Program-made: the position numbers and the translations under genes | Part shown: piece after piece, positions 1 to 64,000 of the stretch | How the letters are laid out: each line of letters opens with the position of its first letter | How positions within the stretch are numbered: the stretch's first letter is position 1 | Notes under the pieces: model-generated | Told to the model about the DNA's origin: nothing | Database searches by the model: none | Seen by the model: the letters and a program-made list of their open reading frames with translations, nothing else | Origin: Anaerolineales bacterium | Lineage (GTDB): Bacteria; Chloroflexota; Anaerolineae; Aggregatilineales; UBA2796 | DNA: 64,000 nt | Direction of reading: 5' to 3' | Assembly (NCBI GenBank): GCA_015075625.1 | Contig: JABTTZ010000004.1 | Coordinates: forward strand, 248,001-312,000

Positions 1-1193
1 TGATAATCAACGGGATCGATGAAGGCGAAGCGCGTTTTCTCAGCAACCTCCCCCACCGTGATCAACTCCTCTTTGACCGCCCCCAAAAGGCGATCCACCC
101 AGCCCGAATCGTCCAAGCGCGGCGCGTCGGGGTATGCCACCTTCAGGTAAGGGAGCGCCCCCGCTGCCAGTTCAGCGGGGGGAAGGCGGCGAAGGTGCTG
201 CTGGTTAAACCAATCCAAACGATCCACATCAAAGACGGCGGGGCTTAGGCTAAGGCGATCCAAGCTGAACGCCGCGCTGAGTTCGGCGGGGGTGAATAGT
301 TCTTCCGTCGTGCCGGGATTCCAGCCCAAAAAGGCGAGGAAGTTCATCACCGCAGCGGGCATATAGCCCTTTTCGCGCAGGGTATCGATGCGCGTCATTT
401 CAACGTACTTCGCGTACTCCTCATCTGCGCCTTGCCCATCATCCCGCTTCTTGATCTTTTTCCCCTGAAAGTCCGTCACAAGGGGGAGGTGAACCCAAAC
501 CGGCGCTTGCCAGCCAAAGGCGGCGTAAATCTGCTGGTGAATGGGCGTTGAGGGCAGCCACTCTTGCCCGCGCAGCACATGGGTAATCGCCATGCGCTGA
601 TCGTCCACGATCACGGCGAGGTGATAGGTGGGAAACTGGTCTGACTTCAGAATAACTGGATCACCGATCAGGGCGTTTTCAAAACGGGTATCGCCCCGCA
701 GGTGATCCCGACAGATGGTGACGCCCTCAGTGGGCATTTTGAAGCGGATTACGCGCCCTTCGCCCGCGCCCAACCCGCGCTCTCGGCAGTGGTTGTCATA
801 TCGGGGGGGCTGACCGCGCTGCTGCTGCATCTTGCGCACGACATCCAGCCGTTCCGGGGTGCAATCGCAGTAATAGGCATGTCCCCGCGCCACCAAATTG
901 CGGGCGGCGTCGCCATAGGCGGGAAGGTTTTCCGATTGAACGTAAGGCACTCCCCGTCCGCCGAGGTCGGGACCCTCGTCCCAGAGCAGACCGAGCCAGC
1001 GCATGGCGTCCATCAATTCAGCCTGTGCGCCCTCCACAAGCCGGGTTTGGTCGGTGTCCTCAATACGGAGGATGAACTGCCCGCCACTGTGCCGTGCCAA
1101 AAGCCAAGCGAACATGGCGGTACGGAGATTGCCGAGGTGGGTTTTTCCCGTTGGGCTAGGGGCGTAACGAGTGCGGGCGGGTGAATCAGTCAT
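1..1193 (-). CDS. gltX: glutamyl-tRNA synthetase (3' end outside window)
   Basis: Charges tRNA-Glu (or tRNA-Glu/Gln) with glutamate in the cytoplasm. Translating leftward from the ATG at 1193 gives 397 in-frame codons with the class I signature SPTGKTHLGN at residues 13-22, the IEDTDQTR segment typical of Glx synthetases, and VLRGQEWLPSTP, which corresponds to the conserved 'RG.E...STP' block. The ORF is open at the window edge, so about 70-100 C-terminal residues (anticodon-binding part) are missing. The second class I signature, normally KLSKR in this family, reads GKKIKKRDDG around residues 244-253, so the usual serine is a lysine. The start lies 4 bp after the stop of the PIN/TRAM gene upstream on the same strand. 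That matches the yacL...gltX neighbourhood known in Bacillus and suggests co-transcription. Confidence 0.93.
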   Translation of the reverse strand, partial: MTDSPARTRYAPSPTGKTHLGNLRTAMFAWLLARHSGGQFILRIEDTDQTRLVEGAQAELMDAMRWLGLLWDEGPDLGGRGVPYVQSENLPAYGDAARNLVARGHAYYCDCTPERLDVVRKMQQQRGQPPRYDNHCRERGLGAGEGRVIRFKMPTEGVTICRDHLRGDTRFENALIGDPVILKSDQFPTYHLAVIVDDQRMAITHVLRGQEWLPSTPIHQQIYAAFGWQAPVWVHLPLVTDFQGKKIKKRDDGQGADEEYAKYVEMTRIDTLREKGYMPAAVMNFLAFLGWNPGTTEELFTPAELSAAFSLDRLSLSPAVFDVDRLDWFNQQHLRRLPPAELAAGALPYLKVAYPDAPRLDDSGWVDRLLGAVKEELITVGEVAEKTRFAFIDPVDY

Positions 1194-1197
1194 AACC

Positions 1198-2283
1198 TTA
1201 CTTTCTCGGATCATCGTCGGGGCGGGCAAAGTACATTTTCCCCGCTGAGGTCTGAATCATGCGTTGAATGATGACATCAATGGTGCGATCAAGGTAACGT
1301 CGCCCCTGATCGACAACGACCATCGTCCCATCATCCAGGTAGCCTACCCCTTGCCCCGGTTCTTTCCCCTCTGAGGCAATTTGGATGGTGATCACTTCGT
1401 TGGGCAGCAGCGAGGCTTTCACGGCGTTGGCAAGGTCGTTCACGTTCAGAACATGGACACCCTGCAATTGAGCGATGCGGTTCAGCGTGTGGTCGGTGGT
1501 CAAAAGGTAGGCGCTCATCTGCTTGGCAAGGGCAATCAGCTTATGATCCACCTCTTTCACGCCTTCCACATCCATTTCCGTGACATAGACCGGGGCGAGG
1601 CTTTCCTTCTTCATCGTCTCAATGATTTCCAAGCCGCGCTTGCCACGTGCGCGGCGCTTGGCGTCGCTTTCATCGGCAATGTGCTGTATCTCGTGAAGGA
1701 CGAACGTCGGGATAATGATTTGCCCGCTCAGGAAACCCGTTTTGCTAATGTCAAGGATGCGCCCATCAATGATGGCGCTGCTGTCCATGAGGATCACGCT
1801 CTCGTTAAAGGTTGGGTCGGCGGGGAACGCTGGATCGCGCACGGGGTAAGGGGAGCGTTCTTCTGCACGGATAATTCCCCGCGCTAGGGCGAACAACTCA
1901 CGGGCGCGATAGCCAAAGACCGTCACCCCCAAATAGGCGGCGAGGATAGCAACGACGGCGGGCAGCCATTCGCTCCAGGGTTTGGGGAGCAAGCCGAGGG
2001 GGACGGAGAAAAGCGCCGCCACTATCAAGCCAACCACCAACCCAATCAGCGAAGTGACGAGGATTTCGGCAGGCATTTCAAGGACAATGCGCCGTGCCAG
2101 ACGCGCAGGGCGTGTGGTGAGATAAGGTGTCAAAATCAAGCCCGTCAGCGAACCGGTTAAGCCGAAGATGAGCGCATAGGTTTCGACGGACAGCGGAGGA
2201 ATGGCAATGCCCGCACCAATCCGCGCCCCAATTAGGGTGAAGATCAGCATCCCAATAAGACGCAGCCCCAATTCAGAGGTCAT
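1198..2283 (-). CDS. PIN/TRAM-domain integral membrane protein (YacL family)
   Basis: 361 residues. The N-terminal ~125 residues hold about four hydrophobic membrane spans. A PIN nuclease-like domain follows from about residue 163 (VILMDSSAIIDGRILD, with D167 and D173 as likely metal ligands), including LTTDHTLN near 265. A TRAM-like RNA-binding domain follows from about 290 (EGKEPGQGVGYLDDGTMVVV). This order is that of the YacL family; the physiological role and substrate are not firmly established. The start ATG at 2283 gives MTSELG; the 257-bp gap to tmk is divergent and should hold promoters for both. It sits immediately upstream of gltX, as in Firmicutes, which supports the family call. 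Confidence 0.88.
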   Translation of the reverse strand: MTSELGLRLIGMLIFTLIGARIGAGIAIPPLSVETYALIFGLTGSLTGLILTPYLTTRPARLARRIVLEMPAEILVTSLIGLVVGLIVAALFSVPLGLLPKPWSEWLPAVVAILAAYLGVTVFGYRARELFALARGIIRAEERSPYPVRDPAFPADPTFNESVILMDSSAIIDGRILDISKTGFLSGQIIIPTFVLHEIQHIADESDAKRRARGKRGLEIIETMKKESLAPVYVTEMDVEGVKEVDHKLIALAKQMSAYLLTTDHTLNRIAQLQGVHVLNVNDLANAVKASLLPNEVITIQIASEGKEPGQGVGYLDDGTMVVVDQGRRYLDRTIDVIIQRMIQTSAGKMYFARPDDDPRK

Positions 2284-2540
2284 GATTCTGTGTCCGTAAT
2301 GTCATGTGGATATATCCTGATGGCGGTCAGCCCTTCAGGGGGAAAGATGTGCAGTCTCACCGCACCATTGTCGCACGGAGCAAGGCGGGAGTCAACGTGA
2401 AGGGGCGCAAAGGGGAGAATTCTTCACCTTCACTTAAGAGCAGTATCGTCCCCAAAACGCCCTAGCCAAAACGAGGTATGCTCATCACGTTCGGTAAGCG
2501 CGACAACATAACGGTTAAACCCCTATAAGGACATTCGCTT

Positions 2541-3173
2541 GTGTTCATCACCTTTGAAGGACCCGAAGGCGGCGGCAAAACGACACAGATTGCCTACCTT
2601 GCCGATTGGCTGAGGGCAGAAGGATTTCGTGTTCTTCACACCCGCGAACCGGGTGGCACAGACATTGGCAATCAAGTGCGGCGGGTGCTGTTGACGCCCG
2701 GCAACGCGATGAGCGCCGCCTGTGAATTTCTACTCTATTCGGCGTCCCGCGCCCAATTGGTGAACGAAATGATCCGTCCGGCACTGGCAGCAGGGGAGAT
2801 TGTCCTCTGTGATCGCTATGCCGACAGCACGCTTGCCTATCAAGGCTATGGGCGCGGGCTTGATTTGTCTGCGCTGCGGACGATCACCGCCTTTGCGACG
2901 GGCGGTTTGCAGCCCGATCTGACGATCTACCTTGATATTGATCCGGCGGCGGGCTTGGCACGCCGTGCCACCAGCAGCAAGGGCTTGGATCGTCTAGACG
3001 CCGAGTCGCTGGACTTTCACCACCGTGTGCGGGAAGGCTACATGACGCTGATGGCTGAAACACCGGAACGCTGGACGCGCATCGACGCCGATCAGCCGTT
3101 GGCGGGCGTGCAGGGGATGGTGATCCATATCGTGCGGGAGCGCTTGGCGCGGCGCGGCTTGCTCAGGTTGTAA
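2541..3173 (+). CDS. tmk: thymidylate kinase
   Basis: Phosphorylates dTMP to dTDP in pyrimidine nucleotide synthesis. 210 residues, the usual length. P-loop GPEGGGKTTQ at residues 6-15, the DR(Y/H) motif in CDRYADSTLAYQG near residue 90, and an Arg-containing LID (RRATSSKGLDR) near 145. The start is a GTG at 2541 preceded by AAGGA at 2527-2531; it gives MFITFEGPEGG, the canonical Tmk N-terminus, so it is preferred over internal ATGs. It is transcribed divergently from the yacL-gltX pair and stands alone; holA, often next to tmk in other phyla, is 40 kb away here. Confidence 0.96.
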   Translation: MFITFEGPEGGGKTTQIAYLADWLRAEGFRVLHTREPGGTDIGNQVRRVLLTPGNAMSAACEFLLYSASRAQLVNEMIRPALAAGEIVLCDRYADSTLAYQGYGRGLDLSALRTITAFATGGLQPDLTIYLDIDPAAGLARRATSSKGLDRLDAESLDFHHRVREGYMTLMAETPERWTRIDADQPLAGVQGMVIHIVRERLARRGLLRL

Positions 3174-3212
3174 CGTCGCATTGCGCCCGCCGCGAAAAGG
3201 CTTGTTTGGGAA

Positions 3213-3449
3213 CTACGTCAGTAAAGGGGTATGGGCAAAATTGGGTCTACCGAGGGGGCGGTTAAACCAAATGCCGAGGTTGACGGCGGCAACTTTAGTA
3301 GCGATGCGGACATATAGACCGAGATAGGTGTGTGCGTTGACGGATTTGAGACCGAAAACGGTATAAAAAGGGAAGATGTGCTGACCTTCCCTTTCTATGC
3401 CTTGCCTTAGCTGTTCTGCGTAGAACGCCTTTCGTTTATACCGACCCAA
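3213..3449 (-). pseudogene. C-terminal fragment of an IS982-like transposase
   Basis: A 78-codon open stretch whose last ~45 residues (VFGLKSVNAHTYLGLYVRIATKVAAVNLG, split here only for description, then GRPNFAH) look like the C-terminal helix and tail of IS982-type DDE transposases: a 'VF..LK.....HT..GL..RI..K..A.N' pattern ending in a GRP motif. The catalytic core is absent, so this is a dead remnant lying between tmk and fadA, which converge on it. Just left of it, 3192-3210 contains AGGCTTGTTTGGGAAC, similar to AGGCTTGTCCGGGAAC at 14003-14018, possibly a shared element end. Family assignment is from pattern memory and is moderately sure. Confidence 0.6.
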
Positions 3450-3468
3450 TCGTTTTTACTGTTCCGCA

Positions 3469-4656
3469 TCAGTTCAGATTCTCAAATAGTCCTGCCGCGC
3501 CCTGACCGCCACCGATGCACATTGTCACAACGCCATAACGCGCCTTCCGGCGTGCCATCTCATTCATGATCTGGACGGTCAGTTTTGCGCCTGTACAGCC
3601 GAGCGGATGCCCTAGCGCAATTGCCCCACCGTTCACATTTACCTTTTCAGGGTCAAGCTCTAAGGTGCGGATCACGGCAAGGGCTTGGGCGGCGAACGCC
3701 TCGTTCAACTCGAACAGATCGATATCTTGCAAGGCAACCCCTGTCCGTTGGAGCAGTTTCGGCAACGCCTTGATCGGACCCACACCCATTACTTCGGGGC
3801 GGACGCCCGACGCCGCAAAGCCGACAAACCGCGCCAAGGGCTTCAAGCCGAGTTTCGCTGCCATGCTCCCTTCCATGATCAGCAGCGCCGCCGCCCCATC
3901 GCTGAGCGGCGAACTGTTCCCCGCCGTCACCGTCCCACCCTCTTTGAAGACGGGTTTCAGCTTTGCCAGCCCGTCTACCGTCGTCTCACGGCGGAGGTGT
4001 TCATCAGTGTCGAAGGTGATCGTCGTTTTCTCTGGCTTACCATTGGCGCTCATTGTCACCTCATCAAAGGTGATTGGGGTGATTTCCCCCTTGAATTTGC
4101 CCGAATCATAGGCAGCGGCTGCCTTTTTGTGGCTCTGGTAGGCAAATTCATCCTGATCGGCGCGGTTGACATTCCATTCCGCCGCCACACGCTCTGCTGT
4201 CAGCCCCATACCCATGTAGGATTCGGGCATCGTCTCAACCATCGTCGGGTTCGGGCTGATGCGAAAGCCTGTCATGGGGACAAGGCTCATCGTCTCTGCC
4301 CCACCGGCAATGATTACATCGGCGCCGCCAGCGATGATCCGTTCGGCAGCGGTGGCAATCGTCTGCAAGCCGCTGGCGCAAAAACGATTCACCGTTTGGG
4401 CGGGAATATCCACCGGCAAGCCCGCCAGCAGCCCAATGATCCGCGCCATATTCAGCCCTTGCGAGCCTTCCGGCATGGCGCAGCCAATGATAATGTCATC
4501 AATCAGCGCCGGGTCAAGTTTCCCTTCGACATGCCTCAACACATCTTGGATCACAGCCGCTGCCATGTCATCCGAGCGGAGGTTTTGGGTCGTCCCTTTT
4601 TTTGCTTTGCCAACGGCGGTACGCGCCCCGGCAACGATCACAGCGTCACGAGTCAT
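3469..4656 (-). CDS. fadA: acetyl-CoA acyltransferase (thiolase)
   Basis: Cleaves 3-ketoacyl-CoA with CoA in the last step of beta-oxidation. 395 residues, typical of thiolase II. The acyl-accepting cysteine is C93 in NRFCASGLQT; H350 lies in GHPLGCTGAKL and C380 in CIGGGQG, giving the complete Cys-His-Cys catalytic set. The gene begins 14 bp after the end of the fadN-type gene on the same strand, so both are co-transcribed. This is the fadN-fadA order of Bacillus; the third member of that operon, an acyl-CoA dehydrogenase, is not present in the window. Confidence 0.95.
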   Translation of the reverse strand: MTRDAVIVAGARTAVGKAKKGTTQNLRSDDMAAAVIQDVLRHVEGKLDPALIDDIIIGCAMPEGSQGLNMARIIGLLAGLPVDIPAQTVNRFCASGLQTIATAAERIIAGGADVIIAGGAETMSLVPMTGFRISPNPTMVETMPESYMGMGLTAERVAAEWNVNRADQDEFAYQSHKKAAAAYDSGKFKGEITPITFDEVTMSANGKPEKTTITFDTDEHLRRETTVDGLAKLKPVFKEGGTVTAGNSSPLSDGAAALLIMEGSMAAKLGLKPLARFVGFAASGVRPEVMGVGPIKALPKLLQRTGVALQDIDLFELNEAFAAQALAVIRTLELDPEKVNVNGGAIALGHPLGCTGAKLTVQIMNEMARRKARYGVVTMCIGGGQGAAGLFENLN

Positions 4657-4670
4657 AACCTGGTTGCTCC

Positions 4671-7070
4671 TTAATTCCGCAGTGGCTTGTTCGTTTGCAA
4701 CATGTGTTGGATGCGCTCAATTGTCTTTGGCTCGCCCATCAGACTCATGAACACTTCGCGCTCCAGATCGAGGAAGTACTGTTCATCGACCCATGTCGGG
4801 GCGGTGAGATCACCACCACAGAGGGCATAGGCAAGTTTTCCGGCGATCTTCGCATCGTGGGCGCTGGCGTAACCTGCCTCCCGTAGGGAGTAAACGCCTA
4901 ATTGGAGCGCCGCCTTTGCATCGCGTCCGGCGGCGTAAAGTTTAGCGCGGGCGGGCGGGGCGTAGCCAGAAGCAACCATCTGCAACACGGTCTTTTTTGC
5001 CTCGGCAATCTGGTGATCCTTGTTCATCACGATGCGATCCGATGCACTAAGGAACCCCATAGCACGGGCATCCATGGCGCTGGTGCTGATTTTGGCAAGG
5101 GCAATCGTCTCAAACGCCTTTTGGAGCGGGGGAATGGGATCGGCATTGGGGATGCTCATAGCGGGGGTAATCACCCGGCGCACCATCTCTTTTGTGCCAC
5201 CCCATGCCGGAATCACGCCAACACCGAACTCCACCAAGCCGATGTACAACTCAGCATGGGCGACAATGCGCGAACCGTGCATGGTCGATTCGCACCCCCC
5301 ACCAACGGCAATGTTAAACGGCGCGGTGACAATCGGTTTCGGGGAGTAACGCATCTTCATGAAGGTGTCTTGTCCGGCGGTGAGCATCTGCTCAACCTGA
5401 TCCCACTGCCCGCCCATGGCGCCCATCATGAGGACAAAGAGATTCGCCCCGGCGGAGAAATAATCACCCTGATTGCCAACGACCATCCCCTCAAAATCGC
5501 GTTCGAGGCGGTCATAGGCAACGTGGAACATGCGGAAAATATCTTCATCAAGGGCGTTCGCTTTGGTATGGTATTCCAACAGCAGCACCCCATCCCCAAG
5601 ATCGTGGAGGCTTGCCCCACTGTTGCGCTCAATCTCTTTGCCGTTCGCCCGCAGCGACGGAATACTGATCGCCTTGGGGTCGCCCGTCACACGGGTATAG
5701 CCTTTCCTTTGTGGGTTATACATGCCGACCACCGTCCCATCGGCGGCACGCTGATAGAACGTATCGCACCCCCCCGCCAACATGCCGATCACCCATTCGG
5801 CTACCTTGTAGCCATCGGTAGCCATGCGGTTGACCGTCTCGCGCACGCCGAGGGCATCCCAAATCTCGAAGGGTCCCATCTCATGGGCAAAGCCCCATTT
5901 GTTGGCATTGTCGATGCTCAGAATATCATCAGCGATCTCACCGATCATTTGAGAGGCATAGCTGAGGTAAAAGGCATGGATGTGCCAAAGGTATTGGGCG
6001 GCGCGATCTGTCTCGCCAAGCAGTGCCTTCAGCCGTGCGCCGGTATCTTCAATCTTGCGGTGCTTGCCAACGCTTTCAAACTTTGCCTTCAGCGGCGAAA
6101 CATACTCAAGGCTTTTCAAGTCTAGCGCCCAAAATTCCTTCTCGCCGGATGCGCCAGTGACCTTTTTATAGAAGCCCTGCCCGGTTTTATCGCCGAGGAA
6201 ATTGTTCTTGAGCAAGAACTGCGTCGCCCCCTCAATGATTGGGTCTTTCAAGACCTCTCGATAGGGGTCGGTGGGGATCGCCGGATAGAGGTTTGTTGCC
6301 ACATGCGCCAGAACATCCACCCCCACCACATCGGCAAGGCGAAACGTCCCCGTCTTGGGACGCCCGATGAGCGGTCCGGTTAGGCTGTCGATCTCCTCAA
6401 CGGTATAGGCGTTTTGGGCGGCGTAGTTCATGCCAAACCCGCCCGCAATGCTGATGAAGCGGTTGGCGATGAAGTTCGGCGTGTCTTTGCAGATGACGAC
6501 CCCTTTACCTAACACCGCTTCGGCAAAGTGGGTCATAAAAGTGACGAGGGCGGGGTCTGTGTCTGTGCCGGGGATGAGTTCCAAAAGTTTGAGATGGCGA
6601 GGGGGATTGAAAAAGTGCGTCCCCAAAAAGTGCTGCCGAAACGCCGCCCCGTTTGCGCTGCAAATGGCGTTTACGGAAAGCCCTGATGTATTTGTGCTGA
6701 TGATCATCCCCGGACGGTGAATCGCCTCCAAGCGTTTCATGAGGTCTTGCTTCACATCCAGACGCTCTACGATCACTTCAACAATCCAATCGCAATCGCG
6801 CAGCCGTTCGAGGTCATCCTCGGTGTTGCCAATGGTCAGAAGGTTGAGATCATCGTCTTGGAAAATTGCCGGAATACGGCTTGCCTTCAGCTTGGCGAGG
6901 TTGCCAGCGGGAATGGCATTGCGCTTGGTGGGGGAATCACCGGGTTTGGTGTCTTTGGGAGGAATATCGAGCAACACGACGGGGATTCCGACGCCCGCTA
7001 AAAGCGTAGCAATCCCACCGCCCATCGTCCCTGACCCAATGACGCCCGCCTTGCGGATGTGATAGGACAT
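4671..7070 (-). CDS. fadN: 3-hydroxyacyl-CoA dehydrogenase / enoyl-CoA hydratase fusion (FadN type)
   Basis: Catalyses the two middle steps of fatty-acid beta-oxidation. The N-terminus has the NAD-binding GSGTMGGGIATLLAGVG motif, then the 3-hydroxyacyl-CoA dehydrogenase core (STNTSGLSVN, GTHFFNPP, KDTPNFIANR) and the C-terminal HCDH repeats to about residue 440. A crotonase domain fills about residues 480-700 (NQGDYFSAGANL, GGGCEST). This dehydrogenase-first order is that of B. subtilis FadN, not of E. coli FadB. The ATG at 7070 has AAGGAG 10 nt upstream; a TTG three codons earlier would leave almost no spacing. About 799 residues, close to FadN. Promoter and candidate operator lie directly upstream. 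Confidence 0.93.
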   Translation of the reverse strand: MSYHIRKAGVIGSGTMGGGIATLLAGVGIPVVLLDIPPKDTKPGDSPTKRNAIPAGNLAKLKASRIPAIFQDDDLNLLTIGNTEDDLERLRDCDWIVEVIVERLDVKQDLMKRLEAIHRPGMIISTNTSGLSVNAICSANGAAFRQHFLGTHFFNPPRHLKLLELIPGTDTDPALVTFMTHFAEAVLGKGVVICKDTPNFIANRFISIAGGFGMNYAAQNAYTVEEIDSLTGPLIGRPKTGTFRLADVVGVDVLAHVATNLYPAIPTDPYREVLKDPIIEGATQFLLKNNFLGDKTGQGFYKKVTGASGEKEFWALDLKSLEYVSPLKAKFESVGKHRKIEDTGARLKALLGETDRAAQYLWHIHAFYLSYASQMIGEIADDILSIDNANKWGFAHEMGPFEIWDALGVRETVNRMATDGYKVAEWVIGMLAGGCDTFYQRAADGTVVGMYNPQRKGYTRVTGDPKAISIPSLRANGKEIERNSGASLHDLGDGVLLLEYHTKANALDEDIFRMFHVAYDRLERDFEGMVVGNQGDYFSAGANLFVLMMGAMGGQWDQVEQMLTAGQDTFMKMRYSPKPIVTAPFNIAVGGGCESTMHGSRIVAHAELYIGLVEFGVGVIPAWGGTKEMVRRVITPAMSIPNADPIPPLQKAFETIALAKISTSAMDARAMGFLSASDRIVMNKDHQIAEAKKTVLQMVASGYAPPARAKLYAAGRDAKAALQLGVYSLREAGYASAHDAKIAGKLAYALCGGDLTAPTWVDEQYFLDLEREVFMSLMGEPKTIERIQHMLQTNKPLRN

Positions 7071-7110
7071 GCGGCGCAATCTCCTTTTTCAGAAAAAGTC
7101 TAATATAATT

Positions 7111-7152
7111 GAACGTTCGTTTGATTATACTATGGGGTGAGGGTAAAAACAA
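7111..7152 (-). promoter_or_regulatory. sigma70-type promoter with palindromic site upstream of fadN
   Basis: Reading leftward, a -35 box TTGTTT (7147-7152) is separated by exactly 17 bp from a consensus -10 box TATAAT (7124-7129). The 8-bp palindrome GAACGTTC (7111-7118) sits just inside the expected transcription start. Placement at the start site is typical of a repressor operator; control of fad genes by TetR- or GntR-type repressors is known in other bacteria. Which regulator binds here is inference. The fadN start codon is about 40 bp further on. Confidence 0.6.
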
Positions 7153-7449
7153 CAAAAATACGTCTGAGGTGGATAGGCGTTATGGGCTTGCCCCATTTCC
7201 CTAACCCCCTCAAGCTGCCCTTAAATTATCCCCCCGTACAATGTCAAGGGGTGGGGTCTATGTGTCGCCTACTCCCAATTCACCCCGCAGACCAAGACCA
7301 ATTCCCCATCGCCCCACATCCATTCGCCGTTTGCTCCATCGGGGCGAAGAGGATTGCCGCCGTCGGGGTGGGAGTCCGCGAAGGGAGTAGCCGTTGAGGT
7401 TTTCGGTGGGCTTGGGATTGCTGTGGCAGCGATATCGCTGATTAATATT
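7140..7449. other. non-coding stretch, nothing recognised
   Basis: Between the fadN promoter and the IS5-like remnant, about 310 bp hold no ORF with a recognisable protein, no tRNA and no clear terminator. Short ORFs exist on both strands but have no family-like pattern. A local inverted sequence near 7370-7400 is too weak to call. Confidence 0.4.
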
Positions 7450-7611
7450 CCTAGAAGTCATTTCAAAATTCGGTCAAGGCATCAAAGAATGACGGCGACG
7501 AGACAAAAGGCGCGGTAGATATGCAGACGACGGTCATAACGCACCGCCAAACGACGCCAGTTATCTATTATCTATCCAACCAAAGTTGGTGTTTTTGAAA
7601 TAGGTTCTAGG
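7450..7611 (-). mobile_element. 162-bp internally deleted IS5-like remnant with inverted ends
   Basis: The ends CCTAGAAGTCATTTCAAAA (7450-7468) and TTTTGAAATAGGTTCTAGG (7593-7611) are imperfect inverted repeats, about 16 of 19 positions paired. On the minus strand the interior reads NWRRLAVRYDRRLHIYRAF then CLVAVIL, a TGA stop, and CLDRILK. This is the C-terminal tail of IS5-family transposases ('W.RLA.RYD' block) with a nonsense codon. Catalytic domains are gone, so it is a non-autonomous or dead fragment. It lies between the fad promoter region and the restriction gene. Confidence 0.72.
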
Positions 7612-7619
7612 GAAAGAGT

Positions 7620-8503
7620 TTACTCGCTGCGGGGTGTTTTGGGGGTGATTTTATCAAGAATAGCATCGGAATTGCCCCAATAGGTTTTAATGAATTCGAA
7701 CATCAATTCCATATCATCCGCCTCAAAATGAAGTAAATTTCCTGTGGTGACTTCCATGGTAAGCGACATACGTTTTGAGTTCACCCTTGTTGGTTGAGCA
7801 AGCAAATCATTGAAAATTTCAAGGATGAGGTCTTTTCCCATGATGGCTCGCCCTTCAACAAGGCGTGGAAAGTAAAGCCATGTGCTAGCAATATCGGCTA
7901 ATTGCCCGCTTTGTTTCAGGATCATTAGCGCACGTTGCATGTCTTCTGATCGTGGTAGCCGTTTACGAATCAACCGTGCATCAAAGACAAATGGCGGGAG
8001 ATTGAGAGTTGCTAAAACTTCGTTGATCGGGTTTTGCAAGGTGCTATAGATTTCTTCATCTGTGGCGACTAATGCGCTATGCACACCGCCTTCAGAGCGG
8101 AACATGACGGCAACACCCTCTGTCCAATAGCCTGCCAAAACTGCCGCTGCTCCGCGCACCGTGGGATATTTCTTGCAATCTCTCGTAATTGCAAGATCCA
8201 TGCGCCTTTATCATTGTGGTGGCGTGCATCTTTTAGCCATTTGCTTTCCACAATCGCAATTGGTTCTTCAAAACCACGTTGTGTGATTACACCATCAATT
8301 TGCCGAACTGTTCCGCCCGCCATCTTTAACCGACTGAGCGCGTCTCCGCTTTCCAGAAGTACGTAATTGGGGTGGCGATCTGCGAGTGCCATTTGAATCG
8401 TTTGAAATACATGGTCAGCAAAAGCATCGCCAATGAGTTGCCCAAATTTACTTGCGGCTCCATGTGATTCAAGGGAGGTTCGTTTTGCTTGACGCTTCCC
8501 CAT
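7620..8503 (-). pseudogene. Type II restriction endonuclease, frameshifted
   Basis: Two overlapping reading frames belong to one nuclease gene. The first (ATG at 8503) carries a PD-(D/E)xK-like site: D70 in RQIDGVI and E86-S-K88 in IVESKWLKD. It drifts into nonsense after LREIAR near 8175. The second frame continues the protein from KYPTVRGAAAVLAGYW to the stop at 7620. Joining the frames at the A-run (TTT on the plus strand, 8169-8171) restores about 290 residues with one inserted base. The gene begins 6 bp after the end of the DNA methyltransferase on the same strand, the classic Type II pairing. Recognition site unknown. The break could be natural inactivation, phase variation or an assembly error. 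Confidence 0.72.
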
Positions 8504-8509
8504 AAAACC

Positions 8510-9844
8510 CTACTTTCGCAAAATAATGACACCTTCGCGCAACGGTACAGAATGGCGCTGCGGGTTTGCTTGCCATTTTGTACCACGCGCACGAAAGGTT
8601 TGATATACAAAGGATTGAAAACCCAATGAACACCCCAGCTGCCCAAGCCATTCATCGGTGTGAACATGTACTCCATAGGGAGCAGAGTCACCCAATACCA
8701 TATAAAAAGCACCGCCGGGCTTCAGCACCCGATAGGTTTCCTGCATAACGGCAAGAAGATCATTAAAGTAAAGGGCAACCATGAGGTCGTAGTCTTTTTT
8801 ACCGCCCTTTTTCAGGCGCATAACAGAAAGTTCGCGCACCGATTGCTGAATTTTCTGGTAAAGCATTGGTGAAAGAGCGCGAATATCGGCGCTGAGGGCG
8901 GTCTCTACATCATGTTGACGACGGACAACCTGTGTTGTAGCGGCAACAATTAAACGATCTCGAAAGGTGTGGGTAATGTCTGCCCATGATTTCGCAATCC
9001 CCCAAAAATAAACTTCAAGACGGGTGCGATCTGCGTAGTCGTAATTGTTCAAATAGGGAGGCGAGGTCAAAGCAAGGTTAATCTGGGCGTCGGAGAGTGT
9101 TTGTCTAACACGGGAATCGCCAAGGATATTATGAAGTTCAGTATTGTTTGGAACATGTTGTGCCGCATGGTGTAAATCGCGTACCATTTCCAACACAGTT
9201 TGCCCAAACAATTTGAGGGCATCTTTGGGTGGTTTGTCGCCTTTATTTTTTCGCGGCGCAATGTAGGGCCACCCCGTTCCGGCAGCCGCGGAACTCCTCA
9301 AAACATCTGTCAACGCCAATTTACACAAATCACGTAAGATCGGGGAGGCTAACTCGCCAACAAATTCTCGTAACACATAGAGCGTTTTGAGATCATCGGG
9401 ATGGTAGCACTTGTAAATGAGTTCAGGAAAAATCCCCTCTACACGGGCATTGGGTGTTTCTTTAATGACGAAGGCTTGGGCATCCCGTAGGATGTGTCGA
9501 ATTTGTTGATCTAATGCTACCCACTCGTAATTGCGCTGTAATTTGACGCTGGCAACCCAATGGACAAAGCTATGCGCTTCCACGCCATATCCATTGATTC
9601 CAGCTTGTTCAGCACAAAGAAGGGTTGTTCCGGTTCCAGAAAACGGATCATAAACCCACTCGCCGGCGGTGACACCCTCACGCCGGAAAATCTCATCGAC
9701 AAACCGATAGGAATACCCGGCTGGATAGCGAAACCAGCGGTGAATTGGCGCACGCTGGCTATCCTTAAACGTTCCGAAATCGGCGAGTTCTGAGGCAGTC
9801 GTTTGCTCTTGTGGGAAAAGATCAAGTTGTTGGGAAGGTTTCAT
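8510..9844 (-). CDS. site-specific DNA methyltransferase (N4-cytosine or N6-adenine)
   Basis: Protects DNA from the neighbouring nuclease by base methylation. Motif order: RAPIHRWFRYPAGYSYRFVD near residues 33-52, SAM-binding YDPFSGTGTTLL near 65-76, and catalytic motif IV LTSPPYLNNYDYADR near 260-273. A GDSAPYG segment near the C-terminus completes the Rossmann fold. TSPPY fits the N4-C/N6-A beta-class group; the modified base cannot be told. The ATG at 9844 has GGGGAG 5 nt upstream; a GTG at 9850 overlapping the previous stop is the alternative. The C-terminal FRARGTKWQANPQRHS region is intact, so the enzyme is probably active although its nuclease partner is broken, a common 'orphaned' state. 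Confidence 0.88.
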   Translation of the reverse strand: MKPSQQLDLFPQEQTTASELADFGTFKDSQRAPIHRWFRYPAGYSYRFVDEIFRREGVTAGEWVYDPFSGTGTTLLCAEQAGINGYGVEAHSFVHWVASVKLQRNYEWVALDQQIRHILRDAQAFVIKETPNARVEGIFPELIYKCYHPDDLKTLYVLREFVGELASPILRDLCKLALTDVLRSSAAAGTGWPYIAPRKNKGDKPPKDALKLFGQTVLEMVRDLHHAAQHVPNNTELHNILGDSRVRQTLSDAQINLALTSPPYLNNYDYADRTRLEVYFWGIAKSWADITHTFRDRLIVAATTQVVRRQHDVETALSADIRALSPMLYQKIQQSVRELSVMRLKKGGKKDYDLMVALYFNDLLAVMQETYRVLKPGGAFYMVLGDSAPYGVHVHTDEWLGQLGCSLGFQSFVYQTFRARGTKWQANPQRHSVPLREGVIILRK

Positions 9845-9846
9845 AT

Positions 9847-10629
9847 TCACTCCCCCCGCACAGCAACGACGATCACCTGCTCGGCGTCGGGATGGGCATC
9901 ATACGCCTCTAAGCGCTCGTATTCGGGCGTGACGATCCGCACAGTCTTGAAGCCGCAGCTTTCGGCAAGGCGGATCACCCCCTGTACCGGGTAGCCGCGC
10001 AAGGTATGGGTTTCTTCCGCCCGCACCCACCCTGATCCTCCCATCGTAAAAATGGTGTAGCGCGTCGTGAGCGTCAATGTCTCATGGTTAAAGCCGTTCC
10101 GCGAGAGGATCAAATGCCGCGCCGGATCGTCGCTGACGATTCGATCCCCTTCGCCCGCTCGCACCAAGCCCAAGATCGTTCGTAGGTCAAAGAGGAACAA
10201 TTTCCCCGGCATCAGCGCGGCATGGGCGGCGCGAAAAATACGTTCCAGTTCCTTCAAAGACGGCGCGTAGTTCAGAGAACTGCCGATACAGGTGACCATC
10301 TCATAGGGAGTGGTGGTAGTGAACGTGCGCATATCGCCCTGATCAAAATCGGCGCTGTAGCCGCCCGTTTCCGCCCCAGCTTGGGCGCGGCGCACCATCG
10401 GGGCGGAGAGGTCAATTCCCCGCACACGCAAGCCACGTCCGGCAAACCAACAGGCAAGATCACCCGTCCCACAGGCAATATCCAGCAGAGTCTTTCCTGT
10501 CCATTCCAAATCAAAGGCAAGGTCAATCAGTTTCGGGGCAATCTGCAAACTGTACTCAGCAAAGCCGCCCGCCTGATAAACGCTGGAGAGGGCGGCATAG
10601 GGTTCAACGGTAAAGGTCGTATCAGGCAT
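9847..10629 (-). CDS. class I SAM-dependent methyltransferase
   Basis: 260 residues. Motif I is LLDIACGTGDLACWF near residues 48-62, followed by GIDLSAPMVRRA (motif II acidic residue) and a DFDQGDMRTF post-I loop, which together place it in the class I small-molecule methyltransferase superfamily. The substrate cannot be deduced. The ATG at 10629 has AGGGA about 9 nt upstream. It begins 11 bp after the CitE-like gene and ends within 3 bp of the DNA methyltransferase start, so all five genes from 12005 to 7620 read as one array. Confidence 0.8.
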   Translation of the reverse strand: MPDTTFTVEPYAALSSVYQAGGFAEYSLQIAPKLIDLAFDLEWTGKTLLDIACGTGDLACWFAGRGLRVRGIDLSAPMVRRAQAGAETGGYSADFDQGDMRTFTTTTPYEMVTCIGSSLNYAPSLKELERIFRAAHAALMPGKLFLFDLRTILGLVRAGEGDRIVSDDPARHLILSRNGFNHETLTLTTRYTIFTMGGSGWVRAEETHTLRGYPVQGVIRLAESCGFKTVRIVTPEYERLEAYDAHPDAEQVIVVAVRGE

Positions 10630-10640
10630 GATGTTTGTCC

Positions 10641-11537
10641 CTATTCTCCCGTTTCTCCAGTTTGCGCACGGGCAAGGACGCGCTCCGCTGCCCGCAGCAT
10701 CGGCATATCGACCATTTTTCCATCAAGGGCAAAGACGCCCGCACCGGCTTCCTGATTAGCATGGAAGGCATCCACCAAGCGCTGCGCTTTCGCCACCTCC
10801 TCAGCAGAAGGGGTGAAGGCGCTGAGGATGGGGGCGATCTGTTTAGGATGAATGGCGAGTTTCCCGCTGTAACCCATGCCTGCTGCAAGGCGGCAATCTT
10901 CGGTTAGGGCGTCCATGTCGTTTAGATCGGCAAAGATTGTGTCAATGGCTTGCAGATCGTAGGCGGCGGCATGGGCGACAACCGCACTGCGGGCATAGAA
11001 AACCTCCCATCCGGCTTTTGTCCGCGCTGCGCCGATGCTCCCTACGTAATCTTCCGCCCCAAACATGAGTCCGTCCAAACGCGAATCGCTGGCGGCAATC
11101 TCTTTCAGATTCACAATGCCAAGCGCCGTCTCCACAAAGACCAAAATACGGATCGTCCCCACCGCGATCCCTGAATATTTCTCGTGTTGGCGGATGAGCA
11201 GACTCACCTCGCGCACATCATCGGCACTATCCACCTTAGGAATGATGATCCCATCGGGGTTGAAGGGCAAGACAGACAACAAATCGTCACGCCCGAAAGG
11301 GGAATCCAGCGGGTTGATGCGCACGAGGCGCTCGCCCCAACCAAAATTGACCGTCCGAAACGCCTCATGAATCGTCGCCCGCGCCGCCTGTTTTCGGTTG
11401 AGCGCCACGCCATCTTCCATATCGAGGATCAAACTGTCCGCACCGAGTGTTGCCCCTTTTTGAATTTTCTTCAGATCGTCGCCCGGTGTGAACAGCAGCG
11501 CCCGCCGCACCCGATTCGTGATTTGTCGTTCAGTCAT
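10641..11537 (-). CDS. CitE-like acyl-CoA lyase (HpcH/HpaI aldolase family)
   Basis: 298 residues of the CitE/CLYBL/Mcl aldolase fold, which splits or forms malyl-CoA, beta-methylmalyl-CoA or citramalyl-CoA. Landmarks: RALLFTPGDDLKKIQKG at the N-terminus, LILDMEDGVALNRK (catalytic Glu/Asp pair near 41-42), VRINPLDSPFGRDDL, IIPKVDSADDV, VFVETALGIVNLKEIA, LMFGAEDYVGSIG and GKLAIHPKQI near 230. The family cannot be narrowed to one substrate by eye. It follows a MaoC-type hydratase by 3 bp. That pairing is known from itaconate degradation (itaconyl-CoA hydratase plus citramalyl-CoA lyase) and from the beta-methylmalyl-CoA/mesaconyl-CoA steps of the 3-hydroxypropionate bicycle. No CoA-transferase is nearby. 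Confidence 0.88.
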   Translation of the reverse strand: MTERQITNRVRRALLFTPGDDLKKIQKGATLGADSLILDMEDGVALNRKQAARATIHEAFRTVNFGWGERLVRINPLDSPFGRDDLLSVLPFNPDGIIIPKVDSADDVREVSLLIRQHEKYSGIAVGTIRILVFVETALGIVNLKEIAASDSRLDGLMFGAEDYVGSIGAARTKAGWEVFYARSAVVAHAAAYDLQAIDTIFADLNDMDALTEDCRLAAGMGYSGKLAIHPKQIAPILSAFTPSAEEVAKAQRLVDAFHANQEAGAGVFALDGKMVDMPMLRAAERVLARAQTGETGE

Positions 11538-11540
11538 CGC

Positions 11541-12005
11541 TTATTCTCGTTCCTCGTCTACTAGACGTTTTTTAAACATGACGGTGCGTTCCAATTCGAC
11601 CACAACCACGCCATGTTGATTCTTGCCGAGATGCTTCAGTCGGACAAGCCCGCGATCCGACTTGGAGGTCGATTCGCGCATTTCTAAAACCTCTGTTTCA
11701 ACGTAGATGGTGTCGCCATGATAGACCGGCTGTGGGTGCAGGACGCGCTCATAACCGAGGTTGGCAATGATTGTCCCCTCCGTCAGATCGGCAACGGTCA
11801 AGCCGACGACCAAGCCCATGGTGAAAATACCATTTACGATCCGCTGCCCAAAGGTCGTCTCGGCGGCGAAATGTTCGTTGATATGAAGGGGTTGGGTGTT
11901 CATGGTGAGGGCGCAGAATAAGATGTTGTCCATCTCGGTGATGGTGCGCCCGTTCGTGTGGCGCACACGCATTCCGACACTGAATTCATCGTAATATTTG
12001 CCGGG
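11541..12005 (-). CDS. MaoC-family acyl-CoA hydratase/dehydratase
   Basis: 154 residues with a single hot-dog domain. N-terminal YYDEFSVGMRVRHTNGRTIT, then the hydratase motif with the usual Asp/His pair partly altered: NTQPLHINEHFAAETTFGQRIVNG (N...H near residues 44-50). The ATG at 12005 (MPGKYYDEF) has GGGAG 11 nt upstream and matches family N-termini; 17 extra codons upstream do not. First gene of the leftward array that continues with the CitE-like lyase. The pairing suggests hydration of an unsaturated branched acyl-CoA such as mesaconyl- or itaconyl-CoA; that is inference. Confidence 0.85.
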   Translation of the reverse strand, partial: PGKYYDEFSVGMRVRHTNGRTITEMDNILFCALTMNTQPLHINEHFAAETTFGQRIVNGIFTMGLVVGLTVADLTEGTIIANLGYERVLHPQPVYHGDTIYVETEVLEMRESTSKSDRGLVRLKHLGKNQHGVVVVELERTVMFKKRLVDEERE

Positions 12006-12135
12006 CATCGATTCATCATCTCCCAAAAAATGAGGGGTTTTGTGTGCAAGCTGCAACTATAGCGGCTATGATCCATGTATAGCCATGTAGTCTACGTTAC
12101 TTTTTATACCCTGTACACAGGTGAGGAATTCGACG

Positions 12136-13224
12136 ATGAGTGTATCAAGTCTGCTGAGTTTTGTCGCTCTTGGTGGGTTGGTTTTGCTCCTTGCTGGGGC
12201 GGGAATCGCCGTCAGCAATATGAGCCAGAATAAATCGGGACGGGGTGGTTGGGCATTGGCAGGAATTGGGGCGGTGATCGCCGCTTTAGGCTTTATTGCT
12301 AGTTCCGGCGTGGTGATTGTTGGGGCGACCCAAGTTGCCGTTGTCTTTCAATCCGTCGGGGGCGACCCTGCTAATGGCAACCTTTGGGAAGTACCTCTCG
12401 GTCCGGGGCTTCACATCATCCCTCCGGTCATTAACGAACCGATCATTTACGATACGAGCGTGCAGAACTACACAATGTCCCACATCAGTAATGAAGGGCA
12501 GCGGTCTGGGGACGGTGCCGTCCAAGCGCGTACCCGCGATGGGCAGCAGGTCGATATTGATGTCTCCGTTCTCTATTCCATCGATCCAGCATTGGCGAAC
12601 ATTGTTCACCGCAAGTTTCAGAACCGCTATCAAGATGCGCTGATTCGCCCTACCATCCGTTCTGCGGTGCGGGAGAAAATCGCTTCCTACAGCGTGAATG
12701 ATCTCTATGGAACAACCGGTATTGATGTGGCTGGCGTTCCTTCCAAACTCCCTGAAGCGCAGGCACAGCTTGAGGAACAACTCTCGCGCATTTTCATGGA
12801 CAACGGCTTACGCTTGCAAGACTTCCTGATCCGTGAAATCACCTTTAGCGAGGAATTCATCCGGGCAGTAGAAGCGAAGGTTGTTGCCGAGCAGCAAGCG
12901 GAACAAGCAAAGCAAGAAGCGATCCGCGTTCGGACGATTGCTGAGGGCGAAGCAGATGCCGCTGAAACACGGGCGCGTGGCGCGGCAAACGCCGTTATTG
13001 AGAAGGCACGTGGTGACGCTGAATCGATTCGGGTGAACGCCAAAGCCGAGGCAGAGGCGCTCGCCCTGATCAACGAACAATTGAGCAAGAACCCCATTTT
13101 GGTACAGTGGCGCTATATCGAAAAGCTCTCTCCCAATGTGAGTTTGGTGCTGCTGCCAAGCAACAGTCCCTTCCTGTTTGATCTAGAGACGCTGCGGAAT
13201 ACCGTTGGTACAGGGGGAAATTAA
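12136..13224 (+). CDS. SPFH/band 7 (prohibitin-type) membrane protein
   Basis: About 362 residues. Two hydrophobic segments near the N-terminus (LLSFVALGGLVLLLAGAGI, then AGIGAVIAALGFIASSG) are followed by an SPFH domain (VFQSVGGDPANGNLWEVPLGPGLH, split; VQARTRDGQQVDIDVSVLYS; SAVREKIASYSVNDLYG). An Ala/Glu-rich coiled coil (residues ~255-315) and a prohibitin-like end (ILVQWRYIEKLSPNVSLVLLP) come next. Such proteins scaffold membrane microdomains and modulate membrane proteases. The ATG at 12136 has GAGGA at 12122-12126. It is monocistronic and divergent from the MaoC operon; weak AT-rich promoter elements lie in the 130-bp gap. Confidence 0.9.
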   Translation: MSVSSLLSFVALGGLVLLLAGAGIAVSNMSQNKSGRGGWALAGIGAVIAALGFIASSGVVIVGATQVAVVFQSVGGDPANGNLWEVPLGPGLHIIPPVINEPIIYDTSVQNYTMSHISNEGQRSGDGAVQARTRDGQQVDIDVSVLYSIDPALANIVHRKFQNRYQDALIRPTIRSAVREKIASYSVNDLYGTTGIDVAGVPSKLPEAQAQLEEQLSRIFMDNGLRLQDFLIREITFSEEFIRAVEAKVVAEQQAEQAKQEAIRVRTIAEGEADAAETRARGAANAVIEKARGDAESIRVNAKAEAEALALINEQLSKNPILVQWRYIEKLSPNVSLVLLPSNSPFLFDLETLRNTVGTGGN

Positions 13225-13243
13225 CCTACAAGTCATTTCAAAA
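13225..13243 (+). repeat. solo IS5-like end
   Basis: CCTACAAGTCATTTCAAAA begins right after the SPFH stop codon and matches the left end of the IS5-like remnant at 7450-7468 in 18 of 19 positions. No partner end was found nearby, so it is a solo end or a deletion scar. Confidence 0.5.
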
Positions 13244-13272
13244 CCCTGCCTCTTGCCCCGCCCCTACAGGGA

Positions 13273-13891
13273 GCTGAGGAGAGGACATGTTTTCAAGTAA
13301 ACCTTATGCCTGGGATAAAGGGTAATCCTAGACATAAGGTTTGGCGTTGAACAACTTGCACGAAGTAGCGCAAGCCTTCCCGAAACAAGCTCCAGAGGCG
13401 CCGGAACGAACCGTCGGGATGACGAACGAGCGGTTGGGCGATGCCAGCAGCAACGGCTTGGCTGCCGAGGGCGACCATCCACGTGTAGGCAATGACCAAC
13501 AGAACCAGCCGGTTGGCGATATGATGCTTCCAGCAGGGCGCGAATCATCTCCACTTGTCCTTCGGCAAAAAAGGCTGTCAGGTCGAGCGCTTTATTAGCG
13601 AGCCAGCGGCGAAAGCGCCGCGCCGTACTCTCTACCTGTTCCCCGCAACTCACCGCCCGCGCAATCGCTCCTTGCTGACAGCTCTCCGCTTGAATCACCC
13701 CATAGCTAAACAGGCTTACATTTTGCTGCTGCCAACCATTGAAACACGGTAGATGGGCTGACAAGTGCTGCTCTAATTGGTACAGTAGTTTGTAGTTCAT
13801 CGTTCCTCACTGGGTTTCTTGGTCGATTTCCAGTTTGAACGATGAACTCCCTATTTTTCAACCCTCCTTCCAAACATGTCCTCTCCTCAGC
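13273..13891 (-). mobile_element. 619-bp internally deleted insertion sequence with 20-bp perfect inverted repeats
   Basis: GCTGAGGAGAGGACATGTTT (13273-13292) is repeated exactly inverted at 13872-13891. On the minus strand the interior starts with MNYKLLYQLEQHLSAHLPCF and runs about 100 residues of a transposase N-terminus, then jumps by frameshift to a transposase C-terminus: LVIAYTWMVALGSQAVAAG, LVRHPDGSFRRLWSLFREG. The DDE catalytic middle is missing. This is a non-autonomous derivative (MITE-like) of a larger DDE-type IS of uncertain family. The flanks share C-rich/G-rich sequence; no clean target duplication is visible. Confidence 0.8.
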
Positions 13892-13963
13892 CGTAAACGG
13901 AGAAGGGGCAAGGGGCGGGGTTGTTCGGTCAGCCTATCTCTATGTAGCTGTGTAGATGCCTTT

Positions 13964-14160
13964 CAAGCCCCGAAGGGGTGGCTGCTTTCAGCCCGCCGCT
14001 TTAAGGCTTGTCCGGGAACGGGTAGACAGTCAGAAAGATTTCTAAAAGAATCCCTATCCCCTGCCTCCTTTCCCCGTACACAGGGAAAGGGGAGAAATGC
14101 TGCGGGCGAGGGGGTGAGAGGAAAGCCCTCTCAAAAAATGAATTCCCCCTCAAGATCGTC
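13964..14160. repeat. dispersed repeat region with 33-bp exact copy elsewhere
   Basis: Positions 13964-13996 (starting CAAGCCCCGAAGGGGTGG) are identical to 55508-55540. At 14062-14090 there is a C-rich/G-rich imperfect hairpin (CCTTTCCCC ... GGGGAAAGG-like), and CTCAAAAAATGAATTCCCCCT near 14130-14150 resembles CTCAAAAAATGGATTCCCCCT near 40168-40188. These look like pieces of one dispersed, non-coding repeat family. Together with the deleted IS they fill the 900-bp gap between the SPFH gene and the glycosyltransferase remnant. Confidence 0.65.
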
Positions 14161-14490
14161 AAGCGGCGCATAGAGAGCAATATCTGCATCGAAATAGATC
14201 AGCTTGGGGAAACCGTAAGCGGCAAAGAAAAACTTTAGCGTGCTGGCTTTTAACGCCGCTGCCAGTTCAACCACCGTGTATTTGAAGGTGAAATCATCCC
14301 AATGGGGAATCCCCAAATCCTCGGTGTGAACGACGCGCTCAAAGGGCGAGGTCTCAAGCGCCATGCCGTTTCCCCCGATCAGGCATAAAAATGCCTGCCC
14401 ATCGGGGCGCTGTGCGCGGTATGAATAGGCGAGGGTGCGTGCTGTCCCACATAACTCGGTGTAGCGATGGTGGCTATAGGGATCATCGGA
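14131..14490 (-). pseudogene. glycosyltransferase fragment
   Basis: Starting directly after the TAA of the LysM gene and in the same frame, about 119 codons read LCGTARTLAYSYRAQRPDG, LGIPHWDDFTFKYTVVELAA and KLIYFDADIALYAPLDDL. This matches the N-terminal half of glycosyltransferases that carry 'A..L..S......G......DLGIP........Y...EL..A.KP' and a 'K.IY.D.DI.....L' (DxD-type) motif. No start codon is present and the protein stops at 14131 just before the repeat region, so both ends are lost. Nothing shows it is expressed. Confidence 0.62.
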
Positions 14491-15807
14491 TTAATCGGGA
14501 CTCATCGGATGAAAGGCATACCCCTGAGCGCTTAGCTGTTGCAATAGGACAGCCAGCGCCGCAGTGGTTTGCGCACGATCCCCCCCACCCTGATGGAGTA
14601 AGATGATTCCCCCCGGATGGGCGTTTTGGATTGTATAGGCGGCAATCTGCGCGGCATCGGCTTGCCGCCAATCGTGCGGGTCTACCCAATGATTGATTCC
14701 CCCCACCGGAAAGTGTTTGAGGCTATCGCTGCGGAGGGCGTGTCCCTTAGCAATGATGCGCTGTTGAAGGCGCTCCAATTCAGAGGGCGTTTCGTCCCCC
14801 CGCAGCAGGAAGGTTGCCTGTGCCTGATAGATCTGCAAAAGCTCAAGGATGGGCGCAGTAAAGGGGCTTTCCCCGCCCGCAAAGACAAGGTAAAGGATCG
14901 GCTTGCCATCGGGTGTGGTGATCGGCAGTGGGCTGGAATCGCCGCTTTCTCCGTCTGGTGGGGCGGCGGGGGAAGGCGTTTTTTTCAGCGCGGCGTAGGT
15001 TGCTCTATCCACGACGCCCGTTACAGGAAGCCCTTGTGATTGTTGAAAGCGACTCACCGCACGGCTTGTACTTTCGGTGTAATACCCACGATCTTCCGGG
15101 GCAAGGGCGAAGGCGAGCCACCCCAAACCGCTTAAGCGATCTTGCAGAATGCCTACGGCAGTGTTCATATCCCCTGCGCCAAGCGTAAACTGCAAGCCAT
15201 CCTCGCCATAAAGGGTTTTGTCGTACTCAATGGGTGTCAGGAAGCCATCGGTCACATCAAAAGTGAGCGCAAGAGGGTTGGTCAGGGGGGCAGAGGGGAC
15301 GTTTAATGCGCCTTTGCCGCCCTCTAGGCGATGGGTCAACACAACAAAGAGCCTTGTGTCGGTGGCGTACCATGTCCCTTCCTCAAGGGTGTTCTGGGCA
15401 GCGCTGTCCTCCCGTTTGGCAAGGGGGGTTATCGCCAACTGTGCTGAACCATCCACCCGCAGCGAGAGCGCATAGCGAAGGGCGACCTCCCCCCCCGCAT
15501 CGGAAGGGCGATCCAAGAGGTACAGCCCGCTGAAGGATTGTGTCCCAAGCGGGGTGGTATAGGGCGGAGGGACAACAAGTTTCTGCCCAACATAAATGAT
15601 GTTTTCATCGCTCAGACAGTTTGCCGCTGCCAGTGCCGCCGTTGTGATTCCATAGCGTCCGGCAATCAGCGAGAGGGCATCCCCCGCTTGAACTGTGTAG
15701 ATCGTCCAATCTGTGCGGGGCTGGCATTGGGCAGCGGCGGGGATGGGCATGGCTAAAGCAGAGACAAGGAAGAAGAACAAGGCAGCCAGATGACCACAGG
15801 TGTTCAT
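14491..15807 (-). CDS. secreted LysM / peptidoglycan-binding / deacetylase-like protein
   Basis: 438 residues. Signal peptide (HLAALFFFLVSALAMPIPAAAQ), then a LysM domain at about residues 34-82 (IYTVQAGDALSLIAGRYGIT, VGQKLVVPP). A ~130-residue middle of unknown fold follows, then a PG-binding-1 helix domain near 230-290 (LQDRLSGLGWLA, AVSRFQQSQGLPVTGVVDRATY) and a C-terminal part with NodB polysaccharide-deacetylase topology (ILELLQIYQAQATFLLRG; GGIILLHQGGG). The usual catalytic FDDGP is FAGGES and the metal-binding H-x3-H is not intact, so deacetylation is doubtful; it may only bind cell wall or glycan. Its ATG overlaps the stop of the AlkD-like gene (ATGA), showing translational coupling. 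Confidence 0.82.
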   Translation of the reverse strand: MNTCGHLAALFFFLVSALAMPIPAAAQCQPRTDWTIYTVQAGDALSLIAGRYGITTAALAAANCLSDENIIYVGQKLVVPPPYTTPLGTQSFSGLYLLDRPSDAGGEVALRYALSLRVDGSAQLAITPLAKREDSAAQNTLEEGTWYATDTRLFVVLTHRLEGGKGALNVPSAPLTNPLALTFDVTDGFLTPIEYDKTLYGEDGLQFTLGAGDMNTAVGILQDRLSGLGWLAFALAPEDRGYYTESTSRAVSRFQQSQGLPVTGVVDRATYAALKKTPSPAAPPDGESGDSSPLPITTPDGKPILYLVFAGGESPFTAPILELLQIYQAQATFLLRGDETPSELERLQQRIIAKGHALRSDSLKHFPVGGINHWVDPHDWRQADAAQIAAYTIQNAHPGGIILLHQGGGDRAQTTAALAVLLQQLSAQGYAFHPMSPD

Positions 15808-16544
15808 CGTTTTAACGCCGCCTGTATTTTCGCGCTGGTCAATTCGCGGAGCGTATCAGTGGCAACCCATCGCGCCGCCTTCGCCGCACCGCTTGATCCT
15901 TTGGGATGATCGGTGAGGAGTGCCTCGGCGGTTTGGATCGCCTTCGCGTTCAACGCCCGATTTCGCTTCCCAATCCCACGCAATGCCCAATTGATCGCCT
16001 TCTTGACGAAGTTTCGCTCATCATCCGCCTTCGCCCGAATCAGGGTGAGGTAATGCTCAAAGAGCGAGTCCGGCACTTTTTTGTCGTGGGTGGCGGTGGC
16101 GGCAATCAAAACGAACCCCGCCCGTTTGACGAATTCTTTGCTGCGCTCGCACCATGCCTCAACCTTTGCCTGACGGTGGGGCGTTCGCACATAAAGATTG
16201 GCGCAGCACTGATCGCAAATATCCCACGAATCAAACGATTCCGTCCAGCGATCCATCTCTGCGGAAGTCAGTTTGTTGGGGTCGGCAAGGACGCTGGCAA
16301 GGATGCGCCCTTCGTGAATGCCGGATTCCCATAGGCGGAGGGCAAGGGCGTGCTGAGCAGGGAGTTTGGCGCGTTTGATCGCCGCCGCCAACGCACGAAG
16401 CGTTACCATTGAGATGCCCAGTTGGGTCGTTTGGGGGGTGATCCCAAAGCGGCGCTGTCCGGCAACATTGGCGGGGTTATACGCCGCCCGCAGGTGGGCG
16501 ATGATCGACTCGTAATCGAGAGGTGGGTTGGCTGGTTGGGACAT
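15804..16544 (-). CDS. AlkD-like DNA alkylation repair HEAT protein
   Basis: 246 residues of HEAT-like helical repeats typical of the AlkD DNA glycosylase family, which removes 3- and 7-alkylpurines. Landmarks: YGITPQTTQLGISMVTLRAL-like start (here FGITPQTTQLGISMVTLRAL), LWESGIHEGRILASVL, MDRWTESFDSWDICDQCC, ERNFVKKAINWALRGIGKRN and GAAKAARWVATDTLREL. The W/D residues that cradle the lesion in the family (the SWDICDQ block and the KAINWALR block) are present. The ATG at 16544 has AGGGAT 8 nt upstream. It is followed by the coupled LysM gene and preceded, at 49 bp, by the parvulin lipoprotein. Confidence 0.88.
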   Translation of the reverse strand: MSQPANPPLDYESIIAHLRAAYNPANVAGQRRFGITPQTTQLGISMVTLRALAAAIKRAKLPAQHALALRLWESGIHEGRILASVLADPNKLTSAEMDRWTESFDSWDICDQCCANLYVRTPHRQAKVEAWCERSKEFVKRAGFVLIAATATHDKKVPDSLFEHYLTLIRAKADDERNFVKKAINWALRGIGKRNRALNAKAIQTAEALLTDHPKGSSGAAKAARWVATDTLRELTSAKIQAALKR

Positions 16545-16592
16545 GGTGAACTTATCCCTTCTATGGCTCGCTTTTTGGGGGGGAGGCGCTTT

Positions 16593-18125
16593 CTATGGTG
16601 TTGAAATCCGCGTTGCAGTGGATGTTGGGGGAGGCGTTGGCAAACCAAAATTTTCCTCTGTCAGGTACGGAGCAACCTCGCGGGGGAGTGGATCGCGGGG
16701 GACTGCTGCTCGCCATACATCGCTGTGTTGGGTGACATAGGCAGAGGCTATTTTTTGCGTTTGCCAACGGCTAAAGGCGCGGTCTGCCGCTTTGTCGAGT
16801 TCCTCCGGTTGAGGGATGTCCAACTGCCGATCCGTAATCTGGACAACCTCCCATCCGGCTGCCGTCTCAAGCGGACCAAAGAGCGTTTCTGCCCCGCCCG
16901 CCTGAACCGCCCGCGCCACTTCTGGGGCAAAGACTTCCACCCCAACGCGCCCTAATTCCCCGCCAAGTCCGCCCCCCGTCGTCAACGAATACTGACAAAC
17001 AAGCGATCCAAAGTCCTCGCCGCCTTGGGCGCGTTTCAGAATATCCGCCGCCACGTTTTCGCCGCTGACGGTGATCACCGCCGCCCGAATTTGCGCGTCG
17101 CCATCAGCATTTGTCCGTTTCTCGGTGATGTGATAGACCTGCCAACCGAGTGGCGTTTGGAAAACCCCCACCGCTGCGCCAACCTCAGCGCCGAAAAGCC
17201 GCTCCGCACCGGGAAAAGTAAGCACGGCACGGGTGAGAAAGCCCGTATCGCCGCCTGTTCCACGCGCTGCCGCATCAATCGAATAACGGCAGGCTGCCGC
17301 CCGGAAATCGCCACCGGTCTTGATCAGATCAAGCGCAGCGCGGGCGTCCGATTCACTGCGGGCGATGATTCGTTTGGCATTGAAGCTCTCTAAGCGTGGC
17401 GTCTCGCCCAGTTCACGGACGATGATCGGTTTGAGCATCGTCGCCATGACGAACGACTCGGCAACGCTGTCGATCTGCTTGACTGTCAGACCGCTGTAGC
17501 GTACCGCCTCAGCGCGGTAGGCGGCAAGCGGCGCTTGGACGGACTCGGCGGCGTTGGGATCACGCTGTAATTCAAAGCGACGAATCCAATACGCCCGCAC
17601 ATCGTCAGAGGGAAGGGTTAGTCCTCGGCGGGCAAATTCTTGCCGAATGACCGCCTCCCGCAGCAGGATGTCGTAAATCTGCGCTCCGAACGCATCGGAA
17701 TTCGCCAGTGTATTGAAGATGCCCGCCACAAAATCAGCGGGGCGGTTTGCCCCTGGCTGGCTCAGATCAAACGCTTTCAACCCCAGGGTTTGCACAGCAC
17801 GACGAACGTTATCAAGGGCGGCGAAACGCTCATAGCGCACCCGCGCCCGAAAATCGCCTAAGGTGATCGTTTCGTCTCCCACGGTTACAAGTGGAAGGGC
17901 GAGATCAAGTGTGGGGGCGTCGGTGGGGCGTATGTAGGGCGTGGAGGTTGCTGTTGGGGTGGGGGAAGGTTCGCTAGGGGTGCGGGTGGGGAGCGCAGCG
18001 GCGGTGGCGGTTTGGTCGCTCCGCGTGTCACGGATGACGATGGGGGTTGGCGGTAAAACGGAATTGCAGCCCGCCGCAAGGAACAGGCAACCGACCAGCA
18101 GAGCAAGCCAACGTACCACCTTCAC
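16593..18125 (-). CDS. lipoprotein with two parvulin-type (PpiC) peptidyl-prolyl isomerase domains
   Basis: Extracytoplasmic folding factor of the PrsA/SurA group. From the GTG at 18125 (GAAGGA 9 nt upstream) it starts MKVVRWLALLVGCLFLAAGC, a clean lipoprotein signal with lipobox LAAGC. An upstream in-frame ATG at 18152 would give a poor signal peptide. A Thr/Pro linker (PTRTPSEPSPTPTATSTP) leads to a SurA-like chaperone helical region (~60-230). Two rotamase domains follow, with GGDFRAAACRYSIDAAARG...GGDTGFLTRAV and GGEDFGSLVCQYSLTTGGG...GGELGRVG. About 510 residues. Upstream is the tRNA-Lys gene on the other strand. Confidence 0.87.
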   Translation of the reverse strand: MKVVRWLALLVGCLFLAAGCNSVLPPTPIVIRDTRSDQTATAAALPTRTPSEPSPTPTATSTPYIRPTDAPTLDLALPLVTVGDETITLGDFRARVRYERFAALDNVRRAVQTLGLKAFDLSQPGANRPADFVAGIFNTLANSDAFGAQIYDILLREAVIRQEFARRGLTLPSDDVRAYWIRRFELQRDPNAAESVQAPLAAYRAEAVRYSGLTVKQIDSVAESFVMATMLKPIIVRELGETPRLESFNAKRIIARSESDARAALDLIKTGGDFRAAACRYSIDAAARGTGGDTGFLTRAVLTFPGAERLFGAEVGAAVGVFQTPLGWQVYHITEKRTNADGDAQIRAAVITVSGENVAADILKRAQGGEDFGSLVCQYSLTTGGGLGGELGRVGVEVFAPEVARAVQAGGAETLFGPLETAAGWEVVQITDRQLDIPQPEELDKAADRAFSRWQTQKIASAYVTQHSDVWRAAVPRDPLPREVAPYLTEENFGLPTPPPTSTATRISTP

Positions 18126-18283
18126 CTCGATATATCCTTCTAAGTAAGCCATGTCTGGGGAAAAGAGTAGCGTATCGCCCGAAAAATAGCGACTCCGCCT
18201 TGCCCATTGAGTGATCCTTGGGCATTGCGGAAAAGGAGAAAAGGCGTTCCTAATTCGGTCTAGGCGAAATAAAGAGCATCGGC

Positions 18284-18289
18284 TATAAT
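18284..18289 (+). promoter_or_regulatory. -10 box of tRNA-Lys
   Basis: TATAAT at 18284-18289 ends 8 bp before the tRNA. A matching -35 (TTGACA-like) at the proper distance is not evident; the region around 18261-18266 reads TAGGCG. Confidence 0.55.
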
Positions 18290-18297
18290 CCCCGATG

Positions 18298-18368
18298 GCT
18301 CTGTAGCTCAATGGTAGAGCAGTGGACTTTTAATCCATTGGTTAAGGGTTCGAGTCCCTTCAGAGTCA
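18298..18368 (+). tRNA. tRNA-Lys(UUU)
   Basis: A full cloverleaf of 71 nt without encoded CCA. Acceptor GGCTCTG pairs with CAGAGTC (one G-T), with discriminator A at 18368. D-arm GCTC/GAGC, anticodon stem GTGGA/TCCAT around loop CTTTTAA (anticodon TTT), T-arm AAGGG-TTCGAGT-CCCTT. A serine-recombinase remnant runs antiparallel into its 3' half, which marks it as the likely attachment site of the neighbouring island. Confidence 0.95.
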
Positions 18369-19049
18369 TCGGATTGGACGTAGTCCGAACATTGACCAGC
18401 CATCGCGCTGGTCTTTGTTTTTCCCTCAAGCGCACTACCGCCACTCTTCTGTACCCGCTCGGTCACATGCCGCAAGTAAGAGAAGGGGGGGAGTAACTCC
18501 AGCCGGACGATCATTCCCTCCGGGTTGACCACAACCCGCTCGATCATCTGACGCAGCAAGTCTTGTTGGTCGCTGCGCAATAATATTTCATACAGTATAC
18601 CTAATTTTGCAATTATGGTGAGCGCTTCATCCAGATCGTCGATATAGCTCTCACATTTCTGGTCGAGCAAATCCAGACTTGAGCGCAGTTTATGGCGCTT
18701 GTCCTGCCATTCTGCCCACAAATTACGCCAGTTTTCCTCTGTGACCATCGTCGCTGCGTAGAGCCGCAGGACTCTTGCTTCCTCTTCATCGATCTGCTTC
18801 AATGCGCGTTCTATCTCGGTTCGTTCATCCGGGCGCAGCCGTCCGAGTTTGTCAGCCACTTCGTTGATATAGTAATCACGAATTAGAGGCATTAACGCAT
18901 CATCGACCTGAACCTGCTGGAGGTGGGAAGCAAGCTGGCTTTCAACCTCAGAACAAAGAAAATGAATGGGGTGACGATCTAATCGGTAATGCGCGGTTCC
19001 ACCGCCTGAGCGCCCAGGTATTCTCCCAATAGGCGAACTTCTCTCTCAA
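18308..19049 (-). pseudogene. serine recombinase, C-terminal remnant ending in tRNA-Lys
   Basis: On the minus strand the readable protein starts near 19049 with PGRSGGGTAHYRLDRHPI (decayed zinc-ribbon region; cysteines mostly lost). It continues through LQQVQVDDALMPLIRDYYI, LGRLRPDERTEIERALKQID and DDLDEALTIIAKLGILYEIL to QMIERVVVNPEGMIVRLELLPP. These are the helical and C-terminal parts of large serine recombinases. The catalytic resolvase domain is missing. The last ~20 codons (GTRTLNQWIKSPLLYH) are the antisense translation of the tRNA, and the frame ends inside it at 18308. That is the arrangement left when a large serine integrase inserts its element into a tRNA gene. Confidence 0.8.
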
Positions 19050-19143
19050 TTATCGCAAATCGGGGTCGGGCAAAAGCTGTAAATTTGCAGTTTCAGGGCG
19101 TTAAAATTACCTGTTGATGACCAAAGCAGAGAAACGGAGCAAA

Positions 19144-19725
19144 CTATAGCGAAAGGGGTTTTGTACCAGTGGCCAGTAAGTTCTCAGTCTCTTTTGCCTC
19201 AAACGTCGTCACAGGCTTACCAGCGGCGATCAACACCCGCGCAAAAGTCTCTGTCTTACCGCCGGGTTCAGCGTAGGCGATAAATACCTGTTGAGCCAGA
19301 GCAGCGACCAGTTGATTGCGGAGTGCTGCCATTTCCTGCGTAGCACGAGGTTGATTTTCTGCAAATGGTGAGACGATGAGCAGCCGCTGCTGTTCAATTG
19401 GCTTTTTCCAATCCGCGGGGACGCGCATGTTTTGGATGCTGCGTGCAGGACAGATAACAATCGCAGAGTTTCCATGCAGCAGTGTCACCAATACTTCTTT
19501 TTCCACCGGTGAATGAAAGCCGCTGATAACACTAATGTGCTTATCCTTCAGTATTTGAGCCAGATCATACGTTTTGAGGATGATGGATACAGGACACCTC
19601 ACCGAACAAAACAGGGCGAACAGTGACTCGTTGAGCAATCCTGAGTCGCCAATCACTGAGAGGCATTCGATTTTGGGAATAAGCTGGCTGAGTGATGCGG
19701 ACGCTTCTACGCGCTTAATTTCCAC
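19144..19725 (-). CDS. short DprA/Smf-like Rossmann protein (third gene of cassette)
   Basis: 193 residues. The pattern is that of the DprA/Smf Rossmann core: VISGFHSPVEKEVL at 66-79 (in place of SGgA.GID..AH), VICPARSIQNMRVP at 90-103, RLLIVSPF at 114-121, RATQEMAALRNQLVAALAQ at 127-145, and the phosphate-binding EPGGKTETF at 153-161. It lacks the SAM and winged-helix domains of true DprA and is half its length. DprA proper loads RecA onto incoming single-stranded DNA. Short DprA-like proteins outside competence loci have been linked to nucleic-acid or nucleotide sensing in conflict systems, but no role is shown here. It starts 18 bp after the PIN gene, so it is in the same operon. Confidence 0.68.
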   Translation of the reverse strand: MEIKRVEASASLSQLIPKIECLSVIGDSGLLNESLFALFCSVRCPVSIILKTYDLAQILKDKHISVISGFHSPVEKEVLVTLLHGNSAIVICPARSIQNMRVPADWKKPIEQQRLLIVSPFAENQPRATQEMAALRNQLVAALAQQVFIAYAEPGGKTETFARVLIAAGKPVTTFEAKETENLLATGTKPLSL

Positions 19726-19743
19726 GACGGCGACATCCTGCGA

Positions 19744-20247
19744 TTATTCTTGAGGATCGTCGGGAAAGACCAATGGAAGTCTTGGGGAACTGACATAGGG
19801 CTCCAAGATATCATAGCCAATGATGCTGCTGAATTTGTTGAGCTTTTGATCGTATGTAAAGCATTCAGTAACGCCCACATATCTTGCTGATGTTAGGTGA
19901 ATTGCGTCATTGGTTCGCAGAGCATATTTCAAGCTAATTGCCTGTCGAATCAAATCTCGTGCCTGACGTGCAATCAACTCATTGAAGTCTACAAATTCGA
20001 TGAGCGAGTTATCACCCCAGAAACTTTCGAGCCCGTCATACACCTTCTTATCCAGCCGATTATGATTCTTCTCCTCAGCTACATGTGAAACTTCGGTGAT
20101 ACTGACCACTGAAGTCACGATTTTACGCTGATTATTTTTCTGCACTTCCTCAAACAGTTGGTCAAGGATGGTTATCCGCCCTGCTTCAGCATTAAAATAA
20201 GCGAGGAACACATTGGCATCGCAATAAACGTAACTAATTTTCGGCAT
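19744..20247 (-). CDS. PIN-domain ribonuclease (VapC-like, second gene of cassette)
   Basis: 167 residues. PIN acidic residues are in place: D10 (YVYCDANVFLAYF), E52 (SITEVSHVAE), D114 (LRTNDAIHLTSA) and D133 (FTYDQKL). The pattern is that of VapC-like toxins, which cut tRNA or rRNA. It overlaps the end of the preceding gene by 14 bp, as toxin genes commonly overlap their antitoxin genes, yet the preceding protein (254 aa) is far larger than a VapB antitoxin and has no obvious DNA-binding motif. A C-terminal tail (LPLVFPDDPQE) extends past the fold. Low-G+C codon use relative to the flanking housekeeping genes fits acquisition with the island. Confidence 0.82.
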   Translation of the reverse strand: MPKISYVYCDANVFLAYFNAEAGRITILDQLFEEVQKNNQRKIVTSVVSITEVSHVAEEKNHNRLDKKVYDGLESFWGDNSLIEFVDFNELIARQARDLIRQAISLKYALRTNDAIHLTSARYVGVTECFTYDQKLNKFSSIIGYDILEPYVSSPRLPLVFPDDPQE

Positions 20248-20998
20248 CGCGCAACCGCCTTATGCTGACTTCCGCTGGTTCAGGTTCTCCACTTCCAGCC
20301 AAAATACCCCGCGCCATACGATAACTGCCGGGTTCGATCATCGGCACAAAATCAATCGAGGTAATCTCGCGTACACTTACAGGTTGCCCGCTGTCTGGTT
20401 GGCGTGTGACACGCCCACTGACGAAAACGACCTTATCCCAAATATCCGCGAGGATGTCTTGACGATCTTCTTTGACGTAGCAGCTTACCGGTTTATCGAA
20501 CACCCCGTCATAGAGCGTAAAGCGCAGTTTACCGCGATTACTGATGGACTGAACACGCCCTTTCACCGATCCGAAAGATACCATTGGCTTGGCAGTAGTG
20601 ATTTTTTGGGTATCAAACAAACCATAGATGATTGCTTCTTTACGAGCCGTGCCAAGCCGTACTGCCTTAATATCGCCACCGATGAGCTTGGTGAGCAATT
20701 CAGCTTCTCTGGCAACATGGCGGGAAAAGGGGATTGGTTGGTGCTGCTGGAGAGACTGTCCGACATCTTCAAATGCCGAGACAACCCGCAGCACAGGTTC
20801 TTCGGTATCCGCACGTCCGGCAACCGCCATAATCGCGCTACCGTACTGCAAATCCTCTAAATCCCATTCAATTTTTGTATCTGCCGCGACTTCCTGGGTG
20901 AGTTGCAAAAGCAGTTTGTGAAAATGGTTGACCGCTTCGGAAAACTGGTCGAGCCTTACATCACCCTCAAGCGCAAGCACAAGTGTCGTATCAGGCAT
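20234..20998 (-). CDS. unrecognised protein, first gene of the PIN/DprA-like cassette
   Basis: About 254 residues from the ATG at 20998 (GAGG about 6 nt upstream; a GTG at 21013 is the alternative). I do not recognise the family. The N-terminal ~95 residues (LVLALEGDVRLDQFSEAVNH, HKLLLQLTQEVAADTKIEWD) look like an alpha/beta domain. The middle is charged (LLTKLIGGDIKAVRLGTARK). Residues ~150-225 (VKGRVQSISNRGKLRFTLYD, KPVSCYVKEDRQDI, KVVFVSGRVTRQPDSG) resemble an OB-like beta barrel. The C-terminus IRRLRDAEN overlaps the PIN gene start. By position it could be the antitoxin or a nucleic-acid-binding sensor for the PIN protein; this is inference. TATAAT on the minus strand at 21037-21042 may be its -10 box. 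Confidence 0.72.
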   Translation of the reverse strand: MPDTTLVLALEGDVRLDQFSEAVNHFHKLLLQLTQEVAADTKIEWDLEDLQYGSAIMAVAGRADTEEPVLRVVSAFEDVGQSLQQHQPIPFSRHVAREAELLTKLIGGDIKAVRLGTARKEAIIYGLFDTQKITTAKPMVSFGSVKGRVQSISNRGKLRFTLYDGVFDKPVSCYVKEDRQDILADIWDKVVFVSGRVTRQPDSGQPVSVREITSIDFVPMIEPGSYRMARGILAGSGEPEPAEVSIRRLRDAEN

Positions 20999-21086
20999 AA
21001 CCGCCTCAATCACCGAACCTATGTTCTGTTTATCTCATTATAATCCATATTTACCTCTATTTTACACGCAATTGATTTTGCTTGAC

Positions 21087-21226
21087 TCATTCTTCCTCCC
21101 CCTCATCCCCGCCGAGATCATCACCCATGCGGTACTTGATGTCATAGTTGATGATGAAGTCCAGTTCTTCATCGGTGAAGCCGTAGTGACGTGCCAGCAC
21201 CCGGTCAATTTCATCTATTATCAATA
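21087..21226 (-). pseudogene. C-terminal 46 codons of an Eco57I/PglX-like DNA methyltransferase
   Basis: The minus strand next to the insertion sequence reads LIIDEIDRVLARHYGFTDEE, then LDFIINYDIKYRMGDDLGG and a Glu-rich end before TGA at 21087-21089. 'EID..LA.HYGF..EELDFI.NYDIKYRMG' is the conserved C-terminus of large Eco57I-type and BREX PglX-type adenine methyltransferases. Everything upstream has been removed where the IS starts at 21227. It shows that a bigger restriction or BREX-like locus once stood here. Confidence 0.7.
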
Positions 21227-22639
21227 CCTTCGCCAAGGAAAAGGTAGGGCTTTTGAGGTAGAGTAAGAGTTTGCGAAAACGAACTACTCAAAACTGACAA
21301 AAGCCCATGGGTGAGATTGTAACACCGATAGCTTGCCTGACACCGTATGTAACGACAACAACCATGCGCCACATGGCACAGATCATCTTGGCGCTACTGT
21401 GCATCCCAGATCGGGTGACGCTGTTAGGACTATCACGCTGGATGGAAAGCGGTGGTAGCTATCGAACATTGCAGCGTTGGTCACAAACACCGTTGGTCTG
21501 GGCGCAGGTGTTGTGGGCCGTCGTGCGTAGCTACCTGCTGCATCCGACAGGGAGGTATCTGTTGGCTGGCGATGACGTGGTGGACTCGAAAGCGGGTCAG
21601 GCCACGCACGGGTTGGGGCGCTTCTATTCAAGCTTGGCTGGAGGTGTCATTCCGAGCGTGTCGTTTTTAGTGGTTTCCCTAATTGATATAGAGCGGCGGC
21701 GCTCGTATCCATTGCAGGTGGAACAGCGTATGCCGCCGACAGGCGCATCAAACGCGGTGCCTGCTGGCTTACCCAAACACCCGCGCGGACGGCCCAAAGG
21801 GAGTAAGAATCACGCCAAAGCCGTCCCCACCCTCACGCCCGAACTGAGCCTGCTTGAGCAGATGTTGAGGGCGGTGTGTGTCCGCATCGTGCCACTGCGC
21901 GTTGGGCATGTCGTGCTGGATGGCTTTTTCGGGACGTATCCAGCCACTTATATCGTGCAGCAGACGGGTTTGCATATGATTTCCAAATTGCGCCACAATG
22001 CCGCGCTGTACCTGCCCTATGCTGGACCTAAGCCAGTGCGTGGCCCCACGCCACGCTATGGTCAAAAACTCACTTATCACGCGCTACCACCTGAAGCCTT
22101 GTGTCAGACCGTCATGCAGGGTCACTACCGTACGGATACCTACCAAGTCACCGCCCTACACCATGACTTCCCTGACCCCCTCAATGTGGTCATTTTGGTC
22201 AAAACCAATTTGCGCACAGGCCGTACCAGCCATGTCGTCCTGTTTAGCACTGACTTGACCTTATCAGCCGCCCAACTCGTCGATTACTACAGCTTGCGCT
22301 TTCAAATTGAGTTCAATTTCCGCGATGCCAAACAGTATTGGGGGCTGGAAGATTTCATGAATGTCTCTCCGATTGCCCTTACGAATGCCGTCAACCTCGC
22401 CTTTTTTATGGTCAATTTCTCGACCGTGCTCTTGCTACCCCATCGTCAAGCTCAAACCGATTTTAGTGTCCTCGACTTGAAGGCTCACTATCGTGCCCAA
22501 CGCTATCTCGACGAAACAATTAAATGCCTTCCGACTGTGCCCACTCCTGATTTAATCTCGCTCATCAGGCAAAAACTCAGCGCACTGGGCGGCCTTCGCA
22601 CTCGTCAACTTCAAAAATCCCCCGCATAATTGGCGAAGG
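21227..22639 (+). mobile_element. IS4-type insertion sequence (about 1.41 kb)
   Basis: Short inverted ends CCTTCGCCAA (21227-21236) and TTGGCGAAGG (22630-22639) flank one intact transposase gene. The exact outer boundary and the target duplication are not evident: the flanks ATCAATA and GATTGCT do not match, which suggests rearrangement after insertion or that the true ends lie a few bases outward. It separates a methyltransferase tail on the left from an RHS gene tail on the right. Confidence 0.75.
21307..22629 (+). CDS. IS4-superfamily DDE transposase
   Basis: 440 residues, complete. First catalytic Asp in LLAGDDVVDSKAGQATHG near residue 89, second in HVVLDGFFGTYPAT near 205, and the Glu in YYSLRFQIEFNFRDAKQYWG near 335. 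The last segment matches the Y-(2)-R-(3)-E-(6)-K signature of the IS4 superfamily. A Lys/Arg-rich insertion with RGRPKGSKN (an AT-hook-like sequence) sits before the second Asp. Start: the ATG at 21307 lies right after CCC; weak ribosome site. Being full-length it may be the youngest element in the island. Confidence 0.85.
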   Translation: MGEIVTPIACLTPYVTTTTMRHMAQIILALLCIPDRVTLLGLSRWMESGGSYRTLQRWSQTPLVWAQVLWAVVRSYLLHPTGRYLLAGDDVVDSKAGQATHGLGRFYSSLAGGVIPSVSFLVVSLIDIERRRSYPLQVEQRMPPTGASNAVPAGLPKHPRGRPKGSKNHAKAVPTLTPELSLLEQMLRAVCVRIVPLRVGHVVLDGFFGTYPATYIVQQTGLHMISKLRHNAALYLPYAGPKPVRGPTPRYGQKLTYHALPPEALCQTVMQGHYRTDTYQVTALHHDFPDPLNVVILVKTNLRTGRTSHVVLFSTDLTLSAAQLVDYYSLRFQIEFNFRDAKQYWGLEDFMNVSPIALTNAVNLAFFMVNFSTVLLLPHRQAQTDFSVLDLKAHYRAQRYLDETIKCLPTVPTPDLISLIRQKLSALGGLRTRQLQKSPA

Positions 22640-22681
22640 GATTGCTAAACATGATGCATTTTTAATTTTAGATACAGGTTA

Positions 22682-23408
22682 ACTGCATTTCCATGCGGTA
22701 ACTAGGTTGTTTGGCGACCACAACACGAGCGGGCAGTACCACACCTACGGCTACGACGGGTCGGGGTTGGTGCGTCATGTGCTGTATGGCAGCGCCCTCA
22801 TCGCCCAGATGAATTACGATCCCTATGGCAACCCCGTGCAGCCTCTCCCCTTTGTCAATCTGTCCACCACCTCCCCAACGGCGTTCGGTTACATCGGGGA
22901 GCCAACCAACTGCTTCGGCGTGGTGAATCTGCGGGCGCGATACTACAATCCACAGCATGGGGTGTTCACGAGTCCCGATCCTGTGCTGGGGGTGGTGGGG
23001 CGCAGCGAGTCGTACAATGGGTATGGCTATGTGGAGGGGAATCCGGTCAATTTTACCGACCCAAGTGGAAAATGCCCTTGGTGCATACCTTTACTTCTAT
23101 GGGGTTTGGGCGCAGGCGCTGCGGCTTTCACGGTAGGAACAGTAGGGTATAAGGTTATTATGCGTGGAAGTTGGGAAGAATCGATTAAGACTGGGCTTGT
23201 ATTTGCTCCATTAGGGGCGATTATTGATGTAATTGGAGGATTTGCCAGGCGTATTGGAGCGCCAGCTGCATTGATAGGAGGAGCAGCTACCGGTGCTGCT
23301 ACATGGAGTAGCCCTTGGGCTTGGACTGCTATGCTCGGTGCCGCTGGTACTACACTTATTGAGTCTGCAACAGGAAGCTATGACCCCTCTCAATCTCTTG
23401 AATTATAA
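22682..23408 (+). pseudogene. RHS-repeat protein, 3' fragment with hydrophobic C-terminal toxin region
   Basis: Open from just after an in-frame stop at 22679-22681, without a convincing start. The first part holds the RHS-associated core: NYDPYGNPVQPLPF, FGYIGEPTNCFGVVNLRARY, YNPQHGVFTSPDPV and NPVNFTDPSGK. After this core, ~95 residues (WCIPLLLWGLGAGAAAF, IGAPAALIGGAATGAATW, AWTAMLGAAGTTLIESATGS) form a Gly/Ala-rich hydrophobic tail, the position of the variable toxin in polymorphic RHS toxins. The sequence suggests a membrane-acting domain. A TTG at 22707 could in principle start a short peptide. The N-terminal shell repeats were lost when the IS4-type element inserted. Confidence 0.78.
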
Positions 23409-23713
23409 ACTCACCTTACGCAGCAATCCGAATAGGATGAAATTGGTGCAAGGTATCAAAAGCGAAATGCAAAGCCGCAATATAGAGTTTGGTAGCTTTA
23501 GGCAACCATTCTAGCTTGATATAGGCGCATAAAGCGGCAAATAGTTCGACAACAATCGTTGAATCTGGTCATGGCTCACGCTACCTCCTATCAACCCTGC
23601 CAAGCCCGTGCCTGTTGTCTGTCCGAAAGCGCTGATAAGATAATCACTATAGATGTCGAGCAGTTCTTTGTTTTTCATTCCATTAGGTTATCTCACCTCT
23701 GCGTAAGGTGAGT
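23409..23713 (-). mobile_element. 305-bp MITE with 15-bp perfect inverted repeats
   Basis: ACTCACCTTACGCAG (23409-23423) and CTGCGTAAGGTGAGT (23699-23713) pair perfectly. On the minus strand the interior encodes the start of a transposase, MKNKELLDIYSDYLISAFGQ then TTGTGLAGLIGGSVSHDQIQ, about 53 codons to a TAG. Directly after it comes the same protein's C-terminus, WLPKATKLYIAALHFAFDTL and HQFHPIRIAA. The catalytic middle is deleted. It therefore derives from a full-size IS by internal deletion and is moved, if at all, in trans. It sits precisely between the RHS toxin stop codon and the immunity gene start. Confidence 0.82.
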
Positions 23714-24223
23714 GAGTAAGGATCGTGATCCAAGGTTGATTACTGTGCATCGTGGCGGAACGCTGCAGGATGCCGACCATCGCCTTCTTGCGGTCTGGGC
23801 GCGGTTGATTGTGCAGAGCATGTACTGCATTTCTTCGAGCAAGTACAACTCAATGATGATCGACCCCGCATGGCAATTGAGTAGATACACGCCTGGGTGC
23901 GCGGTGAAATCACTATGAAGCAAGCCCGTACCGCTGCTGGACATGCTATGGGTGCGGCAAGAGAGTTGAGCGGTGCAGCCAGAGAAGCAGCTTACGCTGC
24001 TGGGCAAGCCGCGGCAGTGGCGCATGTAGCAGCTCACGAGTTAGGCGCGGCTGCCTATGCAATCAGGGCGGCACGCGCGGCAACCCCTGAAGATGAACGT
24101 ATGGCGGCGGGGAATATGGAGTGCCAATGGCAGTGTATACAACTTCCAAATGAAATTAGAGAACTCGTGATCGATGATCAGCGCTTACGAAATGAATATT
24201 GCTGGTTTGTATTTAACTGCTGA
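23712..24223 (+). pseudogene. putative immunity protein (Imm-5-like), frameshifted and stopped
   Basis: Reading from the GTG at 23712: MSKDRDPRLITVHRGGTLQD, ADHRLLAVWA, then the frame must shift near 23800 to continue as DCAEHVLHFFEQVQLNDDRP. After an in-frame TAG near 23880 it continues WVRGEITMKQARTAAGHAMG, AAVAHVAAHELGAAAYAIRA and LRELVIDDQRLRNE-like text (here IRELVIDDQRLRNEYCWF) to the stop at 24223. This string of blocks is that of the Imm-5-like 'putative immunity protein' family common in Chloroflexota and actinobacteria. It follows the RHS toxin tail, as immunity genes do, and is inactivated twice. The ATG-rich 3' part alone (from 23897) could still be translated. Confidence 0.68.
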
Positions 24224-24295
24224 GCTACCGATAGCCTCAAAAAACTGGCCATAACCAACCATACTGACCATTTTTCAGCCGAAGCTGTGGTCAGT

Positions 24296-24685
24296 CTATT
24301 GCGCGATCACGTTCACATCGTAACGGTGCATCATATCGAGTAGCTCTTCACGCTTGATCCGGTACATCTGCCCGCCAGCATAAGCTTTGCGGCGATGACG
24401 GTCAGCCAGTTGCAACCGGTTGAGAATATGCCCAATCCATTGCGTGTGTCCCATCTGTTCTTTCGTATAACTCAACAAGGATTGAACCTGCACGCGCAAA
24501 TCGGTTGCTTTGATCCACATGGTTTCCTTCGGGCAAACAACCACCCGATAGACCATTTCATGCAGCAGCTTTTTTTGACTGCTGCGTTTTAGCTTGTTAT
24601 ACAGTATGCTCACTTTTACAATGATCGTGAGTGCCGCATCCAAATTGGCGATGTGAACATCGTTGTGCGCCTGTAACGACTGTAG
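24296..24685 (-). pseudogene. second serine recombinase C-terminal remnant
   Basis: The minus strand from 24685 reads LQSLQAHNDVHIANLDAALT, IIVKVSILYNKLKRSSQKKL and LHEMVYRVVVCPKETMWIKA, the same helical C-terminal block as in the recombinase remnant at tRNA-Lys but from a different homologue (about half the positions shared in the aligned core). It ends with HTQWIGHILNRLQLADRHRR and YRIKREELLDMMHRY, a helix-turn-helix-like tail. The catalytic domain is missing. With the first remnant it brackets the 18.3-24.7 kb island. Confidence 0.72.
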
Positions 24686-24686
24686 T

Positions 24687-24716
24687 GCCCCCTCTCCCGC
24701 TGCGCGGGAGAAGGGG
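24687..24716. repeat. C/G hairpin, dispersed family copy 1
   Basis: GCCCCCTCTCCCGC followed by GCGGGAGAAGGGGC around a short loop forms a ~14-bp stem with one mismatch. Similar hairpins stand at 40183-40209 and 55465-55503, each followed by TAGGGG/TTCGGG-type sequence. It lies between the recombinase remnant and ppk2. No T-run follows, so it is a repeat rather than a clear terminator. Confidence 0.65.
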
Positions 24717-24767
24717 CTAGGGGTGAGGGTAACGGCGCACCATCAACTAATATAAGGGAATGTCGCT

Positions 24768-25577
24768 ATGGCGAAACAATCAATCATCCCCCCTATTGGC
24801 AAGAAGGTTAGTCTGAAGGATTATGATCCCGCCTACACGGGCGAGTTTAAGGATAAACGTGAGGCGGAAGAGGCGACCCAAAAAGACCTTGAACGCCTTG
24901 ACATCATTCAGGACACCCTCTTTGCCGGAGCAGAAAAATCGGTTCTTGTCGTCTTTCAAGCAATGGACACGGGCGGCAAAGACGGGGCGATCCGCCATGT
25001 ATTTAAGGGGGTTGACCCACAAGGCGTTCAGATTAGTTCCTTCAAAGCGCCCACTGCTGACGAACTCGCCCGTGATTTTCTCTGGCGGGTGCATCGCTGC
25101 GTCCCGCCCAAAGGGATGATCGGCGTCTTTAATCGCTCCCATTACGAAGATGTTTTGGTTGTGCGCGTCCATAACCTTGTGCCGAAAACAATCTGGAAAG
25201 AGCGTTACGACCACATCAACCGCTTTGAGGAACTGCTCAGCGAACACAGGACGATTATCCTGAAATTTTTCCTGCACATCTCGAAGGCGGAGCAAAAAGA
25301 ACGCCTTGAGGCACGTCGAGACGACCCCCAAAAACGCTGGAAATTCAACCTAGGCGATTTGAAAGAGCGTGATCGGTGGGATGATTACATGGCGGCATAT
25401 GAGGAGGTGTTGACAAAATGCAATACCTCCTACGCCCCTTGGCACATTGTCCCTGCCAACAAAAAATGGTACCGAAACTATGTGATCACACGGGCGATTT
25501 TGGAAGCATTGGAGAAGGCGAAACTGAGTTATCCCCCCGCGCCGGAAGGGGTGGAAAAGATCGTTGTCCCAGATTAA
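24768..25577 (+). CDS. polyphosphate kinase 2 family (polyphosphate:nucleotide phosphotransferase)
   Basis: Transfers phosphate between polyphosphate and a nucleoside mono- or diphosphate. 269 residues. Walker A VFQAMDTGGKDGAIRHVF near residues 62-79, Walker B-like region GVFNRSHYEDVLVVRVH near 120-136, and the lid module RDDPQKRWKFNLGDLKERDR near 184-203 followed by W-Y residues of the C-terminal helix (WHIVPANKKWYRNY). The ATG at 24768 has AAGGGA 8 nt upstream. Which PPK2 class, and so AMP or ADP/GDP preference, cannot be decided by eye. First gene to the right of the island; monocistronic. Confidence 0.93.
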   Translation: MAKQSIIPPIGKKVSLKDYDPAYTGEFKDKREAEEATQKDLERLDIIQDTLFAGAEKSVLVVFQAMDTGGKDGAIRHVFKGVDPQGVQISSFKAPTADELARDFLWRVHRCVPPKGMIGVFNRSHYEDVLVVRVHNLVPKTIWKERYDHINRFEELLSEHRTIILKFFLHISKAEQKERLEARRDDPQKRWKFNLGDLKERDRWDDYMAAYEEVLTKCNTSYAPWHIVPANKKWYRNYVITRAILEALEKAKLSYPPAPEGVEKIVVPD

Positions 25578-25648
25578 GCTCAGTATGGGCTGCGTGGAAA
25601 CGTGCCACACCCTGTAGGGACGCGCTATAGCGCGTCCGCTAACCAGAA

Positions 25649-26740
25649 CTACGGTTCAACATAGATCGGGTTGCTGAAAATCCATGCCCGTTCGATTCCT
25701 TTGTAAATGTGCCAGACCTCAACGCGGTAAGCGCCGGGGCGCTTTGCCGTAAAGGTGATGTTTTCTCGCCCTGTCGTCTCGGCAATGACCTTTCCCTCGT
25801 GAATCACCTTGAAATGGCTGCGTTCGTGGCAGAGCGCCTGAAGGGTGACCCCACTCCCTACGCGGATTGTCCCGCCCATGAGCGCTGTTCCCAACTCACC
25901 TGTGGCAGAAAAGCGAAACCCCCGTGCATTGCCAATCAGATCATAGGCGACGAATGAGCGCCCCTCGCGGAGCGCCCGATAGATAATCGCTTGATCCTCC
26001 GCCCACCGTCCGCTGAAGGGTTTATGTGCCAAGATGTGCGTGTTGACACAGCTAAAGAGAAAATCGTAGGGAAAGACAACGTGTTGGAGTATTCCCACGC
26101 GGACGGTCATTCCGTGCGCATCGGAATTGCCTATGACACTGATCGGTTTGCCTGCCATGAGCAGATCATCCCACAAGCGAAGGGTATCGGGGTTTGGTCC
26201 GATCACAAGGTCTTCGGGGCGAAAGGCGGCTCGCATCAGATTCCGCACGCCGCCTTTGATAACCCGCTTGAAATCGCTCATGTAGTTCCACAGTTCCAGC
26301 CCCGCATACCCGCTCACTTGCCAATCGACCCAGGGGATGGGCGGCTCATGGACAATGGCGAGTTCGGTATCCTTTGGATGAGCGAGATAGGCGAGACCGC
26401 CCGCCGCGTTGACCGCATCAATGAGTTCTTGGGGATCGGCAGCGCATTGGCAGAGTTCCATCCCCGCCCCATAGACAAGAAGGTGATTCACCTGTGGGTC
26501 GCGCTGGCGATCATGAACTTCCTCGCCTGTCAGAAGCAGGACATACCCGCGTTTATCATCGCCATAGTAACCCTCCACGCCGCGCACGAGGATGTTGTGA
26601 TCGGTGACGATCACGAAATCGATGCCCGCCGCCAACGCCGCCGCCGCAATCTGCTCATGCGACCCTTCCCCATCCGAATACGGGGTGTGCATATGCATGT
26701 TCCCAACGTATTCGGTAAGGGTTAGGTAGCCGCCGCTCAT
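25649..26740 (-). CDS. PHP-domain metal-dependent phosphoesterase
   Basis: 363 residues with the PHP signature motifs: NMHMHTPYSDGEGSHEQIA near 14-32 (H-x-H and D), VIVTDHNILV near 43-52, LLTGEEVHD near 69-77, YLAHPKD near 121-127 and VIGNSDAHGM near 200-210. These give a three-metal centre that hydrolyses phosphoesters; the substrate is unknown. The C-terminal ~70 residues (GSGVTLQALCHERSHFKVIH) form a beta-rich domain as in CehA/McbA-type PHP proteins. Its ATG is 6 bp after the stop of the PD40 gene, so it belongs to the leftward array starting near 30371. Confidence 0.86.
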   Translation of the reverse strand: MSGGYLTLTEYVGNMHMHTPYSDGEGSHEQIAAAALAAGIDFVIVTDHNILVRGVEGYYGDDKRGYVLLLTGEEVHDRQRDPQVNHLLVYGAGMELCQCAADPQELIDAVNAAGGLAYLAHPKDTELAIVHEPPIPWVDWQVSGYAGLELWNYMSDFKRVIKGGVRNLMRAAFRPEDLVIGPNPDTLRLWDDLLMAGKPISVIGNSDAHGMTVRVGILQHVVFPYDFLFSCVNTHILAHKPFSGRWAEDQAIIYRALREGRSFVAYDLIGNARGFRFSATGELGTALMGGTIRVGSGVTLQALCHERSHFKVIHEGKVIAETTGRENITFTAKRPGAYRVEVWHIYKGIERAWIFSNPIYVEP

Positions 26741-26746
26741 GCCCCG

Positions 26747-28408
26747 TTAGTTCCCCCAATCGGTGAGGATCACGGCTTCGGGGTCAAGCGTGAGTTGGTA
26801 GATTTCCTGTGTTGCCACATGGACGGCATAGACTTCCCATTTCCCGCTGCGGTTGCTGGAAAAACCGAGATACTGACCATCCGGCGACCAGCGCACATTG
26901 ATGATCTCGTTCATCCCAGAGACAAGGGCGCTTGGTGCGCCGCCGCTGACGAGGTAGATCGTTGTTTCAGAGGAGTCTTTTGCCCGTCCGGTATAGGCAA
27001 TTTGCGATCCATCCAGACTGAACCGAGGGGACGCCTCAATAACTGCATCGCCATCATTCGTGATTCTGATCGGTGTGCCGCTTGGCAGCCCATCGGCAAG
27101 GTTGAGAACGTATATATCTGTCCCCGCACCATCGATAGGTGTTGTATCTGTCGTGTAGACAACCCGTATTCCATTCGGGGCAAGGTGTGGGTATAGATGT
27201 ATGCCGCTATCTTTATCTGTGAGACGGACAACCTGAAGGGGGATGGGCGTCGCTGTCTCGGTGGGAGGGATGGGTGTCTCCGTCGCATCGGTGGGAGTGT
27301 AGGTAGCGGTTGGGGGCGGCGTCGCGGTGGGGGGTGTCCCGGCGATGGGAAAGTTCACCTGCAGGTAGTAAATCGTTGAGTAAAGTTCGTTTTCGGTGAT
27401 ATTGCGCCCCACAAAAACGAAATCACGCCCAGTAGGGGCAAGGTTTGGTTGCTTTTGATCGGCAATAGGGGGACGGTTTCCCCACAAGGCGTTGATCTCT
27501 GAAGGACGCGCCCCGCCGAGGTTTTGCAGGCGGAGCAGCAGTTGGGGGCGGCTGCCAGAGACGTAGCGCCCGTAGATGATCCGTCCATCGGTTGTGAAAA
27601 TGGCATCTGCCCCGCGATTTTCGGCAACCTCTGTGCGTGTTCCGGTGGCAAGGTCAATCATGGCGATGGGCAAATAACCGTCCAGTGAGAGGGACTTTCC
27701 CGCCATGACCAAAAGCCGCCCGCTGATGCCCGCTGGTGGGGTGGCTAAGGGGGTTGCCGTCAGCAAACCACGCGGCGTATTCGTGGGGCGGGGTGTCCAC
27801 GAGGGTGGCAGTGCCTGACTCGTTTGGCGGGCAATCTCCGTCACCTGAAGAGCAAGTGCCGTCGCCGTCACCATCTTCGGATCATCCGTCGCTGTGAGCG
27901 TAGGAGGGATACTTGTAGAGGTGGGTTCAGGGGGGGCGCCCGGGTTACGAAAGAGAAGTACCACCGCCAACAGCCCGACGAGGATAACGCCACCCATGAT
28001 TGTCAGCGTGCGGCGCATCCCCTCATTTGCCGGGCTGATCGTCGCTCCCGACGTAGACTTCTTGCTAGTCCCAGAGGTGGAAAAAGAGGAGGCAAAAGGC
28101 TGTGTTGGTCGGCGCGGACGGCTGGCGCGGAGGTCTTCGGCGCGGTCAAGCTGCTCCAAAAGCTCTTTGGCGCGGGCGTTTTCCGGGTTGATGATCAGGA
28201 CGTTCCCCAGACAGGTTCGTTTTTCCTCAACATCGTCGCTTACCGAGGCAAGCAACAGCCATGCCCGTTCATGCTTATCGTCAAGCTCGGTTACTTCACG
28301 GTATTTATTTTTGGCGGTGGCGCGATCTCCGGCTTTCGCTGCTGCCGCAGCTTCGCGCATAAGCTGCTCAATCCGTGCATTTTTATCAGCGCCTGCTTTG
28401 GTGGTCAC
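26747..28408 (-). CDS. membrane protein: TPR-like module, one TM helix, PD40 (TolB-like) propeller
   Basis: 553 residues from a GTG at 28408 (GGGAG ~10 nt upstream). Residues ~10-95 form a TPR-like module (AAAAAKAGDRATAKNKYREV, HERAWLLLASVSDDVEEKRT, NVLIINPENARAKELLEQ). A Ser/Thr/Pro linker and a TM helix (TIMGGVILVGLLAVVLLF, ~136-153) lead to a long external Thr/Pro linker and a C-terminal propeller with PD40-type repeats (GSQIAYTGRAKDSSETTIYL, VRWSPDGQYLGFSSNRSGKW). The cytoplasmic TPR and external propeller suggest a scaffold or sensor; no specific function is known. It shares the N-terminal module with the two genes upstream. Confidence 0.82.
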   Translation of the reverse strand: MTTKAGADKNARIEQLMREAAAAAKAGDRATAKNKYREVTELDDKHERAWLLLASVSDDVEEKRTCLGNVLIINPENARAKELLEQLDRAEDLRASRPRRPTQPFASSFSTSGTSKKSTSGATISPANEGMRRTLTIMGGVILVGLLAVVLLFRNPGAPPEPTSTSIPPTLTATDDPKMVTATALALQVTEIARQTSQALPPSWTPRPTNTPRGLLTATPLATPPAGISGRLLVMAGKSLSLDGYLPIAMIDLATGTRTEVAENRGADAIFTTDGRIIYGRYVSGSRPQLLLRLQNLGGARPSEINALWGNRPPIADQKQPNLAPTGRDFVFVGRNITENELYSTIYYLQVNFPIAGTPPTATPPPTATYTPTDATETPIPPTETATPIPLQVVRLTDKDSGIHLYPHLAPNGIRVVYTTDTTPIDGAGTDIYVLNLADGLPSGTPIRITNDGDAVIEASPRFSLDGSQIAYTGRAKDSSETTIYLVSGGAPSALVSGMNEIINVRWSPDGQYLGFSSNRSGKWEVYAVHVATQEIYQLTLDPEAVILTDWGN

Positions 28409-28424
28409 GCTTTAGAACTCCCGC

Positions 28425-29978
28425 CTAGAAACCCGGACGAAATTCAACGGAAAGGACGTTCCCGTTTTGGTTGGTCACTTGCTGCGCGTTACGCCCTGTT
28501 GCCACAGGGACGATGAAAAGTTGATACTGCCCACCGTTGCGGTTCGAGGCATAGGCAAGGTACAAGCCATCGGGCGACCATGCCGGGTCCGCATTGGAGG
28601 CGTTGCCATCCTCCACCAAAAGCGGGCGCTCATCCGACCCATCGGCACGCATCAGGTAAATCTTGGCAAGAGAGCGGCTGCGCGTGCTGATGAAAGCAAT
28701 GGTTCGACCATCGGGCGAAAAGACCGGGCGTGTATTCTGCCCCCCAGAGTTTGTGAGGGCAACGGGCTTTGCCTGCGGGGTGTCGTTTTCCACAGGCAGG
28801 GCAAAAATCTGGAAGGACTGCCGTCCGGTGGTATCCGAGGTAAAGACGAGTGTTTTTCCATCGGGCGAGAACGCCGGATCAATATCGGCATAGGGCGTTG
28901 AGACATAGCGAATCACGTTTGTCCCATCGGCATTCATCAGGTAAATCTGGTCATTCTCAAAATCGCTGGCGACAAACGCAATTCGTTTGCCGTCCGGCGA
29001 CCAGGCAGGTGAGCGCACCCGTGAGGACTGCACCTTCGTCAGGATCACCTCTTCCGACCCATCGGCGTTGGCAACGGCAATCTGTTCAGAACCATCGGCA
29101 ATCGTGGTATAGGCAATTTTGCGCCCATCAGGGGAATAGCTGGGATTCGCCAAAAACCGGTCTGTCAGCGTGCTGTCACGTGAACCATCCCCATTCACAA
29201 TACGGGTACTGGAGACGCCCTCTCGTTCCAAACTATATACCAAGCGATAGCCCGCTAAGGGTGGCAGGGTTGCTGGCGGCGTGTTCGTGGGTGCGGGGGT
29301 GTTCGTGGGAATAGGCGTCCATGTAGCGGGGTTACTTGTCGCGTTCGGGTCAATGGTCACCCGCGTGGCGATCAACTCGACGGTGGGTGAACTCTGCTGC
29401 ACAACGCGAGTGGGTGTCTGGTTTACAGGGGTAGGCGTCAGAGGGGCTGTGCCGAACCCGCCTGTGGCAAGCAAAATCCCCACACCAATGACCGTCACCC
29501 CTAGAAGGACAAAAAATAGAATCTGTGGATCGACCCCGTTGGGATTGCGCTGCCGCCGCCACGCCTCTTTCGTAGCGCTGCCAGCCGCCTCCCCCGCACG
29601 AACGGTGGGGGCAGTAACCGGCGGCGGGCGGCGGATGGTGCTGGTGGCGGGGGATTGCCCCGCGCCTGTTTTAGCACCCCCTTCTTCGGTTAGGGAAACA
29701 ATCCCCTGCGAGGGAGGGGAGGGTTTCAGGCGCTCTAAGGCTTGGCGGGCGCGTTCATTGTTAGGGTTGATCTCTAAGACATTTTCAAGGCAAATACGCC
29801 GTTCACGGGGTGTCTCCACCACAGAGGCGAGGACGAGCCACGCTTGTTCATTGCTATCGTCTTGCTCAAGCACTTTTTCAAGCGCCTGCCGTGCTTCGCC
29901 ACGCCGTCCCGCTTTGGCGGCGGCAATCCCCTGTTGGAGGAGCTTATCCACTGCGTTCGATTCGTTATCCACACTCAC
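28425..29978 (-). CDS. membrane protein: TPR-like module, TM helix, PD40 propeller (paralogue)
   Basis: 517 residues with the same plan as its downstream neighbour. TPR-like module at ~10-90 (KLLQQGIAAAKAGRRGEARQ, NEQAWLVLASVVETPRERRI, NVLEINPNNERARQALERL), TM helix near 150-170 (ILFFVLLGVTVIGVGILLA) and Thr/Pro linker. At least five PD40 repeats follow (NPSYSPDGRKIAYTTIADGS, SPAWSPDGKRIAFVASDFEN, DPAFSPDGKTLVFTSDTTGR, RPVFSPDGRTIAFISTRSRS, DPAWSPDGLYLAYASNRNGG), enough for most of a six-bladed propeller. Start is one of two nearby GTGs (29978 or 29972) after AGAGG. Function unknown. Confidence 0.84.
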   Translation of the reverse strand: MSVDNESNAVDKLLQQGIAAAKAGRRGEARQALEKVLEQDDSNEQAWLVLASVVETPRERRICLENVLEINPNNERARQALERLKPSPPSQGIVSLTEEGGAKTGAGQSPATSTIRRPPPVTAPTVRAGEAAGSATKEAWRRQRNPNGVDPQILFFVLLGVTVIGVGILLATGGFGTAPLTPTPVNQTPTRVVQQSSPTVELIATRVTIDPNATSNPATWTPIPTNTPAPTNTPPATLPPLAGYRLVYSLEREGVSSTRIVNGDGSRDSTLTDRFLANPSYSPDGRKIAYTTIADGSEQIAVANADGSEEVILTKVQSSRVRSPAWSPDGKRIAFVASDFENDQIYLMNADGTNVIRYVSTPYADIDPAFSPDGKTLVFTSDTTGRQSFQIFALPVENDTPQAKPVALTNSGGQNTRPVFSPDGRTIAFISTRSRSLAKIYLMRADGSDERPLLVEDGNASNADPAWSPDGLYLAYASNRNGGQYQLFIVPVATGRNAQQVTNQNGNVLSVEFRPGF

Positions 29979-29993
29979 ACCTCTAGGGAAAAA

Positions 29994-30371
29994 CTAGGGA
30001 ATGACCACCACAACGAGGATCGCCACAATGACGATCAAGAGAATGAGGAAAAACACCAACGTCATGCCAAAACGCATGGAGGCTTGTTCGGTGTTTTGAA
30101 TGGCATCATCCATCGCCCGCATCAGCTTCTGGGCGCTGGCATTGTTAGGGTTAATATCCAAGACGGTTTGAAGGAGGCGGCGTTTTTCAAGCTGATCGTC
30201 TTGGACAGACGCCAACCACAGCCAAGCCCGCTCGTTGCGCTTGTCTTGGTCAAGGACACGCTGAAGGATTACCTTGGCGCTGTCTTTGTTGCCCATCCTC
30301 GCCGCCTCAATACCCTGTCGTAACAGGTCTTCAAGGCTAAGCCCCTTTGGTTCGCCAGATCGTGCTGTCAT
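29994..30371 (-). CDS. small TPR-like tail-anchored membrane protein
   Basis: 125 residues from the ATG at 30371 (GAGGA 6 nt upstream); a longer reading upstream lacks a ribosome site and begins with non-family sequence. It has the same module as the next two proteins (LLRQGIEAARMGNKDSAKVI, NERAWLWLASVQDDQLEKRR, VLDINPNNASAQKLMRAM) and then a C-terminal hydrophobic helix (MTLVFFLILLIVIVAILVVV) that ends the protein. It is thus the minimal form of the family, without a propeller. It heads the array of three paralogues and the PHP gene. Confidence 0.82.
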   Translation of the reverse strand: MTARSGEPKGLSLEDLLRQGIEAARMGNKDSAKVILQRVLDQDKRNERAWLWLASVQDDQLEKRRLLQTVLDINPNNASAQKLMRAMDDAIQNTEQASMRFGMTLVFFLILLIVIVAILVVVVIP

Positions 30372-30541
30372 TCTTTGATCCTCTTTCCGTGCAGTGCGCG
30401 TCCCACCCCTAGCCTCGTTTGGAGAATAGACTAGCTTGGAGAATATCCATATGAATATAGGGTGAATATAGCCCGAAACGGCGAAGAAAGGCAAGCATCT
30501 CCGCCGAAAGGCATGGCGGCAATGCGCTCACCTTATCACCC

Positions 30542-31744
30542 CTACCATCCTCGCGCCCACCGCTGCACTTCGTCATAAATCGGGCGAGGGCGAAAATCGA
30601 CGGTGACAAAGGCAAAATAGTCTTGGTAGGTGCGATGAAGGATGGGCGAACGAAAATACCAAAAACAGAGGTTGCGGATAGTGGGATGGGCTGTTTCGGT
30701 GTAGCGCAGCGCATCCAGCGTCGAGGTGATCCGCATGGCGGGCGGGACGGCGTGAATCCAGCGAGGGTGGTCGTTCCAACTGCTTTCGGTGATGTAGATA
30801 GGCTTTTCGCCATCCCCATTCGCCGCCATGACCTCTAGAAGCAGTTCGTAGCGGCGGTAATTAAGGCGATCTGCGGCGGGCGGGTCAAGGGCGGGGCGCG
30901 TAAACCCATAGGTGTGGATCGCTAGGGCGTCAAAATAAGCCCCGCCGCCCGCCGCATACAGCCCTTCCAGAAACAGTCGGTCATCAAGGGCATTCGCGCT
31001 GCGCTCTACCGTTGGGGCAAGCGCCCCGCCGAGGATGATCACCGATGGATTTGCCGCATGAGCCGCCCTGTAGACCGCCCGCAGCAGATCGACATATTCG
31101 GCGGGGGTGACGGATCGATACCCCCACTCAAAGGCAAGATTCGGTTCATTCCAGGGGATGATGTGGGTGACTTGCCCCGCATAGCGTTTGGCAAATGCCG
31201 CCACAAAACGGGCATAGCGCTCAAAGTAAGCAGGGGTCAGCCAGTTCAGAAAACTGGGATCGGCTTTTTCTTTCGGACGCGCCCACGCCGGAACAAACCC
31301 CAAACGGGCGATAACCGTCAGCCCTTCGTGCCTTGCCGCCGCGATGATCCGATCACTGTGTGACCAATCGTAGTAGCCCTCGGCAGGTTCAAGGTATGCC
31401 CACAAGAATAGGTTGACGATGGTTGACGCGCCCATCTCGCGTACCATGCGCAGCGTTTGGGCAATGGCAAGATCGGTCACTTCGCCGTCAAGCCGCGTGT
31501 GGACACAGGTGATTGGGTGTGCCGTTTGAACCGTTTGCGGCGGGGTGGGCAGCAGCCGCGCCGGAGGAGGGCGAATTTGGACGATCAAGAGCGCGGCAAC
31601 GGCAGCCCGCAGCCAGAGTCCCCAACGGGCAAGAAAAGTCCCCTGAAAGGCAAGCCCGGCACGATAAGCACGCGATGCAGGGTTCATCGGTGGGGACTCA
31701 TCAATCGATACCTTCTTTCGCTGCCCCTTTTCCTTCTGTGACAA
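30542..31744 (-). CDS. GH-A clan glycoside hydrolase-like protein (membrane-anchored or secreted)
   Basis: About 380-400 residues. An N-terminal hydrophobic segment (WGLWLRAAVAALLIVQI) precedes a TIM barrel of the clan GH-A type. The acid/base Glu is in HIIPWNEPNLAFEWGYRS and the nucleophile Glu in KPIYITESSWNDHPRW. Other barrel landmarks are VREMGASTIVNLFLWAYLEP, LTVIARLGFVPAWARPK and AYFDALAIHTYGF. Closest in feel to GH39/GH5-like 'cellulase family' proteins; no substrate can be given. The start is uncertain: TTG at 31744 or ATG at 31687 (MNPASRAYRAG); neither has a strong ribosome site. Confidence 0.8.
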   Translation of the reverse strand: MSQKEKGQRKKVSIDESPPMNPASRAYRAGLAFQGTFLARWGLWLRAAVAALLIVQIRPPPARLLPTPPQTVQTAHPITCVHTRLDGEVTDLAIAQTLRMVREMGASTIVNLFLWAYLEPAEGYYDWSHSDRIIAAARHEGLTVIARLGFVPAWARPKEKADPSFLNWLTPAYFERYARFVAAFAKRYAGQVTHIIPWNEPNLAFEWGYRSVTPAEYVDLLRAVYRAAHAANPSVIILGGALAPTVERSANALDDRLFLEGLYAAGGGAYFDALAIHTYGFTRPALDPPAADRLNYRRYELLLEVMAANGDGEKPIYITESSWNDHPRWIHAVPPAMRITSTLDALRYTETAHPTIRNLCFWYFRSPILHRTYQDYFAFVTVDFRPRPIYDEVQRWARGW

Positions 31745-31765
31745 AGGGCGAAGGGGCAGGGGAAT

Positions 31766-32221
31766 TTAGCCGATTTTGAATGAACTGAACATTTCGTTGA
31801 ACACCGGCGCAACGTCCTCTTGCACATCAAGGTCACAGGTTGCCGTCATCGTTATCAGAACTTGATTGATAACGAAGAATGCCTGTGTCTGCAACACCGG
31901 AACGTTACCATCAGGGTTCAGCCACGAATACATATGGTATTTGCCCGTCCCCACGCCCGCTTGCACATCATCCTCGGCAAGCAAGGTGAAGCCTGGATAT
32001 TCGGCGTTTTCGGTTTCTTGGGCGTTTTTCATGACGACCTCAGCGGTCACATCCGGTTGGACGGGGCGCAAGGTGATGATTACATTGGCGCGAAGGCGCT
32101 GCCCATGACTTGGCTCAATAAACATCGCCTGAATTTCAGGCGAGGCGGTGATGAACCAGTCTGAGGGAGTCTTCAGCGTAAAGAGCGGTCCTTGAAATTC
32201 CATGTAGGTACGTGTTGCCAC
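31766..32221 (-). CDS. DcrB/DUF1795-like protein
   Basis: 151 residues from the GTG at 32221, which has AAGGAG 9 nt upstream. EFQGPLFTLKTPSDWFITAS, VIITLRPVQPDVTAEVVM, GVGTGKYHMYSWLNPDGN, LQTQAFFVINQVLITMTATC and a final FNEMFSSFKIG follow the layout of DcrB-like domains ('P..W', central 'Q..........T.T...', end 'F..i..S.k'). No signal peptide, so cytoplasmic. DUF1795 proteins of the EagR type are chaperones of Type VI effectors. Here the gene follows directly a WXG100-fused protein, so a chaperone or adaptor role is an attractive inference. Family assignment is by eye and moderately sure. Confidence 0.6.
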   Translation of the reverse strand: MATRTYMEFQGPLFTLKTPSDWFITASPEIQAMFIEPSHGQRLRANVIITLRPVQPDVTAEVVMKNAQETENAEYPGFTLLAEDDVQAGVGTGKYHMYSWLNPDGNVPVLQTQAFFVINQVLITMTATCDLDVQEDVAPVFNEMFSSFKIG

Positions 32222-32310
32222 GAGAATGATCTCCTTTGTTCTTTGTTTGATTGTTCTAGGGTTTATCGGCACGCCCCATTGGGCGTGTTATCTATGTCTA
32301 AGGTGCTACG

Positions 32311-33552
32311 TTAGAGCGCATCCCACCAGCCTTTAATCGTACTGGCGGCGCTCTTGCCAACGCCAATGACTTCGTTCACGGCTTTGCGAGCGTCAATCTC
32401 AACATTGAAATTCACCCCCGCCCCAACGCCCAACGACGCGCCAATCTTCCCGCCGAATTTCAGTTTTCCATTGTCATAGCCAGCTTTCACATCGGCTTCG
32501 GCGCTCAAGCCATAGCGGACATCACCGCCAAGCGCCGCCCCAACGGGGACGCCGCCGATGTCCGTGCCATACTTGACACTGCCTTCCGCCTTACCACCGA
32601 TGAATGCCGAGCCGCCGGCTTGGACATACGCCTGATTCGCGTTGAACACCGCACCGACTTCGCCTTTCACGTTTGCCCCAACGTAGGCAGAGGCTGCCAC
32701 ATCTGCGCCAGCAAGTTTGCCAGTATAACTAACCTTGCCGAGGTAAGCGCCCGCTTCACCGCTAATGCCCGCCTTAACGCCCGCCCCGTTTTGCTCAATG
32801 CCCCACTTGGCGCTTGCCTCTGCGGAAAGTACGGAAGCTTTCACTCCCGGCGCGATCTCTTTGTTGTGAACAAGACCGCCGCCCACCTTCCCTAAATCAT
32901 CTCCGGCAAATTTGATTCCGCCGCTGAACTTGCTAGGGTTTTTCGTGAATTCATCACCGAACTTTTTACTGAACAGTTCCTTTGAGTTCGTCTTGATCAC
33001 GTTGCCGTCTTTGTCTTTGACAGTGGCGGGGAGTTTCCATTCATAGGCCTTGTATTTCAGAGTCTCTGGCTTGGGCTTACTGCCTGCGCCAGCGGCTGCG
33101 GCTACCGCTGCCTTACCCGCTTGTCCAACAGCACCGCCAACCCCACCCGCGCCACCCGACGCCCCACCAGCGAACCCACCACTGCCACCACCAAAACCAC
33201 CCGCGCCACCCGCTGCGCCGCTACCAACCCCGCCCGCGCCACCCGCCCCGCCCCCGCCGCCAAATAGAGCGCCGGATTCCTCCTCCGCAGCGCGTAAGGC
33301 GTCGCTGATCTTCTTCGTCGCCCCGCCCGCATCGTGCAAGACGCCCTTCAGTTTCTTCATGCGGGGAAACACAAAGTCTGCCATCTCCCGTGTGAAGTTA
33401 TCGGCAGCCTCGCCTATCCAGCCGCCCCCGCTCAGCGATTCGCTGATACGCTGAATAGCTGAGATAAGCTGCTCGGTTTGCCCGGCTTCTTGGATAAACG
33501 CTTGGGCAATCTGCGCTAGTCCATCATAATCAGCCTGTATTTTAGCCGCCAT
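32311..33552 (-). CDS. WXG100-fused large protein (candidate Type VII-secreted effector)
   Basis: 413 residues. Residues 1-95 form a helical hairpin of WXG100 type: IQADYDGLAQIAQAFIQEAG, then the turn GGGWIGEAADNF (W-x-G at ~48-50) and FVFPRMKKLKGVLHDAGG. A Gly/Ala-rich linker (~96-160) follows. The C-terminal ~250 residues alternate short beta-like stretches rich in Gly, Ala and Lys (KASVLSAEASAKWGIEQNGA, GVKAGISGEAGAYLGKVSYT, ADVAASAYVGANVKGEVGAV, GGKAEGSVKYGTDIGG) and end STIKGWWDAL. I do not recognise this domain. RBS GAGGAT ~10 nt before the ATG. No EssC/EccC ATPase is in the window. Confidence 0.75.
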   Translation of the reverse strand: MAAKIQADYDGLAQIAQAFIQEAGQTEQLISAIQRISESLSGGGWIGEAADNFTREMADFVFPRMKKLKGVLHDAGGATKKISDALRAAEEESGALFGGGGGAGGAGGVGSGAAGGAGGFGGGSGGFAGGASGGAGGVGGAVGQAGKAAVAAAAGAGSKPKPETLKYKAYEWKLPATVKDKDGNVIKTNSKELFSKKFGDEFTKNPSKFSGGIKFAGDDLGKVGGGLVHNKEIAPGVKASVLSAEASAKWGIEQNGAGVKAGISGEAGAYLGKVSYTGKLAGADVAASAYVGANVKGEVGAVFNANQAYVQAGGSAFIGGKAEGSVKYGTDIGGVPVGAALGGDVRYGLSAEADVKAGYDNGKLKFGGKIGASLGVGAGVNFNVEIDARKAVNEVIGVGKSAASTIKGWWDAL

Positions 33553-33753
33553 AAGAACGCTATCCTCTCTGACCGTGATTCGTTTGAAATCGGTTGGTGT
33601 CCGTAAGAATGGACGCGATTATGGCATGGAGGTGTTCCCGACAGAAAGAGCAATATTCATAAAGACCTGTGCAGAAGACGTAAAAATCGCTACACTTCCC
33701 TTCAGCTTTCTCCGAGAAAACCGCACAAGCACTGAAGGATACACGCACGATCC

Positions 33754-35184
33754 ATGAGCAGCGCTGAACACGTCACCCCCCGCCTGATCACGATGAAGTT
33801 CGGCGGCACCTCCATGGGCAACCATGACGCCATAGCCCAAGCCGCCCGCATCATCCTCGATCATCGTATGCAAGGACATCGCATTCTCACCGTTGTTTCA
33901 GCGATGAGCGGGGTTACTGATAAACTGAAAACAGCCGCACGAACAAGCGCTATTGGGGACGATGAGGAACACGCCCGCATCATTGACGACCTGCGCCGCC
34001 GTCATACAGAGACCGCCGAGCAACTCGTCAGCGATGAGGCGCTCCGTAAAGCGCTGGTAGACGACCTTGATGCTTTATTAGACAGCCTGAATGCGCTTTG
34101 TCACAGCATCGCCGTCTTGAAGGAAATCACGCCGCGTGGGACGGATTTGATCATGTCCTTTGGGGAGCGGCTGAGCGCCCGCCTTCTCGCCGCCCATCTA
34201 CGCGATCTAGGGCAACCCGGGCTTGCCATTGATGCCAGCGATATTATCGTCACCGATGATAACTTTCAGGACGCTGCCCCGCTGATGGAAGAAACCCAAG
34301 CGCGGGTGACGGAACTCCTGCTGCCTTACCTGCATGAGGGGAAACTCCCCATCCTCACTGGTTATATCGGGGCAACCCGCGAGGGAATCATCACGACATT
34401 GGGACGTGGCGCCAGTGATTACAGCGCGGCGATCCTCGGTGCCTGTGTGAACACCGATTACCTCTGGATTTATACCGATGTAGACGGGATCATGACCACC
34501 GACCCGCGTCTTGTCCCCACGGCGAAGGTCATTCCCATCCTCAGCTATGGAGAAGTGGGCGAGCTTGCCTATTTTGGGGCGAAAGTCCTTCATCCCAAGA
34601 CCGTGCAGCCCGTCATTGATAAGGGAGCGCCGGTGCGTGTGCGGAACACCTTCAACCCAAGCCATTTAGGGACGCTCATCCAGCCGCAATCTGAAATTAC
34701 CCAGGGGGCGGTTAAAGCGGTTACGGTGATCCGCGATGTCAGCCTGATCTCTGTGGAGGGGCGGGGGATGGTCGGCGTGCCGGGCATTGCCGGACGAACC
34801 TTCATGGCGGTGGCGCGGGTGGGCGTCAGCGTGCTGCTCATTTCGCAGTCATCCTCCGAGCAGAGTTTCTGCTTCATCGTCCCCCAAGCGAAAACGGCGA
34901 TTGTGTTGGACGCGATCAAGAAGGAACTGCGCCATGAACTGGAACGTGGGGATGTTGACAGCGTGTGGGCGCGTGAAGATGTGGTGATCGTCACCACTGT
35001 TGGCGCGGGGATGCGCGGAACGCCCGGCGTTGCCTCGCGGGTGTGCAGCGCCCTAGCAACGCGAGGGATCAATATTTTGGTCATTGCGCAAGGATCATCG
35101 GAGTACAGTATTTCCCTTGTCTTGCGCACCGAGGAAGCAACGGAAGCCGTCCGCGCTCTGCATGAATTAATTTCGCTGATATAA
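33754..35184 (+). CDS. lysC: aspartate kinase (monofunctional)
   Basis: Phosphorylates aspartate, the first step to lysine, threonine and methionine. 476 residues. ATP site TMKFGGTSMGNHDAI near residues 13-27, SFGERLSARLLAAHL near 134-148, and GRGASDYSAAILGACV near 219-234 with YTDVDGIMTTDPRLVP. Two ACT domains fill ~320-476 (VSLISVEGRGMVGVPGIAGR, VVIVTTVGAGMRGTPGVASR), which normally give feedback control by lysine or threonine. AAGGA lies about 15 nt before the ATG, a long spacing. It is followed 15 bp later by the ABC ATPase and is probably co-transcribed with it. Confidence 0.95.
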   Translation: MSSAEHVTPRLITMKFGGTSMGNHDAIAQAARIILDHRMQGHRILTVVSAMSGVTDKLKTAARTSAIGDDEEHARIIDDLRRRHTETAEQLVSDEALRKALVDDLDALLDSLNALCHSIAVLKEITPRGTDLIMSFGERLSARLLAAHLRDLGQPGLAIDASDIIVTDDNFQDAAPLMEETQARVTELLLPYLHEGKLPILTGYIGATREGIITTLGRGASDYSAAILGACVNTDYLWIYTDVDGIMTTDPRLVPTAKVIPILSYGEVGELAYFGAKVLHPKTVQPVIDKGAPVRVRNTFNPSHLGTLIQPQSEITQGAVKAVTVIRDVSLISVEGRGMVGVPGIAGRTFMAVARVGVSVLLISQSSSEQSFCFIVPQAKTAIVLDAIKKELRHELERGDVDSVWAREDVVIVTTVGAGMRGTPGVASRVCSALATRGINILVIAQGSSEYSISLVLRTEEATEAVRALHELISLI

Positions 35185-35199
35185 CGCGGGAAACAGGCT

Positions 35200-36072
35200 A
35201 TGACTACCGACTCTTCTCCACTTATGGTTACCATCAGCGCTCAAGGGGTGAACAAAATCTTCAACCCGGGCGGAACCAACGAGGTGATCGCCCTCGAAAA
35301 TGTCAACCTCACCGTGAAACCGGGCGAATTCGTCTCGCTCATTGGTCCCTCTGGCTGCGGAAAGTCAACCTTGCTGCGCCTGATTGCCGATCTGATCACA
35401 CCAACCAGTGGGGAACTGCTGGTGAATGGCAAGACGCCCGACGCCGCCCGCAGAGATCGAGATTACGGGATCGTCTTTCAGAATGCCACGCTCTACGATT
35501 GGCGCACTGTTGCCAAGAATGTTCAGCTTCCTTTAGAGATCATGGGTTACCCGTCGAAAGAACGTGCAGCCCGTGCGCAGACAATGCTTGATCTCGTTGA
35601 ATTGGGTGGGTTTGGCAACCATTTCCCCTGGCAACTTTCGGGGGGTATGCAGCAGCGCGTCTCCATTGCGCGGGCGCTGGTCTTTGATCCGGCGATCATG
35701 CTCATGGATGAGCCGTTCGGGGCGCTGGATGAATTCACCCGCGAACGGATGAATCTGGAACTTTTGCGCCTTTGGGAGCAGACGAAAAAGACGATTATCT
35801 TCGTGACGCACAGCATTCCCGAAGCGGTCTTTCTCTCCACCCGCGTTGTGGTCATGTCCCCCCGTCCGGGGCGGATCACGCAGGTGGTTGATGTGCCGCT
35901 GCCCTACCCGCGCACCTTTGACACCCGCGAAACAGATGCCTTTTTCCAAAAGGTGATCGAAGTCCGCGAATACCTCCGCGAGGCGCACGAGGTCGATGAT
36001 GAGATTGCCGCTGCCCAAACTGCAAAGACGACGAAGGCGCTCAAAGGGCGAAACCGCAGCGAGCCACTTTAG
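35200..36072 (+). CDS. ABC transporter ATP-binding protein (SsuB/TauB/NrtD-like)
   Basis: 290 residues, one complete nucleotide-binding domain: Walker A LIGPSGCGKSTLLRLIADL near 47-65, Q-loop YGIVFQNATLYDWRTVAKN, signature WQLSGGMQQRVSIARAL near 145-161, Walker B AIMLMDEPFGALDEFTRE and switch His in FVTHSIPEAVFLS. The 'FQ....L.W.TV..NV.LPLE' stretch and PRPGRITQVVDVPLPYPR tail are typical of the nitrate/sulfonate/taurine subfamily (also used by riboflavin/thiamine-precursor importers in this group). No permease or binding protein is adjacent, so the transported compound is unknown. Confidence 0.88.
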   Translation: MTTDSSPLMVTISAQGVNKIFNPGGTNEVIALENVNLTVKPGEFVSLIGPSGCGKSTLLRLIADLITPTSGELLVNGKTPDAARRDRDYGIVFQNATLYDWRTVAKNVQLPLEIMGYPSKERAARAQTMLDLVELGGFGNHFPWQLSGGMQQRVSIARALVFDPAIMLMDEPFGALDEFTRERMNLELLRLWEQTKKTIIFVTHSIPEAVFLSTRVVVMSPRPGRITQVVDVPLPYPRTFDTRETDAFFQKVIEVREYLREAHEVDDEIAAAQTAKTTKALKGRNRSEPL

Positions 36073-36229
36073 CGCAGGGAAGATAGCATCTGTAATCGCA
36101 TCCTCAAAGTGGCGATCTGAACGAAATGTAGTTTACCTCAGTAAAAACCCCTCGCCACCTATCCCTTTCTACGCAAAATAACGGTACAATTCGGGTTTGG
36201 CTTAGCGTGTTCGCAGAGGACAAACCCGC

Positions 36230-38566
36230 ATGGAACTCGCCTTTACCTATGTGTTTGTGGGTGGCTTATGTATTGGCATTGTCACCCTGATCATCGCCGG
36301 AATCCGCAGCCGGGGACGACTGAAGGCACTCTTTCCATGGCTGATGGTCGTCCTTGTTTCGGCGCTGCTGGCAAAAATGATCAACATCCTGCCCCCCGAT
36401 GCCCATTTGGGGCAGTATGCCAGCTTTTTCCTCGGCGGCTTGACCCAACCCGCCCTTTATGTGGCGCTTGCCAGCGCCCAAATTGCCGCCTTTGCCGCCC
36501 TTTCCATCCGCTATTATGGGCTGCGGGGGGCGCTGGTGCCCGGGATCACCGGCGTGGTCTGGGTCGTCGCTATCTTTGGCGCAGCCCTGCAAACCCCCGG
36601 CAAGTTCGTCCTGATTGGCGCGACGGGGTGGTTGGGAAAAGTATTCACCCCACCCAACCCCTTGGGGTTGGTCGTTCTTGGTGGCTGGCTCATTTTAGGC
36701 TTAATCATCCTCGCCGGGGCGTTTTATACCTTTGCCACCGCCCGCCTACCGGAAATCTCCAACCGAGCGCTCTATTGGCTAACTGTCGCCCCAATGGTCA
36801 TCATGGGCGAACTGCTAGGCATCAGCGGCAGCCAATTCCTCCGCGAAATTGGTTGGTTGGTCAGTTTCATTGGCCTGATCGGGGCGTTTTATGGGGCGCT
36901 CTTACACGGCGTCTTTGACGTTCGGCGGGTGATCCGCGTCAGCATCACAGCGGCGCTGACGACGGGACTTTCGGCGGCGGCTGTTTTTATCACGCTGCTG
37001 CTTGCCCAAGCCCTTGACCCCGCCATTCCCAACCGTCTTTTGGCACTGGTGGGGCTGGCGTTGGCGGCGGCTCTCGCCTATTTGCCTTTGCGCAGCCTGA
37101 TCAACGGTATTATGGATCGGATTTTCGGCGCTTCCCGTGAAGACCCTACCTCGGCGGTGCGCATTTACAGCCAAAATATCGCTGGCGAGGTTGAACTTCC
37201 AAAGGTCTCTGATCAGGCAATTGACATGGTGCGCGGTTCGTTGGGGGCAAGGCGCGGGGGGCTGCTGCTTGCCACCCGTGACGATAACAACACAATCCGC
37301 CTTGAGCCGATGGAAAGCCCCAACGCTGATATGCCCGAAGTCCGAGGGTGGATCGGCAAAGATAGTCCCCTGTATATGGCATTTTTTGAACGTCGCATCC
37401 CGCTGCGGCAGTATGATCTTGAGTATGGGAGCGATTACGCCACCATGCCGCCCGAACTGCTCTCCTTTTTTAAGCAGCTTCGGATGAGCGCCTTTGCGCC
37501 CATTGTTGGGCAGGGGCAGGTGATTGGTATTCTGGCGGCGGGCGGCAAGACGAACGATGACTCGTATTCCCCGCAAGACCTCGAACTCTTGGCGACGATT
37601 GCCGCCCAAACGGGGGCGGCGCTGCGCAACGCCCGCTTGGTGAACGATCTCCGCAAGGCGCGTGACGAGACGCAGGAACTGAATATCGACATCATCCGCA
37701 CGAAAGAACGCCTCGAGCAGTTGGACAAGGTGAAGACGGACTTCATCACCATTGCCAGCCACGAACTGCGCACACCATTGGCGCAGATGCGCGGATACAC
37801 CGATATTTTAGAGGCGCTCAATGAGCAGCGTCATCTTGACCCCGACCAAACCGCCGGTCTGACGAACAACCTTCGCAAGGCGACAGATCGCCTTGAGCAG
37901 TTGATCGCCGATATGCTCGATGTGAGTCAGCTTGGCTTAGAGGCGATGGATTTGCGCTTTTCGCCAACCACAGTGGATAACGTCATGCGTCTTGCTATTG
38001 AGCCGCTGGCAGATTCGGTGAACCAACGGAAACTCCAACTGACGGCAAAGGGGCTGAAGGCGCTTCCGCCCATTCAGGCAGATATGCAGCGGTTGGTGCA
38101 GGCGTTCCGCAATATTGTGCTGAACGCGATCAAATACACGCCCGATGGGGGACGAATCGATATTACGGCAAAGACGCAAACAAACGAACGAAATAACGAG
38201 GAAGAAATCGTCATTGCCATCCGCGATACAGGGATTGGCATTGAACCGAAGTTCCAAGACCTGATCTTTGAGAAGTTTTTCCGCATTGCCGATCCGGGCT
38301 TACATTCTACGGGGACAACAAAATTCATGGGCGCTGGTCCGGGCTTGGGCTTGACCATTGCACGGGGGATGATTGAAGGTCACGGTGGGAAAATCTGGGT
38401 GGAAAGCCCCGGACACGATCCTGAAAAATACCCTGGCACCACCTTCTACATTATGCTCCCCGTCAACCCGCCGGAAAATGCTAAACGGGTGAAAGGCTTA
38501 GAGGGTGGCGGGGTGCGTCCCACCTCCCCCATGAAGCCGGGAATGATGCCCGTTGGGAAACGCTAG
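36230..38566 (+). CDS. membrane-bound sensor histidine kinase (7TM-GAF-HisKA-HATPase)
   Basis: 778 residues. About seven to eight hydrophobic helices fill residues 1-285. A GAF domain follows at ~315-475 (LGARRGGLLLATRDDNNTIR, APIVGQGQVIGILAAGGKTN), then a short coiled coil. The HisKA box is FITIASHELRTPLAQMRGYT (phospho-His near 510), and the ATPase domain has N box NIVLNAIKYTPDGG, G1 VIAIRDTGIGIEPKF and G2 GAGPGLGLTIARGMIEGHGG. No receiver domain or partner response regulator is nearby. It lies 157 bp after the ABC gene and ends overlapping the TetR gene, so the pair may form a signalling unit. Confidence 0.92.
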   Translation: MELAFTYVFVGGLCIGIVTLIIAGIRSRGRLKALFPWLMVVLVSALLAKMINILPPDAHLGQYASFFLGGLTQPALYVALASAQIAAFAALSIRYYGLRGALVPGITGVVWVVAIFGAALQTPGKFVLIGATGWLGKVFTPPNPLGLVVLGGWLILGLIILAGAFYTFATARLPEISNRALYWLTVAPMVIMGELLGISGSQFLREIGWLVSFIGLIGAFYGALLHGVFDVRRVIRVSITAALTTGLSAAAVFITLLLAQALDPAIPNRLLALVGLALAAALAYLPLRSLINGIMDRIFGASREDPTSAVRIYSQNIAGEVELPKVSDQAIDMVRGSLGARRGGLLLATRDDNNTIRLEPMESPNADMPEVRGWIGKDSPLYMAFFERRIPLRQYDLEYGSDYATMPPELLSFFKQLRMSAFAPIVGQGQVIGILAAGGKTNDDSYSPQDLELLATIAAQTGAALRNARLVNDLRKARDETQELNIDIIRTKERLEQLDKVKTDFITIASHELRTPLAQMRGYTDILEALNEQRHLDPDQTAGLTNNLRKATDRLEQLIADMLDVSQLGLEAMDLRFSPTTVDNVMRLAIEPLADSVNQRKLQLTAKGLKALPPIQADMQRLVQAFRNIVLNAIKYTPDGGRIDITAKTQTNERNNEEEIVIAIRDTGIGIEPKFQDLIFEKFFRIADPGLHSTGTTKFMGAGPGLGLTIARGMIEGHGGKIWVESPGHDPEKYPGTTFYIMLPVNPPENAKRVKGLEGGGVRPTSPMKPGMMPVGKR

Positions 38567-39176
38567 GCGAACGCCCAAACAAGCCCGCAGCCAACAGCGC
38601 GTCGATCACCTCTTGACAACGGCGGCAGCAGTCTTTGGCGAGGTGGGCTTGGCAGAGGCAACCACCAACCAGATCGCAGCGCGGGCGGGGATGTCCATTG
38701 GCTCGCTCTATCAGTTTTTCCCTAACAAGGAAGCGATCTGGGCAGCGTTGATTGAACGTTATGCCTTCCAACTTCGCGGATTGTTAAGCGCTGAGGGTAT
38801 GGCGGATCGCCCCTTTCGAGAGGTAATTCAAACCATCATCACCCGTCTGCTTGCGTTTGATACCGAACATGCCGGATTCAAAGCCCTGTTCATCACTGGT
38901 CCTACGGCAGAGCAGATCAACGCCGAAATTGTCAACCAAATCTGTGATCTGTTTCGGACGCGGTTTCCGGCTCTCTCGGAAGAAATTGCACTTCCAACCG
39001 CACTGGTCGCCGTTTCCTTAGTGCGCGGGATGCTGACCTTAAGGAGTGACCCACACCCCGCCGCGCCACCACTACCCTCTCTTGTGGGGGAGATTACAGC
39101 GGCGCTTTTGGGCTATTTGCGAACAGTGCTGCTGCGGCATGGGGTAACGATTCCGGCGGATATTGAGGCAGTCTAA
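38553..39176 (+). CDS. TetR/AcrR-family transcriptional regulator
   Basis: 207 residues from a TTG at 38553 that overlaps the last 14 bp of the histidine kinase gene (MGNARRTPKQARSQQRVDHL). The helix-turn-helix is classical: AAAVFGEVGLAEATTNQIAA, RAGMSIGSLYQFFPNKEAIW at ~25-65. The C-terminal ligand domain is of the type seen in many 'SIGSLYQFFPNKEAI' regulators. Operon position implies joint expression with the kinase; the target genes and ligand are unknown. The GAACGTTC palindrome at fadN is one conceivable TetR-type target, without evidence of a link. Confidence 0.88.
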   Translation: MGNARRTPKQARSQQRVDHLLTTAAAVFGEVGLAEATTNQIAARAGMSIGSLYQFFPNKEAIWAALIERYAFQLRGLLSAEGMADRPFREVIQTIITRLLAFDTEHAGFKALFITGPTAEQINAEIVNQICDLFRTRFPALSEEIALPTALVAVSLVRGMLTLRSDPHPAAPPLPSLVGEITAALLGYLRTVLLRHGVTIPADIEAV

Positions 39177-39211
39177 ACCTCTGACGATGAGAACGCGACT
39201 GTGGTATGAGG

Positions 39212-40003
39212 TTAACTGTTTTCCCACTCCGTCCCACAAACTGCACAAAACCAATAGCCACCCTCATCGGTGACCCATTCTAAAACCCCTTTGTGGCAGC
39301 CCGGACAGCGCTCTAGTGGCAAGTCTGCTTCTCGCCAGAGCCGCTCACAGCGTGGGCAATGGCTGAGCGTTTCCCCGCCCAATTCTTCGGAAAGCATCCA
39401 ACAATGGCAGGTGGGGCAGCGGCTCATTGTGTGGGCAAAGGCATCGCCCCACCCTACCCCACACCCGCCGCATAGCCAGAGATCATCATCCTCGTGGTAA
39501 GTCACCGATGCGCCGCATTTAGGGCATCCCAAACGGCGGCTGGCATGCTCATGCGCCCATCCCAAATAGACCTTAATGTCGTATAGTTTTTGCTTTGCCC
39601 GTCGCGTCCCTAATTTTGCTCGCAACCACTCCAACGGGTCTTTCTTACCTTTGCTGTTGTTGCAGCCACCTTCACCATGACATAAAGGGAGGATGTTTTC
39701 TGCCGTTGTGCCGGGGCAGTTCGCATCCGTCAGAGGAATCCAGTGATCTTGGGCCAATGTATGCCATAACCCGCGTGGGCGCTCACAAACGGCACAGCGG
39801 TGATCCCAATAGGTTAGGGCGCGTTCCCAGTCGGCGTTCGTTAGCGTGTTGGGAAGGCGGCGCTTGCGGATAAGGTAAGGGCGCTCCGCTGCTGTTGGGT
39901 GTTGAGGCAGCGCCGTTTCATGATGCCCAACGCGCAAAAATACCCCTCGCATCCAATTGCTAAAAGCACGTAATGGACGCTGGTCGTTTGTCTGTGTATC
40001 CAT
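39212..40003 (-). CDS. HNH endonuclease with tandem zinc ribbons
   Basis: 263 residues. N-terminal HNH core at ~70-135: DHRCAVCERPRGLWHTLAQD, HWIPLTDANCPGTTAENILP, LCHGEGGCNNSKGKKDPLEW, with the central H of LAQDHWIPL and the CNNSKGKKDP motif typical of the family. The C-terminal ~110 residues contain eight to nine Cys-x2-Cys knuckles (LGCPKCGASV, WLCGGCGVGW, SRCPTCHCWM, SHCPRCERLW, ERCPGCHKGV, WFCAVCGTEW), i.e. three to four zinc ribbons. HNH proteins act in defence, mobile-element and repair nucleases; this architecture is unusual to me. Convergent with the TetR gene. Intact ATG at 40003. Confidence 0.84.
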   Translation of the reverse strand: MDTQTNDQRPLRAFSNWMRGVFLRVGHHETALPQHPTAAERPYLIRKRRLPNTLTNADWERALTYWDHRCAVCERPRGLWHTLAQDHWIPLTDANCPGTTAENILPLCHGEGGCNNSKGKKDPLEWLRAKLGTRRAKQKLYDIKVYLGWAHEHASRRLGCPKCGASVTYHEDDDLWLCGGCGVGWGDAFAHTMSRCPTCHCWMLSEELGGETLSHCPRCERLWREADLPLERCPGCHKGVLEWVTDEGGYWFCAVCGTEWENS

Positions 40004-40355
40004 ACTAAGATATCAATGGGGCTACGATAACGAAAATCTAACCTAATGTAAATTATACGCCCTTTTGTGCGAATGCGAACGAATTTGTCAAAAATATCTT
40101 GTTAGGACTTACGCAGTTGAACGTGTTTGCCCTGTATTCATCCAAAGCGGAAATTTGAGGGGGACCCCTCAAAAAATGGATTCCCCCTTCTCCCAGTGGG
40201 AGAAGGGGGTTAGGGGGATGAGGGTTGCGGCGCTCTAGTGGAGTTGGGACCATTGGTTAAATACCAAAACCATTTTTCAAGCGGTTATAATAAATACTCA
40301 AGACATTCGATCTCAGCACAACGAATACAAGCATAAGGGAAAGGGATCATTGCGC
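40004..40355. other. intergenic region with IS-end-like sequence and hairpin repeat
   Basis: About 350 bp without a gene. GTTAGGACTTACGCAG at 40101-40116 resembles known IS/MITE ends of the 'GGACTTACGCA' type and partly the 15-bp end of the MITE at 23409. The hairpin repeat at 40183-40209 follows. The last 100 bp are AT-richer (TTATAATAAATACTC near 40284-40298) and probably hold the promoter of the cupin/GT2 pair. Confidence 0.5.
40183..40209. repeat. C/G hairpin, dispersed family copy 2
   Basis: CCCCCTTCTCCC and GGGAGAAGGGGG form a perfect 12-bp stem around AGT. It is preceded by CTCAAAAAATGGATT, as near 14130-14150, and followed by TTAGGGGGATGAGGG. Same family as at 24687 and 55465. Confidence 0.75.
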
Positions 40356-40880
40356 ATGACTGTAACTCCTAAGAAAGCGCCTCAGACCGTCCGTCAGGAT
40401 GGTACGCGGGTTGCCACTTTGATTGACGGCGTAAAGATTCACTCTCAAGTGACACAACAAGACGAACGCGGCACATTGACAGAACTCTACAGCCCGTATT
40501 GGAGATTTGATTCGATCCCGCTGGTATTTCTCTACACAGTCACCGTCCGTCCCGGCAAGGCAAAGGGATGGGCAGTCCATCATGATCAAGTGGATCGCTA
40601 CTTTTTTTGGGGAGGGACGGCAAAACTCGTTTTGTTTGATGACCGCCCCGAATCGCCTACCTACAAGTTGATCAACGAACTCTATTTCAGCGAGTTCAAC
40701 CGCAGCCTTGTCCTTGTGCCGCCGCACATTTATCATGCCGTGCAAAACGTAGGAACAACAGATGTTGTCATGATCAACTTACCAAGCGAACCCTACCATC
40801 ATGACGATCCTGATAAATACACCCTCCCCTTAGAAAACGATTTGATCCCTTACACCTTCAAGCCGGAGAGCGGGCATTGA
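40356..40880 (+). CDS. RmlC-like cupin (dTDP-sugar 3,5-epimerase family)
   Basis: 174 residues. ATG at 40356 with AAGGGA 9 nt upstream. A cupin barrel of the RmlC/dTDP-4-dehydrorhamnose epimerase group is suggested by DERGTLTELYSPYWRFDSIP, VRPGKAKGWAVHHDQVDRYF (His of the general base region), FWGGTAKLVLFDDRPES and LVLVPPHIYHAVQNVGTTDV. True RmlC carries 'GvlRGlH'; here the equivalent is KAKGWAVHHD, so it may act on another sugar nucleotide or be a binding homologue. The following GT2 gene overlaps it by 4 bp, which places both in glycan synthesis. Confidence 0.78.
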   Translation: MTVTPKKAPQTVRQDGTRVATLIDGVKIHSQVTQQDERGTLTELYSPYWRFDSIPLVFLYTVTVRPGKAKGWAVHHDQVDRYFFWGGTAKLVLFDDRPESPTYKLINELYFSEFNRSLVLVPPHIYHAVQNVGTTDVVMINLPSEPYHHDDPDKYTLPLENDLIPYTFKPESGH

Positions 40881-41884
40881 GCGCTGGAACTCAAGGAAAA
40901 CCCCCTCGCGTCAGCGTGATTGTTGCCGCTTACAATTGGTCGAGCGTTTTGCGTTTGGCGTTGCGCACTGTCCTTTGGCAGACATTTACTGATTTCGAGG
41001 CACTCGTCATTGGCGATCACTGCACGGATGATAGCGAGGCGGTGGTTGCCTCGTTCAACGATCCACGTCTGATTTGGCATAACCTTCCTGAAAATATAGG
41101 CAACCAAGCGGGCGGAAACCAAGTCGGACTGTTCATGGCGCGGGGGGAATACACCGCCTACATGCATCAAGATGATTTGTGGACGCCGAAGCACTTAGAG
41201 GTTTTGGTTGCCGCATTGGAGACGACTCCTGCTCACCTTGCCTATACCTATTGCCTTCAAGTTAGCCCTGCGGAGGATAACCCTGAGGATAGGATTCGGC
41301 GCGTTTTGGGGATGCCAAACACGGGGCGTCTGACAAAAACAAACCGTTCGATCATGATTCCGACGATTATGCACCGCACCGAACGAGGACGGACGATTGG
41401 GGGATGGGGCAATTGGCGGGCGACACCAAAGCGCGTCACCTTCGATTTTATAGAGCGCGTCATGGGGGAGGAGGAATCTCACCTACCCGTGCCAGAGATC
41501 ACGGTAATCAAGTTCAACTCTGCGGAGCGGCGTAATTCGTACATCGAAAAACCGAGCCACGAGCAAGCTGATTTTCTTGCCCGTCTTGAGAACCAACCGG
41601 ATTTTTGGTATCGGGAATTGATCCTCGCTGTTGATGCCCATGTTCGGGATCGGCTGCCGATTCGGGCGCTGCCTCCCCGTCCAGAGAATGCTCCACCCGG
41701 ATGGGGAATCGCCTACATGCGTTACCTGCGTGGGCTAGAGCCAGCGCCGCCTTATGTCCCCCCGGCAAAGCCGCGCCGTGTGCGGAGGGTGGCGCGGCGG
41801 ATTCGCAAGCTGATTCCCAACGCTATTCGGAGTCGGGTGGCGGCAGGGCTTACCCGCGTAGGGAGATTTTTTGCTGAGACGTGA
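40877..41884 (+). CDS. family 2 glycosyltransferase
   Basis: 335 residues. Starts at a TTG overlapping the cupin stop (TTGA). GT-A fold signature PRVSVIVAAYNWSSVLRLAL near 10-29, LIWHNLPENIGNQAGGNQVG near 63-82 and the DxD-like MHQDDLWTPKHLEVL near 96-110. The C-terminal third is basic (KPRRVRRVARRIRKLIPN), perhaps for membrane contact. Acceptor and sugar unknown. An 11-bp perfect inverted repeat follows the gene and may stop transcription. Confidence 0.88.
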   Translation: MSAGTQGKPPRVSVIVAAYNWSSVLRLALRTVLWQTFTDFEALVIGDHCTDDSEAVVASFNDPRLIWHNLPENIGNQAGGNQVGLFMARGEYTAYMHQDDLWTPKHLEVLVAALETTPAHLAYTYCLQVSPAEDNPEDRIRRVLGMPNTGRLTKTNRSIMIPTIMHRTERGRTIGGWGNWRATPKRVTFDFIERVMGEEESHLPVPEITVIKFNSAERRNSYIEKPSHEQADFLARLENQPDFWYRELILAVDAHVRDRLPIRALPPRPENAPPGWGIAYMRYLRGLEPAPPYVPPAKPRRVRRVARRIRKLIPNAIRSRVAAGLTRVGRFFAET

Positions 41885-41921
41885 AACCAATTGATGAAGG
41901 CTTGCCTAAAATCGATGAACG

Positions 41922-41955
41922 CTCCACCCCTACGAACCTTAGACTAGGGGTGGAG
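41922..41955 (+). terminator. possible terminator hairpin
   Basis: CTCCACCCCTA (41922-41932) and TAGGGGTGGAG (41945-41955) form a perfect 11-bp stem with a 12-nt loop, 38 bp after the GT2 stop. It is followed by TGTTATAG, not a strong T-run, so termination is plausible but not certain. Confidence 0.5.
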
Positions 41956-42077
41956 TGTTATAGACCACCAACAAAAGCCATGCCCGTTTGTCTTCCCCTT
42001 CTTGTGCGTGGGCACCAACCTCAACAGCTATCTCAACTGGACTTCCCCGGCGTGGTATATGCTGGCTCAGGGGCAGG

Positions 42078-43058
42078 TCACAGCGACGCCCAAAACGTCT
42101 CCAGCGCGGCAACAGTCTCCGGTAGTTTTTCCCAATGGGGTAAGCCTCGTGTCGGGACGATGCGTACAGCCCGCCAATTGGGGCAGCGTTCCAATGTCGT
42201 GGGGAGCATGGCAAAGCCGATATTGGGGTCTACATCATAGAGAGTCAAGACAGGCAAGGTCAATGCCTCATAGATGGTTTCCCGAATATTGGGTGTGAAA
42301 AGCTGTCCGCTGATGAAATGTAATGGGGCGTGACGTGCGCCTGGACGGTGTCCACTGGCAAGCGCATAGCGAATAAGCCCCTCGTCTGCCGCCCCTTCAA
42401 AGGACTGCCCTAAAAAATAGCGGATGCTGCGCTCTGAGACGAGCAGATCGTAGAGCGCCTGTCCCCACACGGGAAACGACAGCACCCGATGAAGGGTATT
42501 GCCAAACGGCACACTGTTTTGGCTTGCCCCGCCGCGCCCTGAAAATCCCGTTGGGGAGATCAGCCCTAGCGAATGAACCCGCGCCGGGTTGATCTGCGCC
42601 GCCCGTGCGACGAACTCTGCCCCCAACGAAAGGGCGATCAGATCGGCGGGTTGTTTTTCACGGAGTTGTGTTTGCAAGAAAAGGGCGATCACATGGGTAT
42701 AGAGATCGGGTGTGTAGGGGCGATCTGCCCGATCACTAAACCCGAAACCGGGCAGATCAAGGGCATAGATCGGGCGTTTACCCCGATAGTAATCAAAGAG
42801 CGGGCGCATTTCGTAGGCAGAGGCAGCCGTATTGATGCTGTGGATCAGGATGAGCGGGCGCCCCACACCCGCCCGCGAGACATAATAGCTTTGCATACCA
42901 GCGCCCGGAACAGCAAAGGTTCGCCGTTCGCCATCCAACGCAGGCGGGAGATCATGGTTATGATTAATCGCCAGAGCGCTGTAGGCGATCCCGCTGAGCA
43001 GCCCCACGATCCCACCACCCAGGACGACTTTTAGAGCGGTTTTGGAAAAGCGCGACAT
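42078..43058 (-). CDS. alpha/beta hydrolase
   Basis: 326 residues with an N-terminal membrane anchor or signal (VVLGGGIVGLLSGIAYSALA). Hydrolase landmarks: oxyanion region LILIHSINTAASAYEM near 69-84, YALDLPGFGFSDR, nucleophile elbow LIALSLGAEFVARAA (Ser near 142), the Asp region LYDVDPNIGF and the catalytic His in PTRGLPHWEKLPE. Substrate unknown. It starts 5 bp after the end of holA on the same strand and is probably co-transcribed with it. Confidence 0.86.
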   Translation of the reverse strand: MSRFSKTALKVVLGGGIVGLLSGIAYSALAINHNHDLPPALDGERRTFAVPGAGMQSYYVSRAGVGRPLILIHSINTAASAYEMRPLFDYYRGKRPIYALDLPGFGFSDRADRPYTPDLYTHVIALFLQTQLREKQPADLIALSLGAEFVARAAQINPARVHSLGLISPTGFSGRGGASQNSVPFGNTLHRVLSFPVWGQALYDLLVSERSIRYFLGQSFEGAADEGLIRYALASGHRPGARHAPLHFISGQLFTPNIRETIYEALTLPVLTLYDVDPNIGFAMLPTTLERCPNWRAVRIVPTRGLPHWEKLPETVAALETFWASL

Positions 43059-43063
43059 CTGGA

Positions 43064-44074
43064 TTAGCCTGTTAGTCCAGCCACAAAGAGATCAAGCGCC
43101 AAACGCCCTTCCACCCGTCCGGTTTTGATTGCGTAGTCGGTATCCAACAAATTGCGGTAAATCCCTTCCAATTGGGGCAGTTCAAAGCGACGTGCTTGCT
43201 CTCGAAAGGACTGTGCGATTTTCGGATATTTTGCTTCAGGAAGGTCGCTCACATTCCCCCCTGTGTCGATTTTTTCCCGAACTTGAATCAAGATGCGAAA
43301 CTGCCGAATGATCATCCCAAAGAGTTGGAGTGGTTCTTGTTTCGGGTCGCTCAAAATACGCTCAATCAACGCAGTGGCGCGTTGCCCATCGCCGCGCCCA
43401 ATGGCATCGACAATGCTGAAGATGTTCGCCTCAGCCACATAGACGGTCAGCGCCGCCACGTCCTTTTCGGTAATCAGCCGTCCCCGCGCATAATCAATCA
43501 GCTTGGCACATTCGCTCTCGACGGCGTAAAGGGAGAGGTGTTCCACCCCAACAAAGGCGCTCCCTAATGCCAATGCCGCCTTTGGCTCAATGTTCCCACC
43601 TTCTGCCTCAATCCGTTTGGAGATCCAACGGGGGAGGTCTGCCAGAGCAGGGATGGGAAATGTTTTTGCCAAACCGCGCAAAGTAGGCTGATTTGCCAAT
43701 TTAAGGAGGGGATGTGTGTCGTCTAGTGCTTTTGTTTCAAGAAAGACCAAGCGTGCAGTTTCGGGGAGTGCTTGCACACCCCTCACCATCGCTTCGTAAT
43801 CTGCCTTCGCCGCCTTGCTGGAGGAACGCCTGCTGCTGGCGCCGCTGTATAAACCTTCGAGGATTACCAAGCGGCGCTCAGCGAGGAACGGCATTACCCG
43901 TGCCGCCGCTACCGCCGCCCCAAAGGATGATGTTTTGCCGTCCAGAAAGGCAGTGTTCAGCATCCCGGGATCATTCATTTTCTCCCGCATGGCGCGAACT
44001 TCCCGCCGGAGGGTGAATTCATCCTCGCCATGCAGCACATAGAACAGGGGCGGGGCAGTGTTTTTTGCGGTCAT
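43064..44074 (-). CDS. holA: DNA polymerase III delta subunit
   Basis: Clamp-loader subunit that opens the beta clamp. 336 residues from the ATG at 44074, which has GAGGG 8 nt upstream (an upstream GTG lies inside that site). N-terminal PPLFYVLHGEDEFTLRREVR, then ARVMPFLAERRLVILEGLYS, ETARLVFLETKALDDTHPLL, the middle WISKRIEAEGGNIEPKAALA and ECAKLIDYARGRLITEKDV, and C-terminal QLFGMIIRQFRILIQVRE with LPQLEGIYRNLLDTDYAIKT and GRLALDLFV. All are typical HolA blocks. Spacer residues GASSRRSSSKAAK form a low-complexity insert near 85-97. Confidence 0.92.
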   Translation of the reverse strand: MTAKNTAPPLFYVLHGEDEFTLRREVRAMREKMNDPGMLNTAFLDGKTSSFGAAVAAARVMPFLAERRLVILEGLYSGASSRRSSSKAAKADYEAMVRGVQALPETARLVFLETKALDDTHPLLKLANQPTLRGLAKTFPIPALADLPRWISKRIEAEGGNIEPKAALALGSAFVGVEHLSLYAVESECAKLIDYARGRLITEKDVAALTVYVAEANIFSIVDAIGRGDGQRATALIERILSDPKQEPLQLFGMIIRQFRILIQVREKIDTGGNVSDLPEAKYPKIAQSFREQARRFELPQLEGIYRNLLDTDYAIKTGRVEGRLALDLFVAGLTG

Positions 44075-44245
44075 TTGCAGTACCCTCACTGGTTGGGCTA
44101 CAACCAGCCTTCTTACAAGAAGGGCGGGCGTCGTTCGTTTACCCCTTGATCACCACCGCCTAGCCCATTGGTAAGTATATAGTGTTAAGGGGGGCTGTCA
44201 ACCATTAAGGGGGTCAATCTCCTTGAACCATGCTGTAGGGTGGCC

Positions 44246-44806
44246 CTAACCAGCGGTGGTTGTCACGCGGTGGATAATCATCGTTCCCCCACGTAACCCG
44301 CGTGACTCGCGGCGGGTGATTCCGGTGATCTGCATCTCGCCGGGATCGCCCAATGTCGTCAGATGTTCTTGGAGTTGCAACCCCAACGGACGGGAAAAAA
44401 TGATCGCCACAACTGCCAGCAAAACAACTGTTGGCAGACGCGAAAGGTACTGTACCATCCCGCGCTTCACCCCAAAACTGCTGACCCATGCCGCCAGACT
44501 GACCAGCGTTCCAGTGGTGAGCAGCGATGTCCCACAGTTAGGGTGAACAGCCAGCGAATGTTCCCCATTTCGCATCCGGCGAAGGGCTTCTCGTGCCGCA
44601 GCCTCTACTTGCTCGGTAGGAATATCGCCAATCAGCCAAAAGCCCCCCCCATCACTGCGTCCGGCGGCGGAAAGTCCCTGAATCTTCGCGCTGAGCATAT
44701 GGACAGTGGCATGTTCCAATCCATGATTGCGGCGAGTGCGCCGGATGTATGGCTGCTCTAGCAGTGGGCGAATGTTCTCGGCAAGACGGGCGACAAGTGA
44801 CGGCAC
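44246..44806 (-). CDS. DUF6391-like membrane protein
   Basis: 186 residues. RRNHGLEHATVHMLSAKIQG near 25-44 is the most striking block (His-Ala/Gly-Leu-Glu-His-Ala-Thr), reminiscent of the 'NHALEHAT' motif of the DUF6391 family. Then GRSDGGGFWLIGDIPTEQVE, LAVHPNCGTSLLTTGTLVSL, and two hydrophobic helices (LLTTGTLVSLAAWVSSFGV; LPTVVLLAVVAIIFSRPLG). The HxxEH-like arrangement recalls metal sites, but no activity is known. It lies between the MTHFR fusion and holA in the same direction. Confidence 0.75.
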   Translation of the reverse strand: MPSLVARLAENIRPLLEQPYIRRTRRNHGLEHATVHMLSAKIQGLSAAGRSDGGGFWLIGDIPTEQVEAAAREALRRMRNGEHSLAVHPNCGTSLLTTGTLVSLAAWVSSFGVKRGMVQYLSRLPTVVLLAVVAIIFSRPLGLQLQEHLTTLGDPGEMQITGITRRESRGLRGGTMIIHRVTTTAG

Positions 44807-44874
44807 GCGGGAAACCCTCCCTAACCCCTATGTGATATTCCCAAAGGTAGCACAAGTGATCGTTCCGCGCTACC

Positions 44875-46725
44875 TCACACCCGCGCCATGACCCGCTCGA
44901 TAATCTCGGCGGCAATATCATATTTCCCGAAGGGGGGAATCAGATATGCGCCCTGTACCATCCCTTGTAAATCACTCAAAATCTCGGTGGCAATCTGGAT
45001 ACCTACGGTTGGGTTCACCTCTCCGGCGGCGGTGATCCGCTCTCGAATCGCTTCGGGAATTTCTACACCGGGGACTTCATTATGCAAGAAGGAGGCGTGT
45101 TTTGCTCCGTAAAGCGGCAAGATGCCTGCAAGTATAGGCATTTTCAACGCCCCGTAGAGCGTTTCGTAGCGCTTCAGGAAACCCTCCACGCGGGCGGGAT
45201 CATAGACGGTCTGCGTCAGAGCAAAATCTGCCCCTGCCTCGATCTTCTTGACCAGCAATCCGATCTCTTTATCCAAATCTGCCGGGCAAAGGTTCAAGGC
45301 ACAGCCTACGAAAAAGGAGGTGGGCTGACCAATCGAATTTCCGGCTTTGTCTGTGCCAGTGTTCAGGCTGTGCTTGATCAGGCTGATCAAGCCGGATGGC
45401 ACAATATCATTTTTATCGTTGGCATCGGGGTAATCGCCAATGGCGGTGGGATCGCCCATGACGACGAAGATATTCCGCACGTTCAGGGCATGTGCTGCCA
45501 AAAGATCGCCCTGAATTCGCAGGATGTTACGTCCCCGCGTGGGAAAGTGAAGGATGGTCTCCATCCCCAAGTGATTTTGGACGAGGTGGCAAACCGCCCA
45601 GGGACTCATGCGCATCCGCGCCATTGGGCTATCCGAAACATCGACACAATCGGCGCCCGCCTCATGGAGCATGTTGGCGGAGGCGATCACTTTTTTGGCG
45701 TTAAAACTGCGCGGAGGCGCCATTTCAACGGTGATCGTAAAGTTGCCCGCCGCCAATTTTTGCGCCAGCACCGTTGGCTCACGTTCCGGTTCATTGGGAA
45801 CAGGAAATTCTGTGGGAAGGACGGTGATAGCCGAAGTGCGGCGGGGGGCGCTGATCCCTTCACGCATGGCGGCGATATGATCAGGGGTTGTCCCACAGCA
45901 GCCGCCGATAATTGCCACACCGAGGTCGCTCAGCGTCCGCGCATACTCACCAAAATATTCAGGCATTGCCGGGTAAACCACCCGCCCACCCACCTGTTCG
46001 GGGAAGCCCGCGTTGGGCATCACGCTGATCAGCGCGTCTGGCTCTACGGCACGCATCACTTGGGCGATCTTTGCCAATTGCGAGGGTCCGCTGGAACAAT
46101 TCACCCCAATCACATCGGCACCTGTGGCTACCAACGCCCGCGCCACATCGCCTGCCGAGTCGCCATAGATGGTTGACCCATCGCGGGTGAAGGTCATTGA
46201 GGCAATGATGGGAAGATTGGGGTTTATGGCACGAGCGCTGCTGATAGCGACAGCAATTTCGTTGAGGTCGGTGAAGGTCTCCAAAAGGATAACATCGGCA
46301 CCGGCGGTGGTAAGGGCGCTGATCTGTTCACGGAACGCCTCGCCTGCTTGGTCAACGCTCACCCGTCCATAAGGGGCAAGGCGGACGCCCAAGGGACCTA
46401 CTGAGGCGGCAACATAGGCTTGATAATGCCCTTCTTGGATCGCTTGTTTTGCCAGCGCCACACCAGCCACATTGATAGCGACGAGATCGGCACTGGCATC
46501 ATGGGCAGCAAGTTTGTAGCGGTTTGCCCCAAATGTATTTGTCTCGATAAGCGCCGCCCCCGCCGCGAGGAAGGCATGATGAACGGCAAGGATACGCCCC
46601 GGATCGTTGAGATTCAGTTTATCTAAACAGGCGTTTAGAGGAACGCCGCTGTGATGAAGCATCGTCCCCATTGCCCCATCGGCAAGCAGGACACCTTCGT
46701 TCAAGCGTTGGAGGAAGGACATCAT
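44875..46725 (-). CDS. bifunctional homocysteine S-methyltransferase / methylenetetrahydrofolate reductase
   Basis: 616 residues. The N-terminal ~300 are a homocysteine-binding barrel with three zinc cysteines: VIGVNCSSGPSQLAKIA near 205-221 and IIGGCCGTTPDHIAAMR near 270-286; start LLADGAMGTMLHHSG. The C-terminal ~290 are a MetF-type flavin barrel: NFTITVEMAPPRSFNAKKVI, VRNIFVVMGDPTAIGDYPD, ADFALTQTVYDPARVEGFL and PILAGILPLYGAKHASFLHN. This YitJ-like fusion reduces methylene-THF and may methylate homocysteine without cobalamin. It is the first gene of the leftward cluster ending at 42078, and divergent from clpC. Confidence 0.93.
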   Translation of the reverse strand: MMSFLQRLNEGVLLADGAMGTMLHHSGVPLNACLDKLNLNDPGRILAVHHAFLAAGAALIETNTFGANRYKLAAHDASADLVAINVAGVALAKQAIQEGHYQAYVAASVGPLGVRLAPYGRVSVDQAGEAFREQISALTTAGADVILLETFTDLNEIAVAISSARAINPNLPIIASMTFTRDGSTIYGDSAGDVARALVATGADVIGVNCSSGPSQLAKIAQVMRAVEPDALISVMPNAGFPEQVGGRVVYPAMPEYFGEYARTLSDLGVAIIGGCCGTTPDHIAAMREGISAPRRTSAITVLPTEFPVPNEPEREPTVLAQKLAAGNFTITVEMAPPRSFNAKKVIASANMLHEAGADCVDVSDSPMARMRMSPWAVCHLVQNHLGMETILHFPTRGRNILRIQGDLLAAHALNVRNIFVVMGDPTAIGDYPDANDKNDIVPSGLISLIKHSLNTGTDKAGNSIGQPTSFFVGCALNLCPADLDKEIGLLVKKIEAGADFALTQTVYDPARVEGFLKRYETLYGALKMPILAGILPLYGAKHASFLHNEVPGVEIPEAIRERITAAGEVNPTVGIQIATEILSDLQGMVQGAYLIPPFGKYDIAAEIIERVMARV

Positions 46726-47057
46726 AGTGAGTCAATCCCTGTGGATAGGTTGTCGATTTTAGGATATCAAAACGATGGCTGCTGGTTGTTAGAGGGATAC
46801 ACCAGAACACCTTGTATTCAGTTTTTAAGGATAACGGATCTTGGGTGAAGTCTGCAACCACCCCGCCTTGAACATCCGGCGGTACGCTTTTCTAACGCGA
46901 TTATTGCACCGTTTTCTATACGGCTCTAATGCTTGCTTGCTAGACTCTCCATAGGTCAGTCTTCGTGTGCAACACAAATCAGTGATCGGTGCGGTAAAAC
47001 AAGCAAAAGGGGCGTACAATTCCCCTAAGAGATGGCGGGCGAAAGTAGGACTAGCGG
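46726..47057. promoter_or_regulatory. divergent intergenic region, metH/F fusion and clpC
   Basis: 332 bp between two divergent genes. It must carry promoters for both. I see no CIRCE inverted repeat (TTAGCACTC-n9-GAGTGCTAA), no convincing CtsR heptad pair and no SAM-riboswitch core. TTTTCTATACGGCTCTAAT near 46910-46930 is an AT-rich candidate -10 area for clpC only. Confidence 0.4.
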
Positions 47058-49550
47058 ATGATGCGATTTGATCGGTTCACGGAACGGGCGCAAGATGCCG
47101 CTGCCCGTGCCTACGAAATACTCCAACGTTATGGGCATAACCAAGTTGACACAGAGCATATCCTCCTCGCACTCCTTGAACAGCCCGAAGGGGTGATCTC
47201 CCAAATGCTTGAAAAGTTAGGCATTGATCAGGATGCCATGCGTGGGCGCTTGGACGAAATTTTGCGCTCGACGCCAAAGGCGTCGATCTATGGCGGCGGG
47301 GCAGGGCAGGTCTTCATGACGCCCCGTGTCAAACGGATTATTGATGTCTCGCAGGAAGAAGCCAACCGTCTGCGCGACGAATACATCTCTACAGAACACA
47401 TCTTCCTTGCCATCTTGGGAGAGAAAAACACTGCCGTTGCGCGGATGCTGAAGGATGCCAACGCCACCCGCGAACGAGTCCTTGACATTATCAAAGATTT
47501 TCGGGGTGGGCAGCGCGTGACCGATCCCCAAGCCGAAACGCGCTACCGCACGCTGGAACGGTACAGCCGCGATCTCACGCGGATGGCGGCAGAAGGAAAG
47601 CTTGATCCCGTCGTCGGGCGCAGTGAGGAAATTCTGCGGGTGATCCAAATTCTCTGTCGCCGTTTGAAGAATAATCCTGTACTCATTGGGGAGGCAGGCG
47701 TTGGGAAAACGGCAATTGTCGAAGGGTTGGCTCAGAAAATCGCGAATCATGACGTACCAGAAATTTTGCTGGGACGCCGGGTGATCAGCCTTGATCTCGG
47801 CGCGATGATTGCTGGCAGCCGCTTTCGGGGGGAGTTTGAGGAACGTCTGAAAGCCGCCATTGAGGAAGTTCAGCGCAGTGAAGGGGAGATTATCCTGTTC
47901 ATTGATGAACTTCATCAGGTGGTTGGTGCGGGGGCGGCACAAGGGGCGCTGGATGCTGGAAGTATGCTGAAGCCCGCCCTCGCACGAGGCGAACTGAACT
48001 GCATCGGGGCGACAACCCTTGATGAGTATCGCCAATTCATTGAGAAAGATTCGGCGCTTGATCGGCGGTTCGCTCCTGTTTTTGTGGACGAACCGAGCGT
48101 TGAAGACACGATTGACATGCTGCGTGGGTTGCAAGATCGCTATGAAGCGCATCACAAAGTACGCTTTACCGAGGCAGCACTTGTTGCCGCCGCCCGCTTA
48201 AGTCATCGCTATGTCACGGATCGGCGTTTGCCCGATAAGGCGATTGACCTGATGGACGAAGCGGCAGCAAAACTGCGCGTGGCGCTCTATAGTATGCCAA
48301 ACGATCTTCGCCTCATGAAGCAAGAATTGGACAGAATCACAGCGGAAGAAGAAGCCGCCGGCGTCGCTCGTGAATACGAACGTGCTGCACAATTCAAGAT
48401 GCAGCGCATCAAAGCTGGGGAGGATTACGAAGCCGCCCGTGAGGCATGGCAGCGCGAACACCTCCTCGATGATGAGGTTGATGAGAATGATATTGCCGAA
48501 GTCGTCGGGAAGTGGACAGGGATTCCCGTCAATCAGATCATCGAAGCCGAAGGGGATAAGCTGCTCCGCATGGAGGAAGCGCTCCACGCTCGCATCATTG
48601 GGCAAGAGGAAGCCGTCGCCGCCGTTGCTGATGCCATTCGCCGCGCTCGTAGTGGGATGAAAGACCCTAACCGTCCGATTGGCTCATTCATCTTCCTCGG
48701 TTCATCCGGCGTAGGAAAGACAGAACTGGCAAAGGCGCTGGCAGAATTCATGTTTGATGACGAGGATGCCCTCGTCCGCATTGACATGAGCGAATACCGC
48801 GAATCGCACACCGCCAGCCGGTTGTTCGGTGCGCCGCCCGGTTATGTCGGTTATGAGGAGGGCGGGCAACTTACCGAGCAAATTCGCCGCCGCCCCTACA
48901 GCGTAATCCTCTTTGATGAGATAGAGAAGGCACATCCAAATGTATGGAATGCCCTTTTGCAAATCTTGGATGATGGACGGCTCACCGATGGTCAGGGGCG
49001 TGTGGTCGATTTCCGCAATGCGGTGATCATTATGACCAGCAATTTGGGGACGGAATTCACCCGCAAGGGCGGCACACTCGGCTTTGTGACAAACCGCGAT
49101 CCCGAATTGGTTGCCGATCACAAGAAGATTGAACGGGCGCTGCGCGAAAACTTCCGCCCCGAATTCCTCAACCGCATTGACGAGGTGATCATCTTTAGCC
49201 CGCTCTCGCTGGAGCAGGTGAAACAGATTGTCGATCTTCAGGTCAGTTCCGTCGCTGAACGGCTTGGTGAACAAGGCTTAGTCATTGAACTGACGGCGGC
49301 AGCGCGAGGGTGGCTGGCGGAACAGGGTTTCGATCCACAGTTTGGGGCGCGTCCGTTGCGGCGGGCGATCCAGCGCTTTGTGGAAAGCCCGCTCTCGGTG
49401 CAGGTTTTGAAAGGGTTGTTCCATCGTGGGGATGTCGTTCTTGTCGATGTGAACAGCGAGGGGACAGCACTCATCTTCACGCGGCAAGAGGGCGCATCGT
49501 TTGAACTGCCCACAAAGGTGGAAAACACAACCCCTAGCGAGGGCGGGTAA
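47058..49550 (+). CDS. clpC: ATP-dependent Clp protease ATP-binding subunit ClpC
   Basis: 830 residues. Clp N-domain repeats at ~1-150 ([40 protein letters not shown]). First AAA+ with Walker [21 protein letters not shown] near 210-229 and Walker [15 protein letters not shown] short middle domain with a UVR-like stretch ([20 protein letters not shown] near 440) marks ClpC rather than ClpB. Second AAA+ has Walker [20 protein letters not shown] near 552-570. The [10 protein letters not shown] loop near 676 carries the LGF tripeptide that docks ClpP. The start MMRF has AGGA 7 nt upstream. No mcsA/mcsB/ctsR is adjacent; instead a Clp-N/kinase fusion converges on it 42 bp away. Confidence 0.95.
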
Positions 49551-49592
49551 AAGTACCGGGCTATATTCGTGGGCGCAGAACCAATGCGCCCA

Positions 49593-51560
49593 TCATTCCT
49601 CATTGCCTTCATCACGGCTGCCCGCCGAGGTGGAATCAAGCGTCATATCGGCTGCCGTTTGCATCTCGCGCATGGCGCTGCGGGCAGCCGCGCCAAATGC
49701 CAACCCCGCCGCAAGGAAGCCCAACCGCCGTGCCGCTAAGGAACGTTCGCGCCAACCAGAGGCGCGGAAAGCACAAAAGGCGAGCGCAATGTAATATTCC
49801 TTCCATTCCCCCGCCCTCCCCAATAGATCACTAGCAATCCGGCGCACTTCTTGAATGGCGCGAAATCCTTTGTAAAGAGGATGGTCTTGGTCAATTGGAA
49901 CTGGCGCATTTATGTTCCAGTTAAGGTGGTTAATGAGGGGCAAAACAGCGCGAACCTCTGCCCATGAATTGCCAATTTTGGGGGCGATCAAGTCTGTCAG
50001 TAGGCTGATCTCCAAGACCGCCCAATCAAAGAGTGTATGCCCATCGCGGGCGAGTTCAAAATCGATCAGCCAGGCATCGCCTGAAGGGGAAACAAGGATA
50101 TTCCCCGTATGCAAATCACCATGAATGGTGGAATAGCGCCCAGAAAGGCGCTGTCCTAATGCCCATCGATAGCGGCGAAACGGATTGGGAAGGGCATCAC
50201 TCACCCCGACTACTGGCGGCAAGGTAGCATCCATAAGGTTAAAATCCGGTTCAAGGGCGGCAATATCACGGGCGAGGAGGTCATCCCGCGTCTCGCTAAT
50301 GCGTCCGACTACACGCCCGACATGATTGCCACGTCGTAACGTGGAATCGCCGCCACGAAGATCAACGCGGCAAGCGTAGTTTTCCGCTTCCGGCTGGATG
50401 CTGCGTGCCATACGAATAATGGTTTCCCCCCCATCTCGCCCCCGCTTCAAGCGGATCACAACGAAATCTTCAAGGGCGACGATCTCCCCCGGATGACGTT
50501 CCTCCCCCCGACTCCACTCTCCTGTTGGGTGCAGGATTATTCCCTCCGATGGCATATCCTCCAGCGAGAGCGCCTCAAGGACAAGGGCGGGCGGCAAAAG
50601 AAGCTCGTATTCCTTCCATGCTTCGGGGGTATAGGTTGAGGATTGTTTCCACCACTGTCGTCCAAAGACCTCGAACAACTCATGGCGCAAAAAGCGTGCG
50701 AGTGCTTCCCCATCAACCTGTTCGGCATACTGCGCCAAATTGCGAGGGCGCTCATCGGGGGTGCCACCAACAAAGGTATATTTTAGCCCCCCATACGAAC
50801 TGTGTTCGGGGATGGTCAGATCGGACTCAATACGGGCGGTTTTTGGGGTCAGGCGGCTGCGAACGAATAAATCATAGCGTTCGCGCTCCATGCGCAAAGC
50901 GTGGTAATCGTGCAGTTTCACGATAACTGGTGCGTCGGTGCGGTCATCAGCGTGAAAGGGACGGATGAGGAGGACGGTTGCCCCGCTATAGCCGCTGTAT
51001 CCCTCTGTAAAGTAGGTTTCGATAACAATCTTTTCATAACGGCGAAACATATGACCCAACACAAGGCGCTGTTCATCCGTCAGACGTTCGCCGTTTTCAA
51101 TGGCTACTTCATTAGGCAAAATGGCAAGAATTTTGTCTTGAGATTGCTCTAACGCCCGATTTTGCAGCATAGTCGGATTAATGCCCTTCTTGCGCAAAAC
51201 GCGGACGGGTAAGCTATCCACTTCATCCAAAATGGCGTTCAAAAGCGCCCATTCAGGGGCGGTTGTTTCGGGGTTATTGGCTATGATCCGCCGTGTAGAG
51301 GCAAGAACGCGAGAGGCACGCGGCGTTTCTGGATAGCCGGACGAGGTGCGTGAACCATCCCCCATACCCGCCGTCTGGCGCACCTGATCGCGCAGGTCTT
51401 TAGGGGAAATCCCAAAATGCTCTAACCCATTCGTCAACAAGCCGCCCTCTAGCTTGGCAAGGGCGAGGAAAAGATGTTCAACCCCGAGGTAGAAATGCTT
51501 CAGCCGAGCGGACTCTTCCTGTGCCAACGCGAGGATTGCTTCCAAGCTAATTTTTTCCAC
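49593..51560 (-). CDS. Clp N-domain fused to an APH-like kinase domain
   Basis: 655 residues. Residues ~1-150 match a Clp N-domain: LEAILALAQEESARLKHFYL, GVEHLFLALAKLEGGLLTNG, then STRRIIANNPETTAPEWALL and VRVLRKKGINPTMLQNRALE. No AAA+ motor follows. From ~160, a two-lobed phosphotransferase-like part starts: Gly-rich/strand FTEGYSGYSGATVLLIRPFH, Lys in APVIVKLHDYHALRME, catalytic loop RYSTIHGDLHTGNILVS near 487-503 and metal-binding WLIDFELARDGHTLFDWAV. These are the marks of aminoglycoside/choline-kinase folds (and of a ternary-complex-associated kinase-like domain described in bacterial conflict systems). The ending AGSRDEGNEE is acidic. It faces clpC tail-to-tail. Substrate unknown. Confidence 0.82.
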   Translation of the reverse strand: MEKISLEAILALAQEESARLKHFYLGVEHLFLALAKLEGGLLTNGLEHFGISPKDLRDQVRQTAGMGDGSRTSSGYPETPRASRVLASTRRIIANNPETTAPEWALLNAILDEVDSLPVRVLRKKGINPTMLQNRALEQSQDKILAILPNEVAIENGERLTDEQRLVLGHMFRRYEKIVIETYFTEGYSGYSGATVLLIRPFHADDRTDAPVIVKLHDYHALRMERERYDLFVRSRLTPKTARIESDLTIPEHSSYGGLKYTFVGGTPDERPRNLAQYAEQVDGEALARFLRHELFEVFGRQWWKQSSTYTPEAWKEYELLLPPALVLEALSLEDMPSEGIILHPTGEWSRGEERHPGEIVALEDFVVIRLKRGRDGGETIIRMARSIQPEAENYACRVDLRGGDSTLRRGNHVGRVVGRISETRDDLLARDIAALEPDFNLMDATLPPVVGVSDALPNPFRRYRWALGQRLSGRYSTIHGDLHTGNILVSPSGDAWLIDFELARDGHTLFDWAVLEISLLTDLIAPKIGNSWAEVRAVLPLINHLNWNINAPVPIDQDHPLYKGFRAIQEVRRIASDLLGRAGEWKEYYIALAFCAFRASGWRERSLAARRLGFLAAGLAFGAAARSAMREMQTAADMTLDSTSAGSRDEGNEE

Positions 51561-51758
51561 GTATCGCCCTTGCCTTTTCCTTCCTAAATTAGGAGGAGTC
51601 TAACTGAAGGGTAGGATGATGAGAAGGGGCAAGACACTATTATCCCGAAATGATCTGAAAAGAATACATGAAACCTAACAGGTTTAGAATTTCCCCTTCA
51701 CCGCCGCGTCAAGCTCTGTTAGAATGCGATCCCCTATCTGATTCGAGGAGGTGCAGAC

Positions 51759-53597
51759 TTGACGACCTTCGTCGGCAGTTCGCCTACTAGGGCGGATGAT
51801 CCCTCACTCAAGACAGCGCCAGAAGGCGCAGAAGAACCCTCAATACCAACCCGTGAAGCAAATTTTCGGTGGCTTTTAAGCCACCTCCGTCCATACCGTT
51901 CAGCGGCAATCCTTGCCCTTGTGTGTGGGATGATCGGTGGGGCTGCCACCGCCGCCGGACCCTATTTCGTTGGACGAGTCATTGACCACCTTCGAGAGGG
52001 GACAACCCTTTCCCAAATTGGGGCGGATGTCTTGCTCTTTTTGGGGCTGACGGTCTTGGTGAACATCGCCTTTTTCGGGCAGCGCACCTTCAGCGGTTTC
52101 GTTGCCTATTCCGTTGATTTGGACGTTCGGCAAGCGCTGTTTGGGAATCTACTGCGTTTGGAGCAAGGCTTTTTCCAACGCTTTCCCCTTGGCGATCTCA
52201 TCTCGCGGATGCACAGCGATATTGAGATGATCTGGCGGCTGAACGCGATGTCCCTCACACGCGGTGGCAGTGCTGCCTTTCTCCTCCTTGCTACATTTTT
52301 TCTGCTCGCCTCGGTCAACCTCCTGCTGACACTCGCTGTGTTCGTTATCTTAGCCATCTCAACCCATTTTCAATTTCGGGCGGGGCGCGTACTAACACCG
52401 CTTTGGGAGCATGTTACCGATCAGGCGGGAACACTCTCCGCCCTTGTCCAAGATTCCGTCAGCGGTATTCAGACAATCAAGACCTTTCATCAAGAAGCAG
52501 ACACCGCCCGCGCCTATGCTGAACAAAATCGTGAGTTTCGCCGCCGTTGGCTCTTTTTTAAGCGGCGCAACGAGCCGGTAGGGATGCTCCCGAACATGAT
52601 CAGCGAGACGACAGCGGGCATTGTTGTGTTGTTCGGCGGTATTCTGACTCTGAATGGGGCAATGACGCTAGGCAATTTCACCCAATTCTTGCTTTACCTC
52701 GGCTATATTGCTGAGGCGCTTTTGCAGATTGGGACGATCTACCAACGTTACCAGCAAACACGGGGGGCATTCCGGCGGATAACACCGCTGCTGACGGATG
52801 CCAACATCAAAGACGAACCACATGCCTATGACCTTCCGCACCCAAAGGGAGCAATCACCTTTGAGGGGGTGAGCGTGATCCTCAATGGGAAAACGCTCTT
52901 AGAGGGCATCTCACTCCATATTCCGGCGGGGCAGACGGCTGCCATTGTTGGACCAACAGGCTGCGGAAAAACACTTTTGATCAGCCTTTTGGCACGTATC
53001 CTTGACCCCCATGTCGGGCGTGTTCTGGTTGATGGGATCGATGTGCGCGATGTGAAACTGAGCGCCTTACGAGCGGCAATTGCCTATGTTCCGCAGACTA
53101 CCTTCCTGTTCAGCCAACCGCTTCATACGAATGTCCGCATGAGCCGCGACGACGTGGACGATGAAATGCTTATGGGGGCGATCACCATTGCCGGCGTCGC
53201 CCGCGACCTCCCCCAACTTCCCGATGGGCTGAATACCCTTGTTGGGGAACGCGGGGTAATGCTCTCTGGAGGGCAAAAACAGCGTGTTGCTATTGCCCGC
53301 GCCGTCATTCATTCCCCGGCGATTTTGATCTTGGATGATGCTCTTTCGAGCGTGGATACGCACACTGCCGCTGATATTCTGGCGAACCTACGGGATGTGT
53401 TGCGGACGCGGACGAGCCTGATTATTGCTCATCGTATTGCCACCGTGAAAGATGCCGACATGATTTATGTCATGGATGAGGGACGGATTGTTGAACAAGG
53501 AAGCCATGAGGCGCTTATCGCCCTGAACGGACGCTATGCGCGGATGGTGGAGCGCGAACATCACGAGGAGGAACGTGCCAGCCATGTCAGCCCTTAA
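51759..53597 (+). CDS. ABC exporter half-transporter A (degenerate ATPase site)
   Basis: 612 residues: six-helix membrane domain at ~55-345 and ATPase at ~365-600. The TTG at 51759 has GAGGAGGT 6 nt upstream. Walker A AIVGPTGCGKTLLISLLARI, Q-loop AIAYVPQTTFLFSQPLHTNV, signature VMLSGGQKQRVAIARAVIHS and switch SLIIAHRIATV. Walker B reads ILILDDALSSVDTHT: the catalytic Glu is Asp, which is the mark of the degenerate site in heterodimeric exporters such as TM287/288 and BmrCD. The next gene overlaps it and carries the consensus Glu. Cargo (drug, lipid or peptide) unknown. Confidence 0.92.
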   Translation: MTTFVGSSPTRADDPSLKTAPEGAEEPSIPTREANFRWLLSHLRPYRSAAILALVCGMIGGAATAAGPYFVGRVIDHLREGTTLSQIGADVLLFLGLTVLVNIAFFGQRTFSGFVAYSVDLDVRQALFGNLLRLEQGFFQRFPLGDLISRMHSDIEMIWRLNAMSLTRGGSAAFLLLATFFLLASVNLLLTLAVFVILAISTHFQFRAGRVLTPLWEHVTDQAGTLSALVQDSVSGIQTIKTFHQEADTARAYAEQNREFRRRWLFFKRRNEPVGMLPNMISETTAGIVVLFGGILTLNGAMTLGNFTQFLLYLGYIAEALLQIGTIYQRYQQTRGAFRRITPLLTDANIKDEPHAYDLPHPKGAITFEGVSVILNGKTLLEGISLHIPAGQTAAIVGPTGCGKTLLISLLARILDPHVGRVLVDGIDVRDVKLSALRAAIAYVPQTTFLFSQPLHTNVRMSRDDVDDEMLMGAITIAGVARDLPQLPDGLNTLVGERGVMLSGGQKQRVAIARAVIHSPAILILDDALSSVDTHTAADILANLRDVLRTRTSLIIAHRIATVKDADMIYVMDEGRIVEQGSHEALIALNGRYARMVEREHHEEERASHVSP

Positions 53598-55398
53598 GTC
53601 ATTCACCGCCAGTACCAATCGTGCCGATGTGCCTCCTGATATGGTGCGAACAAAATTCACAGATCGCGGGTTGGTGCGCCTTCTAGGGCGTTTTCTCGTC
53701 CCGTTTGCCAAGCCGCTTGCCATTGTTTTTCTTGTTCTTCTGGGTGTGACAATCCTTGCCCTTGTGCCGCCGATCTTAATTCAGCGTGCCGTTGATGGAC
53801 CGATTGCTGCTGGTGATCTGAATGGGCTGATCCCACTCGGCATACTCTATTTTGTGGCGATCCTCGGCGTTTTCGTCCTGCGCTTTGCCTATACCTACCT
53901 GTTGCAAACGGTTGGGCAGAACGCCTTGTTAAGCATCCGGCAAACGCTCTTTGAACACATCCTGCGCCAAGACATGCGCTTTTTCAACACAACTCCCGTT
54001 GGGCAGATCGTCTCACGGCTCTCCAGCGATATTGAGGCGCTGACCGAATTGGTCTCAACAAGCATCGTCTTGGTCGTCAGCAACTTCATCACCCTGATTG
54101 GAGTGATCGTTGTGATGCTGCTCATGAACTGGCGCTTGGCGCTGCTCAGCTTTGTTGTGTTGCCCGTGATGATCTTTGCCACGCGCTACTTCCGCCGAAA
54201 AATCCGCGAGAATGCCGCCCGCTTACACAAAATTGTAGGCGATTATCAGGCATTCCTAAACGAGCATCTGGGCGGGATGTTGATCGTCCAACTCTTTGGA
54301 CGCGAGGCATGGAGTCGGGCGATGATGGGCGATATTTTAGGGCGCTACCGAGATACCCATGCCAAACTGCGTGATCTGTACACCTTTTTTGCTACTGTGC
54401 TGCAAAGTCTGACCGCAGTGGGCTTGGCGTTGGTCATGTATGGTGGCGGCAGCAATGTGCTTGCTGGGGTTGCCACACTGGGGACGCTCATCGCTTTCAC
54501 CCAATATACACAGCGGATGTTCCAGCCTATCCTCGCGCTCTCCGAACAATATGCCCAGATTCAAACGGCGCTGGCAGCCGGAGAGCGCATTGCCCGCCTG
54601 TTGGCGATAGAGCCAACGATTCACGACTCCAGCAACCCGCAGCAAATCACCGCCTTTCATGGGGCGATTCGCTTTGAGAATGTGACCTTCAGCTATGATG
54701 CTGGAATGCCCGTTTTGCGAGGAATTACCCTCGATATTCCGGCGGGTCAGCGTGTTGCTATTGTTGGGGCAACAGGGGCGGGAAAAACGTCCCTTGCCGG
54801 ACTGTTGGCTCGCTTTTACGATGTGGATGCTGGACGTATCCTGATTGATGGCATTGATCTGCGCGATTTGGCTGGAACAGATATCCATCGTTATGTGGTT
54901 GTTGTGCCGCAAAACCCGTATTGTTTCAATGGCACGATTGCCGATAACCTTCGCCTATTCAACCCCGCTATCACGCTAGAGCAGATGCGCACTGCCGCCG
55001 CCATAGCCGCCTCTGCGCCGTTCATCGAGCGGCTGCCCGGGGAGTACGATTACCGCCTTTTGCCCGGTGGGGCGAACCTCTCGCAGGGGCAGCGTCAGCT
55101 TTTGGCGCTGACACGGGCGCTCATCCATAGTCCAATGGGGATTCTCGTGCTGGATGAAGCGACCAGCAGCATTGATACCGAGACAGAGGCGCTGATTCAA
55201 GAGGGGTTAAAGCGTATTCTAAAAGACCGCACCAGTTTGACTATTGCTCACCGCCTCAGCACCGTCAGAGAGGCAGATCGCATCCTAGTGATGAGGCATG
55301 GGCAGATCGTTGAAGACGGGAATCATGCCTCCCTCTTAGAGGCAAGGGGTATCTATGCCGAGCTGCATGAGCGGCAGTTTGCTGAGGTAAGCCTTTAA
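53584..55398 (+). CDS. ABC exporter half-transporter B (consensus ATPase site)
   Basis: About 605 residues from the ATG at 53584, which lies 14 bp inside the previous gene and has GAGGAGGAA 10 nt upstream. Membrane domain ~35-340 (LVFLVLLGVTILALVPPILI region at the first helices, YLLQTVGQNALLSIRQTLFE). ATPase: Walker A VAIVGATGAGKTSLAGLLAR, signature GANLSQGQRQLLALTRALIH, and Walker B ILVLDEATSSIDTETEAL with the catalytic Glu. The signature has SQ in place of SG, found in many heterodimer partners. With half A it forms one exporter; each half contributes one mixed site. Confidence 0.93.
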   Translation: MSALKSFTASTNRADVPPDMVRTKFTDRGLVRLLGRFLVPFAKPLAIVFLVLLGVTILALVPPILIQRAVDGPIAAGDLNGLIPLGILYFVAILGVFVLRFAYTYLLQTVGQNALLSIRQTLFEHILRQDMRFFNTTPVGQIVSRLSSDIEALTELVSTSIVLVVSNFITLIGVIVVMLLMNWRLALLSFVVLPVMIFATRYFRRKIRENAARLHKIVGDYQAFLNEHLGGMLIVQLFGREAWSRAMMGDILGRYRDTHAKLRDLYTFFATVLQSLTAVGLALVMYGGGSNVLAGVATLGTLIAFTQYTQRMFQPILALSEQYAQIQTALAAGERIARLLAIEPTIHDSSNPQQITAFHGAIRFENVTFSYDAGMPVLRGITLDIPAGQRVAIVGATGAGKTSLAGLLARFYDVDAGRILIDGIDLRDLAGTDIHRYVVVVPQNPYCFNGTIADNLRLFNPAITLEQMRTAAAIAASAPFIERLPGEYDYRLLPGGANLSQGQRQLLALTRALIHSPMGILVLDEATSSIDTETEALIQEGLKRILKDRTSLTIAHRLSTVREADRILVMRHGQIVEDGNHASLLEARGIYAELHERQFAEVSL

Positions 55399-55464
55399 CG
55401 CCATGCCTATTGGCAAGTAGTAGTCCATCAGAACGCTAAACAAAGAAAGAGGCAGTCCTCATCC

Positions 55465-55540
55465 CCCGAACCCCCTTCTCCCTGTGGGAGAAGGGGGTTC
55501 GGGTTTCCAAGCCCCGAAGGGGTGGCTGCTTTCAGCCCGC
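55465..55540. repeat. C/G hairpin (copy 3) followed by 33-bp dispersed repeat
   Basis: CCCGAACCCCCTTCTCCC (55465-55482) and GGGAGAAGGGGGTTCGGG (55486-55503) form an 18-bp perfect stem with loop TGT. Directly after it, 55508-55540 equals 13964-13996 base for base. It lies in the 240-bp gap between the exporter and gyrB, which converge, so it may also end transcription. Confidence 0.8.
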
Positions 55541-55638
55541 TGCTTGAGCGGCGGCGACCCCGTGTAGTCGCCCCTACGGGGAGGCGAGGTGTGTCGGGAA
55601 AAGGGGTTCCTTAGAAATCCCTGTGGTGGACGACCACC

Positions 55639-57630
55639 CTAAATATCGAGCGTTGCCTCTTTCGAGTGAGTCATGATGAACTTCTTGCGCGGCGGCACTT
55701 CGGGACCCATGAGCATATCAAAAGTGTGATCGGCGGCGGCGGCATCATCAAAGGTTACTTGGAGAAGTGTCCGTTTTTCGGGATTCATCGTTGTTTCCCA
55801 AAGCTGGTCAGCGTTCATTTCTCCCAACCCTTTGTACCTCTGAACCCCCACTTTGTCCGGTTCAGGGTAGCCTTTCAGCAGCCGTTGCAAAAGGGCATCT
55901 TCCTTAACGCCACCTTCGGGATAGACATAGGTGGCGTTCTTCTTGTATTCCAAGCGGAAAATCGGCGGTTGAGCGATATAGAGCCGTCCAGCGGTGATCA
56001 TCGGCTGCATGTAGCGAAAGAAGAATGTTAGCAGCAGCGTTCGGATGTGGCTCCCATCGACATCCGCGTCGGTCATAATTATGAGTTTACCGTAGCGCAT
56101 CTTGTCCAGATTGAAGTCGTCGCGGATGCCCGTCCCTAAAGCGGCGATCAGCATTTTGATCGAGTCGCTGTCCAGAATTTTGTTCAGCGTGGCGCGTTCA
56201 GTGTTCAGGATTTTCCCCCGCAGCGGGAGAATAGCCTGGAAGTGCCGATCCCGTCCTTGTTTGGCGCTTCCGCCGGCGCTATCGCCCTCAACGATGTAAA
56301 TTTCGGTGTTTTCACCGCGATCACTGCAATCTGCCAATTTGCCGGGGAGTGTTGTATTGGCAAGGAAGCTCTTACGTTCGCCCAAAAGAAGTTCCCGCTG
56401 TTTATCGAGGGCGTCCTGAATACGCATCGTCGTCAGGCACTTGTCAACGATTTTCTTGCCCTCTTTGGGGTTGTTTTCCAACCATTCGTTGAACGCCTCG
56501 CTGACGACCTGCGCCACCGCCGGATTCACTTCGGGGTTCATCAACTTCACCTTCGTTTGCGATTCAAACTGGGGGTTTGGGTGACGAACACTGACAATGG
56601 CGGTTAAACCGTCAAGCGTATGGCGTCCGGTGAAGTTGGCATCTTTTTCCTTCAGGAAAGCAGATTTGCGAGCATAGTTGTTGATTGCCCGCGTCAGTGC
56701 CGTGCGCAAGCCAGTTTGGTGCGTCCCTCCATCGGGGGTGTTGATCGTGTTGGCAAAGGTGAGTTCGGTGCTATTTGTGCCATCCGTATATTGAAAGGCA
56801 AACTCCACCTCCATCTGTGCCTCGCGGGTTTGCCCCTCAATGATCATATTAAAGGTGCTTTGCCCGCTTCCGCTGACAACCTCATGAATGGCATCGCGGT
56901 TGCGATTGAGGTAACACACAAAGGCGCTCAAACCGCCCTCAAAGTAAAAAGTCGTTTCGCGGGGGAGGGGTGTTTCGCGTTCATCGATCAAGCTGATCGT
57001 CACCCCCCGCACCACATAGGCCATTTCGCGGAAACGATCTGCCAGCGTCTTGAAGTTGAGATCAAACTCTTGGCGAACGCCGGTGAAAATTTGATCGTCG
57101 GGGTAGAAGGTGATTCGCGTGCCCGTTCCTTCGCCTTCGCCCATCTCTCGGATGGCTTCCACCTCGCTGGTTTTGATCCCGCGTTCATAAGTCTGCCGCC
57201 AGAGATGCCCATCACGCATGACTTCGGCAACGCACCATGCGGAGACAGCATTCACTGCTTTCACCCCAACACCATGCAGCCCGCCAGAGACGGAATATGC
57301 CCCGCTACCAAACTTTCCGCCAGCATGGAGCGTGGTCAAGACTAATTCGAGAGTAGGAATGCCCTTTTGCCAGTGATTTTCCACCGGAATACCGCCGCCG
57401 TTATCGGTGACTGTGACAGAGCTATCAGGGTGAATGACGACTTCGATGAAATCACAACGCCCTGCCATTGCTTCATCGATGGCGTTATCAACCACCTCGT
57501 AAACAATGTGGTGTAAGGCGTGAACATCTGTGCCACCGATATACATGCCGGGGCGCTTGCGGACTGCCTCCAACCCTTCAAGTGCCTGAATATCACGTCC
57601 GGTTTGCTGATGTTGCGGGGTTGCCACCAC
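55639..57630 (-). CDS. gyrB: DNA gyrase subunit B
   Basis: 663 residues. ATPase: IQALEGLEAVRKRPGMYIGG near 14-33, YEVVDNAIDEAMAGRCD (catalytic Glu and Asn), VTDNGGGIPVENH, SGGLHGVGVKAVNAVS, and the lysine loop TRAINNYARKS nearby. TOPRIM: IVEGDSAGGSAKQGRDRHFQ near 445-464, ITDADVDGSHIRTLLLTFFF-type block (IIMTDADVDGSHIRTLLLTF) near 525. C-terminus GEMNADQLWETTMNPEKRTL, with no long insertion. AGGAGGT lies 3-6 nt before two consecutive GTG codons (57630, 57627). The second gives better spacing. gyrA is not in the window. Confidence 0.96.
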   Translation of the reverse strand: MVATPQHQQTGRDIQALEGLEAVRKRPGMYIGGTDVHALHHIVYEVVDNAIDEAMAGRCDFIEVVIHPDSSVTVTDNGGGIPVENHWQKGIPTLELVLTTLHAGGKFGSGAYSVSGGLHGVGVKAVNAVSAWCVAEVMRDGHLWRQTYERGIKTSEVEAIREMGEGEGTGTRITFYPDDQIFTGVRQEFDLNFKTLADRFREMAYVVRGVTISLIDERETPLPRETTFYFEGGLSAFVCYLNRNRDAIHEVVSGSGQSTFNMIIEGQTREAQMEVEFAFQYTDGTNSTELTFANTINTPDGGTHQTGLRTALTRAINNYARKSAFLKEKDANFTGRHTLDGLTAIVSVRHPNPQFESQTKVKLMNPEVNPAVAQVVSEAFNEWLENNPKEGKKIVDKCLTTMRIQDALDKQRELLLGERKSFLANTTLPGKLADCSDRGENTEIYIVEGDSAGGSAKQGRDRHFQAILPLRGKILNTERATLNKILDSDSIKMLIAALGTGIRDDFNLDKMRYGKLIIMTDADVDGSHIRTLLLTFFFRYMQPMITAGRLYIAQPPIFRLEYKKNATYVYPEGGVKEDALLQRLLKGYPEPDKVGVQRYKGLGEMNADQLWETTMNPEKRTLLQVTFDDAAAADHTFDMLMGPEVPPRKKFIMTHSKEATLDI

Positions 57631-57807
57631 CTACCTCCTAAGAGAATGCTTGTTTGGGAGATTCGCACTGTGTTCTAGTCAGTACCATTACCAAAATGAT
57701 AAAAATCAAAGCGATAAAACGCCGAAAAATCACGTCCCAATGTGCCGGGAAACATGCTTATTATACCACACTGCAAAGGCGAGTTCAAGAATAAGTGTTC
57801 GAGGGAT

Positions 57808-58197
57808 TCAGCGGGAGACAACAACCTCGGCAAAGCGGAGAATACGGCTTGCTGTTTGGTAACCCCGTCGTCGTTCAGCAACAACAACACCCGCCGGCAT
57901 CCCCGGTTCGTCGGCGGCTTCTACGGCGCGGTGGCGGCGTGGATCAAAGGGCTGCCCCACCGCTGGAATGGGGCGAACGCCCTCCCGTTCAAAAAGGTCG
58001 AGAAGCCGCCGCAGCAGGACGCGCTGCCCCTCTAACCAACCACTTAGAATATCGTGAGCGGTTGGGTCAGCAAGGGTTGTAAGTTGCACCGTTCCGCTCT
58101 CGATTGCTTTTTCAATCCCATCGACAACGGGCATGAGTGCCTCGATCCACTTCAAGGCGGGGCTGCTCCCGCTGATTGCCGTCCCTCGCATCATCAT
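57808..58197 (-). CDS. short GrpE-like protein
   Basis: 129 residues, while usual GrpE has 170-210. The part kept is the C-terminal half: PALKWIEALMPVVDGIEKAI (end of the helix and start of the four-helix bundle), LEGQRVLLRRLLDLFEREGV, VGQPFDPRRHRAVEAADEPG and AERRRGYQTASRILRFAEVV, which match the GrpE bundle and beta-wing. The long N-terminal coiled coil is nearly absent. GrpE is the nucleotide exchange factor for DnaK. The start ATG overlaps the stop of the J-domain gene (ATGA). No dnaK stands beside it. Confidence 0.82.
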   Translation of the reverse strand: MMMRGTAISGSSPALKWIEALMPVVDGIEKAIESGTVQLTTLADPTAHDILSGWLEGQRVLLRRLLDLFEREGVRPIPAVGQPFDPRRHRAVEAADEPGMPAGVVVAERRRGYQTASRILRFAEVVVSR

Positions 58198-58550
58198 ACG
58201 GACTCCTTAATCATACCGGGCAAGGGGCGAAAATCGTCCCGAAACTCTGTTCGGTTCAGGTCACTGTGACGCCGCGCCTCAAAAAATAGATCCTCAGGGT
58301 GAAAGGTCAGATCGGGCGGCGGAAGGCGGCGTGGGGGGATATACGGCGGCGGCGGGTGTACGATCTGCCGATCTGTATCGGCGCGGGCATCGGGCGTGCG
58401 AAGGGCATCATAGGCGGCGCGGATGCGGCGAAAACCCTCTGGATCACGTTCAGGGGGATGCTCTTTCACCAAGGCGAAATAGGCATTCTTGATCGCCGCA
58501 GCGGTGGCATCGGGCGTAACCCCTAAGATGGTATACGGTGTTTCTGCCAT
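58194..58550 (-). CDS. small J-domain protein with HPP instead of HPD
   Basis: 118 residues from the ATG at 58550, which overlaps the TPR gene stop (TGATG). Residues ~1-60 are a J domain: ETPYTILGVTPDATAAAIKN, AYFALVKEHPPERDPEGFRR and IRAAYDALRTPDAR. The essential HPD tripeptide between helices II and III is HPP, so classical stimulation of DnaK is doubtful, although an 'HPP(E/D)RDPE.F..I' subgroup of short J proteins is common. A Pro-rich middle (VHPPPPYIPPRRLPPP) and an ending FHPEDLFFEARRHSDLN follow. Between a TPR protein and a short GrpE, all coupled. Confidence 0.82.
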   Translation of the reverse strand: MAETPYTILGVTPDATAAAIKNAYFALVKEHPPERDPEGFRRIRAAYDALRTPDARADTDRQIVHPPPPYIPPRRLPPPDLTFHPEDLFFEARRHSDLNRTEFRDDFRPLPGMIKESV

Positions 58551-60679
58551 CAGCCTACCCATCCCAACAAGCGGCGCATTTCGCCATCTGTGCCATCGGG
58601 GTCTATCGAATCCAAAACGTCCTCCAGCGTGGGTGTGTACCGTTCATTGAGGAGATTGATCGCCTCGTCAATGCCAAGCTGAATGTCACGCCGCCGAATA
58701 GTTCGCGCCCATGCTGCCGCCTTTTCAAGGTGATCAAGGGCGGCGGCACGGCGTCCCTTCGCCGCATCCCACATCCCCAAATGGAGATGGGCGACGCCAT
58801 AGGTGGCATCCTCTTTCAGGGCGCGGCGGGCGTGATCGTAAGCAGCGCTTGATTCACCCTGGGCATAGTAGGCGGCGGCGATGCGTGTCAATAAGATGGG
58901 GCGCTGTCCATCGCTGCCCCCCGCTAACGCAGCAGTAAAGTACTCTGCCCCTGCAGCGCCTTTCCCTAAGATGGCAATGCCCACATCGACAAGGGCTTCC
59001 GGCGGCAAGGGCGCATGGTTTTCGCGCCGTTTCAACCAGCGCCGCGCCTCAGCGTGATCGCCTACGGCGTGCCATGCTTCAATAATGAGCCGCGCTAGAT
59101 CATCGTTCGTCAGGTCGAGCCGTTCAAAATCTGCCCGTGCTGCCTTTGGTTCAATGCCCGCCAACGCCGCGCCCCGCCGAGCATAGAGCAGGGCATCATC
59201 GGGTGTGAATTCAAGCGCCTTTGTGTAATCGTTGGCGGCGGCGCGAGAGTCCTCATCGGCACGGTGGAGGTCGGCACGGGCAGCGTAGAGGATCGCCAAG
59301 CGATTCCGCGCCAACGCTGCGTAAGGCGCGTTCGTCGTCCTATCGACACGCTCCCAGGCATCAAGGCTCTGATCCAAGTCACCTTCCATCTCGCAGGCTT
59401 GGGCGTAAAGCATGAGCGCCTCAGCGTTTTTGGGGGCGATCTCTAGGACGCGCAGGGCAGCTTGGCTTGCCGAACGCGCATTTTGCTGTTCAAGGTAGCG
59501 CCCGATGAGGGCAATTTTTAGGGCGAGATCATCAGGCTGTGCTTTGACTGCATACCGTAAGGAGGCGGCTGCCCGTCCGAACTGTCCATCACGGGCGTAG
59601 AGCGCGTCAATATGCCGCCACAGACGGGCGATATGTCCGGGTGTCCAGGCCTGTTCGCCGCGACGCGGACGGCGGCGGACGAATTCGCGCCACGCCTCGG
59701 CTGCCTCTGCCCATTGATCCAGCCGTTCATGGGCAAGGGCAATATTGGCGATTAGGTCGCGGGGGGCTGCGCCAGCCCGTTTTGCCGCTACCCAGTGACG
59801 GAGTGCCGCGTTCCAATCGCCCGTTTCGGCAGCAGCATTGCCCGCTAAAAAGTCGGCGCGTTGTTTCAATTTCAAGAGGATGGGCGACTCTGGGGCAATT
59901 TTGAGCGCTTGACGCACGGCATCAGGCAGCACATCAGCGTTCTCCACATGATCAAGCGCCCGTTCAGTAAGGGCGCGAAGGAGGTTCAAGCGGAGAGCGG
60001 GCGTGTTCAAGCCGTTTGCCTTTGCCGCCAAAAGACGGGCCAGAGTCTCGCGCTTTTGCCCCCGACGATAGGCGATGAGTGCCAAGTAGAATTGGCAAAA
60101 GGCAATGGCATGGTTTAAGGCGCTATGCAGATGCGGTTCAGCCGCATCAAAATCGCCATTGGAGAGTGCCTTGATCGCGTTTTTCAAGGCGGGCAGTTTG
60201 GGCTTCAGGCGATTCTGCTGCTCTGGGGTGAGCAGTTCCCATGTATCCTCACGGGCGGGATCGCCGCCTGTTTCAGCAACAGCAAGGCAAAGCATGGCGG
60301 CGGTGCGGGCGTAATGACGAGGATCAAGACCGATGCTCTCACGGTAGGCGGAAATGGCTGCTTTCAACTGCCCGCCTCGGTGGTGTGCCAAGCCCAAATG
60401 GTAAAGGTAAAGCGGATCGCCCGGATAATAGGTGTTTGCCGTCTGTATATCATTGAGGGCGGACTCGGCGCGAAGATTTGAGCACGCCCGCCGAAAATGT
60501 GCTTCTGCCAGCGCTCGCCGAAGTGCCTCGTCGGGTGGTTCACGCCGTGCCTGTGCCGACCATGCTTGAATAGCACCCTCGTAATCGCCCCGCTCAAAGG
60601 CGGCGACGCCTCGCTCACGGTCTGTTAGGCGCAGCAGAGGACGAGGTGGATTTTCGGGGCGGGTCTTTTTCTTTGCCAT
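58550..60679 (-). CDS. large TPR protein (first gene of TPR/J/GrpE operon)
   Basis: About 709 residues from the ATG at 60679 (MAKKKTRPENPPRPLLRLTD); twelve further codons are open upstream but basic and not family-like. Nearly the whole protein is TPR or TPR-like helices: AAFERGDYEGAIQAWSAQAR, YLYHLGLAHHRGGQLKAAIS, GNAAAETGDWNAALRHWVAA, ASLRYAVKAQPDDLALKIAL, AYDHARRALKEDATYGVAHL. A Cys-rich or catalytic motif is absent, and there is no signal peptide, so it is a cytoplasmic scaffold. It is translationally coupled to the J-domain gene (TGATG). Its role may be client binding for the chaperone pair. Confidence 0.85.
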   Translation of the reverse strand: MAKKKTRPENPPRPLLRLTDRERGVAAFERGDYEGAIQAWSAQARREPPDEALRRALAEAHFRRACSNLRAESALNDIQTANTYYPGDPLYLYHLGLAHHRGGQLKAAISAYRESIGLDPRHYARTAAMLCLAVAETGGDPAREDTWELLTPEQQNRLKPKLPALKNAIKALSNGDFDAAEPHLHSALNHAIAFCQFYLALIAYRRGQKRETLARLLAAKANGLNTPALRLNLLRALTERALDHVENADVLPDAVRQALKIAPESPILLKLKQRADFLAGNAAAETGDWNAALRHWVAAKRAGAAPRDLIANIALAHERLDQWAEAAEAWREFVRRRPRRGEQAWTPGHIARLWRHIDALYARDGQFGRAAASLRYAVKAQPDDLALKIALIGRYLEQQNARSASQAALRVLEIAPKNAEALMLYAQACEMEGDLDQSLDAWERVDRTTNAPYAALARNRLAILYAARADLHRADEDSRAAANDYTKALEFTPDDALLYARRGAALAGIEPKAARADFERLDLTNDDLARLIIEAWHAVGDHAEARRWLKRRENHAPLPPEALVDVGIAILGKGAAGAEYFTAALAGGSDGQRPILLTRIAAAYYAQGESSAAYDHARRALKEDATYGVAHLHLGMWDAAKGRRAAALDHLEKAAAWARTIRRRDIQLGIDEAINLLNERYTPTLEDVLDSIDPDGTDGEMRRLLGWVG

Positions 60680-60803
60680 GTGGTCAGTGTGTGGTTTGAG
60701 GTTACGCCTGTGCATTATAGCATCTCGTCTGTGGGCTGGTCACGTAATTTCCGAAAGGGGTACAATGAGTCTGCTTCGGCGGACTAGATGTGAAGGATAC
60801 GCG

Positions 60804-62174
60804 ATGCGACGCCCGCTCTCTGTAATTTTTTTTATGGCAGCCTTTATCCTCGGTGTTGGGTTGATGTTTTTGCCTCCCACAATGTTCACGATTGCTCAAA
60901 GCCCCCCGACACTCACGGCAACTCCTGATGTGCCTGACTCCGATTTGCGGCGGGAGATTGAATTCCTAAGCCAAAAGGCGGAACAAAACATCACCATTGC
61001 TAATTCACTGCTGACACTTGTCCAGTCCGCCGCCGATACGATTGGGTTGGTGATCACGCTGGTTGGGGGGTTGGTTGCCCTGGGTGGTTTTGTCCTCGGC
61101 GCGTTGGGGGTGCGCACACTTCTGAATTTTAATAATGTCCGTCGCCAGTTTGAAGCATCTCAAATGGCATTTGACGACACCCGGCAGAGTTTTGAGGCGG
61201 TGAAACATGAATTCGAGGCGACGAATTTACAGTTTCAAGTGACCAAAAACCAATTTGAGAGCGAGATTGCCCTTGCGCGGCAAGAACTTGACCGAGCGAA
61301 GGCGGAATCGGTGCGGATTAGCGAACGCGGCGAAAACGCAATTTATGCCCTGACGATGCTTCATATTGGCAAGGAGCAAATGGAGAAAAACAACCTTGAT
61401 GCGGCGCTGAATACGCTCACCGAGGCGTTCCATTTTGACTCCAACAACCGTGCCATCAATTACTTCTTGGGTGAACTGCATACCCAATTAAACCGGTTTG
61501 ATGAGGCTGCCAAATACCTGATCACGGCTGGCGCAGAGGAATCCCCTGATGCAGAGGCATCCTTCCCCGCCGCCAAAGCTGCCTATGCGTTCATTTGGCG
61601 CAAGAAGGGGGATGGCGAAGCCGATCCCGCCCGCCGCAAAGATTTCTATGACCGTGCCGAGCGCTACTACTTAGAGGCACTGCGCCGCAACCCGAAACTG
61701 CTGGATATTCACGGGGAGGCGGTTTATGCCTCACTGGGGGGGCTTTACAAACAGCAGAACCGCCTTGAGGATGCTGTTGAATGTTATGAGAAGGCAATCA
61801 CCGTGCGCCCGAAGGATTCCTCGTACCCATTCAATAATTTAGGGATTCTCTATACCCAGTTGAAAAATTACGTCCGTGCCACAGAGGTGTTTCAAAAGGC
61901 GCGGGACATTGCGCTTGACAAGGTGGATGATCGCCCTCAAGACTTTTGGGCGCGGTTTGATCTGGTCACGGCGTGCGCCATGCTCGATGATCGGGATGGC
62001 GTTCAACAGCACATTCGTGAGGCGTATAAATACGTTCTGCTGCCAGACCCGCTGCGCACCTTTTTGCGAGGGATTACGACACTCCATGAGGCAAAACCAA
62101 CCGACTTATTGGCATGGCTGATGCAGAACGTGACGGCGGAAATCGAAACCCGCGAACGAGCAGCGAAGCTGTGA
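60804..62174 (+). CDS. membrane TPR protein with signal/TM segments and coiled coil
   Basis: About 456 residues from the ATG at 60804 (AAGGA 7 nt upstream; an ATG at 60765 after AAAGGGG is the alternative). Hydrophobic start LSVIFFMAAFILGVGLMFLP, a second TM near 90-115 (IGLVITLVGGLVALGGFVLG), then a long coiled coil with repeated seven-residue units such as FEASQMAFDDTRQSFEAVKH and EFEATNLQFQVTKNQFESEI. TPR repeats follow (ALNTLTEAFHFDSNNRAINY, YYLEALRRNPKLLDIHGEAV, AVECYEKAITVRPKDSSYPF). Divergent from the TPR/J/GrpE operon. Function unknown; the coiled coil points to oligomerisation. Confidence 0.82.
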   Translation: MRRPLSVIFFMAAFILGVGLMFLPPTMFTIAQSPPTLTATPDVPDSDLRREIEFLSQKAEQNITIANSLLTLVQSAADTIGLVITLVGGLVALGGFVLGALGVRTLLNFNNVRRQFEASQMAFDDTRQSFEAVKHEFEATNLQFQVTKNQFESEIALARQELDRAKAESVRISERGENAIYALTMLHIGKEQMEKNNLDAALNTLTEAFHFDSNNRAINYFLGELHTQLNRFDEAAKYLITAGAEESPDAEASFPAAKAAYAFIWRKKGDGEADPARRKDFYDRAERYYLEALRRNPKLLDIHGEAVYASLGGLYKQQNRLEDAVECYEKAITVRPKDSSYPFNNLGILYTQLKNYVRATEVFQKARDIALDKVDDRPQDFWARFDLVTACAMLDDRDGVQQHIREAYKYVLLPDPLRTFLRGITTLHEAKPTDLLAWLMQNVTAEIETRERAAKL

Positions 62175-62307
62175 GCGTAGGGCGATGAAGGCAAGTGCAT
62201 AGCGCCTAGAAAGAGCGAATCTCCGGTGGGCTGCCTGACCAACTGACAAAAAGGGGCGGGTAAGGTATACTCTCCAGTAGCCCATCGGTACCCATTGGAG
62301 ATCTGGG

Positions 62308-64000
62308 ATGAACGCTGCCCCGCGCCCTTATCGTCTTGGAATCATCGTCCTTATCCTTATGCTGCTTACGGCATGTGGGGGAGGGACGGCGAACAACCCT
62401 ACCGCCGCCCCAGAGCAACCCACCACCAGCGGCAGCACCGCTATCCCTACAACGGCATCAATCAGTACAGAGGCTGCACCGTCCGCCCCTAGCCCACAAC
62501 CAACTCTGCCACCTGCAGCCGCACCTACCGTTGTTCCTACGGTTGTGGCGGCAGCCCTTCCAGAACCGATCAAGGGGGTCAAGTTTGGGCCGCTCGCGTA
62601 TTCTCCCGATGGCAAAACCCTCGCTTTTGTTGGCTCGGTGTACGACCAATCAACTGGGTACAGCGACAGCACGCTCTATGTGAAACCGATAGAGGGCGTC
62701 GAGGCACGCGCCATTACCAAAACATCGCGGCGGCTCATCTTGACGATTGCCTTTTCGCCCGATAACGCCTCCATCGCTTATTTCGTTCAGGAAACAGGGA
62801 CGTATGTCGTCGCGGTGGAAGGGGAGGCGACCCCCAAAGAAGTGAAGAATGTGACTTGTTTGAATTGGTCACCAGACAGCAAAGGACTCATCTCGATCAC
62901 AAAGGGCGCAGTGAATTTTGTGCCGATTGACGGTGGGCAGCCCAAGACGCTTTTCAAGGACGATATTACGGTGGGCTGCGCCGCTTATTCCCCAGACGGT
63001 CAATCCATTGCCTACCTCGGCAAGAAGGACGCGAAAGGCTTTCCACAGCTTTATGTGAGTGCGCCGGATGGGAGCAACGCCCGTCCGGTTTCTGGCGACA
63101 ACAATTGGGGGCTTTTCAATGTGATGTGGTCGCCCGATGGGAAACGGCTCGCCTACTTTGTAACCGATGTCACCCTGAACGGTGACATTCCTTGCATTGC
63201 CGAAGTGGAAAGCGGGAGCGCTGTTTGCTTGAAGGATGTTGCGGGTAAATATTACACCCATATGGCATGGTCGCCAGACAGCCAGCAGGTAGCGCTCGCC
63301 AGTCTGGGGCAAACCATGCAAAAACTGCGGACGATTGAGGTGATGCCCGCTGCCAGCATGACGTCGACGCTGTTGATCAAAGGTGATCCGTTTGTGGTAA
63401 ATGATGTTACATGGAATCCGGCAAACGATCAGATCGTTTTTGCCGCCGTTCGCGCCTCCTCAAACGGCGGGTCAATCTACGCAATTACCCCCGATGGGAA
63501 AACGATCCAACCAATTTGGGGTGGCGACCTTGTAGCGCTAGGAAAAACCCTCGTTGATTTCACCTACACGATTGATTCAACGACAAAACTGCTCTTTCAG
63601 CGTCCGAAAAGCTGGTTTTTCAACAGCACCAATTCCATCTTGATCTTTGCCCCAAGCCAAGCCGCACTCCAAAATCTGCGGCTGCCCTTTGAGGCACAGT
63701 TTGGGATCGCTGGGGGAATCAAACACATCAACACGGTTTACAAATCGCTTTTAACAACCGATCTCTCGCCGCGAACCATCCTCCAAGAGGCGATCAAGAA
63801 TGCCCCCGGCAGACCGAGCGCCGAGACTATCACAGAGAAAATACTAGGCGCTCATCCAGTGGCAGAAATTGTCTTTACCACCCCCAACAACGAAGAACAG
63901 GTGTTGATCGCTGTCAACTTAGATGGTTATCCGGTTGTTGTCCAGTTCATCTATGAACGTGGGCAAGGGGATCGTTTCTTGGCAATGGCAGAAGCGAGTG
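62308..64000 (+). CDS. PD40-repeat lipoprotein (3' end outside window)
   Basis: ATG at 62308 with TTGGAG 7 nt upstream. Lipoprotein signal YRLGIIVLILMLLTACGGG (lipobox LTAC). A Thr/Ser/Pro/Ala linker of ~65 residues follows, then propeller repeats: GPLAYSPDGKTLAFVGSVYD, TIAFSPDNASIAYFVQETGT, CLNWSPDSKGLISITKGAVN, CAAYSPDGQSIAYLGKKDAK, NVMWSPDGKRLAYFVTDVTL, HMAWSPDSQQVALASLGQTM and DVTWNPANDQIVFAAVRASS, seven visible units. The reading is open at 64000 after ~564 codons. Surface-exposed TolB-like propeller of unknown partner; no tolA/pal genes nearby. Confidence 0.86.
   Translation, partial: MNAAPRPYRLGIIVLILMLLTACGGGTANNPTAAPEQPTTSGSTAIPTTASISTEAAPSAPSPQPTLPPAAAPTVVPTVVAAALPEPIKGVKFGPLAYSPDGKTLAFVGSVYDQSTGYSDSTLYVKPIEGVEARAITKTSRRLILTIAFSPDNASIAYFVQETGTYVVAVEGEATPKEVKNVTCLNWSPDSKGLISITKGAVNFVPIDGGQPKTLFKDDITVGCAAYSPDGQSIAYLGKKDAKGFPQLYVSAPDGSNARPVSGDNNWGLFNVMWSPDGKRLAYFVTDVTLNGDIPCIAEVESGSAVCLKDVAGKYYTHMAWSPDSQQVALASLGQTMQKLRTIEVMPAASMTSTLLIKGDPFVVNDVTWNPANDQIVFAAVRASSNGGSIYAITPDGKTIQPIWGGDLVALGKTLVDFTYTIDSTTKLLFQRPKSWFFNSTNSILIFAPSQAALQNLRLPFEAQFGIAGGIKHINTVYKSLLTTDLSPRTILQEAIKNAPGRPSAETITEKILGAHPVAEIVFTTPNNEEQVLIAVNLDGYPVVVQFIYERGQGDRFLAMAEAS

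Follow-up and report, generated by a model that had tools for sequence, protein, structure and literature searches.

Three leftward genes in an island of an Anaerolineales genome part, on the evidence of their relatives elsewhere, into a pair and a bystander: genes 1 and 2 appear to be a widespread, previously undescribed toxin–antitoxin-like pair, separate from gene 3, which encodes a short DprA-like protein. In our reading, genes 1 and 2 are probably a type II-like toxin–antitoxin module in which a VapC-type RNase (a PIN-domain protein) is paired with a large antitoxin of a new class that carries a predicted OB fold. Below, "the window" means the whole stretch of 64,000 nucleotides that was analysed, and the loci compared with it carry L numbers.

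Three genes and a broken operon

The three open reading frames lie where an earlier note on this DNA had placed them, all on the minus strand, and with the spacing that it gave: genes 1 and 2 overlap by 14 nt, and genes 2 and 3 are separated by 18 nt (Table 1). Gene 1 starts with ATG, and the same conserved start (MPDTT) is present at L002, which is the other locus with all three genes contiguous and co-directional; an alternative GTG start lies at 21013. All three are real genes and are under purifying selection: against a 97%-identical relative, dN/dS is 0.036 for gene 1, 0.082 for gene 2, and 0.213 for gene 3 (dS 0.36–0.52), values that largely cover the time before the operon was broken and are no proof of current function.

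The break is visible directly upstream of gene 1, where a type IIG remnant that is absent from the earlier note is cut off by an insertion sequence (IS). The transposase of the IS occupies 21307–22629, its inverted repeats lie at 21218–21236 and 22630–22648, and a second, partial copy is found elsewhere in the genome. Other pieces of the operon lie on contig C3 of the same genome, at 465007–468250 (L154:8008–11248), and comprise the C-terminal 200 residues of the helicase (SNF2), a DUF262 gene, and residues 1–295 of the type IIG enzyme, 93–94% identical to L002. In other words, this genome has a broken restriction operon and has kept the OB-PIN pair along with the DprA-like gene.

The description of the island as recombinase-bounded is a fair one, with an integrase fragment next to tRNA-Lys, a related fragment at 24296–24643, and further integrase fragments elsewhere in the genome. 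A search for a direct-repeat attachment site gave no convincing duplication of tRNA-Lys. An ORF beyond the IS, at 22707–23408, resembles by eye an RHS repeat-associated core (PHROG 10385, 7e-9) and is apparently a C-terminal fragment.

Table 1. Features of the window, and contents of the slot between the type IIG and DprA-like genes at related loci
Feature	Locus	Position	Strand	Evidence or remark
Candidate antitoxin P0001 (gene 1)	window	20234..20998	-	ORF, neighbourhood, structure prediction
N-terminal domain of gene 1, residues 1-125	window	20624..20998	-	predicted ferredoxin-like, beta-alpha-beta-beta-alpha-alpha-beta-beta
Predicted OB-fold domain of gene 1, residues 139-219	window	20342..20584	-	VIA on predicted structure
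C-terminal helix of gene 1 / putative toxin-binding tail, residues 242-254 (...VSIRRLRDAEN)	window	20237..20275	-	
PIN-domain VapC-type nuclease, candidate toxin P0002 (gene 2)	window	19744..20247	-	PF01850 E=2e-12
Short DprA-like P0003 (gene 3), 193 aa	window	19144..19725	-	PF02481 E=4e-8, neighbourhood
Type IIG C-terminal remnant, ~43 codons	window	21087..21217	-	tblastn, 94% identical to L002 residues 1044-1075
IS truncating the type IIG gene	window	21218..22648	+	PF13546 DDE_5 2.5e-29
Integrase/recombinase C-terminal fragment	window	18308..18892	-	PHROG 95 E=3e-9; overlaps opposite-strand tRNA-Lys
tRNA-Lys(ttt)	window	18296..18370	+	probable island integration site
Slot: OB-PIN	L002 and window			
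Slot: HicAB	L094	9400-10080		
Slot: RHH gene with PIN start, DUF4160/DUF2442	L080	6180-8870		
Slot: nucleotidyltransferase (MNT)	L088	9280-11720		
Slot: DUF3644	L086			
Slot: DUF262-HNH	L096			
Slot: DUF6883/DUF4926	L085	4180-4995		after type IIG remnant
Slot: nothing	L056			

The OB-PIN pair and its tail motif

PIN toxins are among the commonest prokaryotic toxins, and the antitoxins so far known to go with them are small proteins that bind DNA; VapC-type PIN proteins are site-specific RNases. Among 20 relatives of P0002, the four acidic residues pointed out in the earlier note are invariant (D10, E52, and D114) or nearly so (D133), and its closest solved relatives are FitB and VapC. Because the genome of 4.68 Mb has only four PIN loci, the adjacency of the OB and PIN genes is not a matter of chance. 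A weak second PIN match (25 bits) lies in the window at 1471–1794 on the minus strand, inside an ORF of 361–367 aa.

Gene 1 had been called OB-like and without a recognisable family, and both statements stand. P0001 itself has no significant Pfam or NCBIfam match, no model in Pfam, NCBIfam, PADLOC, or PHROGs accounts for either gene 1 or the scanned members of its family, and in Pfam and NCBIfam the family matches no known antitoxin family and no AbrB, RHH, Phd, or HTH domain. The OB guess holds as a predicted fold: with VIA, the domain reaches Z 9.5 to Streptomyces SSB and 9.4 to PriB, and Pfam tRNA_anti-codon matches members of the gene 1 family at up to E=4e-4. The N-terminal domain, modelled alone (AF2 pLDDT 82), gave many ferredoxin-like rows, the best at a weak VIA Z of 7.2. 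These predictions were built from 15 sequences, and the full-length AF2 model, which ends in a helix at residues 242–253, is of moderate quality (pLDDT 72, pTM 0.45). When the OB profile was run against PDB sequences, it returned coiled-coil noise only. Whole-length matches of gene 1 to phage proteins in BFVD, among them the DUF6575 protein Q6NE06 of Leptospira phage LE1, were rejected at low TM-scores of 0.33–0.38 and rmsd of 12–16.

A search of 400 Chloroflexota genomes found relatives of gene 1 in 23 of them, at 24 places in total, and at 20 of these places a PIN gene follows directly (one of them frameshifted). At L011 (1110–2178), the OB gene is intact and the PIN gene is reduced to a stub of 29 residues; at three places no PIN gene was found, gene 1 being fragmentary at two of them and intact at L012 (1456–2271). 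For L011 and L012, loss of the toxin with retention of the candidate antitoxin appears to be the better fit. On viral contigs, five loci came from the OB query and 16 from the PIN profile, and both genes are present in all 21. The OB gene lies upstream at all 16 of the latter, 13 of which are on contigs new with respect to the OB query, several of them near-identical phages. The two genes overlap or lie at most 8 nt apart in 32/32 measured pairs, and the distance matrices of the OB and PIN proteins correlate (r=0.89). A further, distant pair was found with the PIN profile at L141:591–2028 (OB E=6.5e-29).

The carriers suggest that OB-PIN is a mobile module of prophages, a plasmid, and islands. 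In the Pseudomonas aeruginosa phage vB_PaeS_AV001, the pair comes directly after the repressor (L078:8001–9360; PQ349086.1 35161–36520), and its PIN gene is annotated, probably wrongly, as "repressor protein". A Methylobacterium plasmid carries the pair as well, with its PIN protein named "VapC family toxin" by NCBI, and at several viral loci the pair sits between terminase, portal, or capsid genes. Such a position among structural genes is usual for phage cargo. The named phage and plasmid records were reached only with the divergent members L070 and L076; tblastn searches with P0001 against plasmids and phages, and with L022 and L065 against plasmids, gave no match, and at the DNA level no homologue of this phage pair was found in E. 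coli.

The nearest PIN relatives that have no OB partner are accompanied by short antitoxins, and the antitoxin at L146 is a clear MazE/AbrB member. The C-termini of these short proteins (...SYVDEMRDEW, ...EDYIRQERDSW, and ...KYLDGERDAW) resemble those of the gene 1 relatives (...IRRLRDAE, ...EFVRNIRDEWD, and ...DYVRELRSGW). Within the last 18 residues, the tail pattern is present in 26/36 members of the gene 1 family, in 8/8 short VapB-type antitoxins, and in 8/318 controls, which were unrelated long ORFs taken from the loci in place of a curated proteome. The shared stretch is short, and the members of the family, being related, are no independent sample. A score-based comparison agrees with the count; its Mann-Whitney p of 1e-15 cannot, because of this relatedness, be read as a probability. 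About a quarter of the members have no strict motif, and L065, L069, L021, L007, and L008 have no clear tail. Because the motif is shared with VapB-type antitoxins, we read gene 1 as a candidate antitoxin in which a VapB-like tail is joined to a new kind of body; C-terminal tails of this sort block the toxin in type II systems (PMC4803016).

Gene 3 and the PLD-SNF2/type IIG operon

Gene 3 encodes a DprA-type Rossmann core only, as had been noted (PF02481, 33 bits against a cut-off of 29.6), and with 193 aa it has no room for a SAM or winged-helix domain. With only 26.7 bits, it falls well short of the cut-off of the DprA equivalog TIGR00732, which is 191. PADLOC scores P0003 against PsyrA (5.8e-14) and weakly against ShosA, and a PDB search with P0003 gave nothing meaningful.

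Its neighbourhood points to another operon. Among gene 3 relatives of at least 40% identity, none lies beside OB-PIN outside the lineage of the window; the window and a single 97%-identical relative are the only places where the two meet. A PLD-SNF2 helicase (~1130 aa) and a type IIG restriction-methyltransferase (~1100 aa; the L002 enzyme scores 1143 bits against PADLOC PDLC03628) adjoin the DprA-like gene in 11/11 close relatives with enough intact flank (L080, L082, L083, L086, L088, L091, L094, L095, L096, L056, and L002). The sole assessable exception, L097, is a distant relative (28%). In most relatives, the order is helicase, type IIG gene, variable slot, and DprA-like gene. By gene neighbourhood, the DprA-like gene thus belongs at the 3' end of the PLD-SNF2/type IIG operon and lies outside the OB-PIN module. 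Judged from the relatives in Table 1, the slot repeatedly holds toxin–antitoxin-type genes. We found no description of this operon with its slot in the literature searched.

The earlier note had proposed that all three genes form one cassette, with the DprA-like protein as the sensor of a signal, the PIN protein as the effector, and the OB protein as its restraint, and had named homologues that are never adjacent elsewhere as an outcome that would speak against this. Because gene 3 is tied to the other operon and genes 1 and 2 are paired elsewhere, the neighbourhood survey gave this outcome for the third gene alone. What stands of the proposal is a toxin- or effector-like PIN protein and a restrainer-like gene 1 product, as suggested by the strict pairing, the antitoxin-first overlapping order, the VapB-like tail, and the decay of the toxin with the antitoxin kept; the DprA-like sensor and the three-component system find no support.

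Interpretation and comparison with known systems

The toxin–antitoxin reading would work as follows. The PIN protein would be a VapC-type ribonuclease and would be toxic, and the C-terminal helix of gene 1, with a motif like the ...Y-V-x-x-x-R-D-x-W of VapB, would bind and block its active site. The predicted ferredoxin-like and OB part would stand in for the AbrB, RHH, or Phd domain of an ordinary VapB, and the OB part may bind nucleic acid, for autoregulation or for the sensing of infection. In the lineage of the window, the pair occupies the accessory slot that separates the type IIG gene from the DprA-like gene of a defence operon; the IS later broke this operon, and the pair and the DprA-like gene stayed behind. 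A more far-reaching version is speculative, and we give it somewhat low credence: a dual-purpose antitoxin whose tail holds the RNase inactive and whose OB part reads an infection signal (ssDNA, RNA, or loss of an SSB partner). The result would be an infection-triggered immunity module, spread by prophages and able to settle in restriction operons, where it would act as a backup suicide effector.

Other explanations must be set against the same observations. Instead of a toxin–antitoxin module, OB-PIN might be a defence system of two components, with the OB protein sensing phage ssDNA, RNA, or an SSB-bound state and activating an otherwise harmless PIN protein, so that both are needed. The frequent location on prophages, including one beside a repressor, and the SSB/PriB-like OB fold agree with this, and there is a tested precedent in DS-5, a two-gene defence system found with DefensePredictor that consists of a PIN RNase and a DUF5830/AcrIF4-like partner; the partner is required, yet its loss is not toxic, so that DS-5 behaved experimentally as a non-toxin–antitoxin system (PMC13092281). 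DS-5 resembles OB-PIN as a two-gene PIN module whose partner is not a standard antitoxin, but DUF5830 was found in 0/21 OB family members at E<=1, the two being set apart by description and by the DUF5830 profile only, and AcrIF4 is absent among the matches listed for the N-terminal domain model of gene 1, which does not exclude it. The antitoxin-first overlapping order and the VapB-like tail also fit poorly with an activator, and the solitary OB gene of L012 and the PIN stub beside an intact OB gene at L011 fit toxin loss better, so that we regard this explanation as unlikely.

Alternatively, OB-PIN might serve the type IIG/helicase operon as an addiction guard or as a backup suicide effector; it would be set free once restriction-modification fails or becomes blocked, and the DprA-like protein might link the two. 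The slot indeed receives toxin–antitoxin-type or RNase-linked genes again and again (HicAB, MNT, RHH, and DUF3644), and backup suicidal RNase effectors have been proposed inside BREX and BREX-related loci (PMC12839542). Those loci are alike in having HEPN, PIN, or MNT-HEPN modules inside a restriction-modification-like operon with an HKD-helicase, and differ in that the core here consists of PLD-SNF2, type IIG, and DprA-like genes and lacks both the ATPase (DUF499/BrxC) and PglZ. However, OB-PIN stands alone at all other loci examined; it persists here after the restriction-modification gene was broken, and some type IIG-DprA operons, such as L056, have no insert, all of which makes a guard or backup role improbable. 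The three-gene cassette can draw on the contiguous, co-directional genes of the window and L002, all under purifying selection, and on the DprA-like proteins that are the antitoxins of PsyrTA and ShosTA. P0003 alone scores against these, but no PsyrT- or ShosT-type toxin lies beside it, its neighbours being PIN, OB, and an integrase fragment. Since the DprA-like gene is absent from every other OB-PIN locus, OB-PIN is absent from every other DprA-like locus, and the DprA-like gene is tied to PLD-SNF2/type IIG, we consider such a cassette highly improbable.

Among known systems, the toxin–antitoxin reading of OB-PIN places it closest to VapBC and FitAB, with which it shares a PIN toxin with four acidic residues, an antitoxin gene that comes first and overlaps, and, in most family members, an R-D motif in the putative C-terminal tail of the antitoxin. 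It differs in that its antitoxin has ~250–290 aa and a predicted ferredoxin-like plus OB architecture, whereas that of VapBC is of the AbrB, RHH, or Phd type. Makarova 2009 likewise predicted new PIN-linked antitoxin families from strict pairing with PIN genes, namely COG2442/DUF433, COG2880, COG1753, and MerR-like families, all of them small DNA-binding proteins (PMC2701414); the OB family is not among the families named in the text searched. The literature searched contains no description of an OB-fold or ferredoxin-OB antitoxin for PIN. PIN–antitoxin pairs are already known, and what would be new is the large ferredoxin-like plus OB antitoxin body.

The operon with its type IIG/DprA slot offers a parallel to the BREX-related backup RNase effectors, and the recurrent slot offers a definite site at which to examine whether modules of this kind serve restriction systems as guards or as backups. 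If the toxin–antitoxin reading is true, OB-PIN would represent a new antitoxin architecture in Chloroflexota, proteobacterial phages, and a plasmid, and would provide a directly testable link from a nucleic-acid-binding fold to the release of an RNase.
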